Shown: piece by piece, positions 1 to 64,000 of the stretch
Numbering within the stretch: the stretch's first letter is position 1
Layout of the letters: each line of letters opens with the position of its first letter
Source: Polystyrenella longa
GTDB taxonomy: Bacteria > Planctomycetota > Planctomycetia > Planctomycetales > Planctomycetaceae
Assembly (NCBI RefSeq): GCF_007750395.1
Contig: NZ_CP036281.1
Coordinates: 5,355,001 to 5,419,000, forward strand
Length of the DNA stretch: 64,000 bases
Direction of reading: 5' to 3'
Notes under the pieces: model-generated
Told to the model about the DNA's origin: nothing
Database searches by the model: none
The model's input: the letters and a program-made list of their open reading frames with translations, nothing else
Position numbers and translations under genes: made by a program

Positions 1-101
1 AAGTGACCCGACCAAGCTGAAACCGGTTGAACCTTAATTCACGATAAGGCATCGATTACGGAAACCCATTGAGAACCGTATCAAGTCTATTCGCGTTAAT
101 C

Positions 102-2057
102 TCACTTCTCCGCGTTAAGAAGTTCCTTAGTGAGAGCGGTGGGTTTGTCGATCCCCAGAGCATCTTTGACTCTGGTGTGCCATCTCCTTAACCCGCGATC
201 ATTGGTAAAGGCATAGAGTCCTTCGTCCGGACCCGCCCAATCACGATGAGACAGCAATAGCTCTTCTCGGCGTTCTCCCAATTCGTTGGCTCGTTTCAAT
301 AACATCTCCAGAGCAGCAGGGTCATCCCGACGTTCTTTCTTTACGGTCGAAAAGAAATCCATTTTCAAACCGAGGATGGCGACTTCACGATAAAGAGTTA
401 GTAACTCCAGCATAACTCGAGTGTAGTCCTGGCCATGACGGTGGAAACGGACCCGGTCGGCGTATTCACCGGGAGGAACGTTAGCTTCTGCTGCTTTTAG
501 ATGTTCCTCGGCGGCATCCACTGTTTCAGGGGGAATTAAACGATCCCATGCGGCGATAACGTTCGCGTAGGCGATGCCCGAAGCATCGATATGACGATCG
601 CGAAGATGCCAGTTTTCATCCAGGGCATCGCTGTAAGTTTCAAAAAAGGCCTGCATCTCTTCTGCCACGGGACCGTAGGCCGACTCGTAGAATTCGTCCA
701 TGAGATTCGTTTGGTCGCGGGCAGGATCCCACATCATACGAGTAAGAGCCCAATAATTCGGAGCCATTGCGGAAAAGTTTTTGCTGCCTTCGCCGTAAGC
801 AGCAACAAACCCTTTCTCATGAGCTTCTGCCAGATTTGAAATGATCTGATTCTGATGCAGAAGATGCATATCGTGATAATAGTGATTCCCCCAGCCTTCC
901 CGGACGACCATTTTGGCCCCCAACTTTTTCCAACTGTCGACTTTGTCGCGCCACTCATTCAGGTTTTCTGGATCACGGTGACCTGCACTTTGATAAACAA
1001 AAGAGAGATAGAGGTTAGGCTCCAGCTTTTCGATATTCACCGGTGGGCGGTTATAATAAGTGTAGGCAAACATGCCGCACCCCTTATCCGGATTTTGTTC
1101 ACGAACGCGACGCGCGACTTCGTTAGCGTAAGTAAAGATGCGATCACTCAACTGGACCGTTTTACCGTCGTAGCTCATGATTCCGGGAACATCGAGCGCT
1201 TTACAGCGTTCGCATTGGCAGAACCCTCCACCATCACTGGGAGAGATATTCATGATCTGCTGTTTGCCGTTCAAAACATATTCGACCATATGATCGATGA
1301 CTTCCGGGTTCGTCGTACACATCTGGGGCGGACGCCGTTTTCCACCAACAAGCGCAAACCATTCTGGATGCTGCTCAAAAGATTCGTCCGTTCGGAAGTC
1401 GAATGCGTCATACCAGGAGTGCCCAAATACAGCTGACCGAACCCAGCCCAGACGGTTGCGACGCGACCAGCGACGAGCCGCATCGTTATATGTTTTCGTG
1501 TGGTAAGTACTCGGATACCCCAGACCAACAGAACGAATTTCAAACGTCGGTTTTTTGCGAATATCAAATTCCGGTAGGGTTAATTCTGAGTTAATCGGAA
1601 CATGTTCACCGAATTCGCCAGGCCAAAACCAATGCACCCCAAGGTGATCATCCAATAAGGTGTAAGTCGCCAGCATGGAACCAGCGGCTGTCACATTCGA
1701 CCAGGGATTTCCCAAGCGGTCATCGCCAGCAATCACCACCCCTTGAGGGACAGTCTTCAATAACCATTCCTCTAATTTCCAGGGCGTCAATTCGACTTCT
1801 AATACATCCTCCGCGACTGATTCGCCGACGAAAAACGTTAAACCCTCCTCCGCTGGATCAAACTCGCTCCAAGAAACAATCGCAATTGATTGTTGAGTAA
1901 TCTGACCCACGTAGTTCGAAAGTTCCTCCGCCGCAGCCTTCTGAACTGCCAGGGCTTCGTCGGGAATCACGACTCGGCGATAATCGCTCAGCCGTTGAGG
2001 CTCCGCCGCAGTCAGAATTGACGGGGACAACAGAAATAAAAGGATCAGCATTTTCAT
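102..2057 (-). CDS. Exported DUF4838 / glycoside-hydrolase-like protein
   Basis: Predicted secreted carbohydrate-active protein of 651 residues. The N-terminus is a signal peptide (MKMLILLFLLSP, cleavage near LTAAEP). An open reading frame continues 30 codons upstream to 2147, but those residues are polar and precede the signal, so the ATG at 2057 is preferred. The first ~110 mature residues resemble the alpha-glucuronidase/hexosaminidase N-terminal domain (RRVVIPDEA...AAEELSNYVGQIT). The middle carries the DUF4838 region, with HPEWFAL and a Cys cluster FCQCERC. Planctomycetes and Bacteroidetes encode many such proteins next to polysaccharide-degrading genes, but no such neighbour is visible here. 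Substrate and catalytic residues are unknown. Family confidence is high; the activity is inferred. Confidence 0.82.
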   Translation of the reverse strand: MKMLILLFLLSPSILTAAEPQRLSDYRRVVIPDEALAVQKAAAEELSNYVGQITQQSIAIVSWSEFDPAEEGLTFFVGESVAEDVLEVELTPWKLEEWLLKTVPQGVVIAGDDRLGNPWSNVTAAGSMLATYTLLDDHLGVHWFWPGEFGEHVPINSELTLPEFDIRKKPTFEIRSVGLGYPSTYHTKTYNDAARRWSRRNRLGWVRSAVFGHSWYDAFDFRTDESFEQHPEWFALVGGKRRPPQMCTTNPEVIDHMVEYVLNGKQQIMNISPSDGGGFCQCERCKALDVPGIMSYDGKTVQLSDRIFTYANEVARRVREQNPDKGCGMFAYTYYNRPPVNIEKLEPNLYLSFVYQSAGHRDPENLNEWRDKVDSWKKLGAKMVVREGWGNHYYHDMHLLHQNQIISNLAEAHEKGFVAAYGEGSKNFSAMAPNYWALTRMMWDPARDQTNLMDEFYESAYGPVAEEMQAFFETYSDALDENWHLRDRHIDASGIAYANVIAAWDRLIPPETVDAAEEHLKAAEANVPPGEYADRVRFHRHGQDYTRVMLELLTLYREVAILGLKMDFFSTVKKERRDDPAALEMLLKRANELGERREELLLSHRDWAGPDEGLYAFTNDRGLRRWHTRVKDALGIDKPTALTKELLNAEK

Positions 2058-2305
2058 ATCGGGACACCCTGAGTGTGCGGAAACTGGCGTGAGTGAATAC
2101 GCGGCACTGGTCGTTGATGATTCGTTAATTTTGAATCCTCGACGCATTTCACCTTACTCGGAAGCAAAAGCGATACACAACCCTGGTCCGAGATCAGCCT
2201 GTTTCGATAGCACGGAGGAGGAGATTCGTCAGTAGGACGTGCCGATAAAAAAGAAGATATTTCACCGATCACTTTCGTCGGTTTGTAACGAACTCTTTCT
2301 GTGCC

Positions 2306-3142
2306 CTATTTACCGTCACTGTACCGGTTCTCTGGATCAGTGCCAGAACTCCTGTCAAAAGGCAGCTTGAGCATTCCCGGGAGACGGTCTACTTGCTGCT
2401 CTTCGCGCAGATGGGAAAGGCCGATAGTCATTCCTTCATGGCCTTCAATCGGTTGATCTCGATAAGTCCCTAACAGGAAATCCCACCAGGGCAAATTGAA
2501 ACCGTAATTACTGTTTGTTTCCCGGCGTATCACGGAATGATGAACGCGATGCATGTCGGGAGTCACAACAAAGCAGCGGAGAATGCGATCCAGCCAGGAG
2601 GGAAGGACGACGTTACTATGATTGAACATCGAAGTTGCATTCAACAGAACCTCGAAGATCACCACCGTCAGAGCCGAAGGTCCCAGAATCACGACTACCG
2701 CGAGTTTGAGCAGTGCCGAGAGAAGAATCTCAAACGTGTGAAACCGTAAACCGGTTGTCACGTCGATATCGAGATCCGCGTGATGCACCAGATGTAGTCG
2801 CCATAATACAGGAACCGCATGGAACAGCACATGCTGTAGATAGATGGCGAAATCGAGGACAACGACACCCATCATGACTTCAAGCCAAACAGGCCAGTTA
2901 ACGAGATGCAACAACCCCCAGCTATGAGATTCGCAATAGATCGCTGCCGCAACCGCAGTAATTGGCATGATCACTCTGGACACGATGGTATTCAAAGCAA
3001 CAAGCGTCAGATTACTTGCCCAGCGGGGCCCCTTGGCTGCACTTAACTTTCGACGCGGGCCAAGAAACTCCCAAGTTGCCATAACCAACAGAACGCCTCC
3101 GAAGAGGCCAAGTCTTATATAAATCTCCAGTTGTCCCGGCAT
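2306..3142 (-). CDS. Sterol desaturase / fatty acid hydroxylase family membrane protein
   Basis: Integral membrane di-iron hydroxylase or desaturase of 278 residues. The histidine boxes are visible: HVLFH (His104, His108), HLVHH (His117, His120, His121), FNH (His175) and HRVHH (His198, His201, His202), which are expected to hold the di-iron centre on the cytoplasmic face. Hydrophobic segments lie around residues 8-25, 45-70, 85-103 and 143-170. Family members hydroxylate or desaturate sterols, carotenoids or fatty acyl chains; the substrate cannot be read from sequence. It lies 124 bases after the start-side end of the NrfD gene on the same strand, but nothing links it functionally to the nitrate genes. 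Confidence 0.88.
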   Translation of the reverse strand: MPGQLEIYIRLGLFGGVLLVMATWEFLGPRRKLSAAKGPRWASNLTLVALNTIVSRVIMPITAVAAAIYCESHSWGLLHLVNWPVWLEVMMGVVVLDFAIYLQHVLFHAVPVLWRLHLVHHADLDIDVTTGLRFHTFEILLSALLKLAVVVILGPSALTVVIFEVLLNATSMFNHSNVVLPSWLDRILRCFVVTPDMHRVHHSVIRRETNSNYGFNLPWWDFLLGTYRDQPIEGHEGMTIGLSHLREEQQVDRLPGMLKLPFDRSSGTDPENRYSDGK

Positions 3143-3266
3143 GCCATTGGTACTCTCGCGTGGTTGATCGTTTCGCCATAGGAATGGTTTTCAATCTTAC
3201 CAGTTTAGCAAAGTCTTCGCCCGAATAGACACAACATCAGACCCCTTTGGTGATTCGCACTAGGCA

Positions 3267-4538
3267 CTACCGCGTAGATTCTGTTGCGGGAGCAGGACTT
3301 TGGCGATAGACGCTGATCGCCATTTTGAGCAGCACCGTTAGCACCATTAACCCGAAGGCCCAGATGCCGGCGCTCACTTTCCACTCAACCAGGCTGGGAG
3401 TGTATTCCACGATTTCATGCAACGTACTGGGAATGAACCCGGGGACGATCAATCCCATTCCCTTTTCGATCCAGGCGCCGATAAATGCGAGAATGCATGC
3501 GAAGACTAAAACCCGTTCTCGCTTTAATACGAGCGGACTAAGAAACAGACCCGCGGCAACGATGTTGAATATCATCGCGGTCCAGATCCAGGGAACCAGG
3601 GCGTAGTGGCCATGAAGTCCCAGGAAAAGATAATGAGCTGAAGCGGTATGGGATCCTCCCGTGTAAAACTCGGTGAAGACTTCCGACACGACCATGAGCA
3701 GATTCACAACAATAGTTACTCGAATAATATTAATCAGCAGACGTGCGGGGGCGTCTTCCAGGCGTTGTCCAACGACATTCTTCAGAATCGAAAACAGAAT
3801 CAGAATAAAAGCTGGACCCGCAACGAAGGCGCTGGCGAGAAATCGAGGCGCCAACAGGGCCGTATTCCAGAATGGTCTTCCGCCCAGTCCGCAATACAAA
3901 AATGCTGTGATGGTGTGAATCGAAATCGCCCAGAAAATGGAAATCATCACGAAGGGGACATACCACTTCGGGTTCGGCTGTCGATTTAAGAATCGCATAT
4001 AGAGCAGATAACCGCAGATATGTAGATTCAAAAGCAAGTACCCGTTGAGCACAATGACATCCCAGGTCAACATCGACATTGGCCAGTTGAATCGTCCGAT
4101 ACCAGGGATCAGATGCCAGAATCGTTCGGGGCGTCCTAAGTCGACCACGACGAATAACAAACACATCACGATGGCCGAAATCGCGAGGATCTCACCGATG
4201 ATGACGACGTCATGCATTTTTTTGTCGTGGTACAGATACGCCGGAATCACCATCATCACCCCACCGGCGGCAACTCCAACCATGAATGTGAAGTTGGCAA
4301 TATATAATCCCCAACTGACATGATCCGTCATGTTAGTGACGATCATTCCCTCGGACACCTGCACTGCCCACGCGTTCGCCCCCACCAGCGCAATCGCAGT
4401 GAGCACGAACATCCATGTATAAAACAACAGGCTGCCGTTAGTCGCTTCTCCGAGTCCCCACCAGATAAATCGCGGATAACTACGCACTGGATGAGCCGGA
4501 TCAATTGGAACGCTGTCAGGACTGGTTAGAGAGGACAT
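3267..4538 (-). CDS. NrfD/PsrC-type polytopic quinol-interacting membrane subunit
   Basis: About 423 residues with roughly ten hydrophobic segments, beginning FIWWGLGEATNGSLLFYTWM. The DHVSWGLYIANFTF and DLGRPERFWHL stretches are characteristic of NrfD/DsrP-type polysulfide-reductase membrane subunits, which bind quinol. It is the last gene of a three-gene operon (tetraheme cytochrome, Fe-S protein, NrfD) transcribed away from napDAB. The Fe-S gene stops at 4550; an in-frame GTG at 4547 is possible, but the ATG at 4538 (MSSLTSPDS) is preferred. Neither site has a clear Shine-Dalgarno sequence. Inference: it oxidises menaquinol and passes electrons through the Fe-S and heme subunits, standing in for NapC or NapGH. 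An equivalent role for another periplasmic acceptor is possible. Confidence 0.88.
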   Translation of the reverse strand: MSSLTSPDSVPIDPAHPVRSYPRFIWWGLGEATNGSLLFYTWMFVLTAIALVGANAWAVQVSEGMIVTNMTDHVSWGLYIANFTFMVGVAAGGVMMVIPAYLYHDKKMHDVVIIGEILAISAIVMCLLFVVVDLGRPERFWHLIPGIGRFNWPMSMLTWDVIVLNGYLLLNLHICGYLLYMRFLNRQPNPKWYVPFVMISIFWAISIHTITAFLYCGLGGRPFWNTALLAPRFLASAFVAGPAFILILFSILKNVVGQRLEDAPARLLINIIRVTIVVNLLMVVSEVFTEFYTGGSHTASAHYLFLGLHGHYALVPWIWTAMIFNIVAAGLFLSPLVLKRERVLVFACILAFIGAWIEKGMGLIVPGFIPSTLHEIVEYTPSLVEWKVSAGIWAFGLMVLTVLLKMAISVYRQSPAPATESTR

Positions 4539-4549
4539 AAATTGCACGA

Positions 4550-5539
4550 TCAGTCGAAAAAGTAAAAGAAGCTTGGCTGAGTGCCCAGTTCTTCTTTCAG
4601 GACGAAGACACGTTTGTTCTGTAGAACGTAATTAATGGGAGACTCAGGATCATTCAGATCGCCAAAGACACGTGCCCCAGTAGGACAGGCTTCCAGGCAG
4701 GCGGGGAGTCGGCCTTCGCGTGTGCGATGCAGACAAAAGTGGCATTTCTCCATCGTCCCCTGCGGGCGAATTCGATTCGAAAGATACCCTTGATCCGGAT
4801 TCACTTCTTCCGCTGGAATTTCAGGTTGTTCCCAGTTAAATCGCCGTGCGTGGTAAGGACAGGCGGCTTCGCAATACCGACAACCGATACACCAGTTGTA
4901 ATCAACGACGACGATACCATCGTCTTCTTTCCAGGTTGCTTCTACTGGGCAGACAGTCACGCAAGGAGGATTGTCACATTGCTGGCATTGCACCGGCATA
5001 TAAAACTTGTCGTCCTGAGGAACAGTGTGGTCGTAGGTGGTATTTCCCTGTTCCATATCCATTGTCCCTTTGGGCATTTCCAGGATACGAATATAAGACT
5101 GATCGACGCCCCGATGATGATTATTCTCTTCGTGGCAGGCTTCCATACATTTGCCATTGCCGTTGCACTTGCTAAGGCTAATGGCATACCCATACCGGAC
5201 GCCGGGAATGGGCTGGGGATCGGAGATCGACACTTCCGCACCGTAAGACTCCTTCGTCTCCTTCTCCATTCGCGTGAATATTTTCTGTTTGTCCTCGTCG
5301 GTCAACTCTTTGTAATGACGTTGCAGGAACTCATCTACAGAAACATTTTCTGGAATAACCATGAGAGGAGAAACTGCTTTACCAAACGCAGCCAGGCCCA
5401 GCGCGGCCCCTGCCGCTTTCAAGGCCGTGCGGCGCGACGTGGGCTGCCCCAGAATGGGAAGTAGATTCTGATCGGAATCGGGAGTCTGTTTTCCAGAGCT
5501 ATTAGTAGGTCCATCAGAATTTGCTGGTTCGTTACTCAT
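4550..5539 (-). CDS. Tat-exported multi-[4Fe-4S] ferredoxin subunit (DsrO/NrfC-like)
   Basis: 329 residues with a twin-arginine signal (SRRTALKAAG, residues 35-44), so it acts outside the cytoplasmic membrane. Four cysteine groups are visible: C125/C131/C135, C185/C188/C193/C197, C217/C220/C223/C227 and C266/C269/C281/C285. In relatives the first group reads CIGCRRC; here it is CNGNGKC, so the second ligand position is Asn128 and only 15 of 16 cysteines remain. Its ATG overlaps the stop of the upstream cytochrome gene by eight bases (ATGAGTAA), implying translational coupling. Known role of the family: electron transfer between an NrfD membrane subunit and a periplasmic partner. Link to Nap is inferred from the divergent nap operon. 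Confidence 0.9.
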   Translation of the reverse strand: MSNEPANSDGPTNSSGKQTPDSDQNLLPILGQPTSRRTALKAAGAALGLAAFGKAVSPLMVIPENVSVDEFLQRHYKELTDEDKQKIFTRMEKETKESYGAEVSISDPQPIPGVRYGYAISLSKCNGNGKCMEACHEENNHHRGVDQSYIRILEMPKGTMDMEQGNTTYDHTVPQDDKFYMPVQCQQCDNPPCVTVCPVEATWKEDDGIVVVDYNWCIGCRYCEAACPYHARRFNWEQPEIPAEEVNPDQGYLSNRIRPQGTMEKCHFCLHRTREGRLPACLEACPTGARVFGDLNDPESPINYVLQNKRVFVLKEELGTQPSFFYFFD

Positions 5540-6269
5540 GGGGCGTCTCCGATTTGTGAGGAGATTCGGAGGTATGGCCGTCGTTCAGGAATCGATCCTT
5601 CGGTTTGAACGTAGGAACCATGTGTGGAAACTGAGGTGTATGGGGGTGATGGCAATCGATGCAGTTATTCTTTTTCTGTGGACCGCGAGTACGATCCCAG
5701 AAACCGTTCATCCCACCATGAACATCATTTTCGTAGTCTTTCATTTGAGGACCATGACACTGTCCACAGAGCTTCATCACATTCTTAAACTCTACCTTCG
5801 CCCCATTGGCCAGTTTAAGGGAGTCGTAGTTTTCAGCATTGTGACAGGAAAGGCAATTCAAGTTGCCATGGGCCATTTTAAGATTGCCGTGAAACTCCTT
5901 TAGCTCTGAAGCTGATTTGGTCTCTGGGTTCGGTTTCCGTTTTGTATGACAGGTACCGCAGGTCGCCGTGACCGGATTTCCATTGTCGTCGACGAGTCCC
6001 AGATCAATGACAGGAGGCCCACTCGGTTGCCTGATTTCAATCGGGAATAACATTGGCTCAGCAGAGTCCGCTTTATCCGGGACATCCGTATGGTCATCGG
6101 TAGTCTCTTCGGCTGAGGCGGCTCCATTCCGAAAAGGATCAAGCGTTAAGACCGTGAGAGCTGTGCCGGCAACCAGGAACAACAGAACGAAACCAATTCG
6201 CACAGACCATATCGACATAAGCTGTTTGCGTGAACGTTTTCTCTGCTGCGATGTCTGAGACTTGTACAT
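5532..6269 (-). CDS. Membrane-anchored tetraheme cytochrome c
   Basis: Four CxxCH heme sites (CGTCH, CLSCH, CGQCH, CIDCH) follow an N-terminal membrane anchor (RIGFVLLFLVAGTALTVLTL), so the heme domain is periplasmic. Extra histidines (EFHGNLKMAHGN, CHHPHTPQFPH) could be distal ligands. The reading frame opens with a GTG at 6320; the ATG at 6269 (MYKSQTSQ) shortens the positively charged tail and gives 245 residues, and is preferred without strong evidence. It is first in the operon with the Fe-S and NrfD genes, overlapping the former by eight bases. This cytochrome/Fe-S/NrfD set resembles quinone-interacting complexes of the Qrc/ACIII type. It probably hands electrons to the NapB-like cytochrome encoded divergently. 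Confidence 0.87.
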   Translation of the reverse strand: MYKSQTSQQRKRSRKQLMSIWSVRIGFVLLFLVAGTALTVLTLDPFRNGAASAEETTDDHTDVPDKADSAEPMLFPIEIRQPSGPPVIDLGLVDDNGNPVTATCGTCHTKRKPNPETKSASELKEFHGNLKMAHGNLNCLSCHNAENYDSLKLANGAKVEFKNVMKLCGQCHGPQMKDYENDVHGGMNGFWDRTRGPQKKNNCIDCHHPHTPQFPHMVPTFKPKDRFLNDGHTSESPHKSETPHE

Positions 6270-6723
6270 GTCACTGAACGCTTTCGTGACAACCTTGGTT
6301 GCGACAGCTATTCGATCCACTACGAGAAGTGGTCGATTATGAATGGGAGAAAGTGTGTATTAACTCTTCTAAGTGATCGCTGTCAACTGCACGTCATTAA
6401 AGACATTTTCGACTGTTAATGATGTGTAAATACGATCTCGCTTTAATGTTTGTTTTAAGCTTGCAATATTCATGGAATCGGGCATAACTTGTAGATACCG
6501 AACCCCTCATTTCCTACGGAAATAAACGGTTGAATCACACTTGACGGAAGTTGGTTGTCACCTTCAGTAAGATTGAAGCTGTAGATGCGTGTTGACGATA
6601 TCATGCTTTTACTTGTAAGCTTTTATTTCTTAGATGGCAACATTTTTCTGTTAATCGATTTCGTTGTGAACAGTTTATTCTGTTCTCTCTCTCCCTCGAT
6701 TTCTCTCTAAAACGGCAGCCGAC
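6270..6723. promoter_or_regulatory. Divergent intergenic region between quinol module and nap operon
   Basis: No gene is seen here. It must hold promoters for both the minus-strand cytochrome operon and plus-strand napD. A 7-base inverted repeat, TCATTAA (6394-6400) and TTAATGA (6416-6422), has arms about 22 bases apart, that is two helical turns, and could be an operator. A weak plus-strand promoter candidate is TTGACG (6592-6597), an 18-base spacer, then TAAGCT (6616-6621). No good FNR/Dnr box (TTGAT-N4-ATCAA) was found. These assignments are by eye and weak. Confidence 0.35.
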
Positions 6724-6981
6724 ATGATCGCCAGTGTGGTAGTTACATTCGAAAACGAGTGCGATGAACAGCCTGTCATTTTGGAGACTCTGGCGAGTCA
6801 TCCTCAAATCGAAATCGGTCACTGCCTTCCAGGGAATTCACGCGTGCCGATGACAATTGAAGCCGAGAATCCGAAGGAGCTCGAAACAGTGACACACCAC
6901 CTGCAGGATCATCCTCAGGTACGATTTGTCGATGTTGTCTACGTTCATTACGAAGATGTCAGTGAACAAATAAACGGCTGA
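6724..6981 (+). CDS. napD: NapD, maturation chaperone of periplasmic nitrate reductase
   Basis: 85-residue ferredoxin-like-fold protein. NapD binds the twin-arginine signal of NapA in the cytoplasm and delays export until the molybdenum cofactor is inserted. It shows the family pattern: start MIASVVVTF, a central turn with SRVPMTIEAENPKELETV and a final strand VRFVDVVYVHYED. It lies 76 bases upstream of napA, the usual partner, which supports the call despite its small size. No clear Shine-Dalgarno sequence precedes the ATG, a common situation in planctomycetes. Confidence 0.85.
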   Translation: MIASVVVTFENECDEQPVILETLASHPQIEIGHCLPGNSRVPMTIEAENPKELETVTHHLQDHPQVRFVDVVYVHYEDVSEQING

Positions 6982-7057
6982 AGAAGTTGACGCTTAAGGA
7001 AGTTGTCTGTAACAACGAACGACGAAACTCAGAGTCTAATCTCAGAATGGTCTGTGA

Positions 7058-9487
7058 ATGAAAACCTCCACGCAATCCACGACCGTCGACACACAGCGGC
7101 GACTGTTTATAAAACAGTCGGCAATGGCAGCAGCGACAGCCATCGCCCACGGCACGACGATGTCACTGCCTATCCTGAATGCTGCCGATGCCCATTCTGC
7201 AGTCAACTGGAACAAAGCCCCTTGCCGGTTCTGCGGAACAGGTTGCCATGTGCAAGTCGGCGTTCAAGATGGCAAGGTGTTTGCGGTCGCAGGAGATAAA
7301 AACGCGGAAGTCAACAAAGGTCTTCTGTGCGTGAAAGGGTATCACGTTGGCTCTGCATTGTACGGCAAAGATCGACTGACCAAACCCCTGCTGCGACGTG
7401 GTGACCGATATCAGGAAATTTCCTGGAATACGGCCATCAATGTCATTGCTGATCGAATTGAATCGGCACCGGAACGATTCGCCTTCTACGGATCGGGGCA
7501 ATGGACGATCCCCGAAGGATACGCCGCGCAGAAGTTCATGAAGGGAGGCCTCTCCAACAATCATCTCGATCCAAATGCCCGGTTATGCATGGCCTCGGCG
7601 GTAACTGGTTTTCTGGCAACCTATGGTGTCGACGAACCCGCAGGTTGTTATGACGATCTCGATGCGTGCGACGTCCTCATCATGTGGGGCAACAACCCGG
7701 CGGAAATGCACCCCGTTCTGTTCTCTCGCGTAATCGATCGCAGAAGCCGCGGCGAGAAAATAACGCTCATCGATATTGGGACTCGGCGCACACGAACAAC
7801 GCAAGAATGTCAGCATTATCTGGAGATGGTTGGACATGGTGATATGGCAATCGCCAATGGGATCGCTCACCTGTTGATCAAAAACAAAACGTACGACCAG
7901 AAATTCGTCGACTCGTTCTGCAACTTCAAATCGCCCGAGGATGAAAACCCAACACTGCACGGAAAACCGATCACCTTTGAGGAATATAAGAAACTACTGG
8001 AACCTTATACCCCGGAGAAGGTCGAAGAACTGTCCGGCGTTCCGGCCGATCAGATTCGGATGCTGGCTGACCTGTTTGGCAATTCGAAATTGAAAATCAC
8101 GTCTCTCTGGTGCATGGGAATGAACCAGCACACGAGAGGCACGGCAATCAATAGTATGGTGCATGGTGTACATCTTCTGAGTGGTCACTTCGGTAAACCG
8201 GGCGATGCCCCCACCAGCCTGACGGGACAACCTTCGGCATGTGGAACTGTGCGTGAAGTAGGTACGCTCTGCCACACGTTACCAGGCGGTCGGCTAATCG
8301 AGAACGCCGAGCATCGTGCGCAGTCGGAAGAGTTATGGAATCTTCCGGAAGGACGCATCAATCCCGTTCCGGGAGCCCATACCGTCGCCATGTGGGACAA
8401 GTTTTGTACTCCATCCGATGAGGGAGGCGATATCGATACGATCTGGGTTCAAGTGACCAACCCCGGCCAGACATTGCCTCATTTGAACAAGCTCTTCAAC
8501 CCACTTGAGGATCGCAAACGACTGAAGGACAAGTTTCTGATTGTCAGTGATGTTTATCCCACTGCAACAACTCGCCTGGCTGATCTCATTCTGCCCTCTG
8601 CGATGTGGGTGGAGAAGAATGGTGTCTTTGGAAACTCCGAACGCCGCACTCAACAGTGGTTCAAAATGATCGATCCCCCTGGGGATGCCCGCGACGATTG
8701 CTGGCAAACCATTGCCGTCGCCCATCGACTCCATGAACGTCGTGTTGAAGGTATGAAAGATCGTGATGGAGAATTTCTGTTTAATGTCAAAGACGACAGT
8801 GGAGAATCCATCCCTATTTGGGAATGGGAACACTATTACGATGTGAACGTCGACGAGCACTTATTCAACGAGTACCGTGAATTCTCATTCATGAAGCATA
8901 AGAACCTCGCTCCCTACTCAGAGTACGTCAAAGCCCGCGGGTTACGCTGGCCTGTCGTACAACAGGGAGACCAGTGGCAGGAAACGAAGTTTCGATTCAG
9001 CGAAGAATTTGATCCATTCGTAGAAGAGGGAAAAGGAATCCAATTCTACCACTCCAGCACCCACGACGATCGGGCGCAAATCTGGTTTCACCCCTGGGTT
9101 CCCCCGGCAGAAGTTCCCAATGAAGAATACCCCTTCATGCTGACCACCGGACGCGTACTGGAACATTGGCACTCGGGATCGATGACCAGGCGTATTCCGG
9201 AGTTGAGCCGCGCCATGCCCGGTGCCTACCTCGAAATACACCCTGACGATGCGGAAGGTTTGCATCTTAATAATGGTGATATCGCCCTCGTGGAATCGCG
9301 ACGAGGCTCACTCAATATACCTGTCTGGATCAATGGAAGAGCGGCCTGTCCGCCGGGCACTGTTTTTATACCTTTCTTTGATGAAACGATTCTCGTCAAC
9401 GATTTGACACTGGATGCCTTTGACCCATTCTCGAAACAACCCGACTACAAAAAATCGGCCGTTAAGATTAGTAGGGCTCAGGGGTAA
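7058..9487 (+). CDS. napA: NapA, periplasmic nitrate reductase catalytic subunit
   Basis: 809-residue molybdopterin-guanine-dinucleotide enzyme that reduces nitrate to nitrite in the periplasm. The twin-arginine signal is RRLFIKQS (Arg14-Arg15). The N-terminal [4Fe-4S] cluster is held by Cys56, Cys59, Cys63 and Cys91 (KAPCRFCGTGCHV and LLCVKG). The molybdenum ligand is Cys177 in NARLCMASAVTG. The C-terminal MGD-binding domain includes TTGRVLEHWHSGSMTRR, closely like NapA of proteobacteria. The presence of napD and a NapB-like gene on either side separates it from formate dehydrogenases and from the cytoplasmic NasA found later in the window. Three bases separate its stop from the next start. 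Confidence 0.96.
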   Translation: MKTSTQSTTVDTQRRLFIKQSAMAAATAIAHGTTMSLPILNAADAHSAVNWNKAPCRFCGTGCHVQVGVQDGKVFAVAGDKNAEVNKGLLCVKGYHVGSALYGKDRLTKPLLRRGDRYQEISWNTAINVIADRIESAPERFAFYGSGQWTIPEGYAAQKFMKGGLSNNHLDPNARLCMASAVTGFLATYGVDEPAGCYDDLDACDVLIMWGNNPAEMHPVLFSRVIDRRSRGEKITLIDIGTRRTRTTQECQHYLEMVGHGDMAIANGIAHLLIKNKTYDQKFVDSFCNFKSPEDENPTLHGKPITFEEYKKLLEPYTPEKVEELSGVPADQIRMLADLFGNSKLKITSLWCMGMNQHTRGTAINSMVHGVHLLSGHFGKPGDAPTSLTGQPSACGTVREVGTLCHTLPGGRLIENAEHRAQSEELWNLPEGRINPVPGAHTVAMWDKFCTPSDEGGDIDTIWVQVTNPGQTLPHLNKLFNPLEDRKRLKDKFLIVSDVYPTATTRLADLILPSAMWVEKNGVFGNSERRTQQWFKMIDPPGDARDDCWQTIAVAHRLHERRVEGMKDRDGEFLFNVKDDSGESIPIWEWEHYYDVNVDEHLFNEYREFSFMKHKNLAPYSEYVKARGLRWPVVQQGDQWQETKFRFSEEFDPFVEEGKGIQFYHSSTHDDRAQIWFHPWVPPAEVPNEEYPFMLTTGRVLEHWHSGSMTRRIPELSRAMPGAYLEIHPDDAEGLHLNNGDIALVESRRGSLNIPVWINGRAACPPGTVFIPFFDETILVNDLTLDAFDPFSKQPDYKKSAVKISRAQG

Positions 9488-9490
9488 TTC

Positions 9491-10327
9491 ATGGAAACGG
9501 AACAGATATCGAGAATTCAGATTCTGCTCTCTTTTATTGTCGTAGCCACAGCAATAACAGGTTATTTCACCGGTTTGCAGTCTCCCATGAATCCGGTCAC
9601 CAATTCGACAGCGCAGTCGCATCACTTCCCTTTGGAAGACTCCTCGCATCCCAAGGGGTTTCGAGTGATTCCCGCGACCAGCTACGCCGCCATGCCCATG
9701 GCCAACCTGAGTCGGACGGAAGTCGTCACCGCCAGTCTGTCAAACATTCGGCCTGTCCTGAATCCTGTAGAAGAGATTACCGTCAACATCGCTGAGAAAG
9801 ATGCAGCCTTGAAACAACGGGACTTCAACCGGGCGTTCAATGGAGCGCCTCCGACAGTCCCTCATCCGGTCGTCGATAACGCCACTCAGTCGTGTATGGC
9901 CTGCCATGGGGAAGGGGCCAAAACAACCTCGCTGCGAATCCCTCAGATGTCTCACCAGTTTCTCGCCAACTGTTTGCAATGTCATGTTCAGCAAAAGCCG
10001 GAGACCATGGAGCCGACTTTGTTCCGGGAGAATACTTTCGTCGGTCTGCCTGCTCCCGAAGAAGGGCCACGAGCTTTTCCCCTAGCCCCGCCTCAAATCC
10101 CTCACCCGACCTGGATGCGGTCAAACTGCATGAGTTGCCATGGCATGACTGGGTTACATGGAATGAGAACGACCCATCCGTGGCGCCATAACTGCATGCA
10201 ATGCCACGCCCCGTCGGCAGAACTGGACCAGACGAAGTTCCTTTTCTCAACACCACAGTTTCTACCTCCCCCCGCCATTAAAACGAACAAATCATCGGAC
10301 GGAACAGAAGAAGATAACAATGACTGA
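9491..10327 (+). CDS. napB: NapB-like cytochrome c with four heme sites
   Basis: 278 residues: an N-terminal hydrophobic segment (ILLSFIVVATAITGYFTG), a linker, and four CxxCH sites at Cys135, Cys161, Cys213 and Cys235. Classical NapB is about 150 residues with two hemes and hands electrons to NapA. The first pair here matches it well, including APPTVPHP before heme 1 and the ENTF motif after heme 2. The second pair repeats the pattern: APPQIPHP precedes Cys213, and the heme spacing is 22 residues against 26 in the first pair. This suggests duplication of the diheme unit. The protein may bridge the membrane-bound tetraheme cytochrome and NapA without NapC. Start chosen directly after napA. 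Confidence 0.86.
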   Translation: METEQISRIQILLSFIVVATAITGYFTGLQSPMNPVTNSTAQSHHFPLEDSSHPKGFRVIPATSYAAMPMANLSRTEVVTASLSNIRPVLNPVEEITVNIAEKDAALKQRDFNRAFNGAPPTVPHPVVDNATQSCMACHGEGAKTTSLRIPQMSHQFLANCLQCHVQQKPETMEPTLFRENTFVGLPAPEEGPRAFPLAPPQIPHPTWMRSNCMSCHGMTGLHGMRTTHPWRHNCMQCHAPSAELDQTKFLFSTPQFLPPPAIKTNKSSDGTEEDNND

Positions 10328-10802
10328 TTCACCACAGATGTCGCGGCGCGAGTGGTTTCGTCTCTGCCTGCCGAAAGAGAAAACACCCCAGGCGACATCG
10401 CCCCCCACTCCCATCGCCCCCTCGGACGAGAACATGGGGCACGACACGCATGCACTACGAGAAGTTCCTCCTCCCGTCAATCATGACGGCATGGACTTAT
10501 CTGAACTCCCACCGATGCGAGAGGCAATACTCGACGCACCGCAGGTCTCACAACTCTTCGCGGACCTGGGAGCTTTCGCCAGTGACATTCAGTTGATCCA
10601 GCGGACTAGCGCCACAGCACGTCCTTCCCTCGCGAAAGCCACATCCGTCGAACAATTGAAACTGGCCCTGCAGTCATTACTTCAACAACAGGTGCAACGG
10701 CTTCAAGTGCGCTATCAATGGCAGAACTTCCATTGGATCGACACTCTCGAATCCAAACCCGAAGGATATCGCCTGGTACGAATCCGTCATCAATCGCTTT
10801 AA
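10320..10802 (+). CDS. Hypothetical nap-operon protein
   Basis: 160 residues, not recognised. Its ATG overlaps the napB stop by eight bases (ATGACTGA), which argues that it is real and translationally coupled to napB. The N-terminus MSRREWFRLCL carries a short basic/aromatic segment followed by a proline-rich, low-complexity linker (residues ~20-55), then a region rich in Gln and Leu, and an ordered tail with NFHWID and GYRLVRI. No Tat signal of normal length, no cysteine pairs and no heme or Fe-S motif are visible. It sits where napF, napG, napH or napC would be expected, but resembles none of them. Confidence 0.7.
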   Translation: MTDSPQMSRREWFRLCLPKEKTPQATSPPTPIAPSDENMGHDTHALREVPPPVNHDGMDLSELPPMREAILDAPQVSQLFADLGAFASDIQLIQRTSATARPSLAKATSVEQLKLALQSLLQQQVQRLQVRYQWQNFHWIDTLESKPEGYRLVRIRHQSL

Positions 10803-10993
10803 GTGGTCGTAAGTCTCACTGTCGTGACACCTTTGAAGCGTGATGCCTTTGAATTAGGTTCACGGTCCCGAATGCCGAAAAGTCGTCAGAAACTCTGGCT
10901 CCGTTTAAATAAACAATGCTTTGGACGGTTTCCCCAGTCGACATACTGTATCTCCTCTCAAGCATCACAGATGGGCAGTTCAATAAGCAATTC

Positions 10994-11011
10994 CAAGCTC
11001 AGGAGAGCTTG
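10994..11011. terminator. Weak hairpin at convergent nap/nas ends
   Basis: CAAGCTC and GAGCTTG form a 7-base-pair stem with an AGGA loop, overlapping the last codons of nasA. No real T-tract follows on either strand, so factor-independent termination is doubtful. Its position between the convergent nap and nas operons is the only support. Confidence 0.25.
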
Positions 11012-13281
11012 CCTTCCAAGTGAACCTTAACAGCACAGGTTTTGTATGAGGGTTGCTTGGAATAGGGATCGAAGACCGCATCCGTGAGGACGTTGGTCTC
11101 TTTGTAGTGCATAGGAATAAAGATTTGGCGGGGCCTGACCGCTTGGGTAACGAAGGCTTTGGCCCGTAGTCGACCCCGTTGCGATTTCACGACGATCCAA
11201 TCGTTTGAGACCACACCAAGTTCACGAGCATCCTGCGGATTGAGTTCGGCATAAATTGATTCTGGATATAGTTTCTTCAGTACTTCCGACTTGCTCGTTC
11301 GGGTCTGTGTATGCCACTGCGACGCCGTTCCTCGTCCGGTATTCAGGATGAAGGGATAGGCCGAGCTGGTTGGCTCTGAAAGTGGCTTCGGTTCCTCAAA
11401 CAGGAATCTCGCGCGGCCATCTTCATGATAAAAACGTCCATCTTCGAACAATCGACGTTGCGATCCGAGTTCGGCCGCATCGGTCGCCGCCGGCCATTGG
11501 ACTCCATTGAGCCGGTCCAGCATTTTGTAATCTTTGATACCAGTGATGTCGCATGGTTGCCCGATGGATAGTTGTTTCATGGTTTGAAACACGTCTTCCG
11601 GAGATTGCCACTTTTCAAACAACTGATCGCAACCCCAGTACTTGCTGATCAACCGGAAAATATTGAAATCGGATAGAGCATTTCCCGGAGCTGTTTTTAC
11701 TTTCTTAAGTAAACCATAACGTCGCTCAGAGTTGATGAACGTTCCCTCTTTTTCGCCCCAGCCAGCGGCCGGAAGGAAGAGGTCTGCCATCTGTGCCGTT
11801 TCGGTAGAGTGGTACATGTCCTGCACGACTAGAAAATCTAAGCGGCTCAAAATGTCCTTGGTCTGACTCTGGTTGATCCAGGAATGAGCCGTATTGGTGC
11901 AGATGACCCATAAGCCTTTGATCTCTCCACGCAGGATTCCTTCCATGATCTCGTTGTACGCTTTGCTGTTTTGATCCGGAATCAATTGTGAATCGATCCC
12001 CAGGATACCGGCGACTTTTTCGCGATGTTCAGGAACCGTAAAGTCGTGTCCGCCTAACAGGCTGGTTGTATTGCTGTAGAGCCGGGAGCCCATCGCGTTA
12101 CACTGCCCGGTAATCGAATTGGCTCCGGTTCCTGGTCGTCCAATATTACCCGTCATCAGGGCAAGATTAATGATCGCCTGAGCCGTGCGGACTCCCTGAT
12201 AACTTTGATTCACGCCCATGGTCCACCAGAAGGAGACTCGCTTACCTTCGTGGATTTTGAGCGCTAGTTGTTTAATATCTCTCTGTGGAATCCCGGTCTC
12301 TGTTTCAGCCCGTTCCAAAGTGAATGGTTCAATGAACTCGATGAATTCATGAATGCCATTAGTATGTTCATTCACGAACTCCCAATCGATCCAGTTATTT
12401 TGAACCAGTATATTCGCGATGGTGTACAACAACGTCTGATCTGACTTGGGATTTATCGGAAAATGCATGGTCGACTGCATCGCTGTTTCGGTCATGCGTG
12501 GATCAAGGACAATGATTTCCGGGCTATGCGGGTTTCGCATTACCCGTTCCCACATGATGGGATGAGCGATGCAGAGATTGCTTCCGACGAGAACAATCGT
12601 GTCTGATTCTTCAAAGTCCTGATAAGTATAGGGGGGCGCATCGAATCCGAAGGCTTGTTTATAAGCGACGACGGCAGTGGCCATACACTGCCGGGTATTC
12701 CCATCTCCATGCAACATACCCATGCCGAACTTGGCAAGTGATCCCAGATAGGTCATCTCTTCCGTCGGTAATTGTCCCGTACTGAGAAACGCGACCGAAG
12801 CCGGACCATGCTTTTCCTGGATCGCCTTGAATCGATCTGTAAAGCTGGCGAGGGCTATGTCCCAGTCGACCGGCTCCAGTCTTCCAGACTTCGCGTTCTT
12901 TAACAGGGGAGTCGTCCCGCGATCGGGAGCGTTCAGTACATTGAGTGCCTCCCACCCTTTGGGACAGGCCATACCTAGATTCACGGGGTATTCAGTGTTC
13001 GGCGTCAGATTGACTGCTTCCCCATTTTTCAAATGAATCTTTAGCCCGCATCCCGTTGAACAATAGCCGCAAACGGCGGTCGTTGTCGCGTCGGGCGCAA
13101 GCCGTGCCGGAACTTTACCGAGACCAAACCCGCCTGGCTCAAGTAGAAGTTCCCGAGTCAGTTTACCTTCTTTCTGACGGATGAATGACCAGGCCGTATC
13201 AGTGACTTTTTTTAAAAGCGAGGGGTCGACGCTTGTCGTTTCGGGTTCCATAGTAGGGGTAGATTCTGGAGGGAGAGTCAT
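10999..13281 (-). CDS. nasA: NasA-type assimilatory nitrate reductase, catalytic subunit
   Basis: 760-residue molybdopterin oxidoreductase that reduces nitrate to nitrite in the cytoplasm for nitrogen assimilation. There is no signal peptide. The [4Fe-4S] ligands are Cys71, Cys74, Cys78 and Cys106 (CGYCSTGCG and MACPKGW); the Mo ligand is Cys199 in [20 protein letters not shown] and LLGGHDF are typical of NasA/NarB. The ATG at 13281 overlaps the stop of the upstream gene (ATGA); the frame extends to 13455, but only inside that gene. It is last in the operon narK-nirBD-dmsBC-like-nasA. There is no C-terminal BFD or flavin domain, so electrons must come from a separate partner, most likely the adjacent Fe-S/anchor fusion. 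Confidence 0.93.
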
Positions 13282-15023
13282 GATCGAAAACCTCCCGGCA
13301 TACGGGATGGAGCAACGGCAGCAAAGTAGAGATAGCGTTCGAAGAGTTCGCCCATCGTCGCGACACCAAACATGATACTCGCAATGATCAACGCCAAGCC
13401 CGACCCTGTCTGCTCTGGAGTGTGATTCATAATCAGCAGAAGCGGTAAGAAGCACCCTCCCAGAATTCCGAAGCTGAATCGAAGCATCGTGGCAGTAAGC
13501 AATTGACGTGTCATGAGCAAAGCTGTTCGCTTAAGCGAGGTAACTTGCCGACTTCGCAAATGAAAGAGAAGTGAACCTTCAAAAACAAGTTTGACCGCCA
13601 TCGCAGCCAATAATGAAGTATCAATGATGGGAGAGGCACGATACAGAAAGTCGGTCATGGCGGGTTCGCTGCTGGTAAAAGCAATCAATGTTAACAGTAA
13701 CCGACAGGCGGCGAGGCCGAGAATCAAAGAAGTCATAAAGAACTTGGTACCGGTAAAAGAGACCGACCAGAAGACCCGCTTGGTGAAAACGTAAATCATC
13801 ATCGAGCAGAAAACACCGGAGACCCCGGAGATCATTACTCCCCAGGCGATTGTATTGGACCAGTTCATGTATTGCGGAAAGTAGATGGGGCTCAACCAGG
13901 CATGCGCTGCGTAGAGGATCGCCAGCTTGGCGAACAGTCCGAAGGTGACGATCTCCCGACTCAACCAGGAATGTCTCAGTCCGATGAATGCCCGATAGGC
14001 AAACTGAGGACGGCCTAAGTGAAATGTACTGGAAACCAGAGCCAGCAAGCCGATTCCTAGAGCTGTCACTGAATGGTACGGCCGGAATAGATCAACCATT
14101 TCAGAAGCCAGAAATCGTTCGAGCAGAAAACCCACGATAAAAGCACCGACGGAAAGCTGAGTCAGGACCAGCATGACAACCAGCGGCCAGTGAGCATGTT
14201 CCGGGTGCGCCGAATAATGATCGGCCGGAATCATATTTCGAGGGAAAACATTTTTTGATTTATAAGTAGTGGTGGGTAGAGTCAAATGGGGATCCGGTGC
14301 CCCTGGTAGAAACGTGTTCGTTTCACAATCTTCCACCACCTGATGAATATCGACAATATTGATACTTATCGCTTCATGGGGACAAGCTTGAACGCATGCC
14401 GGTGCTTCGCCCACTTTTAAGCGGTCACTGCACATATCGCATTTCCGGACGACCCCCTTTTCTGAATGATATTTCGGTACATCATACGGGCAGGCGAGCG
14501 TGCAATACTGACAACCAAAACATTGATCGTCGAGATGTTTTACAATCCCGGTGACCGGGTCTTTCTCATAGGCATCGACAGGGCAAGCTGACATGCAGCC
14601 GGGTTCCAGGCAATGATGGCAGGCAGTGGTAACATGCTGCATCACCGGTTTCTGGTTGGTGCCTCCGACGAGTAAGCCCACATCGCGCCAGGTCTCTTTT
14701 TCGTCAAGTCCGTTGAGTGAATGACAGGCAGAGACACAGGCTTTGCAACCTGAGCAACGGTCGAGATCGACTTCGAATGCATACTGCTGTCCTTCTTCGG
14801 GACTACTGGCAGGGATGAGAGACGAATAGTATTTCGACTGAGCGGGTAGACTCCCGTTGAAATGTTGTTGGGAAAACTCTTCGACGGCCGTTAATGTTTT
14901 CTGTTCTTCCAGAAGAAGCTTCAAAAGTTCTTTCTTGGAAAGCTCCTTGCGTACGATAGCAGTGACCGTGTCGTGGGGAGACTCCTGTATGTTCGATTCA
15001 AATGTAACGGTTGAGTGAAGCAA
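13278..15023 (-). CDS. DmsB-DmsC-like fusion: four [4Fe-4S] electron carrier plus membrane anchor
   Basis: 581 residues joining two normally separate subunits. Residues ~83-225 form a DmsB-type ferredoxin with 16 cysteines in four groups (C90/93/96/100, C135/138/143/147, C168/171/174/178, C195/198/210/214). Residues ~280-575 are a DmsC-like anchor with about eight hydrophobic helices. No Tat signal is present, so the Fe-S domain should face the cytoplasm. The gene opens with TTG at 15023, directly after an in-frame stop, so the true start could lie slightly downstream. It overlaps nasA by four bases. Inference: it draws electrons from quinol and feeds NasA, replacing ferredoxin or an NADH-dependent NasC. 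Confidence 0.85.
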
Positions 15024-15106
15024 GGGATTACTTTGTATTGTATTCGGGATGGTTGCGCGGGCGGCAATATCGCAATAGGCTTATTAAATCGATTCCATTC
15101 CCTACA

Positions 15107-18100
15107 TCAGGAGTTACATACCGTAGAAGCACACATTTTTTCACCCAGGATTTCGTTTAGTACTTCCGGTACGGGAAGTTCGAGGAACACGTTGTGGTCT
15201 TCTACTTTCACGGGAAAGACATTGATCGCGTATTCCTCATCATTCAAGCAATTGCCGGAATCGAGCGAGAACGTTTTCTTGTGAAGTGGGCATGCGACTT
15301 TGGGGACACCTTCCGCATCTCCAATGATGCCTCGCGACAAGACGAAGGCCTGTTTATGGGGACACATTTGCTGTGTCGCATACCATTCTCCCCGGCTGGA
15401 GAAGTTGAATACGGCAATTTGTATCTCGCCATATTTCACCGTTGCCCCTCCGTCGTGCGGGAAGTCCCGAACAGTCCCGACGTGTACCCAGGATTTCTCG
15501 ACTTCGGTCAACAGTTGATTCTCGGCCTGCGCGACCTCGGCTTGGTACTTGAATGGAGTAGCATCCTCTCGCTCCGGAATGCTCAGCTGTACGATTTCTC
15601 CATCCGATTTCCAGTCGACCGGACGCTGTTGACCACGCTGATCAATCATCTCGATATACGGTTCGTTATCGTCCGTGTTCACGAACTGTTCGAACCAGCG
15701 GCGTTTCTCTGGATCGTTGACAACTTCGGTCCATTCGCACTTATAAGTCTCAACCTGAAACTGCATCATCCGTTCGAGTTCATCACAAATACCGAGTTTG
15801 TCATCAATTACGACTTCCTTCACATGGTCGAGCCCACCCTCCAGTTTTTCTAACCAGACGGAAGTTCGCGTCAGTTTGTCGGCGGTCTGAATGTAATACA
15901 TCAGGAACCGGTCGATATATTTAATGCAGGTCGCTTCATCCAGGTCCGATGCCAATAGATCGGCGTGGCGAGGTTTTGATCCACCGTTTCCACAAATGTA
16001 TAAGTTGTAACCATTCTCTGTGGCAATGAGGCCAAAGTCTTTCGATTGAGCTTCGGCACATTCACGAACACACCCCGAGACAGCTCCCTTTAGCTTGTGA
16101 GGAGATCTTAGACCCCGGTAGCGTTCTTCAATACGAATGGCGAAGCCGACCGAATCTCCGATGCCATATCGACACCAGGTTGAGCCGACACAGCTTTTCA
16201 CGGTTCTCAATGATTTCCCGTAAGCATGGCCCGATTCAAATCCGGCATCGATCAGCCGTTCCCAGATTGTCGGAAGGTCTTCGAGTGCTGCCCCGAACAG
16301 GTCGACCCGTTGTCCGCCGGTAATTTTCGTGTACAGGTTATATTCCTTACCAATCTTTCCAAGGACAATCAGTTTCTCAGGAGTAATTTCTCCTCCCGGT
16401 ACTCGCGGGACGATGGAATACAATCCTCCCCGCTGCATATTGGCAAAGAAGCGGTCGTTGGTATCCTGCAAGCTTGCATGCTCGAAGAGATGCTCATTCC
16501 ACAAACTGGCCAAGATCGAAGCGACTGCAGGTTTACAGGTTTCACAACCATTGCCTGCCCCGCATTCGGCGATCACATCGTCGAATTTTTTAAGTTGTTT
16601 TATCTTGATAATGTTAAACAACTCTGTTCGGGAGAAAGCGAAGTGTTCACAAAGATTATTGTTCACCTCAATACCGGCTGCTTCCATCTCGGCATTGAAG
16701 AGATCGGTCACCAGCGGAATGCAACCACCGCAACCAGTTCCCGCGTTGGTACAGGATTTGACATCCCCCAGAGAGCACAACTCCTGCACTCGAATTGCGG
16801 AGCAAATGGCCTCTTTACTGACGTTATTGCAGGAACAGATCTGAGCATCATCCGGCATACTGTCCGCGCCACCTAACGCAGAACTTCCTTCTTTGGATCC
16901 AACTAGAAGCTCCTGAGGAGTACAGGGTAACGGAGCATCTGATTTGGCAAGGATAGATAACGTGCCATAGTCGGACGCATCACCGACAAGAATACCGCCT
17001 AACAGCTGTGTTCCTTCTTTATTGAAGATCAGTTTTTTGTATTCTCCTGAGAATGGATCTTCAAAAACCATGGAGACCACGTCGTCTGATTCGTTGGCAT
17101 AGTCACCGAAGCTGGCGACATCGACGCCCATCAGTTTCAGTTTGGTAGACATATCGGCGCCCATAAACTGACGATCATCGCCAGTCAGATTTGCCGCTAG
17201 TGCCTCTGCCATTTCGTAACCGGGTGCAACGAGGCCATAAACCATTCCTTCATGAAGTGCCACTTCTCCTATGGCGTAGATGTCAGGGTCGGATGTCTGC
17301 ATTTTGTTGTCGATCAGCACACCACCACGTTCACCGACAACAACACCACAGTCGCGAGCGAGTTCGTCACGCGGTCGAATACCGGCGGAGACAATAATCA
17401 TATCGACATTCAGGTCTGTTTCGTCCTGAAAGTTGATCCCGGTCACACGGCCATTTCCACAAAACTCGGTTGATGATTTCTGCAGATGAATTTGAACTCC
17501 CATCCCGGCGATTTTCTTCACCAGATAGAGCGATCCTTTTTCATCCACTTGTCTCGCCATTAAGCGTGGCGCGAATTCGACAACATGCGTCTCCAGCCCC
17601 AGATCATAGGCAGCTTTAGCCGCTTCCAGCCCAAGCAATCCGCCGCCGATGACTGCAGCGGATTTTGCTGTTTGAGCAAACTCGATGATTTCCTGTAAGT
17701 CTTCGATCGTCCTGTATACAAAGACACCCTTCTTATCAACTCCTTTGACGGGCGGAACAAACGGAGTCGACCCTGTTGCCAATACAAGTTTGTCATAAGG
17801 GATATCGATACCTTTGGTACTATGGACGGTTTTCGTCTCCCGATTAATCCGTTCAACACGATCACCGATATGGATTTCGATTCCGCTTTGCGTATACCAA
17901 CTCGGATCGACCAGCGTCAGTTTTTCGGCGTCACGGTGTTCGAAGTATTTCGTCAAACCGACACGGTCGTACGCCGTGCGAATCTCTTCACAGAAGGTGA
18001 CAATCCGATACTGTTGCTGGAGATCGAATTCAAGAAGTTTTTGACAAAAGCGTAACCCCACCATCCCGTTTCCAACGACGACAATAGTTTGTTTTTCTGC

Positions 18101-18127
18101 GGGGGGAACAATGTTCATTTCGGACAT
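15107..18127 (-). CDS. nirB: NirB-NirD fusion, NAD(P)H assimilatory nitrite reductase
   Basis: 1006 residues. This cytoplasmic siroheme enzyme reduces nitrite to ammonium with NAD(P)H. Domain order: FAD/NAD oxidoreductase (1-~410; IVVVGNGMVG, AAVIGGGLLG); BFD-type [2Fe-2S] domain (C431/C433/C466/C469); second BFD-like segment (C493, C522/C528/C531); ferredoxin and siroheme/[4Fe-4S] domains (C646, C652, C686, C690); a linker; and a C-terminal Rieske domain (~879-985) with Cys922-His924 and Cys946-His949. The Rieske part is the NirD small subunit, usually a separate ~110-residue protein. The ATG at 18127 (MSEMNIV) is chosen because the FAD motif follows; the frame extends to 18259 without conserved sequence. 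Second gene of the nitrate-assimilation operon. Confidence 0.95.
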   Translation of the reverse strand: MSEMNIVPPAEKQTIVVVGNGMVGLRFCQKLLEFDLQQQYRIVTFCEEIRTAYDRVGLTKYFEHRDAEKLTLVDPSWYTQSGIEIHIGDRVERINRETKTVHSTKGIDIPYDKLVLATGSTPFVPPVKGVDKKGVFVYRTIEDLQEIIEFAQTAKSAAVIGGGLLGLEAAKAAYDLGLETHVVEFAPRLMARQVDEKGSLYLVKKIAGMGVQIHLQKSSTEFCGNGRVTGINFQDETDLNVDMIIVSAGIRPRDELARDCGVVVGERGGVLIDNKMQTSDPDIYAIGEVALHEGMVYGLVAPGYEMAEALAANLTGDDRQFMGADMSTKLKLMGVDVASFGDYANESDDVVSMVFEDPFSGEYKKLIFNKEGTQLLGGILVGDASDYGTLSILAKSDAPLPCTPQELLVGSKEGSSALGGADSMPDDAQICSCNNVSKEAICSAIRVQELCSLGDVKSCTNAGTGCGGCIPLVTDLFNAEMEAAGIEVNNNLCEHFAFSRTELFNIIKIKQLKKFDDVIAECGAGNGCETCKPAVASILASLWNEHLFEHASLQDTNDRFFANMQRGGLYSIVPRVPGGEITPEKLIVLGKIGKEYNLYTKITGGQRVDLFGAALEDLPTIWERLIDAGFESGHAYGKSLRTVKSCVGSTWCRYGIGDSVGFAIRIEERYRGLRSPHKLKGAVSGCVRECAEAQSKDFGLIATENGYNLYICGNGGSKPRHADLLASDLDEATCIKYIDRFLMYYIQTADKLTRTSVWLEKLEGGLDHVKEVVIDDKLGICDELERMMQFQVETYKCEWTEVVNDPEKRRWFEQFVNTDDNEPYIEMIDQRGQQRPVDWKSDGEIVQLSIPEREDATPFKYQAEVAQAENQLLTEVEKSWVHVGTVRDFPHDGGATVKYGEIQIAVFNFSSRGEWYATQQMCPHKQAFVLSRGIIGDAEGVPKVACPLHKKTFSLDSGNCLNDEEYAINVFPVKVEDHNVFLELPVPEVLNEILGEKMCASTVCNS

Positions 18128-18203
18128 AATGCGGCATCCGTGAGTAGAGCAATTGAGAAGAAGAAATCGAGATCGAGCGAAAGAGTCAGGTCTTCCGGAT
18201 AAC

Positions 18204-19601
18204 TCAGGCCGTCCCCAGCACCTCTGCCACGGGTCGACTTTTTTCCTGGCGTATCTCATCGTTCCGACGTTGAACCGCTATCTCATGGTCCGTCTTGGCG
18301 TCGACTTCGGCCTCTTGTGTGAACTTGATCATGAACGTTAAGAAGGCGCAACAGGTAACGATTGCTCCCAGAATCAGAAACGCGGTATTCCAGGGAAGGG
18401 AACCTTTGAAAAGGAACCCGGCGGTCATCGCTCCTGCGTTTCCTCCAGCGCCGACGATTCCAGCGACAGAACCCAGAGCCTTTTTGTTAATGAAGGGCAC
18501 AACCGAGAATGTCGCTCCTTCCGACATTTGAACAAAGAGCGAAAACAGGACCAGCGTAGGAATGGCCAGCAGTAGTACCGACATTTGCGAGAACAACATG
18601 AGTGCCAATCCCTCGCAGAACAGCGTGACGAAGAGCCATTGCACTCGCCCTTTCAGGCCCCATTTGTCGCCGAACTTGTCGCCGAAGTAACCACCCAATG
18701 TTCGTGCAAAGATATTCATCAGTCCGAACAGACTGGCAAACATACCGGCCATACCAACGGCTTTGAGCGTGTCCATCTCTTTGAAGTAGTCAAAGTAGTC
18801 GACGAAGTAGAGCGCCAACGTATTGTTGATTGTGAGTTCGATTCCGAAGCAGGCACCATAAACCAGAAAGAGAACCCAAACACGATAGTCGGCGCAGGCA
18901 TGTAGGAAAGAGCCTTTAACCGATTGTTTAGGAGGTAATTTGCCACTCTCTCTCAACTCTTTAAAATTGCCCTCCGGGGCATCCTGAGTCATAAAGTAGT
19001 AGGCAATGCCGGTCAAAAAGCAGACGGCCCCCGCGATGAACATCGAAACCCGCCAACCGACCGTTTCCGTACATCCCAGAACGGCGATCACCCCCGCGAA
19101 CATGAGCGGCATGATCGCCTGCGTGACTCCACCGCCCAGGTTTCCCCACCCGGCCGTGGTAGCGTTTGCTGTACCCACACAGTTCGGAGCAAACATAATT
19201 GACGTATGGTACTGAGTGATCACGAACGAGGCACCGATGATGCCAATCGCGATTCGGAAGATCAGAAACGTAGTAAAATTGTCAGCCAGGCCAATTGCCA
19301 TGACGGGGATAGAACCCACGAGCAATAATGCGGTGTAGGAATATCGTGGACCGATTCGGTCACACAACCATCCGATGAACAGGCGGGCGATGACGGTAAT
19401 AGAGACCGACCCGATAATAGACCAACCAATTTGTGCTTTGGTCAGGTCCATTTCCTCACGCACCACCTTCATCAGAGGTGCAATGCCGAACCAGGCAAAG
19501 AAGCAGAGGAAGAATGCGAACCACGACATATGGAAGGCGCGCATTTGTGGGGACGAGAAATCGAATAGTCGGATGCGAGTCGCTTTGTTATCAAATTGCA
19601 T
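18204..19601 (-). CDS. narK: NarK/NrtP-type nitrate/nitrite transporter (MFS)
   Basis: 465 residues with about twelve transmembrane helices of the major facilitator superfamily, nitrate/nitrite porter branch. The two glycine-rich signatures characteristic of this branch are visible as GWGNLGGGVTQ in helix 5 and GAGGNAGAM in helix 11. It imports nitrate, or exchanges it with nitrite, across the cytoplasmic membrane. It is the first gene of the assimilatory operon, 76 bases ahead of nirB-nirD, so import, nitrate reduction and nitrite reduction are co-transcribed. Because the operon is assimilatory, net nitrate uptake is the likely direction. The start at 19601 (MQFDNKATR) fits the first helix beginning near residue 25. 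Confidence 0.93.
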   Translation of the reverse strand: MQFDNKATRIRLFDFSSPQMRAFHMSWFAFFLCFFAWFGIAPLMKVVREEMDLTKAQIGWSIIGSVSITVIARLFIGWLCDRIGPRYSYTALLLVGSIPVMAIGLADNFTTFLIFRIAIGIIGASFVITQYHTSIMFAPNCVGTANATTAGWGNLGGGVTQAIMPLMFAGVIAVLGCTETVGWRVSMFIAGAVCFLTGIAYYFMTQDAPEGNFKELRESGKLPPKQSVKGSFLHACADYRVWVLFLVYGACFGIELTINNTLALYFVDYFDYFKEMDTLKAVGMAGMFASLFGLMNIFARTLGGYFGDKFGDKWGLKGRVQWLFVTLFCEGLALMLFSQMSVLLLAIPTLVLFSLFVQMSEGATFSVVPFINKKALGSVAGIVGAGGNAGAMTAGFLFKGSLPWNTAFLILGAIVTCCAFLTFMIKFTQEAEVDAKTDHEIAVQRRNDEIRQEKSRPVAEVLGTA

Positions 19602-20081
19602 AGTTAGATAATGAGAGTCATAGGGGTGTTCCTTTGCCCGAGGTTTAAAGAGTGAGCGCGTACCGGGGGCTTTATTTAATGTTCAGGGTGTTGAAGAAAA
19701 TCAGAAGGATCAGAGATTAGTTCTCAAACGTGTGAGAGACTTTTCGTTACAGTTTGAGTCACCTTGCCTTTATCGCAATTTTTGTACCTTTTGCTCATTC
19801 GTGCCGCGGCGGAGTTCAGGTGATGGAGTCGAGTTGCCTATATACAAAGCATTTTCGTTTCAGAAGATTCTTTGAATAAGATGAGCACAACTGCACATAT
19901 TCTGAGCGAGGTCTGCTGAGCCTCTTGGCACACCATGAAGTAAGTCTGCTCCACCGGGATTACACTCGGTCGAGCATTTGACAAAGTACAGGTTGCGACT
20001 TCTGCTGCGCATGTTGTACTCTTGACTTCTGAATCAGAATTCTATTACGGCTTACCACTGGGACTATTCAAGAGTTTCTCC
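19602..20081. promoter_or_regulatory. Divergent intergenic region upstream of narK
   Basis: About 480 bases without a supportable gene, between minus-strand narK and the plus-strand cytochrome gene. It should contain the promoter and nitrogen-control sites of the assimilatory operon, plus the cytochrome promoter. I looked for sigma-54 and NtcA-like sites and found no convincing match; the nearest is a GG-N9-GC element on the minus strand around 19793-19806 with the wrong spacing. Nothing else stands out. Confidence 0.3.
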
Positions 20082-22655
20082 ATGATGACGACGAAAAATA
20101 TTCTCAGCATCTTCGTCGGGTCTCTTCTGCTGGTACCAGTACAGGTTTGGGCCCAGTCGTCCGAGACTCCTCCGGTTGTAAAACACGTCATTCAGGAAAC
20201 GTGTGTGGATTGCCATAACTCCGATTATGCGGAGGGTGGACTTGATCTCTCTGCGCTGACGTATGATCTGAGTGACCGACAACGACGCCAGCAGTGGGTT
20301 CGCATTCATGATCGGATCAACCAGGGCGAGATGCCTCCCGACAGCGATGACTTGCCCGCCGAGCAGCGAAATTCACTCGTGCAGGCACTGTCTGTCACCC
20401 TGCTTGAAGCGGATGCCAAAGAAGTGGCAGAAACCGGACGTGGACCGATGCGGCGACTGAACCGCGATGAATATCAGCAAAATCTGCGTGATTTACTCTC
20501 ACTCCCTTCGCTCGATATACGCGACATGGTTCCGGAAGATCGGGAGGCATTTCATTTCAACAAGACTGCGGAAACACTCGACATCACTCGAGTACAACTG
20601 ACGGCCTATCTGAATGCTACCGAAGCGGCGCTGATGCATGCTCTCGCCAGCGGAGTTGTTCCTCCCGAGCAGATATCCTTTCGCGCCGTCGGACGAAGCT
20701 TGTTTTCAGTGAAGGCAACTTTCGGAAATCGAGAAGCGATGTTTTTTGCCCGCGACGGGAAAGCACTCGATAATAAACAAGTCGATGAAACACCCAACGA
20801 CGAGAACATTGAACTCGCCCTGTTTCGATCCGCTCACTGGCCTTATTACGGTTACCCGGCAGGATTTGTCGCAAAGCGATCAGGCGAATATCGAGTTCGA
20901 TTTTCGGCCAGATCGGTTCTACAGTTACCAGGATATGAGTTAAAGCCTGCAACCACTCCCATCCCCATGACCTTTCGAGCGAGAAAACCATCCGGGGCCG
21001 ATGTTTCCGGCGATGTCCGAGCGACGGGCGGTTTGATCGACATTCAGCCGGAGCAAGCAAGCTATGAAACGACTGTCCACCTGAAAGAACAGGAGACTTT
21101 TGAATACAGTCTGTTGGGATTACCCGTTCCTCTCGCGCGGAATGTGAATGGTGGACCACCGACTTATCGATATCCTCCTTTTCCTGAAGGGGGCCAGCCG
21201 GGTGTGGCATTTCAATGGCTCGAAATCGAAGGTCCCCTTTCTCCGGAAGAATGGCCCCCGAAATCCCATCGTGTTCTGTTCGACGAACTCCCGATTGAAA
21301 CTTCCGATCCGGCAAGTCACTTACCGGTACAAGTGATATCAGAACAACCAGAGCAAGACGCGAAACGCCTACTCCAGCGATTCATCAACCGAGCTTCTCG
21401 AGAGCCAGTATCGGAGGAAGTTGTTTCTCGCTACGAGGGACTGGTCCATCAACGAATTCAAGAAGGAGCCACGTTCACCGAGGCGATGCTGGCCGCCTAC
21501 AAGGCGTTCCTCTGTTCCGGACATATACTCTTCCTGCAGGAACCCGCAGGCGCAGACGACACCTATGCTGTTGCCTCCCGGTTATCTCACTTTCTGACCA
21601 ACAGTCGACCCGATGCCCAACTGCGAGAGTTGGCCCGTGAAGTAAGACTTACTGACCCGGAAGTATTGCGGGCGGAAACCGATCGGTTAATTGAGGGCAA
21701 GTATTTTAATCGATTCGTCAACAACTTCACGGACTACTGGCTGAACCTGCGGCACGTCAACCGGGATGAACCCGACGTGCGACTTCATCCTGAATACCGA
21801 TTCGATTCCTATTTAATCGAATCGATGGAACGCGAACCACGACAGTTCTTCTCGGCAATGATTCGCGAGAACCTGTCCGTTAGTTTCCTGATCGACTCGG
21901 ATTACATCTACGCCAACGACCGCCTGGCAAGTCATTACGGATTGGAACCGATTTCGGGTTCGGCACTGCAACAGGTATCGTTACCGGCCGAAAGCCCTTA
22001 CGGTGGTCTATTGACACAGGCGGCAATTATGAAGGTCACGTCCAATGGCACATCTACGTCTCCCGTTATTCGCGGCGCCTGGATTATGGATCGCTTGATG
22101 GGGCAACCCCCTCCTCCTCCGCCAGCGAGTGTCCCCGCCGTTGAACCCGACATTCGCGGTGCAAAGACGATTCGAGAACTACTCGCGCTGCATACGGAAT
22201 CGGAGTCGTGTGCCAAATGTCATGCTCGGTTTGACCCTGTCGGGCTGGCACTAGAAAACTTTGATATCCTCGGAAGCTGGAGAACCCAGTACCGCGGATT
22301 AGAAGAAGGAGAGTCCGTTTCAGGAATTGATCGCGCCGGTCATGATTTCAAATATACGTTGGCGACGTCGGTTGATGCCTCCGGGAAATTGTTGGACGGT
22401 CGCGAGTTCCAGGACATCTTCGCATTAAAGCAACTACTCTTAAAAGAGACTCGCGGCTTGGCAAGGAATCTGTTGCAACAGTTTGTGGTATACGCGACGG
22501 GCACACCGGTCCGTTTTTCGGATCGAGTGGAAATTGAACGCATTCTCGATGCGAATGCGGCAGAGAATTATCCTGTGCGTAACTTAATTCACGGCTTGGT
22601 TCAAAGCCGCATTTTTCTGGGGTCTGCCCCGGTCGAGGTCAACCAGGATGAATAA
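20082..22655 (+). CDS. Planctomycete secreted cytochrome-like protein (DUF1587/DUF1592/DUF1588)
   Basis: 857 residues with a signal peptide (MMTTKNILSIFVGSLLLVPVQVWAQ). A c-type heme site CVDCH at Cys41 opens a PSCyt1-type domain; MRRLNRDEYQQNLRDLL marks DUF1587; the middle matches DUF1595/DUF1592 (SRLSHFLTNSRPDAQL); near the C-terminus CAKCH with RFDPVGLALENFD marks DUF1588, followed by DUF1585. Planctomycetes encode many such proteins, always beside a DUF1552 protein, as here; the function is unknown, possibly redox chemistry on extracellular substrates. The frame extends 20 codons further upstream, but the signal peptide fixes the ATG at 20082. Confidence 0.9.
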   Translation: MMTTKNILSIFVGSLLLVPVQVWAQSSETPPVVKHVIQETCVDCHNSDYAEGGLDLSALTYDLSDRQRRQQWVRIHDRINQGEMPPDSDDLPAEQRNSLVQALSVTLLEADAKEVAETGRGPMRRLNRDEYQQNLRDLLSLPSLDIRDMVPEDREAFHFNKTAETLDITRVQLTAYLNATEAALMHALASGVVPPEQISFRAVGRSLFSVKATFGNREAMFFARDGKALDNKQVDETPNDENIELALFRSAHWPYYGYPAGFVAKRSGEYRVRFSARSVLQLPGYELKPATTPIPMTFRARKPSGADVSGDVRATGGLIDIQPEQASYETTVHLKEQETFEYSLLGLPVPLARNVNGGPPTYRYPPFPEGGQPGVAFQWLEIEGPLSPEEWPPKSHRVLFDELPIETSDPASHLPVQVISEQPEQDAKRLLQRFINRASREPVSEEVVSRYEGLVHQRIQEGATFTEAMLAAYKAFLCSGHILFLQEPAGADDTYAVASRLSHFLTNSRPDAQLRELAREVRLTDPEVLRAETDRLIEGKYFNRFVNNFTDYWLNLRHVNRDEPDVRLHPEYRFDSYLIESMEREPRQFFSAMIRENLSVSFLIDSDYIYANDRLASHYGLEPISGSALQQVSLPAESPYGGLLTQAAIMKVTSNGTSTSPVIRGAWIMDRLMGQPPPPPPASVPAVEPDIRGAKTIRELLALHTESESCAKCHARFDPVGLALENFDILGSWRTQYRGLEEGESVSGIDRAGHDFKYTLATSVDASGKLLDGREFQDIFALKQLLLKETRGLARNLLQQFVVYATGTPVRFSDRVEIERILDANAAENYPVRNLIHGLVQSRIFLGSAPVEVNQDE

Positions 22656-23928
22656 GTTAAACCGCCGCCGTTTTCTGAAAGGGTTAGGGGTGACAGTCTC
22701 GTTACCCTGGTTGGAATCGATCGCGTCTCGCTCCGTAAGAGGAGAAGAGCCGGTTGAACCTCCACAGCGAATGTTGATGATCTCAAACAATCTGGGGATT
22801 CTATCCACTCCTTTCTTCCCTGAAAATACAGGCAAGGATTATCAACTCTCCCCCTACCTGAACGAGCTCGCCGATTTTCGTAATGACTTCAGCGTGATCA
22901 GTGGCCTTTCGCATCCGGATGTTGCTGGAGGGCACAGCACCGAGAATTGTTTCCTGACGGCCGCCAGGGGACCGACCCGCAGTGGTTTTCGAAACAGTAT
23001 TTCTCTGGACCAATATGCGGCCGAAGCACTGGGCCCCGTCACCCGGTTTTCGACATTGAACCTGGGCGTCAATATCGACAAAGCAAATCGTAGCCTCTCA
23101 TGGACGCGAGATGGGGCATTACTACCGGCAGAAGATCGTGCGTCGGTGCTTTTTCACAAAATGTTTGTGCAAGAGGAGGCCAAGGCGATCAAGCAACATC
23201 TGCAACGACTCGAAGAACGCCGCAGTATTCTTGATGTCTTGATGGACGACACGCGGAAAATCGAAATCCGACTTGGACAGGAAGATCGTGCTCGGCTCGA
23301 TCAATACCTGACATCAATTCGTGAAGTGGAAATGCGATTGGAATCAGAACGTGAATGGGAGTTGCGACCGAAGCCAGTAACCGATCAGCCGGAACCTCAA
23401 GACATTCAAGATCAGAAGTTGTTCTTTGAAAAGTTTGACCTGATGCTTTCCATGGCGCAACTCGCTTTGGAATCGGACTGCACGCGGATCGTCACCTTGA
23501 TGGTGGATGCATTCGCTACACCCGCGTTTCAACTTCATGAGGGACAGCAAACTAGTGACGGTTACCACAACTTGAGTCACCATGGGCAAGCGGAAGAAAA
23601 GCTGGCTCAGCTTGAAGATGCCGACCGACAGCAGATGGGCTTGCTTCATAAACTGTTACAAAATCTGGCGAGCAAACCCCAAGGCGATCAACGACTTCTC
23701 GATTACACGTCTGTACTGTACGGAAGTAATATGGGGGACGCAAATACGCACGACAATACCAACCTGCCGATTCTATTGGCCGGTGGTGATTATCAACATG
23801 GTCAACATCTCGCATTTCGTCACGACGAAAATGCGCCGCTTTGTAATCTGTTTGTTTCGATGCTGCAAAAACTAGGTATCGAGACTGATGAATTTGGTTC
23901 CAGCACCGGGACCTTATCCGGCGTATAG
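22648..23928 (+). CDS. DUF1552 exported protein
   Basis: 426 residues with a twin-arginine signal, NRRRFLKGLGVTVSLPWLES. The family (DUF1552, related to the DUF1501/alkaline-phosphatase-like sulfatase fold) is almost always paired with the DUF1592-type cytochrome. LTAARGPTRSG, a Ser-rich substrate-like segment, and ASHGNM-like features (YGSNMGDANTHDNTNLP, GGDYQHGQHLA) fit the family C-terminus. The start overlaps the preceding stop by eight bases (ATGAATAA), so the two are translated together. Export via Tat implies folding before secretion, possibly with a cofactor; the cofactor and reaction are unknown. Confidence 0.9.
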   Translation: MNKLNRRRFLKGLGVTVSLPWLESIASRSVRGEEPVEPPQRMLMISNNLGILSTPFFPENTGKDYQLSPYLNELADFRNDFSVISGLSHPDVAGGHSTENCFLTAARGPTRSGFRNSISLDQYAAEALGPVTRFSTLNLGVNIDKANRSLSWTRDGALLPAEDRASVLFHKMFVQEEAKAIKQHLQRLEERRSILDVLMDDTRKIEIRLGQEDRARLDQYLTSIREVEMRLESEREWELRPKPVTDQPEPQDIQDQKLFFEKFDLMLSMAQLALESDCTRIVTLMVDAFATPAFQLHEGQQTSDGYHNLSHHGQAEEKLAQLEDADRQQMGLLHKLLQNLASKPQGDQRLLDYTSVLYGSNMGDANTHDNTNLPILLAGGDYQHGQHLAFRHDENAPLCNLFVSMLQKLGIETDEFGSSTGTLSGV

Positions 23929-24122
23929 AGAGTGATGCTATGTCCAAAAACCCTAACTTGTTATGGGAGACATGGTTACTCTGCGCGTGAAGTAATTACG
24001 GTGGCAAAATCGTGATAAACCCTACAAGTCGTTGGTGAATTGCTATAGGCGCTTCCCTGTGCAGTCGATAAAAATATTGAGGAATTGCCTACTTGATTTC
24101 TGCAATAATGAATTAGTTACCC

Positions 24123-24584
24123 ATGTTTCACAGTATCCTGACCATCTTGACTACCGCAGTTGTTGGCTTAAATGCCATCCTGGGATGCTGTTGCCACAGC
24201 TTCTGCCTGCAGTGTCCAACTGAGAACGGTGCTCACAACTTGATCTCTTGCGTAGGTGAGGCTTGCTGTGCTGTCATCTGTGGCGAGGATGAAGAAAACA
24301 GCGAATCAAGTCTACATGTCAGGGCCGGTTCTTCATTTCCTCCCTGTGATCACTCGCCTAAAGGGTGTGATGATGAGAAGTGCAATTTCGTTTCGATTCT
24401 GCGAAGTGATCGGATGGAAGAGGGTCGGTTATTCTCTACCTGGTGTAAGTCATTAGACCTCGTGTCTAATCTCAACGCATCCACCGGATACCCTACTCAA
24501 TTCGAAATTGCTTATTCGTCCATTCATGAATGGAGCGTTCCCGTAGCCGAGAATCGGTCTATTCTCCAGGTCTGGCGACTGTAA
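24123..24584 (+). CDS. Cys-rich exported protein of unknown function
   Basis: 153 residues, not recognised. The start MFHSILTILTTAVVGLNAILG is a signal peptide or anchor, directly followed by CCCHSFC. Thirteen cysteines fall within the first 108 residues (22-24, 28, 31, 43, 48, 49, 53, 75, 82, 87, 108), including a CC pair (EACCAVIC) and CDHSPKGCDDEKC. This density of Cys with His and Asp suggests metal binding or disulfide stapling outside the cytoplasm. The gene starts a plus-strand series with a sensor phosphatase, a thioredoxin-like protein and an ABC exporter, several of which also carry Cys pairs. The functional assignment is open; the biased composition and signal argue that it is a real gene. 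Confidence 0.68.
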   Translation: MFHSILTILTTAVVGLNAILGCCCHSFCLQCPTENGAHNLISCVGEACCAVICGEDEENSESSLHVRAGSSFPPCDHSPKGCDDEKCNFVSILRSDRMEEGRLFSTWCKSLDLVSNLNASTGYPTQFEIAYSSIHEWSVPVAENRSILQVWRL

Positions 24585-24979
24585 CAGCCAGATATCACAG
24601 CTCGTTCCACCATAAAAGAGGAATAATGAGCTGCCGCTTTTGGGGTCCCACTGCTTTGGGAAACCTCATTCATCGACTTTTGAATACGTACCTGATGCGC
24701 CTTAGTTGTTTACAGTTTTAGCTGTCTAACATCAAGATGCCTTCGATTACCTCTTTTGCTATAGCGCAATCACGGGGGAAACGTCTTGAATAAGTAGATG
24801 AACTAAGCCAGTAAGTCGATTGTCTCTGATGATACGAATGAGAACAGACTTGCTGATTGAATGGTGCAAAACCTACCCCTGGTTGTATACGACTCAAGCC
24901 ATTGGCCTTTCAGGAAGAGAATCGGCCTGTCCTCCTTCGGCATTGAAGCTGATACTCCGATCATGTTCAGGTAAAACTT
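24585..24979. other. Non-coding gap upstream of the sensor phosphatase gene
   Basis: About 395 bases without a convincing gene. A 31-codon frame (24626-24721, MSCRFWGPTALG) is preceded by AGAGGA three bases before its ATG, but it has no other support. No terminator with a T-tract and no clear promoter was recognised. Confidence 0.3.
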
Positions 24980-26482
24980 ATGCGTTACTGGCGTCTTATT
25001 TGCAGTACACAACGATCCATCAGCCTGCACCTGCTGTTTACAGTCAACTTGGTGTTGGGAGTGCTGCTGTGTGGATTGTTAACACTTCAATATGAACGAG
25101 ATATGCGGCACGCAGTTAGTGAAAAACGCGCCAGCCTGAAAGACGAAGCGATCGCTGTACACGCCGCCATATCCCACTTGACCGACGAACACAACATTGT
25201 AGCCGTGCAGAACTATATCGATACGGTTACCCGTGAAATGCGAAGTGCCTGGTCGCCTCATCACCACATTACGATTGATATGAAAAATGTAAAACTTACA
25301 GGATCATCAGAACAATGTGACAAATGCATCCGCAGTCTTCCGGTTAATTCGGAGTGTCCTGCCCCTTCGGAACTGGGAACCGACGAATATATCTCTGGAA
25401 AACATGCGGAAAATGGCGTCGCGGTCAAAGTGGAAGAAACTATCGACAACATTCGAGAATCCGCACGGCAGGAAGTCATTCTACGAACAGTTGTTCTCGG
25501 TGGGCTCGGGCTGTTTACCGCACTGATGGTGAACGGAATTCTGTTGCGAATCGTGGGGAATCCCATCAAGCGACTACTGCACACGGTACAACAGATTTCC
25601 GATGGAAAATTCGGTGTGGAGGCTCCCACCTTCGACACCTGGGAGATGCAGCAGTTAGCGGCCGGAATCAATTCCATGAGCCAGAAACTGGCGGACAATT
25701 CCCGCCAACAGCAATTGCAGATGCTCAAAGCGAGGCAAATACAAAGGCACCTTCTCCCCAACGGAGTTGATATTCCAGGTCTACAGTCCGCCTGCATTTT
25801 TGAACCAGCCGAAGATGTAGCCGGAGACTATTTCGATTTCCTCCCTCTCCCCGACGGGCGCTGGCTGATCTGCCTGGCCGATGTGATGGGGCATGGCGTT
25901 CCCGCGGCAATGGGAGCCGCCCTGCTGAAAGCATTGCTAGTGGCGGAATCCGAGAAAAGCTCGTTCGATTTATTGAGTGCGATGACACGAATCAACCGCC
26001 GGTTTGAAACCTCGATACTCCCGGGTACGTTCGCCTCGATGTTCCTGGCCAGCTGGAACCCGTCAACTGGCGAACTGGCCTATGCAAATGCCGGTCATGA
26101 ACCGACCGTCCTGATGCGAGCGACGGGCGAAACAGAGATGCTGGAAAGTACAGGGACACTCCTTGGAATTGACGCCAGCATGAGCTGGGATGCCCACAAG
26201 GTCCGATTGACTGAGAGCGACCGACTGCTGATGTTCAGTGATGGAGCGAAAGAAGTTCATGATGCACGTGGAAAGATCTTCGGCATGAAAAGACTCTCTC
26301 GCATACTGGCCGACAATGCCAAACAGGATACCGATCTAGCAATCGAGGGAATCTTTCAGGAGATCGAATCTCATCGTGGTCAAGCTCCTCGGTTGGACGA
26401 CCTCACGCTTGTTTTGCTGGCGTGTACGATACCATTAAAACCGCTCCGCCCTACGTTGAAGGAGCAGACTCATTCCAATTAG
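24980..26482 (+). CDS. Membrane RsbU/SpoIIE-type serine phosphatase with HAMP domain
   Basis: 500 residues. Transmembrane helix 1 is at ~15-36, an extracytoplasmic sensor region at ~37-165, helix 2 at ~168-190, a HAMP domain at ~190-243 (IVGNPIKRLLHTVQQISDG), and a PP2C-like SpoIIE phosphatase at ~265-495. Phosphatase metal-binding motifs are visible: EDVAGDYFD (Asp283), LADVMGHGVPAAM and FSDGAKEV. Such proteins dephosphorylate anti-sigma-factor antagonists in partner-switching systems. The sensor loop contains Cys113 and Cys116 (CDKC) plus Cys126, which could sense metal or redox state. AGGT lies seven bases before the ATG. No antagonist or anti-sigma gene is adjacent, so the target is unknown. 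Confidence 0.88.
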   Translation: MRYWRLICSTQRSISLHLLFTVNLVLGVLLCGLLTLQYERDMRHAVSEKRASLKDEAIAVHAAISHLTDEHNIVAVQNYIDTVTREMRSAWSPHHHITIDMKNVKLTGSSEQCDKCIRSLPVNSECPAPSELGTDEYISGKHAENGVAVKVEETIDNIRESARQEVILRTVVLGGLGLFTALMVNGILLRIVGNPIKRLLHTVQQISDGKFGVEAPTFDTWEMQQLAAGINSMSQKLADNSRQQQLQMLKARQIQRHLLPNGVDIPGLQSACIFEPAEDVAGDYFDFLPLPDGRWLICLADVMGHGVPAAMGAALLKALLVAESEKSSFDLLSAMTRINRRFETSILPGTFASMFLASWNPSTGELAYANAGHEPTVLMRATGETEMLESTGTLLGIDASMSWDAHKVRLTESDRLLMFSDGAKEVHDARGKIFGMKRLSRILADNAKQDTDLAIEGIFQEIESHRGQAPRLDDLTLVLLACTIPLKPLRPTLKEQTHSN

Positions 26483-26608
26483 CAACAACATCACTGCGAT
26501 GTATATTGTTGTTCGATATTACTGAGACAAGTCTCACGATGTGGATCATCTGAATTCACAAGAGTTATAAATCAAAACCGATCCGAGAATTACTTTAGGA
26601 GTCTTACG

Positions 26609-27376
26609 ATGACAAGGAATGTCACCATTTTCACTGCTGTAATCGCGATCATCAGTTCGATGATGATTTCTGCCCAGGCCGCGAGCCCAGCCGAACAGGC
26701 AGTCAATCAGGCGGCGGAAAACAATCAGTTTTCTTATGTCCTGTTTTATAAAGCGAATGATGCCGCTACCAAAGCGATGCACGGAACACTTACGGCTACG
26801 CTTTCCAAGCGAACAGATACAGCCATCATTCCAGTGAATGCGGCGGACTCTAACGAGCAAGTTTTGATCAAACGATTCGATGTGACTCGTCTCCCCTTGC
26901 CTGCCGTTGCGGTCCTGGCTCCTAACGGGGCTGTCTGCAGCGTGATGCCTCGACAAGTTTCTTCTCAGCAGCTTTTAGCTTGCATCGTTTCTCCCGTTCA
27001 GGCAACCTGCCTGAAGACTCTGCAGGATAACAAACTCGTTGCTCTGTGCGTTCTGCCTAATGCTCAAGCGTCTATCCCACAGGGTGTTGTCAATTTCAAA
27101 CAAGACAAACACTTTCAGGATCGGACCCGGGTCATTCCTGTTCTAGCCACCGACGAGCAGGAAGCCAAATTCCTGAACCAACTCAAGGTTCCGACAAACC
27201 AGTCAACAGCTGTAGTCGCCTTCATTGCTCCTCCTGGTGTGATGGTGGGGATGTTCAACGAGAAAGTCACACAGAATGAGATGGCGGAGAAACTGGCCGC
27301 CGCGGGACAGTGTTGTGAAGACGAGAATTGTAAACACAATAAGTCAGCCAGCGGCTCGGCTCCTCAACGGCGCTAG
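26609..27376 (+). CDS. Exported thioredoxin-fold-like protein lacking the CxxC active site
   Basis: 255 residues with a signal peptide (TIFTAVIAIISSMMISAQAA). Residues ~41-130 look like a thioredoxin-type fold: YVLFYKANDAATKAM where an active-site CxxC would be expected, and LPLPAVAVLAPNG like the cis-proline strand. A second half (~142-230; FLNQLKVP, AVVAFIAPPG) has the same outline, suggesting duplication. Cysteines 110, 125, 134 and 147 lie in the core, and a tail motif CCEDENC is at 235-241, followed by a disordered end. TTTAGGAG seven bases before the ATG is a good Shine-Dalgarno sequence. It sits between the sensor phosphatase and the ABC genes. A catalytic thiol role is unlikely without CxxC; binding is more plausible. 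Confidence 0.72.
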   Translation: MTRNVTIFTAVIAIISSMMISAQAASPAEQAVNQAAENNQFSYVLFYKANDAATKAMHGTLTATLSKRTDTAIIPVNAADSNEQVLIKRFDVTRLPLPAVAVLAPNGAVCSVMPRQVSSQQLLACIVSPVQATCLKTLQDNKLVALCVLPNAQASIPQGVVNFKQDKHFQDRTRVIPVLATDEQEAKFLNQLKVPTNQSTAVVAFIAPPGVMVGMFNEKVTQNEMAEKLAAAGQCCEDENCKHNKSASGSAPQRR

Positions 27377-27495
27377 ACTTGTCACGGCGTCTTAACCGGT
27401 AACGAATCCTCCGCACATCGGGAATGAATTTACCACACCCTTATTTTCTCAAGATAATTTCTCAAGCGTCCCTAACAGTATCAGGAATGGATTCC

Positions 27496-28722
27496 ATGAA
27501 TTTACGAACGATGATCCTCAAGGAGATCTGGCAAAGACCAACTCCGATGTTGACCAGTTTGACGGCAGTCACCCTGGGAGTAATGGCCCTGGTCGCGATT
27601 CAGAACATCACCCTCTTCTCTGAAGATAAAATCAATAATGATATGGAGTCCCTGGGGGCAAACGTACTGGTGCTGCCGCCCGATGTCACCTTACAGGACT
27701 ACTATGCAGCCGACCTGCATGGTCGCACCATGCCGGAAGAATTCGTGACTCGGTTGGCACTCGCACAGCTACCGGGAGTAGAAAACCTGGCTCCAAAATT
27801 GTGTGTGGATGCCGTCGTCGATTCTCAGACGGTGACTCTGACCGGTATTCTTCCCAAAAACGAGTTCCAGAAGAAAGCGTCCTGGCAAGGTCTCGGTATG
27901 CTGACGAACGCTGTGGGAACTGATCGTGGATGTTGCCCTACGGCGGCTAATGTCGACACCGATAATTCTCCGCAATCGCTCGCAAGTACGCGAACGATTC
28001 AGACACTGGATGAGAGCGATGTGATCTTAGGAAGTGATATCGCTTCTCAGCTGAAAGTGAAACCCGGTGAAAAACTGACTCTACTCGAAAACGAATTCAA
28101 CGTCCTCGCCGTCTTACCCAGTACGGGAACTGTGGACGATAGTCGTTTATTCGCCCACTTGCACCGGGTTCAGGAACTTTCGGGAGCAGGCCCAGTGGTG
28201 AATGTCATTGAAATCATGGCCTGCTGTGAAGAAGCCGCCGGTGACTTGATCACCAACCTTTCCGCCGAACTTCCCGAGACACGCATTATCACGATTGCTC
28301 AAGTTGTGGAGACGCAAGTCGCGGTGAACGGGTTGATGTCGCGGCTTTCCTGGGTCTTCTTCTCGATCCTGCTGTTGGTCGGTGCCGCCAGCATCGCCAG
28401 CGTGATGTACGCGAATGTGACGGAACGTCGTAAAGAGATCGGAACGCTGATGGCTCTGGGCGCCAGTCGTGGCTTCGTAACCAATCTGTTCCTGGGAAAA
28501 GCCTTGCTACTGGGCATCGCCGGTGGGCTGGGTGGATATTTCGCCGGTACGATTCTCGCCATCATCCTTGGCCCAAACCTGCTTGGTATTCAAGTCTCTC
28601 CCGTTCCTCAACTATTCCTGATCGGAATTCTCTCTGCCACAACAGTCGCGTTGGGCGCCAGCTATTTCCCCGCAAGAAGAGCAGCAGGCGTAGATCCTTG
28701 TCTGGTCTTCAATGACGCCTGA
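27496..28722 (+). CDS. MacB/FtsX-type ABC transporter permease
   Basis: 408 residues. One N-terminal transmembrane helix ([13 protein letters not shown]) is followed by a large extracytoplasmic MacB-type domain (~45-285) and three C-terminal helices of the FtsX fold, with [17 protein letters not shown] at the coupling loop. This topology belongs to mechanotransmission ABC systems (MacB, LolCE, FtsEX), which act on envelope substrates rather than pumping through the membrane. The ATG at 27496 is chosen because AGGA lies nine bases upstream; the frame extends to 27424. The extracytoplasmic domain has two CC pairs (146-147, 243-244), unusual for this family. The partner ATPase follows. Substrate unknown. 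Confidence 0.88.
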
Positions 28723-28858
28723 TAGGACGCTGACTGAAGTAGCGTACATGAGATAGCGAACGAATATTGACTGGGTTCATTAACGAGCCGTGAAGTAGAA
28801 CGAAACAATTTGAATGGGGTTCAGGAAGAATCTCCTCTAATAAAAAAGGAAAAATGGA

Positions 28859-29542
28859 ATGTACCATCTCGATTCGATCACTCAGTCTTATCACCGACGG
28901 GGAAATACGATTAAGGCTCTCGATGATTGCAGCCTGGAAATTGCCGACAACGATTTTCTCGCGATTGTCGGCCCGAGCGGCAGTGGCAAGACGACTTTAC
29001 TTTCTGTACTGGGAGGGATGCTGGCTCCTACTTCGGGAAAAGTAGAACTCGAAGGCGTCTCTTTGTACGACCTCTCTCTGGAAGAACGAGCGGCGTTACG
29101 AAATCAGAAAATCGGTTTCGTATTCCAAACCTTCAATCTCGTCTCCTGGTTGACAGCATGTGAAAACGTGCAGATTCCGATGATGCTGAGTGGTGTGGCT
29201 GCTCCACAACAGAAAGAGCAGGCCATGGCATTGCTGGAACGAGTCGGACTGGCAGATCGGACCGACCATCGTCCCTCCGAGTTAAGCCAGGGGCAGCAGC
29301 AGCGAGTCGCGTTGGCACGTACCTTGGCGAACAACCCCCAAGTCATTCTGGCGGATGAACCTACAGGGAACCTCGATCCGGAAACGCGTAAACAGGTGAT
29401 GTCGTTCCTGACAGAATTCCATGAAGATGGACGAACGATTGTGATGGTCACCCACGACGAAAAGACCGCCAGCTACGCCAATCGCTCTATCCAACTGGTT
29501 GAGGGTGTCCCACGCGAACTCGCCCGGACTCATGCTGCTTGA
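28859..29542 (+). CDS. ABC transporter ATP-binding protein (MacB/LolD type)
   Basis: 227 residues with a complete nucleotide-binding domain: Walker [10 protein letters not shown] (38-46), Q-loop at FVFQ, signature LSQGQ (142-146), Walker B VILADEP (162-168) and the switch histidine His199. It belongs to the LolD/MacB/FtsE branch and powers the MacB-like permease encoded 136 bases upstream. AAGGA eight bases before the ATG supports the start. Cytoplasmic, bound to the permease. The spacer between the two genes is long for an operon, but no terminator is evident in it. Confidence 0.93.
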
Positions 29543-29636
29543 AAACGGAGCCGATGCATTTCAGACTGAGAGTGCGGAGTTGTTCACAGGGTCGATGAGC
29601 GGGCAATGCAGGGATCGTTACCGTTCGAGATAGTCT

Positions 29637-30008
29637 TTACTTCTCGCGATCCTTCTGCAGACGTTCACGAAGGACGAGAGCGTGGTTATGTTCTTCGTCC
29701 TTCGCCGCATAGATAAGCAGGATGGTTTTATTTCCTGCCGCTTTGAGCAACTCCTCCCGAGTCTCTTTCTTCTCTGAGAGTTCCTTCTTGTATCGCTTCT
29801 GGAACTCTTCCCACTTGTCCGCGTCATGATCGAACCATTTTCGAAGATCGGTGCTGGGAGCCAGCTCTTTGGCCCATTCGTCCAGATCCAGTCTCTCTTT
29901 CTTGACACCCCGAGGCCATAACCGGTCCACCAGAACGCGATACCCGTCGTCATCATCATCGATATCATAAGCCCGGATGATTTTGATTGTGCTCGACTTT
30001 TGATTCAT
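29637..30008 (-). CDS. DUF488 (YeaO-like) family protein
   Basis: 123-residue cytoplasmic protein of the DUF488 family. It shows RVLVDRLWPRG near the start, then KELAPSTDLRKWFDHD, a basic/acidic helical middle, and the strand LLIYAAKDEEHNHALVL near the end, which together are characteristic of YeaO-type proteins. The biochemical role of this family is not established. Its 3' end converges on the ABC ATPase gene; no terminator was recognised in the 94 bases between. Confidence 0.87.
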   Translation of the reverse strand: MNQKSSTIKIIRAYDIDDDDDGYRVLVDRLWPRGVKKERLDLDEWAKELAPSTDLRKWFDHDADKWEEFQKRYKKELSEKKETREELLKAAGNKTILLIYAAKDEEHNHALVLRERLQKDREK

Positions 30009-30079
30009 TGAGTATCGCGCCGCCTTCCCAGATCGTTAGAGGTCCACGAGAAAGTTTCAACTCGGGAGTGTTGAATACC

Positions 30080-30781
30080 TCAGTCTTTAATCCGTGGGGG
30101 CCCAACAGGTTCTCCATCATTAAATCGAGTGTTCTTATCTTCTGCTGCGTGGTTACTAGAAGCCTCGAAAGTGGCTGTGTCTGCACCGTCGATGAGATGG
30201 GTTTCGTAGTAGACGTTGTTCTCATCTTTTCCATAAGTGGCGGTCAATGGCTTAAAGGTATTAACGTCTGCGCCCTTGACGATTCCGTAACCATGATAAA
30301 TGTGCTGGTCATCTTTTGACCAAGTCGATTTGATAATTGCACGTCCGTTTTCATCTAAAGCAGGATGGTCTCCGTATACTTCCTTAAATACATGTTTTTG
30401 TGAATGTGTTCCAATATGTTTGTCATTGTGTAATATTTTAAAGTGATCAGGATCCGCGTCTACCAGAGACATAGTTCCGCAGTAGACTTTGTGTTTGTCT
30501 CGAGAAAATGGATATTCAAGCAGTTCGAAACTCGCCGGATCGGCTTCGTATAACTTCGCTCCTCGATAATAGACTTCATCTGCGGTCTTGGCATAGCGTG
30601 CATCTTCTAATTCCGTCAGTTCGCCCTCAGCGTCATCCAGGTAGAACATCGGGCGATCGCCTGAACCTTGATTCCAATCATCATACCAGACCCATTGGCC
30701 CCCACTCTTTTCGTAACCCTCTGAGCATCCCGCGAGTGCCATTAAAAACAGAGGACATACAAAGAGAATCTTGTATTTCAT
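30080..30781 (-). CDS. DKNYY-repeat lipoprotein
   Basis: 233 residues. The N-terminus MKYKILFVCPLFLMALAGC is a lipoprotein signal with lipobox LAGC. The body carries repeated DKNYY-family units of ~25-30 residues: KTADEVYYRGAKL, SRDKHKVYCGT, SKDDQHIYHGYGIV and GKDENNVYYETHLI. Each unit is typically followed by a DADP or GADxxTF turn. The ATG at 30781 is preferred because GGAGG lies five bases before it and overlaps an upstream in-frame ATG at 30793. DKNYY proteins are surface proteins of unknown function. No operon partner is clear. Confidence 0.85.
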   Translation of the reverse strand: MKYKILFVCPLFLMALAGCSEGYEKSGGQWVWYDDWNQGSGDRPMFYLDDAEGELTELEDARYAKTADEVYYRGAKLYEADPASFELLEYPFSRDKHKVYCGTMSLVDADPDHFKILHNDKHIGTHSQKHVFKEVYGDHPALDENGRAIIKSTWSKDDQHIYHGYGIVKGADVNTFKPLTATYGKDENNVYYETHLIDGADTATFEASSNHAAEDKNTRFNDGEPVGPPRIKD

Positions 30782-30870
30782 TTTAACCTCCACACATCGA
30801 TTCTCTGCGGCTCTTTAATTGTGCCTGGTTTATGATCCATGAAAATCGCTTCTCCTTTGCCCCAGATAAA

Positions 30871-32790
30871 TTAATCAAGGCCCAGTTTCAGTCGTCCCAC
30901 ATCGGTAAGACGATTGGAACTCCAGCCAGGTTCCCAGGTTTGTTCGACCACAACCTGACGCACTCCGGGGATTTGCTCAAGACGTTCTCGAATGGGGACT
31001 GACTTGGTGGAGTGAACCGAGACGGAACCATCAACGAAGTAGCCGAGTCGCGGACGTCCACGGTGAGGCATCGCCATGACAACCGTGACCACGTCTCCTC
31101 GAACTCGTACGTCATAAACCAGTCCGAGATCAACGATGTTCATATCCGCCGTATAAAGCTGTGCGTCTTTGCAGTCACGTAACCCCGCCCAGATCCGTTG
31201 CTTCAGCTGAGACTGTTCTCCTCCCTCACCCGATCTTGCGAGTTGAGATACCGAACTTGGTGATGACGATAATTCAGCGGAACCCGAGAATGATTGCATC
31301 CCATTAGCGGAGACTTCTAGCGGATTCATCATGCGGCGACGAACACCTTCGATGGTCTCTTTTCCCTTCTCTTTCGTGAAAGGAATCGAAAGGTAAGCGT
31401 TCTTCTGGTGAATTGCCGCTCCCGCTGGAATCTCTTTAACCGGTAATGGATATCGACTCCAGAGATTTCCATGCCAGCGATAGTACATCGTGGGAACGCC
31501 CGAGTGATTCAGCTCCGGTAATCCTTCTGCTTGATGTTCCAGGAACAGAGCCATGATGGAGTCCTGGCTCTGCGAGTTAAAGAAGCCTACGCCCCATAAG
31601 TCATTCAGCTTGTCGGAATCGACATCACCAAAATGTAACTGCCCATCACGATCCATCCACATCTTGTCTGTGAATGATTGACCAGAGAAGACCCATTCAT
31701 CGTCACGGAGTGCAGCCGCTTCAAAATCCTGAACCGCCGTCATGGAACCCGTTTTGTGGAACCAGGGCAGGCCGGTATAAAAACGATATTCCACGTCGAC
31801 ATGCAGACGGGCGGGAGAATAGATGGGATGAACCGGAGAATAGGGGAATCCCCAGCGGCGGACGATCGTGCAGAGTGGGCCTCGGATCACTTCGTAATCG
31901 GGGCAGGTGTCCCACAGGGAAATACGAAACTTTTGAAAGCTATCCTCATCCACATAGTCATGAGCCCAGTCGATTCCGGGAGGCTCTCCATGCCCCTCTC
32001 CACCGGAGAATAGTTCCAGACCATGTTCTCGGCGTAAAGTCATTCGTTCGATTTGGCCCGTTTGTCTGGAAAGCGACACTTTGAAAAAGGCGTTCGAAAT
32101 ATCCAGACCAAAACCTTCCCCTTCAGTCTTCAGATCAGACGGATAGTGGGGTAATTCCGCATCCGGATTGCCGTAGAAAACAAGAACATCTTGTTCCTGG
32201 TTTGGAAGACTGTCGGCCATCCAGAGGATTTTGCAGAAGCGTTCTGCTTTGCGATGCTTTTCGCCAAATACCTGGCACGGAACCTCCACCAGTCGTCCAT
32301 CTTCAATTCGAACAAGACGGACTTCCCGAGTCAGCGATGTCACCTGGTCACTCGGAAAACTTAACGACACTTCAACCGGTTCCGACGTTCTCTTCAATCC
32401 GGCTGTTTCTTTAATCGACAGCAATTTGAAGTATTTCCATCCCCGTGCCCATTGCTTCCCATTCTCCCCCAATACATCGACGTTTTGTAACTGCAGAGTC
32501 TCGATCAACGATGACTCCGGAATTTCCTCTTCGACTTGTGTCTGCAGTACGGTGTCCTTCAGTGAGTGTGTGAGCGACCTGGCGAGATCAAAATCTTTGT
32601 TGTTCCAAGCATCTTCCAGAAGCTTCATTTTAGTTTCGAAGGAATCTGTCCGAGAGAAGGAGTTCTCCAGATTCTGCGCAGACAAACCCTTCGGGGTGAT
32701 TAACATCGTAATCGTGAGTGCAACCGTGCAAAGGAGGACGGGGATCCAGTCCACTCTATGTTGCCCACTTCTACTTTGAATCAGAGGCAT
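30871..32790 (-). CDS. Exported protein with a C-terminal DUF59/MIP18-like domain
   Basis: 639 residues. Residues ~14-38 form a signal peptide or anchor (VLLCTVALTITMLITP). The large middle (~80-480) looks like a beta-rich carbohydrate- or polymer-related domain (WARGWKYFKLL, SNAFFKVSLSRQTGQIERM, YRFYTGLPWFHKTGSM); I cannot assign it firmly. Residues ~528-639 strongly resemble DUF59/MIP18/SufT: NIVDLGLVYDV, RLEQIPGVRQVVVEQTW and EPGW followed by RLKLGLD. The cysteine that often follows the second strand in this family is missing (VVMAMPHRGR). DUF59 proteins normally work in cytoplasmic Fe-S cluster assembly, so export of this domain is odd. Function unknown. Confidence 0.75.
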   Translation of the reverse strand: MPLIQSRSGQHRVDWIPVLLCTVALTITMLITPKGLSAQNLENSFSRTDSFETKMKLLEDAWNNKDFDLARSLTHSLKDTVLQTQVEEEIPESSLIETLQLQNVDVLGENGKQWARGWKYFKLLSIKETAGLKRTSEPVEVSLSFPSDQVTSLTREVRLVRIEDGRLVEVPCQVFGEKHRKAERFCKILWMADSLPNQEQDVLVFYGNPDAELPHYPSDLKTEGEGFGLDISNAFFKVSLSRQTGQIERMTLRREHGLELFSGGEGHGEPPGIDWAHDYVDEDSFQKFRISLWDTCPDYEVIRGPLCTIVRRWGFPYSPVHPIYSPARLHVDVEYRFYTGLPWFHKTGSMTAVQDFEAAALRDDEWVFSGQSFTDKMWMDRDGQLHFGDVDSDKLNDLWGVGFFNSQSQDSIMALFLEHQAEGLPELNHSGVPTMYYRWHGNLWSRYPLPVKEIPAGAAIHQKNAYLSIPFTKEKGKETIEGVRRRMMNPLEVSANGMQSFSGSAELSSSPSSVSQLARSGEGGEQSQLKQRIWAGLRDCKDAQLYTADMNIVDLGLVYDVRVRGDVVTVVMAMPHRGRPRLGYFVDGSVSVHSTKSVPIRERLEQIPGVRQVVVEQTWEPGWSSNRLTDVGRLKLGLD

Positions 32791-33233
32791 CGATATTTCA
32801 TTCGTTCTCAGGTTCAGCGATTGATTTCGTCATTCTAATGGTCTTCAGCAAGCGGCCATTAAATCCAAAGCGAAACTAATCTCGTTCTAATGGTACTCAC
32901 TCTCGGAATGACGTCCTTTCAGAGCCTGGGTTCTCAGTCGAAAACCAAGACTCGGTAAATCCATTCTACTCAATCATGAACTGAAATAAACATTCGACTG
33001 TTTACGGCTCATTGAGCCGCATGCGGGTGTTCTCTTTTCTCTACTGAGGCTCCAGTCTCCGCGCGATCCGTTGTCGTTCACGTTGGTGTGATAGCTGCCA
33101 GAAACTGGACATCTGCTCTCAGGAGGAGTCTGTTTTCATTGCATTTAACCACTTTGGGCAATCGGCACAGCGTTTGCTTAATTGCAGGTCAGCTTTATGT
33201 TTACGTCAACTACTTCGGTATGAGGAGTCAGTC
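32791..33233. promoter_or_regulatory. Divergent intergenic region with a 15-base palindrome
   Basis: About 440 bases between divergent genes. The sequence CGGCTCATTGAGCCG (33005-33019) is an inverted repeat of seven bases each side around a single T, a plausible dimer-binding operator for the downstream three-gene operon. AGGAG at 33223-33228 is the ribosome-binding site of the amidohydrolase gene. No promoter could be assigned with confidence. Confidence 0.3.
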
Positions 33234-34019
33234 ATGGCCTTATCAACTCACTGCATTTTTGAGCGGGGTTCCAGCCCCATCATTGCCGCCGCAGTACACA
33301 ACGGACATGACACCCGCGTCGACGTCGATGAACATCTGGCGATGGATGAAAAAGAGCAACGCCGTGAAGAAGACCCGGTCACAGGCGAATGGACCCAGAT
33401 CGCGAAGACGCAGATCGTCGGCTTACGTTCCCGGTTTGAAGTCGATTTGAATCGACCTCGCGATAAGGCTGTATATAAAAAACCGGAAGACGCATGGGGG
33501 ATAGAAGTTTGGGATGAACCTCCTGACCAGGAGTTAATCGAGAAGTCGTTAAAAGAGTACGACGACTTTTATGCCAGCATCCGAGAATTACTCGATGAGA
33601 TGTTGGAACAATACCCTCGGGTCGTCGTTCTTGATTTGCATACGTATAATCAGTTTCGTGAAGGGCCGGAAGGGCAAGCCGCCGATCCGACGTTAAACCC
33701 CGAAGTCAATATTGGGACCGGGACAATGGATCGTATTTACTGGGCTCCTGTTGTGGATCGATTTATCAGTGACCTGAAAACCTACGACTTTCATGGACGC
33801 CATCTCGACGTACGTGAGAATGTGAAGTTCCAGGGTGGTTACTTCGGTCAATGGATACACGAGCATTACCCTGAACGGGTTTGCTCAATTGCTATTGAAT
33901 TCAAAAAGTTCTTCATGGATGAATGGGAGGGTGAACCCGATGCGTATGAAGTAGAATGTATCTATCGGGCTCTCCGATCAACACTTCCCGGAGTCCGAAC
34001 CGCATTGGAGGACATGTGA
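33234..34019 (+). CDS. N-formylglutamate amidohydrolase-like enzyme
   Basis: 261 residues of the N-formylglutamate amidohydrolase (HutG-type, zinc) family. VHNGHDTRVD (His22, His25), LRSRFEVDLNRPRD (65-77) and LDLHTYN (133-139) match the conserved metal- and substrate-binding blocks. Classical members hydrolyse N-formylglutamate in histidine breakdown, but no hut genes are near. Instead it overlaps, by four bases (GTGA), a DUF1704 peptidase gene, which overlaps a glutathione-synthetase-like gene. AGGAG seven bases before the ATG supports the start; the frame runs 20 codons further up without conserved sequence. Inference: it cleaves an amide in a peptide or amino-acid conjugate made by the ATP-grasp enzyme. 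Confidence 0.83.
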   Translation: MALSTHCIFERGSSPIIAAAVHNGHDTRVDVDEHLAMDEKEQRREEDPVTGEWTQIAKTQIVGLRSRFEVDLNRPRDKAVYKKPEDAWGIEVWDEPPDQELIEKSLKEYDDFYASIRELLDEMLEQYPRVVVLDLHTYNQFREGPEGQAADPTLNPEVNIGTGTMDRIYWAPVVDRFISDLKTYDFHGRHLDVRENVKFQGGYFGQWIHEHYPERVCSIAIEFKKFFMDEWEGEPDAYEVECIYRALRSTLPGVRTALEDM

Positions 34020-35962
34020 TCGATTCTGACCCAGAATCTACTATAGAAGACGAGGATCGCGAACTGCGTTATCAGGACATCAACGAACTGGTCCAAAGCA
34101 GGCTGTCGCAGAATCAAAGAATCCGTCGAAACCTCCCCGGTGACGGCCGCCTGCGTATCGATCGGCAATTACCCTTTTTGTGTGTCTATCGCACGCCTCC
34201 TGATCGCTCCGACCCAGGAACTGTTGAACTGGTGACTACGGAAGCGGCCTACCTTTTCGCTTCAGGGGACGAAGCGGATCTGGTTGGTGTGACCGATCTA
34301 TGTCAGAAAATAAACTCCATCATTCAGGAACACTTCGGGACGTTTCTGCTGATCGAGATCTGGTCCGAGCCCCGAAACACGCGAGGGCTCACTTTCGAAA
34401 TAGTTTCCCCTGATGTCGAGACGATTCCTTCCACGATTGATACGCTCCATACAGCTTTGTCGGAGATCAAAATCCGTCACGAAAGAGCGAACGTCGTCAC
34501 CCGTACCACCGACGTCGTAACGCCACCGGGGCTGCCTCCTCTGAATGCAGTTGCCCCGGAATCTAACCGCTCTGGATTTTGTGTGCTGGGATTGTCCGTC
34601 AGTCCCATCTATCGCGATCCACAGAGCGGTGCCGTTTTCCCGATGATACTGCATTCAATTCGTCACCAACTGGCAGCCGCGATCAGAAAGACAGTGGCTC
34701 AGTTTACTGGAACTGAAAATGACCCCTCCACGGACTCAGATGAGGAGGCATTGGAAAACGGAGACTCTTATCATTCACTGGGCCCCTCTTCTTTGGTGAA
34801 GGCCGCTCGACTGGTTGATCAGCAGTTGGGAGAAGTCTCAGAATCGTTCGACTTCCTTTTGCAGGTCACCCCCACTAATACGGAAGAAGCCCGTCAGGAA
34901 TTCTACGACAGTGGGTGCAAGAAGACTCCCCGCTTTATTTACCGGCCACTTCCTTACCGTCCCAGCATATTGAAACGGCGCCTGTTCGATATTGAAATCG
35001 AACGGATTGAAGATCCCACGCTCGCGCATATCCTCTGGGAGAAGCAGGAAGAGATCGACCGAAAGCTTTCGGCATTGCGAGATTTGGACACACCAGAGTT
35101 CCTCTACAACAGCCTGCAATTATATGGCAGCGTCCAACCAGATTTACTCCATCTGTCCCGCGAAATTCTGAACCGAGTTTCTGACAGCGAAACCCTATCG
35201 GAAGACGATGAGCCTCGGCGAGTGCTTTCAGGTGATTTCATCGAACGGGCACGTGATGAATTCGACTATTACCACTTAAAAATGAACGAATTCAATGCGA
35301 CTGTGGAAGAGTGCGACGAAATAGCGGCCGGTATCATGGTTTCACATGGACGCTTACTCGTGTCCAAGAATTTGAACATCCCTGCCGAAAGAGTCGAACC
35401 CTTACTCCACCATGAAATTGGGACTCACCTGCTCACTTATTTTAATGGTCGTTGTCAGCCGTTCCGACAATTGTACGCGGGTCTCGCTGGATATGAAGAA
35501 TTGCAGGAAGGCCTGGCGGTACTGTCTGAGTACCTGGTTGGCGGTTTGACGACGAATCGCGTCGGAACATTGGCAGGCCGGGTAGTGGCGGTCGATTCTC
35601 TGACGAAAGGGAATTCGTTCGCCCAGACGTTTGAAATGCTCCACCATGAATTTGGATTTTCTCAACAACGATCATTCACAATTACATTGAGAGTGTACCG
35701 AGGAGGAGGATTGACGAAGGACGTAATCTACCTTCGTGGTTTAGTAAGCCTTCTCAAATATCTCTCCGCTGGTCACGATATTGAACCTCTTTATGTGGGT
35801 AAGATTGGTTTGCATCATGTTCCGTATGTACAGGAACTGCGTCGCAGAAAAATCATTGTTGCTCCACGCATTCTACCCCGATTTTGGGACGATGACAAAA
35901 TCCGAGAGCGTCTCGACGCTTGCCGAAATATGTCGGTCCTCACACTTCTGGAGACTAACTGA
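34016..35962 (+). CDS. DUF1704 (MATCAP-like) metallopeptidase, QEGLP-motif family
   Basis: 648 residues. The C-terminal half contains the zinc-peptidase signature HHEIGTHLLTYFNG (around residue 465) and, about 30 residues on, ELQEGLAVLSEY. That is the position of the motif that gives the family its name, flavohemoglobin expression-modulating QEGLP protein; here it reads QEGLA. The N-terminal half has no recognised domain. The start is a GTG at 34016 with GGAGG four bases upstream, overlapping the amidohydrolase stop; an upstream ATG at 33956 would read through conserved sequence of the preceding gene. It overlaps the following ligase by one base. The eukaryotic relatives are tubulin tyrosine carboxypeptidases, so a C-terminal amino-acid-removing activity is plausible but unproven. 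Confidence 0.85.
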   Translation: MIDSDPESTIEDEDRELRYQDINELVQSRLSQNQRIRRNLPGDGRLRIDRQLPFLCVYRTPPDRSDPGTVELVTTEAAYLFASGDEADLVGVTDLCQKINSIIQEHFGTFLLIEIWSEPRNTRGLTFEIVSPDVETIPSTIDTLHTALSEIKIRHERANVVTRTTDVVTPPGLPPLNAVAPESNRSGFCVLGLSVSPIYRDPQSGAVFPMILHSIRHQLAAAIRKTVAQFTGTENDPSTDSDEEALENGDSYHSLGPSSLVKAARLVDQQLGEVSESFDFLLQVTPTNTEEARQEFYDSGCKKTPRFIYRPLPYRPSILKRRLFDIEIERIEDPTLAHILWEKQEEIDRKLSALRDLDTPEFLYNSLQLYGSVQPDLLHLSREILNRVSDSETLSEDDEPRRVLSGDFIERARDEFDYYHLKMNEFNATVEECDEIAAGIMVSHGRLLVSKNLNIPAERVEPLLHHEIGTHLLTYFNGRCQPFRQLYAGLAGYEELQEGLAVLSEYLVGGLTTNRVGTLAGRVVAVDSLTKGNSFAQTFEMLHHEFGFSQQRSFTITLRVYRGGGLTKDVIYLRGLVSLLKYLSAGHDIEPLYVGKIGLHHVPYVQELRRRKIIVAPRILPRFWDDDKIRERLDACRNMSVLTLLETN

Positions 35963-37008
35963 TGAAAATTGCATTCGTAGTTAATGATGTGATGACTGAA
36001 AAAGCGGTCTATACCACAACCCGTCTGGCGTTAACCGCCGTAAGAATGGGGCATGAAAGTTATTACCTGGGCGTAGGAGACTTCATTTATGCCCCGAACG
36101 GTTCCATTCAAGCGCACGTTCGTTCGGCGAATGGGGGAAGCCACGAGTTGCTCAAAGAATACCTGGATGCTGTTCAAGACGAAGAAACCGAAAGTGAACG
36201 TATCAGTCTTGATGACTTAGATGTCGTTCTGCTCAGAAACGATCCCTCGGATGACACATCAGAACGTTCCTGGGCGCAAACGAGCGGCATACTTTTCGGA
36301 CAGTTAGCCGCCGCCCGGGGAGTCATTGTACTGAATGATCCGTTCAGCCTCGCTAATGCCTTAAACAAAACATACTTTCAGCATTTCCCCGAGCAGGTAC
36401 GCCCGAAAACGTGTATCAGTCGCGACATTAAAGACATTAAAACCTTCATAGAAGACCAGAAGGACAAAGTCGTGATCAAACCGCTGCAAGGATCTGGAGG
36501 GCAGAGTGTCTTTTTAATCGGTGAAGACGAAAAAGCCAACTTGAACCAGATGATTGAGGCGGTGGTTCGTGACGGTTTCTGCATCGCCCAGGAATATTTA
36601 CCAGGTGCAGTCAACGGAGATGTTCGATTGTTCGTGATGAATGGTCGACCTCTGATGAAGGATGGTGAGTATGCTGCTTTCCGTCGACGAAATGATACGG
36701 GAGATGCGCGTAGTAATATGCACTCGGGAGGGAAGTGCGAAGCGGCAGAAGTGACTGATGCCATGCTGGAACTGGTAGAGATGGTTCGTCCAAAATTATT
36801 GCGAGATGGAATGTTTCTGGTCGGACTCGATATCGTTGACGATAAACTGATGGAGATCAACGTCTTCAGTCCCGGTGGTCTTGGCAGCAGCGAGCAAGTC
36901 ACGGGCGTGGACTTCACCGAAGCCATCATTCGAGATCTGGAACGGAAAATCAAATACCGATCCTACTACGGTTCCCACATGAGCAACCAAGACATTGCCT
37001 CGATGTGA
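35962..37008 (+). CDS. GshB/RimK-like ATP-grasp ligase
   Basis: 348 residues. An N-terminal substrate-binding domain (MKIAFVVNDVMTEKAVYTT) resembles glutathione synthetase. The ATP-grasp fold follows: VVIKPLQGSGGQSVFLI (ATP-binding glycine loop, ~170-186), AQEYLPG, and the metal-binding MEINVFSPGG near residue 290. These enzymes join a carboxylate to an amine through an acyl phosphate. No gamma-glutamylcysteine ligase (GshA) gene is next to it, so glutathione itself is not certain to be the product. TGATG links it to the DUF1704 gene with a one-base overlap, so three genes form one tight operon. Cytoplasmic. Confidence 0.88.
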   Translation: MKIAFVVNDVMTEKAVYTTTRLALTAVRMGHESYYLGVGDFIYAPNGSIQAHVRSANGGSHELLKEYLDAVQDEETESERISLDDLDVVLLRNDPSDDTSERSWAQTSGILFGQLAAARGVIVLNDPFSLANALNKTYFQHFPEQVRPKTCISRDIKDIKTFIEDQKDKVVIKPLQGSGGQSVFLIGEDEKANLNQMIEAVVRDGFCIAQEYLPGAVNGDVRLFVMNGRPLMKDGEYAAFRRRNDTGDARSNMHSGGKCEAAEVTDAMLELVEMVRPKLLRDGMFLVGLDIVDDKLMEINVFSPGGLGSSEQVTGVDFTEAIIRDLERKIKYRSYYGSHMSNQDIASM

Positions 37009-37029
37009 TAATCGATCAGTAAACCTAGA

Positions 37030-40000
37030 TTACAAACGAATTATATCAACGGATTCCTGATCAAGTGCGCTGCGTGCGATGTCGACGAGATGCTCGTGGT
37101 GAGTGAAGAAGATCACCTGAGTTTTCTTCGCAAGTTGTGAAAGGGCATCAAGGGCCATCTGAGAACGGTCATCGTCGAAGTTGATTAGAATGTCATCCAC
37201 AATGAAGGGCAGGGGCTCTTGCCCTTCAAGAGACCTCTCAAATAGTGCCAATCGCAGTGATAGATAAAGCTGATCGCAGGTGCCGTCGCTCATCCCTTCG
37301 ACATGAACAGCTTGATCGTCCGGACGTACTCCCACGACAAGGGCATTCCCGTTGCTGTCATAATCTACACGAAGGCCGGCGAATGATCCGCAAGACAAGG
37401 AGGCAAACAGTTTCGAGGCGTGCGTTAATATTGGCCCCTGACTCTCTTCCCGGAAACGTTCCATTGCCCGGGTCAGAATGACGGAAGCGAGTCGGACTCG
37501 AATATACTCTTCCGCATCGCTGCGAATAGAGGCCGTAAGAAGTTCCGCCTGTAACTGGGCCTCGGCTGCATCGGCGTTACCATTCATGCGAGTCAATTCG
37601 TTTCGATGCTCTCCAATTCCTTCGGAGTTTTCCTGTTTCTCTTGTTCAAATAACGTGATGGACTCATTCATCGCGATCAAATCGGCCTGCACCTGATCCG
37701 GATTGTATTCTTCCGCTTCTGTGATCCACTCTTCCAGCGAAGTGGGAGCCGCTAACCCAGTCAACTGCTGATCGAGTGTATTCAACTGGGATTCCGTCTC
37801 CCGCCGCAACCGCGATCGCTCTTCGGCTTGGGTCAACTCGTCCATAGCATGGCACCCGGCGAGTGCACACAGTTCTTCCAGTTTTGTAGACCAATGTGCA
37901 ATCAGTCCTTTCGCTTCTTCCAACGCGGACTGCTGTTTCAAGAGTTGCTCATTCCAGCTCTGCACCCGAGTCTGGTTTGTTTCTGCGCGGGACAATTGAT
38001 CCACCAGAGTATGGACGACTTGCTCGACGGAATTTTCGAGAGAGGGAAGCATCTCGGGGGCGATTTTCTGAATCAGTTCTCGTATTGATTGTTTAAAAAC
38101 GTCTGCATCTTGATTGATATCTGAGATACGTTTTTCAAACTCGCGTGCCTTATCCAGACTGGAAATGACTTCGTCCATGGTTTCGATCACCATGATCGCT
38201 TCAGGTGGTTTAACATCCGATTTCAGCCCGATATTCGCAATAGCAGCAACCCAGTCAATACGCCATTGATCTAAACTTTCCTGAGCCTTTTCAACTGATT
38301 CCTGTGCTTCCTTCTGTCCTGTAATTAATTTTTTCTGATCTTCCAGCAATCCTTCCATTCTGCGATTGTTGTGTTGAATCATGTCGACGATCTGCTGACA
38401 GCGATCTACAGACAGCGATAGAGGCTCTCCTTTATCGAGCGTCGGTTTCTCAATTTCTTGCAGACACCGATTCAGTTCCTCTCGAAGCAGGTCGGACTGA
38501 CGGCCAAGCGATTCAAGAGTCGTTTCATTCTTCCTTAGCTCGGCTACCCGGTTAATCAGTTTCTGCTGTTGCTCTCGCCATGCGCGCATTTCGCGAGGGG
38601 GTAATGGGGCAACTTCAATCGTCTGCCAGAGTGACCGCCACTCAACTTCGACTTTCGTCTGAGCTGATTGATGCCGCTCAAACGATTTTCGCGCATGCTC
38701 AAGTTCAACTTCATACTGATTTAAACGGGCAATGTTTCCCGCTTTCCGTGCGACCCGGTCCGCTTCTCGTCGGAGGCGATCAGCAAGCATATCGGCGTGG
38801 ACGATGCTTCGTTCGAATGCATTCACAAGATCACCCTCCGGAGCGAATTCCTTGAAGAACTCTGCCAGCTGGGAATCAGTTTCGACTTGCTCCCCGCTTA
38901 ACCTCTGCTGCGTCCATTTCCAACCCGCGTCTCGTTTATGTCGGGCTTCTTCGAGATCTGCTTCCGTAGGAACTTCTCCTTCCAGATGCAGTTCATCGAG
39001 TTCCTGTTTTAATTCTTTGATTTTTGAATGAAGTTCGTCGATACGATTTTCCCAGCGACGTACATCTTCGCTGGCACTGGTAAGTTCCCGCTCGAAACGC
39101 TCGATCGTTTCCGCAGGCGGAACGGGAAGTCTTTCTAACGCTTCTACATCTCCCGTGAAACCCGGCAGCTGCGACAATTCATTGGAGATCTGCAACTGCA
39201 GAATCTGTGCATCACTTTGAGCTGTTTCGATCTGGGTATCTATAGCACCATAACTTAGCACCCGTCGAATCACCCGCTCTAATTCCGAGGCGTCGGCTAC
39301 AGGAGGAACTTGATCAATCTCTTCCTTAACTTGTCGCAGTTCCTGCTCTACCTTCTGAAGTGATATTTCATTTGCCTTCTGTTTTTCAAGAAAGACCTGG
39401 CAGTCGCTGGCGAGTTCCTGAATCTGTCGACGTTGTATTTTGGAAATCCGGAGAGAGGCAGCTTCCTCCATCTTCATCGGACGCCCCAAATCTTCGACGA
39501 GCTTCAGTGCCTGTTGCTGGATCGCACCATGATCGGCAACGATCCCCGGAAGGTCCTTCGCCGCCTTCTTATAGATTACCAGGTCCGATTGACCTTTAAT
39601 GATCGCCGCCCGATGCTGGAGCAGGTCGTCCGGGACTTCGGTCTGAGAAAGCTGTTCCTGAAGCTGTTTGATTTCCAGACTGGCGCTGGCTTCTGCCCGT
39701 TTCGAATCCGCCAAACTGGCTTCCGCTTCCCGTCGATCACCCTGAAATGTATCGGGAAGCAACGCGGCGTCACCTATTTTTATCAGTTTCTCCTGGAGTG
39801 GCTTACGCTGTCCGATCAGGGGTAGCGAATCGTGAATGCGTTGTAGCCGACTTTTTTCTGCGCGAATCTGGGACAGTTTTATGTCGATCTCCGCTTGTCG
39901 ACTTTCAGCTTTTCGCAGCAGTCGTTCCCGGTCGACCCACTGCGAAGTCGGTAACTGGGCCTCTCGAATCTCTTTCTGCTTCTGATTGAGTTCCGTAAGT

Positions 40001-40554
40001 GCAGCGGTAATTAGTTGAGCCGATCCACGTGGTTTAAACAGCGTCTCCGCTTCCGTATTCAGGTCTCCCTGAATCGCACGCATGTCGGCCAAACCACTTC
40101 CAGCGGCGAATAGGATATTCGCCAGTTCGCCCGCGCCACGAACAACGGCATCTCCACCACGGCGGAGCTCTTCGAAGTTGATTCCATACCGTAGCGAAAA
40201 TGTGTCAGCATCAACTCCGCGTAGTAACATCTGCAGTTTCGATTCATCGAAGACGGCGACATCGTCCGGCCCACGTAATGTCTTGGTGCGTCCCTTACGG
40301 CGGATGAATTGCAGCTTAACGCCGTCTGCCGCTTCGAGCAGGCCACCAATACGGAGTTTCGTATAAGGGTGAATAAAGTCGTCCGGTGTCTGCTGGGGAA
40401 TGCCGTACAGTAAATCCTTCAAGGCTCGCAGTGACGATGTTTTACCCGCTTCGTTGGGGCCGTAGACAATGTGCAGACCGGTCTGATCGCGGAATTCGAG
40501 CGACCGCTTGGTGAAGGGTCCATACGCAGTCAGGTCTAATTGCAGAATACGCAT
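37030..40554 (-). CDS. SbcC/Rad50-like ATPase of the YhaN type
   Basis: 1174 residues. The N-terminus MRILQLDLTAYGPF and Walker A GPNEAGKTS (32-40) match YhaN-type (AAA_27) SMC-like ATPases. A long coiled coil (~180-1000, rich in Glu, Gln, Leu) separates the two ATPase halves. Signature SDGTCDQLYLSLRLA and Walker B LPFIVDDILINFDD near the C-terminus, with FFTHHEH after it, complete the site. No CxxC zinc-hook is visible in the coiled coil, unlike Rad50 and SbcC. TAATG joins it to the nuclease gene ahead of it with a one-base overlap. Together they form a putative DNA end-processing nuclease-ATPase. Confidence 0.92.
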   Translation of the reverse strand: MRILQLDLTAYGPFTKRSLEFRDQTGLHIVYGPNEAGKTSSLRALKDLLYGIPQQTPDDFIHPYTKLRIGGLLEAADGVKLQFIRRKGRTKTLRGPDDVAVFDESKLQMLLRGVDADTFSLRYGINFEELRRGGDAVVRGAGELANILFAAGSGLADMRAIQGDLNTEAETLFKPRGSAQLITAALTELNQKQKEIREAQLPTSQWVDRERLLRKAESRQAEIDIKLSQIRAEKSRLQRIHDSLPLIGQRKPLQEKLIKIGDAALLPDTFQGDRREAEASLADSKRAEASASLEIKQLQEQLSQTEVPDDLLQHRAAIIKGQSDLVIYKKAAKDLPGIVADHGAIQQQALKLVEDLGRPMKMEEAASLRISKIQRRQIQELASDCQVFLEKQKANEISLQKVEQELRQVKEEIDQVPPVADASELERVIRRVLSYGAIDTQIETAQSDAQILQLQISNELSQLPGFTGDVEALERLPVPPAETIERFERELTSASEDVRRWENRIDELHSKIKELKQELDELHLEGEVPTEADLEEARHKRDAGWKWTQQRLSGEQVETDSQLAEFFKEFAPEGDLVNAFERSIVHADMLADRLRREADRVARKAGNIARLNQYEVELEHARKSFERHQSAQTKVEVEWRSLWQTIEVAPLPPREMRAWREQQQKLINRVAELRKNETTLESLGRQSDLLREELNRCLQEIEKPTLDKGEPLSLSVDRCQQIVDMIQHNNRRMEGLLEDQKKLITGQKEAQESVEKAQESLDQWRIDWVAAIANIGLKSDVKPPEAIMVIETMDEVISSLDKAREFEKRISDINQDADVFKQSIRELIQKIAPEMLPSLENSVEQVVHTLVDQLSRAETNQTRVQSWNEQLLKQQSALEEAKGLIAHWSTKLEELCALAGCHAMDELTQAEERSRLRRETESQLNTLDQQLTGLAAPTSLEEWITEAEEYNPDQVQADLIAMNESITLFEQEKQENSEGIGEHRNELTRMNGNADAAEAQLQAELLTASIRSDAEEYIRVRLASVILTRAMERFREESQGPILTHASKLFASLSCGSFAGLRVDYDSNGNALVVGVRPDDQAVHVEGMSDGTCDQLYLSLRLALFERSLEGQEPLPFIVDDILINFDDDRSQMALDALSQLAKKTQVIFFTHHEHLVDIARSALDQESVDIIRL

Positions 40555-41819
40555 TACTTGCCACCCCGTCCCAGTTTCTTCATCAGCATCGGTTCAATTT
40601 CGTTAAGCCATTCGCGTATTTGTTCCGGGTCCTCAATGTGTAACCCCGTCTCTCCTTGTCTGATTTCGTCAGGCATCTTACGTTGAAACTCATCCAGCTG
40701 TCTTGCCAGTTCTGATAGTTGTGATTCATCTTGACGTAACTCAGCGAAATAGTCGTGTAACATCTCGATCGGGCCAGAATAGTGACTTTCATCTCGCTCT
40801 TGCAGAGGGCTGGTTGTTTTCCACTTCACTTTTTCCACCCAGATCCTGCTACTCGAAACGGAGATGCCGGTGGCTCTCAATTCGTTCGTCCACCGTCTGA
40901 CTTCGGCTCGCAATGCATCATTGATTACCGTTGCTCCTGTCACTTCGACTCGCACAGCCAGAGCCAGTCCGTCATTCTGCTCGCCAAGTTTTTCGAGTTC
41001 TCCTCCGATATGTCTTATTAATTCGTGAGGATGTTGGAAATCGGTCGCATCGATTAACAGCATTTCCCAGCGAAAGACATCCAGAGACAGAAACTGCAGA
41101 TCGCAGACTCCTTGATCGTCAGCAGTGACGAGGTAACACCCTTTCTCACCGGTTTCTCGGATATTTCGTCCCTGGATGTTACCGGGGAAAACGACGGGGG
41201 GATCTTCAATCACCACCCGACGAGTATGTACATGCCCGAGAGCCCAGTAATCGTACCCCTTCTGTTTGAGGTGATCGACAGAGCAGGGGGCATACGGTTC
41301 GTGTCCTTCGGCCCCTTCGAGCGACGTATGCAGGAGTCCGATGTTGAATAAGCCTGTCGACTTCTGCGGATAGTCGAGAACCAGGTTTTCCAGCTCTGCC
41401 TGTTTAGCAAATGAACGGCCATGAATCGCGACACCGAGTTCTGCCAGTCGTGCTGACTTTGCAGTTGCGGGACGAGTGTGGGAAAGAAGTTCGACATTGT
41501 CGGGCAATCGCAACGACCGGGTCATCTTGTTGGCAGCATCGTGGTTACCACTGATGATGACGACGGGAATATCGGCTTCACGTAGCCGATTCATTTGAGC
41601 GACGAAAAACAGTCCCGTGTTATGATCTTTCCAGTCGCCATCATAGACATCCCCTGCGATGATTAAAAAATCGACTTCCTCGTTAATCGCCAGTTCGGCC
41701 AAATTCTCAAGTGCGCGGCGTGTGGCGGTTCGAATTTCTTCAACGGGCGCGCCCTCATATTTTTCCAACCCTTTGAGCGGACTATCCAAATGGATGTCGG
41801 CCGCATGAATAAATCGCAC
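40554..41819 (-). CDS. SbcD/Mre11-like nuclease (YhaO type)
   Basis: About 421 residues of the metallophosphoesterase family. Motifs in order: FIHAADIHLDSPL, DFLIIAGDVYDGD, VIISGNHDAA, LLHTSLEG and ALGHVHTR, a complete di-manganese site. The C-terminal ~100 residues would contact the ATPase partner. The GTG at 41819 (VRFIHAAD) is preferred: AAGGAG lies nine bases upstream and the protein then begins exactly like SbcD/YhaO. An ATG at 41840 adds seven residues. In the family it works with SbcC or YhaN to trim hairpins and protein-blocked DNA ends. Cytoplasmic, one operon with the ATPase. Confidence 0.92.
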   Translation of the reverse strand: MRFIHAADIHLDSPLKGLEKYEGAPVEEIRTATRRALENLAELAINEEVDFLIIAGDVYDGDWKDHNTGLFFVAQMNRLREADIPVVIISGNHDAANKMTRSLRLPDNVELLSHTRPATAKSARLAELGVAIHGRSFAKQAELENLVLDYPQKSTGLFNIGLLHTSLEGAEGHEPYAPCSVDHLKQKGYDYWALGHVHTRRVVIEDPPVVFPGNIQGRNIRETGEKGCYLVTADDQGVCDLQFLSLDVFRWEMLLIDATDFQHPHELIRHIGGELEKLGEQNDGLALAVRVEVTGATVINDALRAEVRRWTNELRATGISVSSSRIWVEKVKWKTTSPLQERDESHYSGPIEMLHDYFAELRQDESQLSELARQLDEFQRKMPDEIRQGETGLHIEDPEQIREWLNEIEPMLMKKLGRGGK

Positions 41820-41901
41820 TCCCAATGTCTCCTTCACCATTCACCTTAACAAGAACGATCGTCTGATTAGTCTTAACAAACTGAACCATCACGATTGTAT
41901 G

Positions 41902-41918
41902 TTCACTATAATAGTGAA
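41902..41918. promoter_or_regulatory. 17-base palindrome covering a TATAAT box
   Basis: TTCACTATAATAGTGAA has seven-base arms (TTCACTA, TAGTGAA) around TAA. It contains a perfect TATAAT (41907-41912), so a protein bound to the palindrome would mask a -10 element. It lies about 83-99 bases upstream of the nuclease gene and about 330 upstream of the porin gene. No good -35 was found at normal spacing on either strand. Confidence 0.4.
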
Positions 41919-42250
41919 TTGACTGCGGAAAGGAGAGGTTCTGGTTTCTGTTGTGCAAAAATTGGCCACAACATCCAATCCCGCCCGCCGAATGAGAACT
42001 GTTTTTGTCACGGTACACATTTTTTTCTTCGTTGTTCCAACTGGGGAGACTTGTGAAACTTTGCCGATTGTGCGTGAGTGCGCCCGGGGCGGTTAGAGTA
42101 ATTTTAGGCAATTTAAGCTTTAAACTACCTACTCATCGATTATGCCATAAGTCCGGTCGATTACAGAGATAGCGCGTGCAGCCATCCTCCAAGCTCCTCA
42201 GAGAACGCACGTTTCTATGCATTCCTGTAAATATTCTGGAAACCAGAACT

Positions 42251-43834
42251 ATGTTTTTCTTCCGTCATACCTGTTTGGCCTCAGCCGTTCTGCTAATTGT
42301 CGGTGCGGCTTCAATCCTTATCGCCGAAGAGCGAGTGGATAATGAAGGTTATCAGGAATCTCAAACACAGCCTTATGAGGAATTGAACAACGGAAACTCC
42401 GAGTTTCAACAAGTCAGTCTGGAATCTATTTTTGACGGCGACGTTTATGGTTCGTCCTATTACGGACCTGATTATGGCGGCTTTGCTGCATCTCCACAGG
42501 GATGCCGGGAGGGAGGGTGTCTCTCTTTTCTTGAGAGTGATGAGAAGCTTCTGGCCGACCTACGAAACGTTCCGCTGGCGGACCGTTGGAAAATGTCAGC
42601 AGGTGGGGCACTCCGTTATCGATATATTGATGAAGATAATCGCCTTCGTCCCAACGGGCCGAACCGCAGTACTTACGATCAATGGCGTTTTACACCCTTT
42701 GTCGATTTCCAATATAGCGACTGGTTAACAGCTCATGTGGAAGCGATTGACGCTTCTACTTTCGACAACGATATGCCCGCATTGGGAATCGACGTCAACC
42801 GGGCCGACTTACTGCAATTCTACGCCGACATCAAATTGCTGGACACCGGCGAAGGAACACTTACCGCTCGATATGGTCGTCAGTTCCTGAAATATGGTTC
42901 ACAGCATCTCGTGTCGCCGCTGGGCTGGTCCAACACGTTCCGAACGTTTGAAGGTTTGAAACTCTTCTACCAAAGCGAATCCTGGGACATTGATGGCTTC
43001 GCAACACAGTCCGTTAACTTTCCTGCCGGTGGACAATGGCAGCCAACCAGTTTCGACAACCCGGATGAAAATCGCTGGTTCAATGGCGTCTATTCGACTT
43101 ATAAAGGACTCCCCAACGGAACTGTCGACTTTTACTGGTTGTGGCTTCGCGATGACGAACCTTCTACCTCTGCTCTGGACGGAAATCGCCATACCATCGG
43201 TACTCGCTGGGCAGGTACCGCCCCCGTCAAGGATAGCTGCGGCAATGTCGAGCGGACTTACCTATGGGACTTCGAAGGAGGTTGGCAGTTCGGAACAGAT
43301 GATTTCGGAACCGCTACCGACGCGACAGTGAACGCTGGATTCCTGTCCGCGATGGCGGGGCATACTTGGAACCAGGTAACTTGGACCCCAACTGTTAAGG
43401 GTGTCTTTTACTGGGCATCGGGCGACGACGACCCCAACGATAACGAGATCAACACGTTCACTCCGCTCTATCCACTTGGGCATGCCTACTGGGGGATCAT
43501 CGACAACCTGAGCGGTTCCAACTTGCTTGACTACAGCATCCAGGGAACTGTTCAACCAACGAAAAAACTGACCTTAGGTTCCGACTTCCATTGGTTCCAG
43601 AAGGATCAATCAGCTGACTTCATTTATAACGTCGCCGGAGCACCACTCGGCCCGAATTATACGGACAACTCGATTGGTACAGAATGGGACCTGGTCGCGA
43701 CATATCAGATGAACGCCAACGTAACGGTGCAGTTCGGGTATTCGACCTTCTGGTACGGTGACGCCGTTACCAAGACAGCCCTAGACCGACCAGACGCCGA
43801 GCAGCTTTACACTCTCGTCAACTGGGAGTTCTAA
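42251..43834 (+). CDS. Outer-membrane beta-barrel, alginate-export/porin-like
   Basis: 527 residues. Signal peptide from the ATG at 42251 (MFFFRHTCLASAVLLIVGAASIL); the frame extends 25 codons up without conserved sequence. After a low-complexity acidic and Tyr/Gly-rich region, residues ~115-527 show alternating-hydrophobic strands (GALRYRYID, FTPFVDFQYSDWLTAHVEAID, LTARYGRQFLKYGSQHLVSPLGW) and end with LVNWEF, whose terminal Phe is typical of outer-membrane barrels. The RQFLKYGSQHLV and SNTFRTFEGLKL stretches fit the alginate-export (AlgE-like) porin family common in planctomycetes. Solute unknown; there are no alginate genes nearby. Confidence 0.83.
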   Translation: MFFFRHTCLASAVLLIVGAASILIAEERVDNEGYQESQTQPYEELNNGNSEFQQVSLESIFDGDVYGSSYYGPDYGGFAASPQGCREGGCLSFLESDEKLLADLRNVPLADRWKMSAGGALRYRYIDEDNRLRPNGPNRSTYDQWRFTPFVDFQYSDWLTAHVEAIDASTFDNDMPALGIDVNRADLLQFYADIKLLDTGEGTLTARYGRQFLKYGSQHLVSPLGWSNTFRTFEGLKLFYQSESWDIDGFATQSVNFPAGGQWQPTSFDNPDENRWFNGVYSTYKGLPNGTVDFYWLWLRDDEPSTSALDGNRHTIGTRWAGTAPVKDSCGNVERTYLWDFEGGWQFGTDDFGTATDATVNAGFLSAMAGHTWNQVTWTPTVKGVFYWASGDDDPNDNEINTFTPLYPLGHAYWGIIDNLSGSNLLDYSIQGTVQPTKKLTLGSDFHWFQKDQSADFIYNVAGAPLGPNYTDNSIGTEWDLVATYQMNANVTVQFGYSTFWYGDAVTKTALDRPDAEQLYTLVNWEF

Positions 43835-43899
43835 ACTGGAAACGGTAAACCGAGCGATTTGAAAACCCGAAGTCGTTAAGGTTCCTCTGAGTCCCCTGA

Positions 43900-46401
43900 T
43901 CACTCTGAGCAGCAATCAAGAAAATCGTAAACAGGTTTATCCTCGATAAAGAGAGGCTGATTATAAAGCCAATCGACCGACTCATATAGAATGACCTCAC
44001 CGATTTCCTCTTCGCGAGCCAGTAGGCCGCAGAGGATCTCTTCCCTCCGTTTCTTCGCTTGAGGGTCTTTATTGCGTAACGTTTCCTGAGCTTCGTAGAA
44101 GAAACTTCTTGGTCCTCGAAAACTCGATCCCAGGTTGTTGTGAAATTCCGCCGTGCATTGGTCCACGAACAACGCTAACGGTTCTTCATCCGGCAGGTAG
44201 CGAATTCCCAAGAAGGTCGGTTCAACGGAAAGTCCCGACAGATCTACCATCGCCATTCCCTCACCAATCACCGGGATGTAGTTCAGCGAGCCCCACAAGT
44301 GACGTATATAGTCACTGCCGTAAACACCTCCCTCTGATTTGTTCATTGATTCCAATCCCTGCCTCACATTGGTGATAACCGACTCATTGTGGGGTATCAC
44401 AGCTCGAATCCTCACGCCAGAGAATTCCTGTTCAAGATCTTGCAACAATGCTCTTATGCCACGAGCAACCGCCAAATTTCGTTGATATCGCCAGACGAAC
44501 GGAGAGTCTTCGGTCTGGCAGGAATCAATCCATTCTCCCTTCTGCCAAGTAGTAATCTGCTCCGTCGGCAATGACTGTATTTCCATTTCCTTCGCGATCG
44601 AAATCGGTGCAAACGCGCGATCAATTCCATTATGAAAATAATTCGTGCCCTTCAACCGGTAATGAGCCATCGGCTGAATCCCATCCGGGCCATCAGCACT
44701 GGATGCCGCCAATTGGGTATGTGAACGAGTATTAATGAATATCTCGTCAAAAGCCTCCATCGCCAGAATCGGACGTAGTTGCCGGACCACCATATCTCGT
44801 GCGGCAGATCGTTCCAGATCGAGCATTTCTACGGACCACGCGGCCCCGACATCAATAACTAAATCACCTTCGGACAGGTTCCAACGACTCTTCTCCGATT
44901 TACGAAAGAGATCGATCCCGTTTTCGATCGCCTGAAAACCGGTGCGATAGGAACCATCCTCCGGGATTCCCGCGACACGCGTGGAACGTGACTCCGCGTC
45001 CTTCCCGCGTAGCGAGACATAACTGTTCACTCGCCCCAGGCGATTTCCCGCTTTAGCAGTTAACACCACTTGCAATACAGCCGGAAGGTCCATCGATACT
45101 TCACTCTGATCAGGAGCGCGAACGATCAGATACCGCGCCGACTCTGGTAACTGAATTCCGTCAATCGTCAGTCGACCATCGATCACATTAAGTTTCGCGT
45201 CTCCCAATCTGGGGATCTGCGATTCGGCTCGTTCCTGAATTTGGGCGTAGCGGTGAAGTTCATAATTTCCTTCGCCGTCGCGCACCAGTACGAAAGAGGT
45301 TTCATCGAGCGGAGGATAAGGTGATGCCAGTAGCTCGATACCCTTTAATTCTTCCAAACGTTGTTGATCAATCAAACCGGGGGCGAGTACTCCTTCGACT
45401 TCAATCGAGTCGAGTTCTGCCTGATTCTTCTGTCCCATCTGACGAAGTACTTCCCGGTAATGGGCGAATCCAACTTCCTGATGATGAAAATTCACTGTCG
45501 GTGAAGCGGTCGGCAGATATTCCCCAAGGTAAGTCCCGTCCGTCTCGAACACCGGAACTTCGTAATATTTCGTCAAAGCGGGTTCAAATGGGCGGAAGCT
45601 GGCGCTCAACGAGATGCCATGCGCCGCTGCACTTTCTGAGTAGAGCTGACCAAATTCAGGTGTTAACCGGGCCGCCATCAGCATTCGCAACCATTGATAA
45701 CTCTTCAATGATGGCGATGCCTGAATCCCTTCGGTCAGCTCCTCACAATCAATAATCGCCTGCGCCTGCCTCGAATATCTTTCCCAGTCGCCCTTGGGAA
45801 AGCTCTCCGGATCGACGATCAGCGGGCAAGGGCTCTGCCAGACAATCAGGCGAGAGACGCCCTGTGCCTGTAGCCGTCGGAAATATTGATCGAAAGCTTC
45901 TCTCGTAATCGGCTTGAATTGACGTGTTGGCTGATCCCAGTAAATGCGAATCAAATCGTCGACCAGGTCCGAGACATAGGAGAGCGGACGAGCCGGGGGC
46001 GCAGGCCGAATGGTGATGGCTTGAGTCTCGTGAAGCTGATCATCCTGCTTCACAGTCATTTCGAGTTGGAATGAGGCTGACGCGTCCTCCACTGCCCGAA
46101 TCTGGAGTAAGCCCTGTTTAGAAACGTCCACATGCAGGCCATCGAACTCCAATACTGCACCCTCAGACAGAACGTCTCCATTCCGGCGGGCGACGAGGTG
46201 AAGTTCCTGCTGTTCTCCTAGATTGGCATAAAAAACAGGCCATGCCCGTAAATCACCTGCCAAGTAGCAGAAGGGGGCCTCTTCGTTCCGTGGACTGAAA
46301 AGGCTATTTTCCGCGAAAAGAGGAGTTTCTGTATTTAGACAGCCTCCCACGATGACGATCATCGCGAACACGAAATGCTTCGGTTCACTACTGCCAACCA
46401 T
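43900..46401 (-). CDS. Large exported protein of unknown function
   Basis: 833 residues, not recognised. The hydrophobic segment KHFVFAMIVIVGGCLN may be a signal peptide or a lipoprotein signal (VGGC is a weak lipobox). The ATG at 46401 gives a normal short basic start; the frame extends to 46488, which would add 29 residues ahead of the signal. Residues ~65-145 look like a small beta-domain; residues ~150-640 read like an (alpha/beta) barrel of glycosidase type (RLIVWQSPCPL, GISLSASFRPFEP, VIDVGAAW, EIFINTRSH). Catalytic acids cannot be assigned. The gene converges on the porin-like gene and diverges from the dehydrogenase gene. Confidence 0.7.
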   Translation of the reverse strand: MVGSSEPKHFVFAMIVIVGGCLNTETPLFAENSLFSPRNEEAPFCYLAGDLRAWPVFYANLGEQQELHLVARRNGDVLSEGAVLEFDGLHVDVSKQGLLQIRAVEDASASFQLEMTVKQDDQLHETQAITIRPAPPARPLSYVSDLVDDLIRIYWDQPTRQFKPITREAFDQYFRRLQAQGVSRLIVWQSPCPLIVDPESFPKGDWERYSRQAQAIIDCEELTEGIQASPSLKSYQWLRMLMAARLTPEFGQLYSESAAAHGISLSASFRPFEPALTKYYEVPVFETDGTYLGEYLPTASPTVNFHHQEVGFAHYREVLRQMGQKNQAELDSIEVEGVLAPGLIDQQRLEELKGIELLASPYPPLDETSFVLVRDGEGNYELHRYAQIQERAESQIPRLGDAKLNVIDGRLTIDGIQLPESARYLIVRAPDQSEVSMDLPAVLQVVLTAKAGNRLGRVNSYVSLRGKDAESRSTRVAGIPEDGSYRTGFQAIENGIDLFRKSEKSRWNLSEGDLVIDVGAAWSVEMLDLERSAARDMVVRQLRPILAMEAFDEIFINTRSHTQLAASSADGPDGIQPMAHYRLKGTNYFHNGIDRAFAPISIAKEMEIQSLPTEQITTWQKGEWIDSCQTEDSPFVWRYQRNLAVARGIRALLQDLEQEFSGVRIRAVIPHNESVITNVRQGLESMNKSEGGVYGSDYIRHLWGSLNYIPVIGEGMAMVDLSGLSVEPTFLGIRYLPDEEPLALFVDQCTAEFHNNLGSSFRGPRSFFYEAQETLRNKDPQAKKRREEILCGLLAREEEIGEVILYESVDWLYNQPLFIEDKPVYDFLDCCSE

Positions 46402-46488
46402 TCGAGAAATAAACCGCCATATCTTATCGCTAACCACCACAGACCTACTTTCAATACAAGCCTCAAACAAAATTCCAAACCTCAGCAT

Positions 46489-46741
46489 ACTCTAAATTCT
46501 TTCACCGTCCAGAGTTCCCCCCTCATCAATGAGTGGCCCAAATGAGAGGTTTCCAATCTGAAAACCTCTCACCGGGTAGGGGCTCTCTTCAGCATCGAGT
46601 CTTCTATTGTTACGATAGCCCTTCTCCTGACAGAGGACCGAATCCTGTTGGACTCCAAGGGAGGGCAGGGGATCACGCCGCTGCCGCATCCGTACGAATT
46701 GGCTCGTCTTACCGCGATCGTCACACTGTGAAGGTTACCGA
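46489..46741. promoter_or_regulatory. Divergent region with two adjacent palindromes
   Basis: Two inverted repeats lie close together. CTCATCAATGAG (46522-46533) has five-base arms around CA. GAGAGGTTT (46544-46552) and AAACCTCTC (46562-46570) are perfect nine-base arms around a nine-base loop. They lie between the divergent starts of the large exported protein and the dehydrogenase, so they could be operators or a 5'-UTR hairpin. No T-tract follows, so a terminator is unlikely. Confidence 0.35.
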
Positions 46742-47740
46742 ATGTCTAGAAAAGTGCTTATTACCCCGGAATGCCTGTATAAACAACCGGGCCGCCATGT
46801 TGAACTGTTTGAATCCTGCGGATTCGAAGTCTGCTATCCGGAAGACATTACCTTCACTCGCGGGCTGTTCAGTTTCGACGATTGCGTCAAGGTTCTGGCT
46901 CCGTACGACGCCGTCCTCGCCGGTTCGGAAGGCTACCCCGCCGAGATGCTCGACGCGCTTCCCAATCTGAAAGTGATTGCTCGATTTGGAGTCGGATACG
47001 ATCCCGTAAACGTGCCCCACTGCACGAAGCTCGAAAAGGCGGTCACCATCACCCCCGCCTCGACTCATGATGCGGTCGCCGAGATGACAATGGGGCTGAT
47101 CTTTGCCATCGCTAAATCCATTATTCCCAACGACATCAGTACCCGCGAGGGGGCCTGGAGCCGGGTGGTGCTGTACCCAGTGCGAGAACGGCTTATAGGG
47201 CTGGTCGGGTTAGGGCGTATCGGTCGCAGTACTGCTATCCGGGCAAAATTGCTGGGAATGCAGGTCATCGCTCACGATCAGTTTGCCGATCCGAAGTTCG
47301 TGAAAGAACAGGGAATCGAGCTCGTTTCTCTTGAAGAACTCCTGCAAAAATCTGATTATGTCTCCCTCCACGCACCCATGCTGCCCGAGACGAAATACCT
47401 GATTAACAAAGAGACGCTCAAGCTGATGAAACCAGACAGCGTTTTGATCAACACCGCTCGGGGCGGGCTGGTCAACGAGGCCGATCTTCTGGTGGCGTTG
47501 ACCTCCGGTCAGATTCGGGCTGCGGCGCTCGATGTGTTTGAGCAGGAACCCCCTTCACCGGATAATCCCCTGTTCCAGCTGAAAAACGTGATCGCTTCGC
47601 CACATATGGCGGGGCTCGACCAAGTTTCCGTCGCCAATATGGCTCACGAAGCGGCAGAGTGCATCACTCAGCTGAGCAAGAATCAGTGGCCAGAAGGAAA
47701 AGTGGTGAACAGCGAATTGAAAACCAGTTGGAGCTGGTGA
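46742..47740 (+). CDS. D-2-hydroxyacid (phosphoglycerate) dehydrogenase family protein
   Basis: 332 residues. NAD-binding motif GLGRIG (156-161); catalytic Arg240 (NTARGG), Glu269 (DVFEQEP) and His288 (SPHMAG) are all present. The family oxidises 3-phosphoglycerate (SerA) or reduces 2-keto acids. It lacks the C-terminal ACT and intervening domains of long SerA proteins, so it is a short form; a role in serine synthesis is possible but not shown. It stands alone between a divergent unknown gene and htpG. A hairpin follows its stop directly. Confidence 0.9.
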   Translation: MSRKVLITPECLYKQPGRHVELFESCGFEVCYPEDITFTRGLFSFDDCVKVLAPYDAVLAGSEGYPAEMLDALPNLKVIARFGVGYDPVNVPHCTKLEKAVTITPASTHDAVAEMTMGLIFAIAKSIIPNDISTREGAWSRVVLYPVRERLIGLVGLGRIGRSTAIRAKLLGMQVIAHDQFADPKFVKEQGIELVSLEELLQKSDYVSLHAPMLPETKYLINKETLKLMKPDSVLINTARGGLVNEADLLVALTSGQIRAAALDVFEQEPPSPDNPLFQLKNVIASPHMAGLDQVSVANMAHEAAECITQLSKNQWPEGKVVNSELKTSWSW

Positions 47741-47741
47741 T

Positions 47742-47761
47742 AATGGGTATAGAAACCCATT
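47742..47761 (+). terminator. Hairpin after the dehydrogenase gene
   Basis: AATGGGT and ACCCATT form a seven-base stem with a six-base loop (ATAGAA), beginning two bases after the TGA stop. Only TT follows, so intrinsic termination would be weak; it may instead protect the mRNA 3' end or attenuate read-through to htpG. Confidence 0.35.
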
Positions 47762-47919
47762 TAGTGAACAACCGGAACGCATAGCAGGTTCGAGCGGCGA
47801 TAATCACGTTTTTCAGGACGTTACCTGCCCACAGATCGCCACAGAGGAAAGCTTCCCGTTCGATCTATTCTAAATACGAAATCAACTCACAGTTTAAGTA
47901 ACGACTCAGGTAAGAAATC

Positions 47920-49815
47920 ATGACTGACGCAAAAGAGAACGAGAACTTCAGCTTTCAGGCTGAAATCAAACAACTGCTGCACTTGTTATCACACTCGCTT
48001 TATCAAAACAAAGAAATCGCGATTCGAGAGCTGGTTTCCAACGCATCGGATGCCTTGGATAAATTCCGGCATGTCTCGCTGACAGACGGTAAGTTCGCCG
48101 ATGACAAACCGCTTGAGATTCAAATCATTCCGGATAATGATAAACATATCCTCACGATCCGTGACAATGGGATCGGAATGACCAAAGAAGATTTGATCAG
48201 CAACTTGGGAACCATCGCCCACAGCGGTTCGCTCGACTACCTGAAAAATCTGACGGGCGACTCAAAGAAAGATGTCTCGCTGATTGGTCAATTCGGCGTT
48301 GGATTTTATTCCGCCTTCATGCTGGCAGACCGCGTCGAAGTCGTCACCCGCAGCTATCAGGAAGATAACGGTTGGCAATGGGAATCATTCGGTACCGGCG
48401 AATTCACCATCGCCGAAACCGAAGTGGAAGAGCGAGGAACCTCCATCCGTCTGCACTTAAAAGAAGATCTGGAAGAGTTCACCAATCCGGAACGACTCAA
48501 GTTCATTCTCACTCGGTACAGTACGTTCGTGCCCCATGCGATCATTATGGATGGCGAGCATGTCAACAACCAACAGCCGATCTGGGTGGAACCGAAAAGT
48601 CAACTGACCGAAGAACAGTACGACAGCTTCTATCAGTACCTCACTCATCGCAGCGAAGAAAAACCGCTCTGGCATTTGCATCTGTCGGCCGACTCTCCAA
48701 TCCAATTCCATTCCATTTTGTATTGTGCCCCGCACAACATGGAAAAAATGGGATTCGGTGTAATGGAACATGGCCTGCACCTGTGTGCAAAACGAATCCT
48801 GGTTGAAAGTCAGTGCCGCGAGTTATTGCCGGAATACCTGCGATTCGTACAGGGAATAGTCGATTCCGCCGACCTACCACTCAACGTCTCTCGTGAGAGC
48901 CTGCAGGACAACACAATCTTCCGCAAGATCGCCAAAGTTCTCACCAAGAAGGTCCTCGATCATCTGCAGAAGATGTCTGAAAGCTCGACGGAAGAATACC
49001 TCAAGTTCTACGACGAATTCGGCATGACACTCCGCGAAGGAGTGAATCAGGACTTCGAAAACCGTATGAAGATTGCCAAACTTCTCCGGTTCCGTTCCTC
49101 CGATGCTGACGGCGAAGGCCTGACGTCGCTGGATGAATACCTCGGTCGAGCCAAAGAAGATCAAACACAGATTTACTACATCGGCGGCCCATCACTACCG
49201 CAGGTTAAAAACAATCCGAACCTGGAAGTCTTCAAACGAAAAGGGTTGGAAGTTCTGTATCTGGTTGATCCCGTTGATGAATTCATGCTGGCCCAATTGA
49301 ATACGTTCGAAGAGAAACAAATCGTCTCCGTCGACAGTGCCGACATCGAATTTCCGGAAAGCACCAAATCAGCCGACGACGAACAAACGGCCGAAGCCGA
49401 AGAAGCCGCCAGCACACCTGGCTTTGAAAAGGTGGTCGAACTGTTCAAAGAAGCGATCGGCGAGCAGGTTCAGGACGTGCGTGCTTCCAAACGGCTGTCG
49501 GAAGGAATAGCGACTCTCGTCAGCACGGGAGGAATCAGTACACAGTTGGAGCAGGCACTGAACATGTCGGCCCAACAGCAATCACCGATGTCCAAACGAA
49601 TTCTCGAAGTGAATGCTTCCGCCGCCCTGGTAAAACGGTTAGCCGACATTTCCGGCAACGCCGAGCACTACGACTTCATCAAAGAATGTGGACTTCAGAT
49701 TTACTCGAACGCCATGCTCTCCGCCGGCCTGCTTCCTAACGTCGACGAGATGGTCCACCGCGTAGACGACCTGCTCCTCAACGCCGCCCAGAGCCGATCC
49801 TCAATCGTGACTTAA
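47920..49815 (+). CDS. htpG: HtpG, Hsp90-family molecular chaperone
   Basis: 631 residues with the full bacterial Hsp90 layout: N-terminal GHKL ATPase (residues 1-~215), middle domain (~225-500) and C-terminal dimerisation domain (~520-631). ATP-site motifs are RELVSNASDALDK, LTIRDNGIGM and GQFGVGFYSAF. The middle-domain catalytic arginine region is LNVSRESLQ. It uses ATP to remodel client proteins in the cytoplasm. The TTAGCACTC/GAGTGCTAA (CIRCE) element was not found in the 179 bases upstream, so HrcA control is not supported. A strong terminator follows. Confidence 0.97.
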   Translation: MTDAKENENFSFQAEIKQLLHLLSHSLYQNKEIAIRELVSNASDALDKFRHVSLTDGKFADDKPLEIQIIPDNDKHILTIRDNGIGMTKEDLISNLGTIAHSGSLDYLKNLTGDSKKDVSLIGQFGVGFYSAFMLADRVEVVTRSYQEDNGWQWESFGTGEFTIAETEVEERGTSIRLHLKEDLEEFTNPERLKFILTRYSTFVPHAIIMDGEHVNNQQPIWVEPKSQLTEEQYDSFYQYLTHRSEEKPLWHLHLSADSPIQFHSILYCAPHNMEKMGFGVMEHGLHLCAKRILVESQCRELLPEYLRFVQGIVDSADLPLNVSRESLQDNTIFRKIAKVLTKKVLDHLQKMSESSTEEYLKFYDEFGMTLREGVNQDFENRMKIAKLLRFRSSDADGEGLTSLDEYLGRAKEDQTQIYYIGGPSLPQVKNNPNLEVFKRKGLEVLYLVDPVDEFMLAQLNTFEEKQIVSVDSADIEFPESTKSADDEQTAEAEEAASTPGFEKVVELFKEAIGEQVQDVRASKRLSEGIATLVSTGGISTQLEQALNMSAQQQSPMSKRILEVNASAALVKRLADISGNAEHYDFIKECGLQIYSNAMLSAGLLPNVDEMVHRVDDLLLNAAQSRSSIVT

Positions 49816-49832
49816 ATCGTCAGATGCCATTC

Positions 49833-49873
49833 AAAAAAAGCCCGATCAGAACGTTCTGACCGGGCCTTTTTTT
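49833..49873. terminator. Bidirectional intrinsic terminator between htpG and the RND gene
   Basis: GCCCG...CGGGC with an inner TCAGAA/TTCTGA stem (hairpin 49840-49865, one A-C mismatch) is followed on the plus strand by CTTTTTTT and preceded by AAAAAAA, which gives a U-tract for minus-strand transcripts. It therefore can stop both htpG and the convergent RND transporter gene. Confidence 0.88.
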
Positions 49874-49918
49874 ATTATGATTTGAGGCTTGCACAGAATC
49901 TGTGCCGAACCGATCACA

Positions 49919-52900
49919 TCAAGTGACGGGGCGAATGGGTTCCTCTTCGTCCAGGGCTTTCAACTTGTCTTCGTGTTCCTGCAGGAAGTCCGCAACGCGG
50001 TCGACATCTTTACCCGCCATTCGCAGGCCCAACTTCACGAAGTCAAAGTAGATCATATTGATTGCCGGGACGATGATTAACGTCAGGATCGTCGCGAAGA
50101 CCAGACCGAAGGTGAGGGTCACCGCCATCGGAATCAGAAAGGCAGCCTGAAAGCTCGTTTCGAACATTAGCGGTGTCAAACCGGCAACCGTGGTGAGGGT
50201 CGTCAATAGAATCGCTCTCAGGCGTAATCGGGCGCCGCTGATGGTCGCCTCCATTTCACTCAGTCCGGCACGAATTCGGGCGTTAATGAAGTCGACCAGG
50301 ACCAGAGAGTCATTCACAATAATCCCCGTGAGGGCCACGCAGCCAATCCGGCTGAGCATGGTGAAGGGATTATCGGTCAACCAGTGCCCGAAGATGGCTC
50401 CTTGAATTCCGAAGGGAATCGCCATCATGACCACCAGGGGTTGGAAATAAGAGCGGAACAGGGCGGCCAGACAGAGATAGATCAACAATAGAGCCACTGG
50501 AAAGGCGATCCGCAAACTGGCGAACGACTTGGTACGTTCTTCGAAGTTCCCCAGGAATTGTAGTTCGGTACCGGGATATTCAGGAGCGACTTCTGCGCTG
50601 AATGTTTTTTTGATCTCGCCAATAATGTCCGCGATGTTGGCCGTTCCATCCTGCTCTTTGACATCGGCAAAGACGGAAATGGAAGGTTTCATGTCGGTTC
50701 TGTTCAAAGTGGTGAAACTTTCGGATTCCTCCAATTGAGCCACTTCGGAAAACGGGATCCAGCCTCGATCCTGATAGTTGGTCCCTGTGGGCAAATACAT
50801 TGCTTCCAGGTTGTAGATGTTGTTTCGGAACTCTTCCGGATAACGAACCATGATTTTGATGTCTTCCCGATTACGGGAGAACCGTTTCGCCTCTTTACCA
50901 TAGATGGCAGATCGCACATGGTTGCCCAAGTCCGTTACGGTAATACCTGTGGGCCTTGCCGCTTCCAGCAGCCGGATTTGCGCTTCCCGTTTTCCCCGGT
51001 CGAAGTCATCGTCGATGTCGAAGACACCCGCATAACCAGCCAGCTCTTTCTTCAACCGTATCGCCACGGGTTCCAGGTAATCCCGATTCTCTGAGGCAAT
51101 TTTAATCTCAATCGCTTTTCCGCCCGGACCGCCGCTGATCGCCTGCCAGACGATGGAGTTCACTCCCGGCAAATTGCTCGACATCTTGCGGAACTCGTTG
51201 AGCAGCTCTTCACTCGACCGTCCGTCCTTGGCTTCGCGCGCATCTGCCGCCAGCAGTTCAATTACCAACTGCCCCACATGGGACTGGTCATCACTTCCCA
51301 CGGCTCCTGCACCAGCGATGTCATACGCACGACCGATATTCATGCGGACGTTGACGACTTCTGGAGCCTGTTTGACAAACTCACTGATTTTACTGATTTG
51401 CTCTTTAACCACTTCTGTACGAACACCAATCGGCATTTCCAGGTTGCAGATAATCGTCTCCGAGTCCATCTTCTGAATCAACACGTCTTGCACGATGCCT
51501 CCTGCCAGAAGTCCATAGGCGAGGACGGAAGTACAAACGCCAAGCGTGACTGTCAGGTATCGCCATCGTAATGTTAAGCGGAGAAACCGTTCATACAGAC
51601 CGGCTAACACGCCATGAACGAAGCGATCTCGGCCCGAAACAAACTTACTGTAAGACCGGCGGACAATCCCCATATTCTTGGGCGTTCGATCGATGGGATT
51701 ACCATCTTTATCCTTCAAGCGGGGCAAGTGAGCCAAGTGAGCAGGAAGAATGAGCAGGGCTTCCACAAGCGAGACGGAAAGTGCCGCCAATACGACCAAG
51801 GGAAGCTGTCCCATAAAGTCTCCGATTTGCCCCTGAATGAAAAACAGGGGGGAAAATGCGGCAATGGTCGTAATCACCGCTACAGTAACCGGCCACATGA
51901 CTTCCTCCGCACCGACAACCGCGGCGCGAATGGGGGCCATCCCTTCTTCGACGTGCCGGTAGATGTTCTCCCCGATCACAATCGCATCATCGACAATAAT
52001 CCCCAAGACGATGATCAAGCCAAACAGCGATAGCAGGTTGATCGTTACTCCAAACGCCCACATGACAATAAAGGTTCCCAGGAACGAAACGGGGAGACCA
52101 ATCGAAGCCCAGAAAGCGACGCGCCAGTTCAGAAACAGGTTGAGCGAGATCAGCACCAGAATCAAACCGTTCAATCCGTTGCGTGTCATCAGGTCAAGAC
52201 GCCCCTCGACGAATCGGGAAAGGTCGGTGTGCAGAGCGATTTCAAAATGGTGATTAAAGGGTTGCTGACGCATTTCCCGATACGTCGCCATCGGGTCGGG
52301 ACGCCCTCCCAGCACATTGGCAACGTAGCTGGTGCCTGCCCCGATAATGCCAAACGGCTTGCTGTACCAAGGTCGGTCCAGACTTTCCTCGTATCCGTAA
52401 TAATCGAATTCCTGGCCCGTCTTTCCGGCGACATACGCTTTCACCAGACTGGCAATCTGAATGGCATCCTGGGAAGGGGTTTTGTAGATCGTGCAGTAGG
52501 CGGCAGGTTTGTTGTTAAAATAGTTTTCCAGTTCGACATCCACGAAATGGTCGTGAATGATCGCCACATCCGAGAGCAGAATACCTGTTCCATCCGGTTC
52601 CGTCCGGACGATAAGATCCTCGATATCCCGGCCACGTGTTTCTTCGCCAATCGTCCGCACGGCGACTGAAGCCCGATCCCCTTTAAGCTGGCCACCGGAG
52701 ACGTCCAGATTACTGCGACCGATCGCGGTGGCGATTTCTTCAAAGGTTATATTGTATTCCAGCAGTCGCTCGGGACGGATTTCGACACTGATCTCGTCGT
52801 CTCGAATCCCTTCGAGCTCAATTTCGCTGACGCCGGGAAGCTGCCGGAGCTCGTCTTTGATATCCCGGACCGCCTGCTTCCGGTCCGACTCGGTCCCATC

Positions 52901-53329
52901 TCCATAAACGGCGATACTGATGACCGGCAGCTTAGGTTCAAATTTCCGAACTGTCTTTTCGACGTCCTGCGGAATATCGGGGATGGAATCGAGTTCGTTC
53001 TTCACCTCGTCCAATACAGCGTTGATATCATCGACTTCGTTGAAGAGCGTCAGGACAGTCAGGGAAAAACCTTCACTGACGGTCGATTCGATCTTCTCGA
53101 TCCCCTCGATGTCTTTGACCTTCTCCTCAAACTTGATGGTCACCGTCTTCTGGATCTCTTCCGGCTGAACACCGGGATAGACCGCCTGGATCATCAATTT
53201 ACTGGCTCGGACTTCCGGAAACATTTCCCGGACCAGCGACAGAGAGAAGAACGCCCCCGCCACCAGAACAACAATCATCAGCATGTTGACCAGGACGGAA
53301 TTTCGGACGCTGAAACTCGGAAGTGACAT
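49919..53329 (-). CDS. RND-family efflux transporter permease
   Basis: 1136 residues with the HAE/AcrB-type plan: one N-terminal helix ([15 protein letters not shown]), a large periplasmic porter domain, a helix bundle, a second periplasmic domain and a second bundle. The proton-relay aspartates in helix 4 are in [17 protein letters not shown]. Pumps of this type expel drugs, metals or lipids across the envelope, driven by protons, with a membrane-fusion protein and an outer-membrane channel. Neither partner gene is adjacent: upstream 631 bases hold no gene. The start at 53329 ([10 protein letters not shown]) is typical. Substrate class is unresolved; heavy-metal charged residues were not identified. 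Confidence 0.92.
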
Positions 53330-53960
53330 GAACAGCCTTTGGACACATTAAAGCGGGAAGCGAGACGAGGGGTCATTTTTCAGACACGATGACTTGGAAC
53401 CCTATTTTTAGAGGAAGTCCGGGAAAAAGCGAATCGGGATTTCAAATCTATCTCGGAATTTTCACTAACGGGAATTCGATCTACGATCTCCATTCTACAC
53501 AGAGTTCCCCCCGACGGGGCTTCTCCATCCAGTGCAGTGGCCACTCGGAAGCAATTGGTTACAAATACTTCGAATAGAGGGCCGATTAAATCAGTGGACA
53601 AGAACATGCGATGGCTCTCTTCCCTGTAACCCTGACGGTCAAACCACCATACGTGTCGAAGTCATCGCCGCCTGAGAATCAATTAACACGCACCAGAATC
53701 CGTAATTCCACTGCAATATAAATACATCGAGAAACGGAATACGAATTGCATACTCTGTCCTGGACGAACTGGAGACGAATAGGTTCGTCCCCGTTTTCGT
53801 ACATATCGGTTCGAATGTCTGGCCTTTCAGGTTGGCTGTTTGATCCGCTTCCTTACTCCCCTCCCTGATTGATATTCGCGAGTTGATTCTGACCTCAAAC
53901 TCAGTACCCGGAACAAACAGCGAATTCGAATATCGATCCCCTAAAAACAGGTTCCAAGGA
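53330..53960. other. Non-coding gap upstream of the DUF1559 gene
   Basis: About 630 bases without a supportable gene between divergent genes. The perfect eight-base inverted repeat GGACGAAC (53762-53769) and GTTCGTCC (53783-53790) has a 13-base loop and is followed by CCGTTTT, a weak terminator-like or mRNA hairpin. TATAAAT near 53715 could be a -10 box, but no partner -35 was recognised. Confidence 0.3.
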
Positions 53961-54872
53961 ATGCTTTTGCGTCACCGTTCCGGTTTCACTCTGATTGAAC
54001 TACTTGTCGTTATTGCCATTATTTCATTATTGCTGGCGTTGCTGCTGCCCGCCGTTCAGCAGGTCCGAGGATCTGCCCGCAGAACGCAGTGTACCAACAA
54101 CCTGCGTCAGATCGGCATCGCACTCCATAATTACGCCGACGTGCATCGAGGATTACCTCCGGGAAGGATTACCACTTTCTACGGTGGGCCGGCGGTTTTT
54201 TCTGGTTGGTCCATCTATCTGCTTCCTTATCTGGAGGGTCAGAACGTCGTGGATAAATACGACTTCGATTACCCTCACTTCGAGATTCAGAATCAGGAAG
54301 CGGTCCAGCAGCAAATCAGCACCTACATTTGCCCCTCATCCTACGACCCTGATCGGACCGTCCAGCTTTCCACCGGCCCCCTCGAAAGCCAGTTGCTTCC
54401 TGATCGTTTCGGTGCCCCCGGTGATTACTACGTCCGCTTTGGTGGCATTACTAATTCCGAAGGAGTCACGGCCACAGCCGCATTCGATTCCAACGACTAC
54501 ACACCGCTTAAGAAAATCTCCGATGGTTTAACTCATACCGTGCTCGTGGGCGAGATTTCAGATCGACCACAGTTGTTTCTCCGTCATGAGCTTCAAAGCG
54601 GAGTCCAAACCAGACAACCTGGTTGGGCTGCCTGGTCAGGTCCACAAGCCCTCCGATTACTCGGATACAGTGAGGACGGAACCGTCGAAGGGGAGTTCGA
54701 TTGCATCATCAATTGCACGAACGAGCAAGGACTCTTCAGTTTCCACAACGGGGGAGCCAACGTGCTGTACGCTGATGGAAGTGTTCATTTTCTCGGATCA
54801 GGAATGCCGGTCGATATCGTCATGGCGTTGCATACGCGCGACGGCCGTGAGCTGACCGACTTTGAGCAATAG
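53961..54872 (+). CDS. DUF1559 pseudopilin-like protein
   Basis: 303 residues of the large planctomycete DUF1559 family. The N-terminus [29 protein letters not shown] is a type IV prepilin/type II secretion pseudopilin signal: a basic start, Gly-Phe cleavage, and a hydrophobic helix. [19 protein letters not shown] and the C-terminal [20 protein letters not shown] blocks define the family. Such proteins are thought to be cleaved by prepilin peptidase and displayed or assembled extracellularly; the exact role is unknown. AAGGA lies directly before the ATG at 53961, too close, but seven bases before a TTG at 53967, which may be the true start. Confidence 0.9.
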
Positions 54873-54952
54873 ATAGTGATTGTTCCCCACTGACCTCACC
54901 ACCCCTCGCCATGAGATGTTTTAAGCCACTATTTGAGGAAATTTCTGCTACG

Positions 54953-57346
54953 ATGAGAACCTGCGAAATACGAATGACACGCCGTACTGCCGGGATCATA
55001 TCTGTCCTGTTTTTGAATTGCCTGATGGCTGGTCCGAGCACCGCAGCAGAATCGGTCACCGAGAACAATCCGTCCTCCGTCAATGTTCAACTCAACCTGC
55101 CTGACGAACCGTTTGTGTATTCCGAAGATGCCTTTCCGGATCACTTCGCAGCCAGCGGTATCATGTCCTTTGATACATCCCCGGAGGACAATCTCATTAC
55201 CAATGCGGGAGCGACGTTGGGAAGGGTGCTGTTCTACGATAAGTCGATGTCGGCGAACCGAACAGTTTCTTGCAGTTCCTGTCATGTTCAACAGAATGCC
55301 TTCTCTGACCCCCGAAAGTTCAGCGTCGGTTTCGACGGACAACAGACCGATCGAAATTCAATGGCGTTGAACGATCTCCGATTCGTGAGAGCCGGTTTTT
55401 TCTGGGACGAACGAGCCGAATCATTGGAAGAAGCAGTCTTAATTCCCCTCTACAGTCATGTTGAAATGGGTATGAGCCCGGAATTGATGCTGGAACGAAT
55501 TTCAAAATCGGATGTCTATCCCTCTCTGTTCCAGGTCGCATTTGGTGCACAATCTATCACCGAAGAAAACGTCGGGCGGGCACTCGCACAGTTTATTCGA
55601 GCCATGACGACCAGTCAGTCCCGCTATGACGAAGGAGCCACACAGGTAGCATCCAGCAAAGACTTGTTTCCGAATTTCAGCAACAGCGAAAACCTCGGCA
55701 AAGAATTGTTTCATGAGAAATGCGCGGCCTGTCATACACTCGGAGTGAAAGATCAGATCGCGATCTTTTCAATGTTTCGTTCGCTCAATAATGGAATCGA
55801 TGCCGACGCTTCTGCTCGCGATGGAGGTCGAGGGGACATCAGCTATAACCCCACCGAGATCGGCTTGTTTAAAGCTTCCTCGTTACGCAACATCGAATTC
55901 ACAGCTCCCTACATGCATGATGGCAGGCACAAGACTCTCGAAGAAGTGATCGCTCATTACAGTGACCATGTTTCGAGACACCCCAACATCAGCGCCGTCC
56001 GTCGGTTCCTCTTAACTAAAGAAGAACAAACAGCCCTGGTCGATTTTCTCAAAACGTTGAGCGACCGGAAACTCCTTGAGGATCCTCGATTCTCCAATCC
56101 TTGGCAAACTTCAGACTTATCCGCAGTCGCATCCATACCGGTTGCGAACCCCGTTCCAGGCCATGTTGCACAACAGGGGAATTCTAATTCGGAGATTCTG
56201 GACGAGATCGGTATCCGAAAACGACTCAAAAACGGTCAGAGCGTCCCCGCCGGTTCGACTCTTATTTGGCTTCATACTCTCGATAAAGATCAAGACGGCT
56301 CATTTAACAAAGAGGAAACGAAAGCGGTTGCTCAACTGCTGCTGGAGACCGAATCGTTATTCCTGAGACTGGAACGCCGCCGTCGCCGTGGGCCTGCTGG
56401 AAGAGAACGACCACAGAACGAAGAAGAGAAGGCGACTGACGCTGGATCTCAAACCGGAGACTTTAACGGCGATGGTGAAACGACCACCAGAGAGGCAGAA
56501 CAATATCAGTCTCTCAAACGGCTTCTGGAGATGGGCGACGGTGGACGTTTGCAAGTTCTCCTGGACCGGGTCATGAATCGACTCGATCTCGACCCTCTAA
56601 TTTATTCGACTGTTCGCCAGAAGGTGTTCTCCGCCAAACAGAAACTGAATCAAGATGTACTGAGGCAAGATCAGAAGATGATCGAACAGATGCAGGAATT
56701 GCTCGGTAAAGAGAACTACGAAAAATATCAGCAACTGGTGATTTCATCTCAATCGAACACACGAGGACGTAACCTGAATCGATCTTTACTCAGTCTGGAA
56801 GAAGTTCAGGAGCAGATATGGAAATATGATGAGAACGTAAATGGAGTATTGGAAGTATCAGAACTCCACGAACTCACCCGCGCGATGAATACGCCTCCGG
56901 GAGGTTTTGGTCAGAAGCCGACGGCACCTGCCGATATTATTGAGTTTTGCAATCGTATGCTGAAATTCGATCAGAATGATGACCAGAAAGTCAGCCAGCA
57001 AGAACTCCCCGAACGGATGAGTGACTTCGCGCTGCGGGCCGATGCAAACCAGGATGGCGGTATGTCGCTGGAAGAAGCGAAAGCTCACTTCCGCACGGCA
57101 GCCTTTGAGCGATTAGTCTTTGATGGAATTTATGTTGGAGGAGCGTTTGCCAACACTTTGCTATTCACTCAGTCCTCCATTGAGGATCTCGATCTTCCTT
57201 CTCAGACTTTGAATGAATTTCATGAACTGATGGCATCTCATGAAGAGAAAATTTCTGAGATGGCTCAGGCCTCTCTGACTCAGTTATTCGCAGAGATTCA
57301 GAAAATGATCCCACCGGCAGGCAACAAACAGGCCTCTCGCGAATAG
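54953..57346 (+). CDS. Diheme peroxidase/MauG-like cytochrome fused to EF-hands
   Basis: 797 residues. Signal peptide TRRTAGIISVLFLNCLMAGPSTAA. Residues ~55-385 are a MauG/cytochrome c peroxidase domain with heme sites CSSCH (Cys107) and CAACH (Cys256); CHTLGV and APYMHDGRHKTLEEVI fit the family. The C-terminal half has five EF-hand-like loops: DKDQDGSFNKEE, DFNGDGETTTRE, DENVNGVLEVSE, DQNDDQKVSQQE and DANQDGGMSLEE, the fourth partly degenerate. Calcium could tune heme redox or stability, as a single calcium does in MauG. The ATG at 54953 has GAGGA 13 bases upstream; an ATG at 54974 is also possible. Secreted to the periplasm. Confidence 0.88.
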   Translation: MRTCEIRMTRRTAGIISVLFLNCLMAGPSTAAESVTENNPSSVNVQLNLPDEPFVYSEDAFPDHFAASGIMSFDTSPEDNLITNAGATLGRVLFYDKSMSANRTVSCSSCHVQQNAFSDPRKFSVGFDGQQTDRNSMALNDLRFVRAGFFWDERAESLEEAVLIPLYSHVEMGMSPELMLERISKSDVYPSLFQVAFGAQSITEENVGRALAQFIRAMTTSQSRYDEGATQVASSKDLFPNFSNSENLGKELFHEKCAACHTLGVKDQIAIFSMFRSLNNGIDADASARDGGRGDISYNPTEIGLFKASSLRNIEFTAPYMHDGRHKTLEEVIAHYSDHVSRHPNISAVRRFLLTKEEQTALVDFLKTLSDRKLLEDPRFSNPWQTSDLSAVASIPVANPVPGHVAQQGNSNSEILDEIGIRKRLKNGQSVPAGSTLIWLHTLDKDQDGSFNKEETKAVAQLLLETESLFLRLERRRRRGPAGRERPQNEEEKATDAGSQTGDFNGDGETTTREAEQYQSLKRLLEMGDGGRLQVLLDRVMNRLDLDPLIYSTVRQKVFSAKQKLNQDVLRQDQKMIEQMQELLGKENYEKYQQLVISSQSNTRGRNLNRSLLSLEEVQEQIWKYDENVNGVLEVSELHELTRAMNTPPGGFGQKPTAPADIIEFCNRMLKFDQNDDQKVSQQELPERMSDFALRADANQDGGMSLEEAKAHFRTAAFERLVFDGIYVGGAFANTLLFTQSSIEDLDLPSQTLNEFHELMASHEEKISEMAQASLTQLFAEIQKMIPPAGNKQASRE

Positions 57347-57358
57347 TCCAGGAGCTTG

Positions 57359-57859
57359 TTACGGAACAAGTTGATTAAAGCTCTCTTCAAGATCATTCAT
57401 TAAACGTATGAGGACCTCGCGAGTGAATACGAGATCCACAGGCTGCCGATTCGCCTGCGTCCCTGAAATCTGGTATCGCCCCAGTGAGAGACAGCCCTGC
57501 GGATCAACAGAGAGAAGCATCTCGTAATATTCCTTCGTCTTTCCCTGTTGGGAGGGCTGACTGGAACGGACGAGTATTTTCTGGCTGGCCGGATCTATTT
57601 CGATGGGGGAGACATTCTCCAGGAGATAAGTCAATCGCTGACTTAAGTCCTTCGCCCAGTCTTCCAATGTGGCAAGACTAAGGTTCGCGGTTGACGGAGG
57701 AGTCAGACGCAATGCAGATAGACTGCTACTGAGCTGTTCCACCGCGGTGAGATCAAGATCAATAGCTAATTGCTTGTCCCCCATGAATCGCGCCGTCTGG
57801 GGAAAACTCTGATTGCGTCGTTGGTCAAGTTCTGTATGGATGTCAGGGGTAAGCGTCAT
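57359..57859 (-). CDS. Hypothetical protein
   Basis: 166 residues, not recognised. No signal peptide, transmembrane helix or cysteine motif is seen. Secondary structure looks like mixed alpha/beta: an amphipathic helix with LEDWAKDLSQRLTYLLE, strands around KILVRSS and GCLSLGRYQISG, and a final helix VLIRLMNDLEESFNQL. It lies 45 bases after the SpoVR gene on the same strand and could share its transcript. Planctomycete genomes carry comparable small unknown proteins, but I cannot name a family. Confidence 0.72.
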   Translation of the reverse strand: MTLTPDIHTELDQRRNQSFPQTARFMGDKQLAIDLDLTAVEQLSSSLSALRLTPPSTANLSLATLEDWAKDLSQRLTYLLENVSPIEIDPASQKILVRSSQPSQQGKTKEYYEMLLSVDPQGCLSLGRYQISGTQANRQPVDLVFTREVLIRLMNDLEESFNQLVP

Positions 57860-57903
57860 ATTGACCTCAATGAGAATCCAGTGAGCTTCAGGGCGTTCAT
57901 TTT

Positions 57904-59505
57904 TCAGGACAACAACGAACCTATTGAATCATGCTCGAAACTGTCCATTTGATGCTCGTGACCATCAAAGGAAAGGATCGCTCGCTTGTCGTCCATAATC
58001 GATTCAATGTGTACGGGCCGGCCCCACAGTTTTTGAAGATTTTCCAGAGTCGCCTCGGCGTCATCCGGCTTCAGTTCGACTCCATGATATTCATGTTTCA
58101 AATATAGCTCGCCCCGGTTGCGATAATTCCCTTCCTCGACTCGAATGATCGGTCGGGAATGATTAGTGAGAGATGTCAATAATTGCTGTTTGATTTTCGG
58201 AAACTCTCGGGAAACGATTTCATAATAATTGTTCGAGTCGTTGTATCCGAATGCAAACATATTGTGTTCAATGCAGAACTCGGGGGTCAGGTAGGTATCG
58301 ATGAACGTGATGTCGTTATGCACCCGACGAACCTCAAAGATCTTGTCCCGCCCCAACCCCAGCTCCCGATTCCATTTTTCTTTCTCGATCAAATCATCGC
58401 AGTTATCATATTCCGATCCAAAACGACCACTGTTCCAGCGTTGTTCGATGTCCTTGAAAAGTTCAATGCCCAGCTTGTAAGGATTTAACCGTTGAGGTGA
58501 GGTGGCCATCGTCCCACTGTGATGGTCGGCATAGGTAATCAGATCTTCATCCTTCAGGGCATGAGATGTCATAATGGTAGAATGCCAATAGCTGGCCCAG
58601 CCCTCATTCATGATTTTCGTTTGCCCTTGGGGAGCGAAGTAATACGCCTCGTCACGAATGATCGAGAGGACATCATGCTGCCACGGTTTCAGCGGAGCAT
58701 GTTGCAAGAGAAAGAAGAGCACATCACGCATGGGTTCTGCAGGAAACCGCTTCGCCGCTTCTTCCGCGTGAGCTTTCCCTTCTTCAACATGATCTTCCAA
58801 GGTCTGCGGAGGATTAATAAAGCTATCCATGTACGGTTTCGAAGGAAACCGACCATCCCCTGTGGCTGCTTCATTCGAATCCTGCTCGCTCGAATCCCAC
58901 GAAGCCAGCCGTTGATCCCCCACATCGGCGGTCCGTTTAATGTGCGGGGCGTAGGGGTCGATTAAGTCTTCCAGTGAAAGACAAGCATCAATAAATTCCT
59001 CCACCGTCTCGTAGCCAAACCGATCGACATACCGATTGATACGCGCTGCATGGTTCGCCATATCATCGAGCATTTTTCGGTTCGTCGGTGCGAACCAGGC
59101 GTTGTTTTTGAAGAAGTCACAATGCCCGTAAACGTGGGCGATGACCAACTTCTGATCGGTCAGCTCGTTCGCCTCAAGAAGATAGGCATAGCAGGGGTCG
59201 GTATTGATCACCATCTCATAGATTTTTTGGAGCCCGTAGGAATATCCCTTCATCATCTCATCGTATTGGGCTCCGAATCTCCAGTGCGGGTACCGTTTAG
59301 GAAATCCACCGTACGACGCCAGCATACTCATTTCTTCATAGTCGACCATTTCAAAGATCGTCTCAAAGAAATCGAGCCCATACCCTGCCGCCTTCGCCTC
59401 AAGCTCCAGCTGCAAGTCCCGAATTTCAGGAGGTAACGGTCTGTGAATGCTGATTGGCATGGTGGGCTCTTTTCTAAGCGGGTCGACCGTTTGAAACCGA
59501 CTCAC
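57904..59505 (-). CDS. SpoVR family protein (YcgB-like)
   Basis: 533 residues. MLASYGGFPKRYPHWRFGAQYDEM and VYGHCDFFKNNAWF near the N-terminus, and MNEGWASYWHSTIM in the middle, are hallmarks of SpoVR/YcgB. Histidines and glutamates there suggest a metal site. The GTG at 59505 follows the DUF444 stop directly, with AGGA six bases upstream, and is preferred; the ATG at 59460 (MPISIHRP) is an alternative. It forms one operon with DUF444 and PrkA. The three proteins occur together in many bacteria and act in nutrient-stress and stationary-phase adaptation; the biochemical role of SpoVR is unknown. Confidence 0.93.
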   Translation of the reverse strand: MSRFQTVDPLRKEPTMPISIHRPLPPEIRDLQLELEAKAAGYGLDFFETIFEMVDYEEMSMLASYGGFPKRYPHWRFGAQYDEMMKGYSYGLQKIYEMVINTDPCYAYLLEANELTDQKLVIAHVYGHCDFFKNNAWFAPTNRKMLDDMANHAARINRYVDRFGYETVEEFIDACLSLEDLIDPYAPHIKRTADVGDQRLASWDSSEQDSNEAATGDGRFPSKPYMDSFINPPQTLEDHVEEGKAHAEEAAKRFPAEPMRDVLFFLLQHAPLKPWQHDVLSIIRDEAYYFAPQGQTKIMNEGWASYWHSTIMTSHALKDEDLITYADHHSGTMATSPQRLNPYKLGIELFKDIEQRWNSGRFGSEYDNCDDLIEKEKWNRELGLGRDKIFEVRRVHNDITFIDTYLTPEFCIEHNMFAFGYNDSNNYYEIVSREFPKIKQQLLTSLTNHSRPIIRVEEGNYRNRGELYLKHEYHGVELKPDDAEATLENLQKLWGRPVHIESIMDDKRAILSFDGHEHQMDSFEHDSIGSLLS

Positions 59506-60615
59506 TCACTTTCCTGTTCCCAGAAACAGTTTAATCGAATCGTAGATGGAATCCTTACTCGTGATTTCGGAAAGAATCATATTCTCCCAGTCGCCGGAAA
59601 CCTTTCTCAGCTCTCGAATGAATTCACCAGAACCGTAAGGGCTTTCGACCTGTCCGTAGCAAAACAGATTACTTACTGGTAGTAAGAACTGTTGCAATTG
59701 ATCCAGACAGGCACTGTTGTCCTCGCCCCAGTTGTCTCCATCGGAAAACTGGAAGCAGTAAATGTTCCACGAATCTATAGGGAAGTCTCTCGCGATGATC
59801 GCTTCGGCCGCTTTATAGGCCGACGAAATCCGAGTCCCCCCACTTTCCCGAGTTCTGAAAAACGTATCTTCGTCAACTTCATGGGCAACAGCATCGTGAA
59901 CAACGTATCGGGTTTGTAATCCGTCGTAATGTTTTTTCAGCCAGGTATTGATCCAGAACGCTTCGATCCGCACGATCTCTTTCTGGTCATCCGTCATCGA
60001 GCCGGAGACATCCATCATATAGATGATGGCCGCATTGGCATCGGGTTCGGTAGTGGTGGTCCAGGAACGGAATCGTTCGTCGTCGCGTGTCGGAATAATT
60101 ACCGGTCTCGTCGGGTCATATGTTTGGGATGCGATCTGACGTTTCAATGCCCTCTTGTAAGTCCGCTTAAAATGCCGTAGGGAATCCGGCCCCGTGGGAC
60201 TGATGGTGTTATATTTGTCCTTTAGACTTTTGAGTGTGTCGTTGCCCTTGGGTTCGATACGTGGCAGTTGCAGTTGGTCCCCCAGCATCTCCGCCAATTC
60301 GTCCAGCGAGACCTCGACTTCGCGAACATGTTGACCAGGTTGGTCACCCGCCTGACCCAAGCCTTCGCCTTCGTCCTGACCACCACTTCCAATCGGTTGC
60401 CCAACCTTGCCATCTCCCTGTCCAGCGCCACCACTTCCCCGTTTGCCAAACTTAAACCGGGGGATATCGATATTCGAAACCGGTATGCTTACCGACTCCC
60501 GCCCCTTGCGTCCAAACATCTCGCTACGAGTGATGTATTTCCGCAGATTGTCACGGACCTTCCCCTTCAATATTTTGTTGAAGCGATTCAGGTCTTGATC
60601 AATACTGCGCGGCAT
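59506..60615 (-). CDS. DUF444 (YeaH/YhbH) von Willebrand A-like protein
   Basis: 369 residues. The MIDAS-type metal motif DVSGSM (Asp202, Ser204, Ser206) lies in a von Willebrand A-like domain (~190-369). The N-terminal ~180 residues include a Gly/Gln-rich low-complexity linker (GSGGAGQGDGKVGQ). Ends two bases before the SpoVR gene and begins 89 bases after PrkA, in the standard prkA-yeaH-ycgB order. In Escherichia coli YeaH interacts functionally with the kinase YeaG during nitrogen starvation; the molecular role is not established. Confidence 0.94.
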   Translation of the reverse strand: MPRSIDQDLNRFNKILKGKVRDNLRKYITRSEMFGRKGRESVSIPVSNIDIPRFKFGKRGSGGAGQGDGKVGQPIGSGGQDEGEGLGQAGDQPGQHVREVEVSLDELAEMLGDQLQLPRIEPKGNDTLKSLKDKYNTISPTGPDSLRHFKRTYKRALKRQIASQTYDPTRPVIIPTRDDERFRSWTTTTEPDANAAIIYMMDVSGSMTDDQKEIVRIEAFWINTWLKKHYDGLQTRYVVHDAVAHEVDEDTFFRTRESGGTRISSAYKAAEAIIARDFPIDSWNIYCFQFSDGDNWGEDNSACLDQLQQFLLPVSNLFCYGQVESPYGSGEFIRELRKVSGDWENMILSEITSKDSIYDSIKLFLGTGK

Positions 60616-60704
60616 GGTTCCGGATTTCTATTATGAAGTGCTGGCTGACTCCTTGTCTTTCATGGATTGCCAGGACGCAAGGAATGAAGCGGCAGTCTGG
60701 TCGA

Positions 60705-62762
60705 CTACTTTTCTTCCTTCTTCACATCGCCCCGGGCAAAGATACTCGCCACGTACTGCAATACGTCGGTTGCGGATTCTTCGTTGTATCCGTTATTGCG
60801 AATCAATCGAGCTTTCACGATGTCGATTTTCTCTTGCGTGTCAGCGTCGATCACGTTCGAAACCAGACTCGTCAGTTTGATCGAGTCCTTTTGATCTTCG
60901 AACAGTTTCATCTCGAGAGCCTTCTGAAGGCGTTCGTTGGTGCGGTAGTTGAACTTCTTGCCATCCAGCGCTAAGGCACCGATGTAGTTCATAATCTCCC
61001 GTCGGAAATCATCAACACGCGTTTCCGGTATGCCGATGCGCTCTTCAATAGAGCGCATCAGCCGCTCATCCGGTTCCTCATCGGCACCGGTGAACTTGTT
61101 CTTCACTCTCTCTTTTTGCGTATACGCTTTGATGTTGTCAATGTAATTCGCACACAAACGGTCCATCGCGTCTTCGTCAGCGGCGATTGCGCGTTGGACT
61201 TCATTCTTAACCGTGTCGGTGTATTCTTCTTTCACGACGGCGATTAACTCGATGTATTGCATACGCGTGTCTTCGCTGTCGATCAGCGAATGATGTTGCA
61301 ATCCCGCTTCCAGTTCATTAAGTACCATGAACGGATTCAAGCTAGTCGCCGTCGCATTGACGACGAGTGCGTTCGAGATTTTATCCTGCACATACCGGGG
61401 AGAAATTCCATGTAGACCTTCTTTACGGGATTCCCGTCGCAATTGCAGAACATTATCCGAAGTAAAACCGGGGAGTGATTTCCCGTTGTACAGTTTCAGT
61501 TTCTGTAGCAATGTCAGGCTCGCATTCTTGGGTTGCTCCAGTCGTGTGAGCACGGCCCACATTGCGGCAGTCTCCAATGTATGCGGGGCGATATGTTTGC
61601 CACGCACTCGTTCGTTGTTGTAGTCCTTCTCGTAAATTCTGATTTCTTCGGACAGCTTAGTCACATACGGGACGTCAATTTTGATCGTCCGGTCTCGCAA
61701 CGCTTCCATGAATTCATTGGATTGCAGTTTGCGATATTCGGGTTCGTTTGTGTGACCGACGATGACTGTATCAATGTCCGTTTGCGCAAACTTTTTCGGT
61801 TTGATTTTATGTTCCTGCGATGCCCCCAGCAGGTCATACAGGAAGGCGACATCCAACTTGAGGACTTCGATGAATTCAATCAGACCCCGGTTGGCGATAT
61901 TAAATTCACCATCGAAGTTGAACGCCCGTGGATCGGATTCGGAACCGTACTCGGCAATCTTGCGGTAATTGATATCGCCCGTCAGTTCGGTCGAGTCCTG
62001 GTTCTTTTCGTCTTTAGGCTGGAAGGTGCCGATGCCGATCCGGTCCTGTTCCGAAAAGATCAACCGGCGAACGACAATGTCGTCCAGCACCTTCATCCAA
62101 TCACCGTCATGCTTGGCCAGTCGTTCCTGAAAGAGGAAGCGACTTAACGGGCAAACGTCTCCTTTGATCTCAACCTGGTATTCCCCTTCTCCCACAGAGT
62201 CTCGTCCCTGATTCAGGAAAGCACAGACTTCCTCCCGGGCGGAATTGGGAATCAGCTGGAGTGGTTCCCCATGCATCGGGTCCCATAGAATGCTGGCATC
62301 ATCCTGTTTCCAACCGAAGGAATAGAGGGCACCCTCATCGCTTTTCGTGTACCGTTCGAGGCCCTGTTTCAAAAGGCGGGCAATCGTACTTTTGGAACTT
62401 CCCACAGGGCCGTGCAACAAAATGACACGGCGTTCGGCACCGTACTGCAAGGCGGCCGATTTCAGCACGTTGACCAACTCCATCAACGGTTTGGTCAAAC
62501 CAAAAATCGCATCGTGCCCCTCATGGTCGGGGTCGTCAAAGAACCGATAGCGGATCAGGTTCTCTTTAGAGTTTTCCAGATCGTATCTACCATACGACAT
62601 CATCATGTCGTAGAGACGCTGGAATGCAGTTCGGGCGACCTTCGGGTTCTCTTTCACGATTTCCAGATACTCGTGAAAGGTTCCCTGCCAATGGATCTGT
62701 TTAAAAAGAGACTGACTCTGGTCAGAAACCAGACGCTCCAATAATTCACGACCTGTTCCCAT
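60705..62762 (-). CDS. prkA: PrkA-type serine protein kinase (YeaG)
   Basis: 685 residues. An AAA+-type domain (~70-400) carries Walker [10 protein letters not shown] (118-126) and the PrkA-typical block [11 protein letters not shown]-terminal domain of kinase-like type follows. PrkA/YeaG proteins have been described as serine kinases and as AAA+ proteases in Bacillus; which one applies here is not settled by sequence. The gene opens the three-gene operon with DUF444 and SpoVR, and its 5' side faces a gene-free 1.2 kb stretch that must hold the promoter. Cytoplasmic. Confidence 0.94.
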
Positions 62763-64000
62763 GGCACCGCTCCCTGTCGGATTGCGCCCCGGGATAAACA
62801 GCCCGTTGAAAAACTCCTGATGGCTGTATGACAGCTAGCGAATGAAGCTCTTCCGTGACCATCCCACTAAAGGACTGGCATCGCTTCATTCCCGATTCAT
62901 ATCGAATCATTCAAGTGTGATTAACGACTTGAACATCATACCTTTCCTGCATCAGACGGTTTTCAACAGACTGTTATCAAGGGCTAGCTTCATCACCGTA
63001 TCAGTGTCATACAGCCAGAAAATATCGCTCATCGATGTAGTCATTCTGAAATCCTTATGGGGACCTCGGTACAACGGGCCGCATGGTCGAACATTACCAC
63101 CAACAAATCGCATCAACGGGTTGGTGCTGTTAACCCTGAGCCTGTATTACCGGGGAGAAGATTATTTCAGGACTCGAAACTATGACAGCGACCCTCCCTG
63201 GCCGGACTTGACGTGTGAATGAGGGTTGGTAATTGAACTGTGGCGATCGCTCGGTCTGACGGTTCTTTGATGACAGTCATCAAAATCTCGTAATCAGAAC
63301 TCGTTCTCCACAACCGGATAACACCCCGGAGTTCAATCTGATGTTATTATCCAAGGGGGGTCTCAGTTAGGCAATATGTTTTTTAGGAAGAGGATCGAAA
63401 CGGATTTGTTTGTTAGTTTTTAAACGGGAAAAGAATTGACAGAGCCCATTTTTAAAAACCTGAAACAGAGTGAACCAACACCGACTGGACACACCGTGGC
63501 CCTCCAAGACATCCTGGTTTGCTCAAATACCAACCTTTACGCTTGAAACGAGTTCCTCGAAGGAATCCTCGTTCGCGATTGGCAAACACGTTTTGCATCC
63601 GAAAAGTTCTTTTGGCGGTGAATCCAACAAACAGGAAGCAGCATCACTCAACCGAAGCTCCAGCTTTTCCACCTCGGTAAGCTGAGCAGGTCAGGGGGGA
63701 TTGCCCGGCGTAACCTGTTGCAGTTGAATAGATTGTGTACTGACAGTTAGTGGGGAAGTCCACTAATCGAATATTTCTAAGAATTAACGACACCTCTGAT
63801 TTCCACAGGTGTTAAATCTTTATTGGAACAGTCCCTGTTCGCATTCTTGGCTGAAGGGGGCGAAACTCACCTTTTCCTTTTGATTCGTCTTTCGGAATAA
63901 GTGAAACTGGGACAAGACAGCTTCTTTGTTATTTCTCAATCCGTGGCGCTCCCTCTGATTTCCGGCAATTTCAATTGCACAGGATGAATCAATGATTAAT
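62763..64000. other. Gene-free 1.2 kb at the window end
   Basis: No reading frame here has a convincing composition or recognisable motif; a 126-codon frame at 62842-63222 crosses the repeats below and looks random. It contains the prkA promoter region, degenerate inverted repeats (62799-63017), and a short ACACCT/AGGTGT hairpin (63790-63795, 63807-63812) without a clear T-tract. The window ends before any next gene can be recognised. Confidence 0.4.
62799..63017. repeat. Degenerate inverted repeats, possible relic of a mobile element
   Basis: TGGCTGTATGACA (62821-62833) recurs as its exact reverse complement at 63005-63017. A second pair, less perfect, is CAGCCCGTTGAAAAACTCCTGATG (from 62799) against the reverse complement of 62949-62973 (CAGTCTGTTGAAAACCGTCTGATG). 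The order of the pairs is not mirror-symmetric, so they may be overlapping copies of one repeat. GTTGAAAAA-type ends occur in some insertion sequences. Confidence 0.45.

Follow-up and report, generated by a model that had tools for sequence, protein, structure and literature searches.

Three genes of the same orientation lie within the analysed window, a stretch of 64,000 nucleotides from the genome of Polystyrenella longa (contig NZ_CP036281.1, positions 5,355,001 to 5,419,000). They encode an amidohydrolase of the N-formylglutamate amidohydrolase (FGase) family, a long DUF1704 protein related to the tubulin carboxypeptidase MATCAP, and an ATP-grasp ligase similar to glutathione synthetase (GshB). 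The following features were recorded:

33234..34019, + strand, FGase-family amidohydrolase gene (261 aa, ATG start)
34007..34019, + strand, junction 1 between FGase and MATCAP genes (ggagga and GTGA, 4-nt overlap, from the sequence)
34016..35962, + strand, long DUF1704/QEGLA gene (648 aa, GTG start)
34109..34717, + strand, degenerate (pseudo-)FGase domain (residues ~32–234 of the long MATCAP protein)
34856..35959, + strand, MATCAP catalytic domain (residues 281–648)
35411..35428, + strand, HEIGTH zinc motif (residues 466–471)
35504..35518, + strand, QEGLA motif (residues 497–501)
35960..35964, + strand, junction 2 between MATCAP and ligase genes (TGATG, 1-nt overlap, from the sequence)
35962..37008, + strand, GshB-like ATP-grasp ligase gene (348 aa, NF009110/PRK12458 subfamily)

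The letters GTGA at 34016–34019 are common to the end of the FGase gene and the start of the MATCAP gene, with ggagga at 34007–34012; a gaggag stretch is located 5' of the FGase ATG. A previous sequence-only reading had given the gene coordinates and overlaps of 4 and 1 bases, which match the sequence exactly, and had named the three enzyme families, for which all three proteins passed the Pfam cut-offs. It had also noted that no hut or gshA gene is adjacent, and none was present among the 10 neighbour proteins scanned (two of which had no Pfam match).

Conservation of the three-gene unit

The three genes form a real unit, which is common to many bacterial phyla. A profile search of 195 planctomycete genomes detected a specific FGase in 12, a ligase over the cut-off in 11 and a MATCAP of the operon type in 13. 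All three were found together in 11 genomes (pairwise Fisher P values of 4e-17, 3e-18 and 3e-16), and none of the 195 contained an FGase match or an over-cut-off ligase without an operon-type MATCAP. Eight of the 11 complete sets were on one contig and close together; G096, G118 and G143 had the genes split over contigs. The MATCAP of G096 was assigned to the operon type for its 485 bits against the operon profile (partnerless MATCAPs elsewhere reached 248 or less) and its position next to the ligase. G119 contained an FGase, and a MATCAP interrupted by a stop close to the end of the contig, but no ligase exceeded the cut-off; G049 contained a peptidase and a ligase just under the cut-off (399 bits) with no FGase match, and G127 a ligase match of 202 bits, below the cut-off, without any MATCAP.

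Among 80 related loci from many phyla, which are the best 80 of 567 long-form relatives and are biased to the long form (9 are from Pontibacter), a ligase was present in 75, an FGase in 66 and all three genes in 62. The three genes also occur in Sinorhizobium meliloti 1021 (L111, on pSymB at about 1,122,900–1,126,700). Phylum labels were taken from record titles, many of them of metagenome bins, and L032 and G076 are apparently one genome counted twice. The order FGase-MATCAP-ligase on one strand was found at 55 loci; with gaps measured to the longest possible start, junction 1 was overlapping or no longer than 30 bases in 47 of these, and junction 2 no longer than 49 bases in 51. Gene-tree distances were correlated with rho values of 0.62, 0.71 and 0.53, shared species history included (permutation maxima, 0.23–0.27). 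Conservation of the three genes together in other genomes had been set beforehand as a test of the sequence-only reading, and it is seen in 11 of the 195 planctomycete genomes and 62 of the 80 loci. That the genes are accidental neighbours is hardly credible in view of the co-occurrence in both sets, the gene order and the tree correlations; no point in its favour was found, and this explanation was rejected.

The composition of the unit varies. At 13 of the 80 loci a ligase and a peptidase occurred with no FGase nearby; thus, the FGase may not always be needed. Some clusters had, in the stretch read, as many as three ligase genes and three peptidase genes with one FGase, as expected if several residues were handled in turn. 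In 10 of 23 genomes the only MATCAP genes were those without FGase or operon ligase (eight such neighbourhoods, L114–L121, were read), so that the three-gene unit belongs with a single part of the DUF1704 family. Response regulators were present beside 17 loci, which was taken as chance, since by our estimate they are abundant.

Properties of the three proteins

The FGase protein matched PF05013 with 73.5 bits (cut-off 28.9). It keeps the family residues H22-x-G-H25, D134-x-H136, E222 and K225, which we take to be catalytic positions; all 38 aligned sequences share H22, G24, D134, H136, E222 and K225, and 36 of them have H25. The top structure match of its AF2 model (pLDDT 94.0) was the N-formylglutamate amidohydrolase 2q7s (Z 24.0, rmsd 2.7, 238 residues aligned). 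The fold and the invariant HxGH, DxH and E are thus shared with N-formylglutamate amidohydrolase/HutG (PF05013, TIGR02017), whereas the operon FGase adjoins or is fused to MATCAP and has no hut gene among its scanned neighbours in the window. With 28.3 bits for TIGR02017, far under the cut-off of 278.75, identity with HutG was rejected. Named relatives of the FGase belong to histidine breakdown, and two of the three enzymes are hydrolases, as might be expected for a salvage route, in which FGase and MATCAP would break down N-acyl amino acids and peptides that had been taken up or damaged, the ligase would reuse the parts, and any osmotic link would be incidental. However, no transporter family was found beyond a minority of the 80 loci, and together with the lack of hut neighbours and the low HutG score this makes salvage rather improbable.

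The long DUF1704 protein scored 311.9 bits with PF08014 (MATCAP; cut-off 27) and 349.1 bits with TIGR02421 (cut-off 338.65); the AF2 model of the whole protein had a pLDDT of 89.8 and a pTM of 0.75. Its relationship to MATCAP, proposed from the letters only, was confirmed by the fold of the catalytic domain, which aligned with human MATCAP (7z6s/7z5g) over 297 residues with Z 24.9 and rmsd 3.2, and by the HEIGTH motif, identical in all six letters in the alignment with 7z5g. H466, E467 and H471 of this motif, as well as Q497, E498 and G499 of QEGLA, were invariant in 53 of 53 aligned sequences; by analogy, E498 is presumably the third zinc ligand, which we regard as probable. Besides fold and HEIGTH, a conserved downstream E-G-L-A stretch is common to the bacterial protein and the tubulin carboxypeptidases MATCAP/TMCP (PF08014, KIAA0895L), but identity in the structural alignment is 20%, and the bacterial long form is operon-encoded and bears an additional domain.

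This domain, the N-terminal ~230 residues of the long peptidase, is an extra, degenerate FGase domain, and its recognition is new here. Comparison with the operon FGase profile by hhalign gave a local probability of 90.9 with 9% identity and an E value of 1.2e-6, which is for one comparison; the global probability was 73.6. There was no FGase among the best 50 Foldseek rows. In a second look with VIA-align, residues 41–234 matched the FGase 2q7s with Z 13.2 (174 aligned, rmsd 3.0), followed by 2odf (Z 11.4) and M14 carboxypeptidases (Z ~10). The FGase histidines have no counterpart in this domain; R59 and E114 were invariant in 53 of 53 sequences. Also new here is a second lineage, in which a single chain encoded behind the ligase gene comprises both FGase and MATCAP (L122 and, in Photobacterium, L138). 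L136 has the order ligase-FGase-MATCAP in unfused form, and a Vibrio locus (L110) an FGase-MATCAP fusion with no ligase beside it. The degenerate domain was present in 11 of the 13 planctomycete genomes that have a MATCAP of the operon type, and G166 had the fused form; in G096 the contig extends 664 bases upstream of the gene and showed neither there.

The ligase matched the Pfam families GSH-S_ATP (166.2 bits, cut-off 23), GSH-S_N (45.7 bits, cut-off 21.3) and RimK (65.7 bits, cut-off 21); TTL was not among the seven Pfam families matched at E ≤0.1. With 454 bits for NF009110 (cut-off 408) it is a member of the NF009110/PRK12458 "glutathione synthetase" subfamily, whose functional name looks inherited from GshB; we know of no test of that name. 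Ordinary synthesis of glutathione (or ophthalmate), with the ligase as the GshB of the organism, would agree with this annotation, with the ATP-grasp and N-terminal GSH-S_N domains, and with the conservation of eight GshB positions (R86, K125, K160, R210, R225, D273, E281 and N283, E. coli numbers) in 51–53 of 53 ligases; R233 is kept as well. The genome of P. longa contains one gshA-like homologue of the GCS2 type, away from the operon, and no PF04262. On the other hand, at least 52 of the 53 ligases have N, F and G at the GshB positions D9, T285 and T288, and E231, I275 and T280 are also replaced in a fixed way; some of these GshB-conserved positions presumably touch substrate. An SPGG loop occurs where GshB has SPT. 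Both GshB equivalog cut-offs were missed (NF003573, 202.4 vs 272 bits; TIGR01380, 184.6 vs 299.05 bits), and true GshBs split from the ligase group in the tree with support 0.97. Among 41 genomes searched for GshB, gshA, MscS and CorA (those of 40 of the 80 loci and that of P. longa), a true GshB was present besides the ligase in 9, and 16, some of them incomplete bins, were without gshA of either Pfam type. A plain glutathione gene was rejected on equivalog cut-offs, tree position and coexistence with true GshB, and ordinary glutathione synthesis is very improbable. The sequence-only reading had allowed for that outcome if the GshB substrate residues were complete and a gshA was present elsewhere; most positions and one GCS2-type gene were indeed found, but the scores, the loop and the coexisting GshBs speak otherwise. 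Its suggestion of a dedicated unit, with one maker and two cutters of amide bonds, stands on the co-occurrence, whereas that of a glutathione-like thiol as product gained no support, given the genomes without gshA.

Ionic setting and a possible amide-bond cycle

A mechanosensitive channel gene (MscS) was located within 10 kb of the operon in at least 8 of the 41 genomes (0.90 expected, P 2e-6) and CorA in 4 (0.20 expected, P 4e-5); the distance cut-offs were chosen after the data had been seen, and neither contig ends nor kinship enter into the tests. In 31 genomes there was no MscS within 13 kb among the matches listed. MscS and CorA often adjoin each other. No ion-channel gene was among the 10 neighbours scanned in the window, and in the P. 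longa genome the three listed of four MscS matches, as well as both CorA matches, were more than 2 Mb from the operon. In RNA-seq data for Photobacterium damselae at 1% vs 3% NaCl, A0J47_RS17020 ("GshB") was up 38.4-fold, RS17025 (QEGLA) 27.5-fold and, in the same table of low-salt-induced genes, RimK 52-fold (PMC10308900, excerpts); these excerpts do not mention an FGase beside the GshB/QEGLA pair. Judging from its relative Photobacterium sp. GJ3, the pair could belong to the fused lineage. An osmotic or ionic setting of the operon is likely, which adds to the sequence-only reading.

The enzymes of the operon probably add and remove residues on a peptide or protein upon salt or osmotic change. 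The explanation which we favour, with confidence somewhat short of even, is a three-enzyme cycle, probably cytosolic, for making and trimming amide bonds on a soluble glutamyl peptide. The acceptor would contain glutamate, and the ATP-grasp ligase would couple an amino acid to its C-terminal carboxylate; the MATCAP peptidase, by homology a C-terminal exopeptidase, would take this residue off again, and the FGase would cleave an amide of the (gamma-)glutamyl or N-acyl type in the same compound. These directions and the common substrate are what we infer. The degenerate FGase domain may serve as a docking or substrate-holding scaffold, a remnant of an FGase-MATCAP fusion which would have gained a separate, active FGase. 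A soluble peptide appears more likely as acceptor than a protein, and the cycle would tune this peptide as ionic strength or osmolarity shifts.

Alternatively, the operon could serve reversible protein tagging, the ligase extending a protein C-terminus or glutamate side chain and MATCAP and FGase erasing it, similar to RimK on S6 or the tubulin tail cycle. The RimK match of the ligase and the induction of RimK in P. damselae would fit, as would the action of human MATCAP/TMCP enzymes on tubulin C-terminal tails (PMC10499314, excerpts). However, the ligase is closest to GshB, an enzyme of small peptides, and keeps most positions conserved there, and the neighbourhood clusters, which are partly annotated, contained no recurrent candidate target gene; protein tagging appears rather unlikely.

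Known systems and meaning of the finding

The tubulin tail cycle comprises TTL/TTLL ligases, MATCAP/VASH and CCP deglutamylases and shares with the operon three fold classes, ATP-grasp ligase, MATCAP and M14-like hydrolase. In contrast, the operon ligase has no TTL Pfam match, the eukaryotic genes are not in an operon, and no tubulin target is known for the bacterial unit. It is a speculative and rather doubtful thought that the operon could be a bacterial counterpart, perhaps the ancestor, of the tubulin tail code, with an ATP-grasp writer and two erasers (MATCAP and the M14-like FGase) altering a protein C-terminus reversibly with ionic or osmotic conditions. The NAGGN osmolyte system similarly combines an ATP-grasp peptide maker and a peptidase in an osmotic setting; its ligase is fused to a GNAT domain, which was not among the Pfam matches of the operon ligase, its neighbour is the amidotransferase gene asnO, and its peptidases are of families other than MATCAP and FGase. 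The 2009 work of Iyer and colleagues, which surveyed ATP-grasp amidoligases, may mention the operon neighbourhood. The three-gene system may have been described before and is not claimed as unpublished; in the accessible parts of the open-licence PMC literature, no description of the three genes as one system was found.

In many phyla, the unit carries the labels "glutathione synthetase", "flavohemoglobin expression-modulating QEGLA" and "N-formylglutamate amidohydrolase", names which look misleading and would be corrected by regarding the genes as one system. Such a view would also assign a ligase as partner to the bacterial relatives of MATCAP, point to stress as a possible context for them, and allow the origin of the tubulin detyrosinase fold to be tested in bacteria.

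Three coinciding genes

The three-enzyme system is real and widespread. Its reading frames and their GTGA and TGATG overlaps lie where the sequence-only reading had placed them, and Pfam and NCBIfam concur with the families it had named:

33234-34019, + strand: FGase amidohydrolase
34016-34019, + strand: FGase/MATCAP junction, 4-base GTGA overlap
34016-35962, + strand: DUF1704/MATCAP (QEGLA) peptidase, GTG start, 648 aa
TGATG, + strand: MATCAP/ligase junction, 1-base overlap
35962-37008, + strand: ATP-grasp ligase (NF009110)

Ten neighbour proteins were scanned with Pfam and are apparently unrelated to the operon: a SpoIIE phosphatase, an FtsX/ABC pair, DUF488, DKNYY, AAA_27 with a metallophosphoesterase, and an alginate-export porin; the remaining two match no Pfam family. 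Adjoining the operon, a 639-aa protein (30871-32790, - strand) had no Pfam match at E 0.001.

Co-occurrence of the three genes, the check proposed earlier, was evident both in 195 planctomycete genomes and in relatives' loci. PF08014 (DUF1704/MATCAP) is carried by 23 of the 195, and 13 of these have the operon-type MATCAP: 11 bear an additional domain at the N-terminus, one is fused to FGase, and one, in G096, shows neither within the short stretch of sequence available. The operon-type FGase occurs in 12/195, an above-cut-off ligase in 11/195, and all three together in 11/195; no FGase match or above-cut-off ligase was found without operon-type MATCAP in the 195 genomes (Fisher P: FGase-ligase 4e-17, FGase-MATCAP 3e-18, ligase-MATCAP 3e-16). 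The trio is close together on a single contig in eight of the 11 and distributed over several contigs in three. Since PF08014 is present in only 4/20 sampled genomes of the window's own family, the unit is patchy.

A one-genome-per-species scan gave at least 567 relatives among at least 591 pattern matches listed, and the best 80 of 567 were kept; five additional loci scanned alongside are left out of the counts. All three genes are present at 62 of the 80 loci, ligase and peptidase at 13, FGase and peptidase at four, and the peptidase alone at one; a contig end was reached in four of the five loci without ligase. The same-strand order FGase-MATCAP-ligase holds in 55/80. Record titles name Planctomycetes, Calditrichaeota, Poribacteria, Gemmatimonadota, Verrucomicrobia, Kiritimatiellae, Bacteroidetes, Acidobacteria, Actinomycetota, Campylobacterales, Polyangiaceae and several Proteobacteria. 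The unit is also present on Sinorhizobium meliloti pSymB and Aminobacter pAA02, and the MATCAP protein has matches in 127 plasmid records. Pseudomonas phage Y1 (OQ572403, 63515-64597) encodes a MATCAP-like protein (25% identity). Planctomycete loci L114-L121 hold short MATCAP-like genes, a second DUF1704 group, with no FGase or operon ligase close by; L114 has an ATP-grasp of another kind nearby (52 bits).

The long peptidase and the ligase

In an AF2 model of the 648-aa protein, built from 53 aligned sequences (pLDDT 89.8), residues 281-648 matched human MATCAP (Z 24.9, rmsd 3.2, 297 aligned) and residues 41-234 matched N-formylglutamate amidohydrolase 2q7s (Z 13.2, rmsd 3.0, 174 aligned), followed by 2odf (Z 11.4), with M14 carboxypeptidases not far below. 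In plain Foldseek, MATCAP was the sole match with E under 0.001, and FGase was absent among the 50 matches listed; profile-profile comparison of the N-terminal domain with operon FGases (local probability 90.9, E 1.2e-6, 9% identity) concurs with the 2q7s match. The domain lacks the FGase histidines, while R59 and E114 are invariant across the aligned sequences (53/53). The predicted structure of the free FGase is that of a true FGase (pLDDT 94.0, Z 24.0 vs 2q7s).

An FGase domain (147-171 bits by the operon FGase profile) occupies the pseudo-domain's position in Vibrio L110, in Photobacterium L138 and in the single genome to which L007 and L122 both belong. The ligase gene immediately precedes the fusion in L122 and L138; none was found in the stretch around the Vibrio fusion. 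L136 has ligase, FGase and short MATCAP in that order, unfused. Two lineages of different build therefore share the same three activities. The degenerate domain would be best interpreted as a scaffold inherited from a fusion.

In a tree of 66 sequences, the 53 operon ligases are all separated (support 0.97) from E. coli GshB and from nine bona fide GshBs encoded in the same genomes; L135, a relative scoring below the cut-off, groups with GshB. At most of the positions that both groups conserve, operon ligases and GshBs have the same residue, but D9, T285 and T288 (E. coli numbers) are replaced by N, F and G, and the GshB loop NVTSPT reads NVFSPGG. In 41 genomes (those of 40 of the loci and the window's own), an above-cut-off true GshB occurs in addition to the operon ligase gene in nine, GCS2 in 21 and PF04262 in four; neither of these gshA types was found in 16/41, incomplete bins among them. 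Ligases stand in tandem, up to three per locus, at L035, L040, L061, L063 and L070. Two to three long MATCAP genes, three ligases and one FGase lie within the stretch read at L063, L035, L061 and L070. At L050:9890-10933 and L095:9818-10878 the ligase gene appears as two open frames, possibly a pseudogene or sequencing error.

A possible osmotic setting

Neighbour families were counted per locus, all Pontibacter being taken as one. MscS (9), CorA (5), a CitMHS/TrkA-C transporter (5), MgtE (4), an amino-acid-permease/SLC12-like protein (3) and a Castor/Pollux-type channel (3) recur, each at a minority of loci. With distance cut-offs set post hoc, and statistics that ignore kinship and contig ends, MscS lies within 10 kb of the operon in at least 8/41 genomes, against 0.90 expected (P 2e-6); at 13 kb the count is at least 10/41, against 1.28 or 1.16 expected according to the way multiple loci are counted (P 3e-7 or 1e-7). 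CorA lies within 10 kb in 4/41, against 0.20 expected (P 4e-5), and the count at 13.2 kb is 6/41. The two tests are not independent, because the genes often adjoin each other. At the window's own locus no ion-channel-type or transporter neighbour of this sort was found among the ten proteins scanned. A BrkB/YihY-family membrane protein is encoded near the operon in unrelated bacteria (L030, L101, L105, L108). In Pseudoalteromonas the glycine betaine synthesis genes betA, betB and betI lie at a distance of roughly 1 kb from an orphan short DUF1704 gene (L113:4902-6182), possibly another osmotic link.

In a published Photobacterium damselae RNA-seq study (1% vs 3% NaCl; PMC10308900), A0J47_RS17020 (GshB) was up 38.4-fold and RS17025 (QEGLA) 27.5-fold, both among the top induced genes at 1% NaCl. 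From the consecutive locus tags and the Photobacterium sp. GJ3 locus (L138), we infer that this pair represents the fused lineage of the present system.

A possible amide-bond cycle

The component families are already known; the three-gene combination and the pseudo-FGase domain were not met in the literature open to search, and the system is probably mis-annotated. ATP-grasp ligases of this kind extend a C-terminal carboxylate, MATCAP peptidases take off a C-terminal residue, and FGases cleave an acyl-glutamate amide. Extension by the ligase and removal by MATCAP at the C-terminus would be reverse reactions, and the joint encoding of these opposed reactions, with FGase, suggests an amide-bond cycle instead of a one-way pathway.
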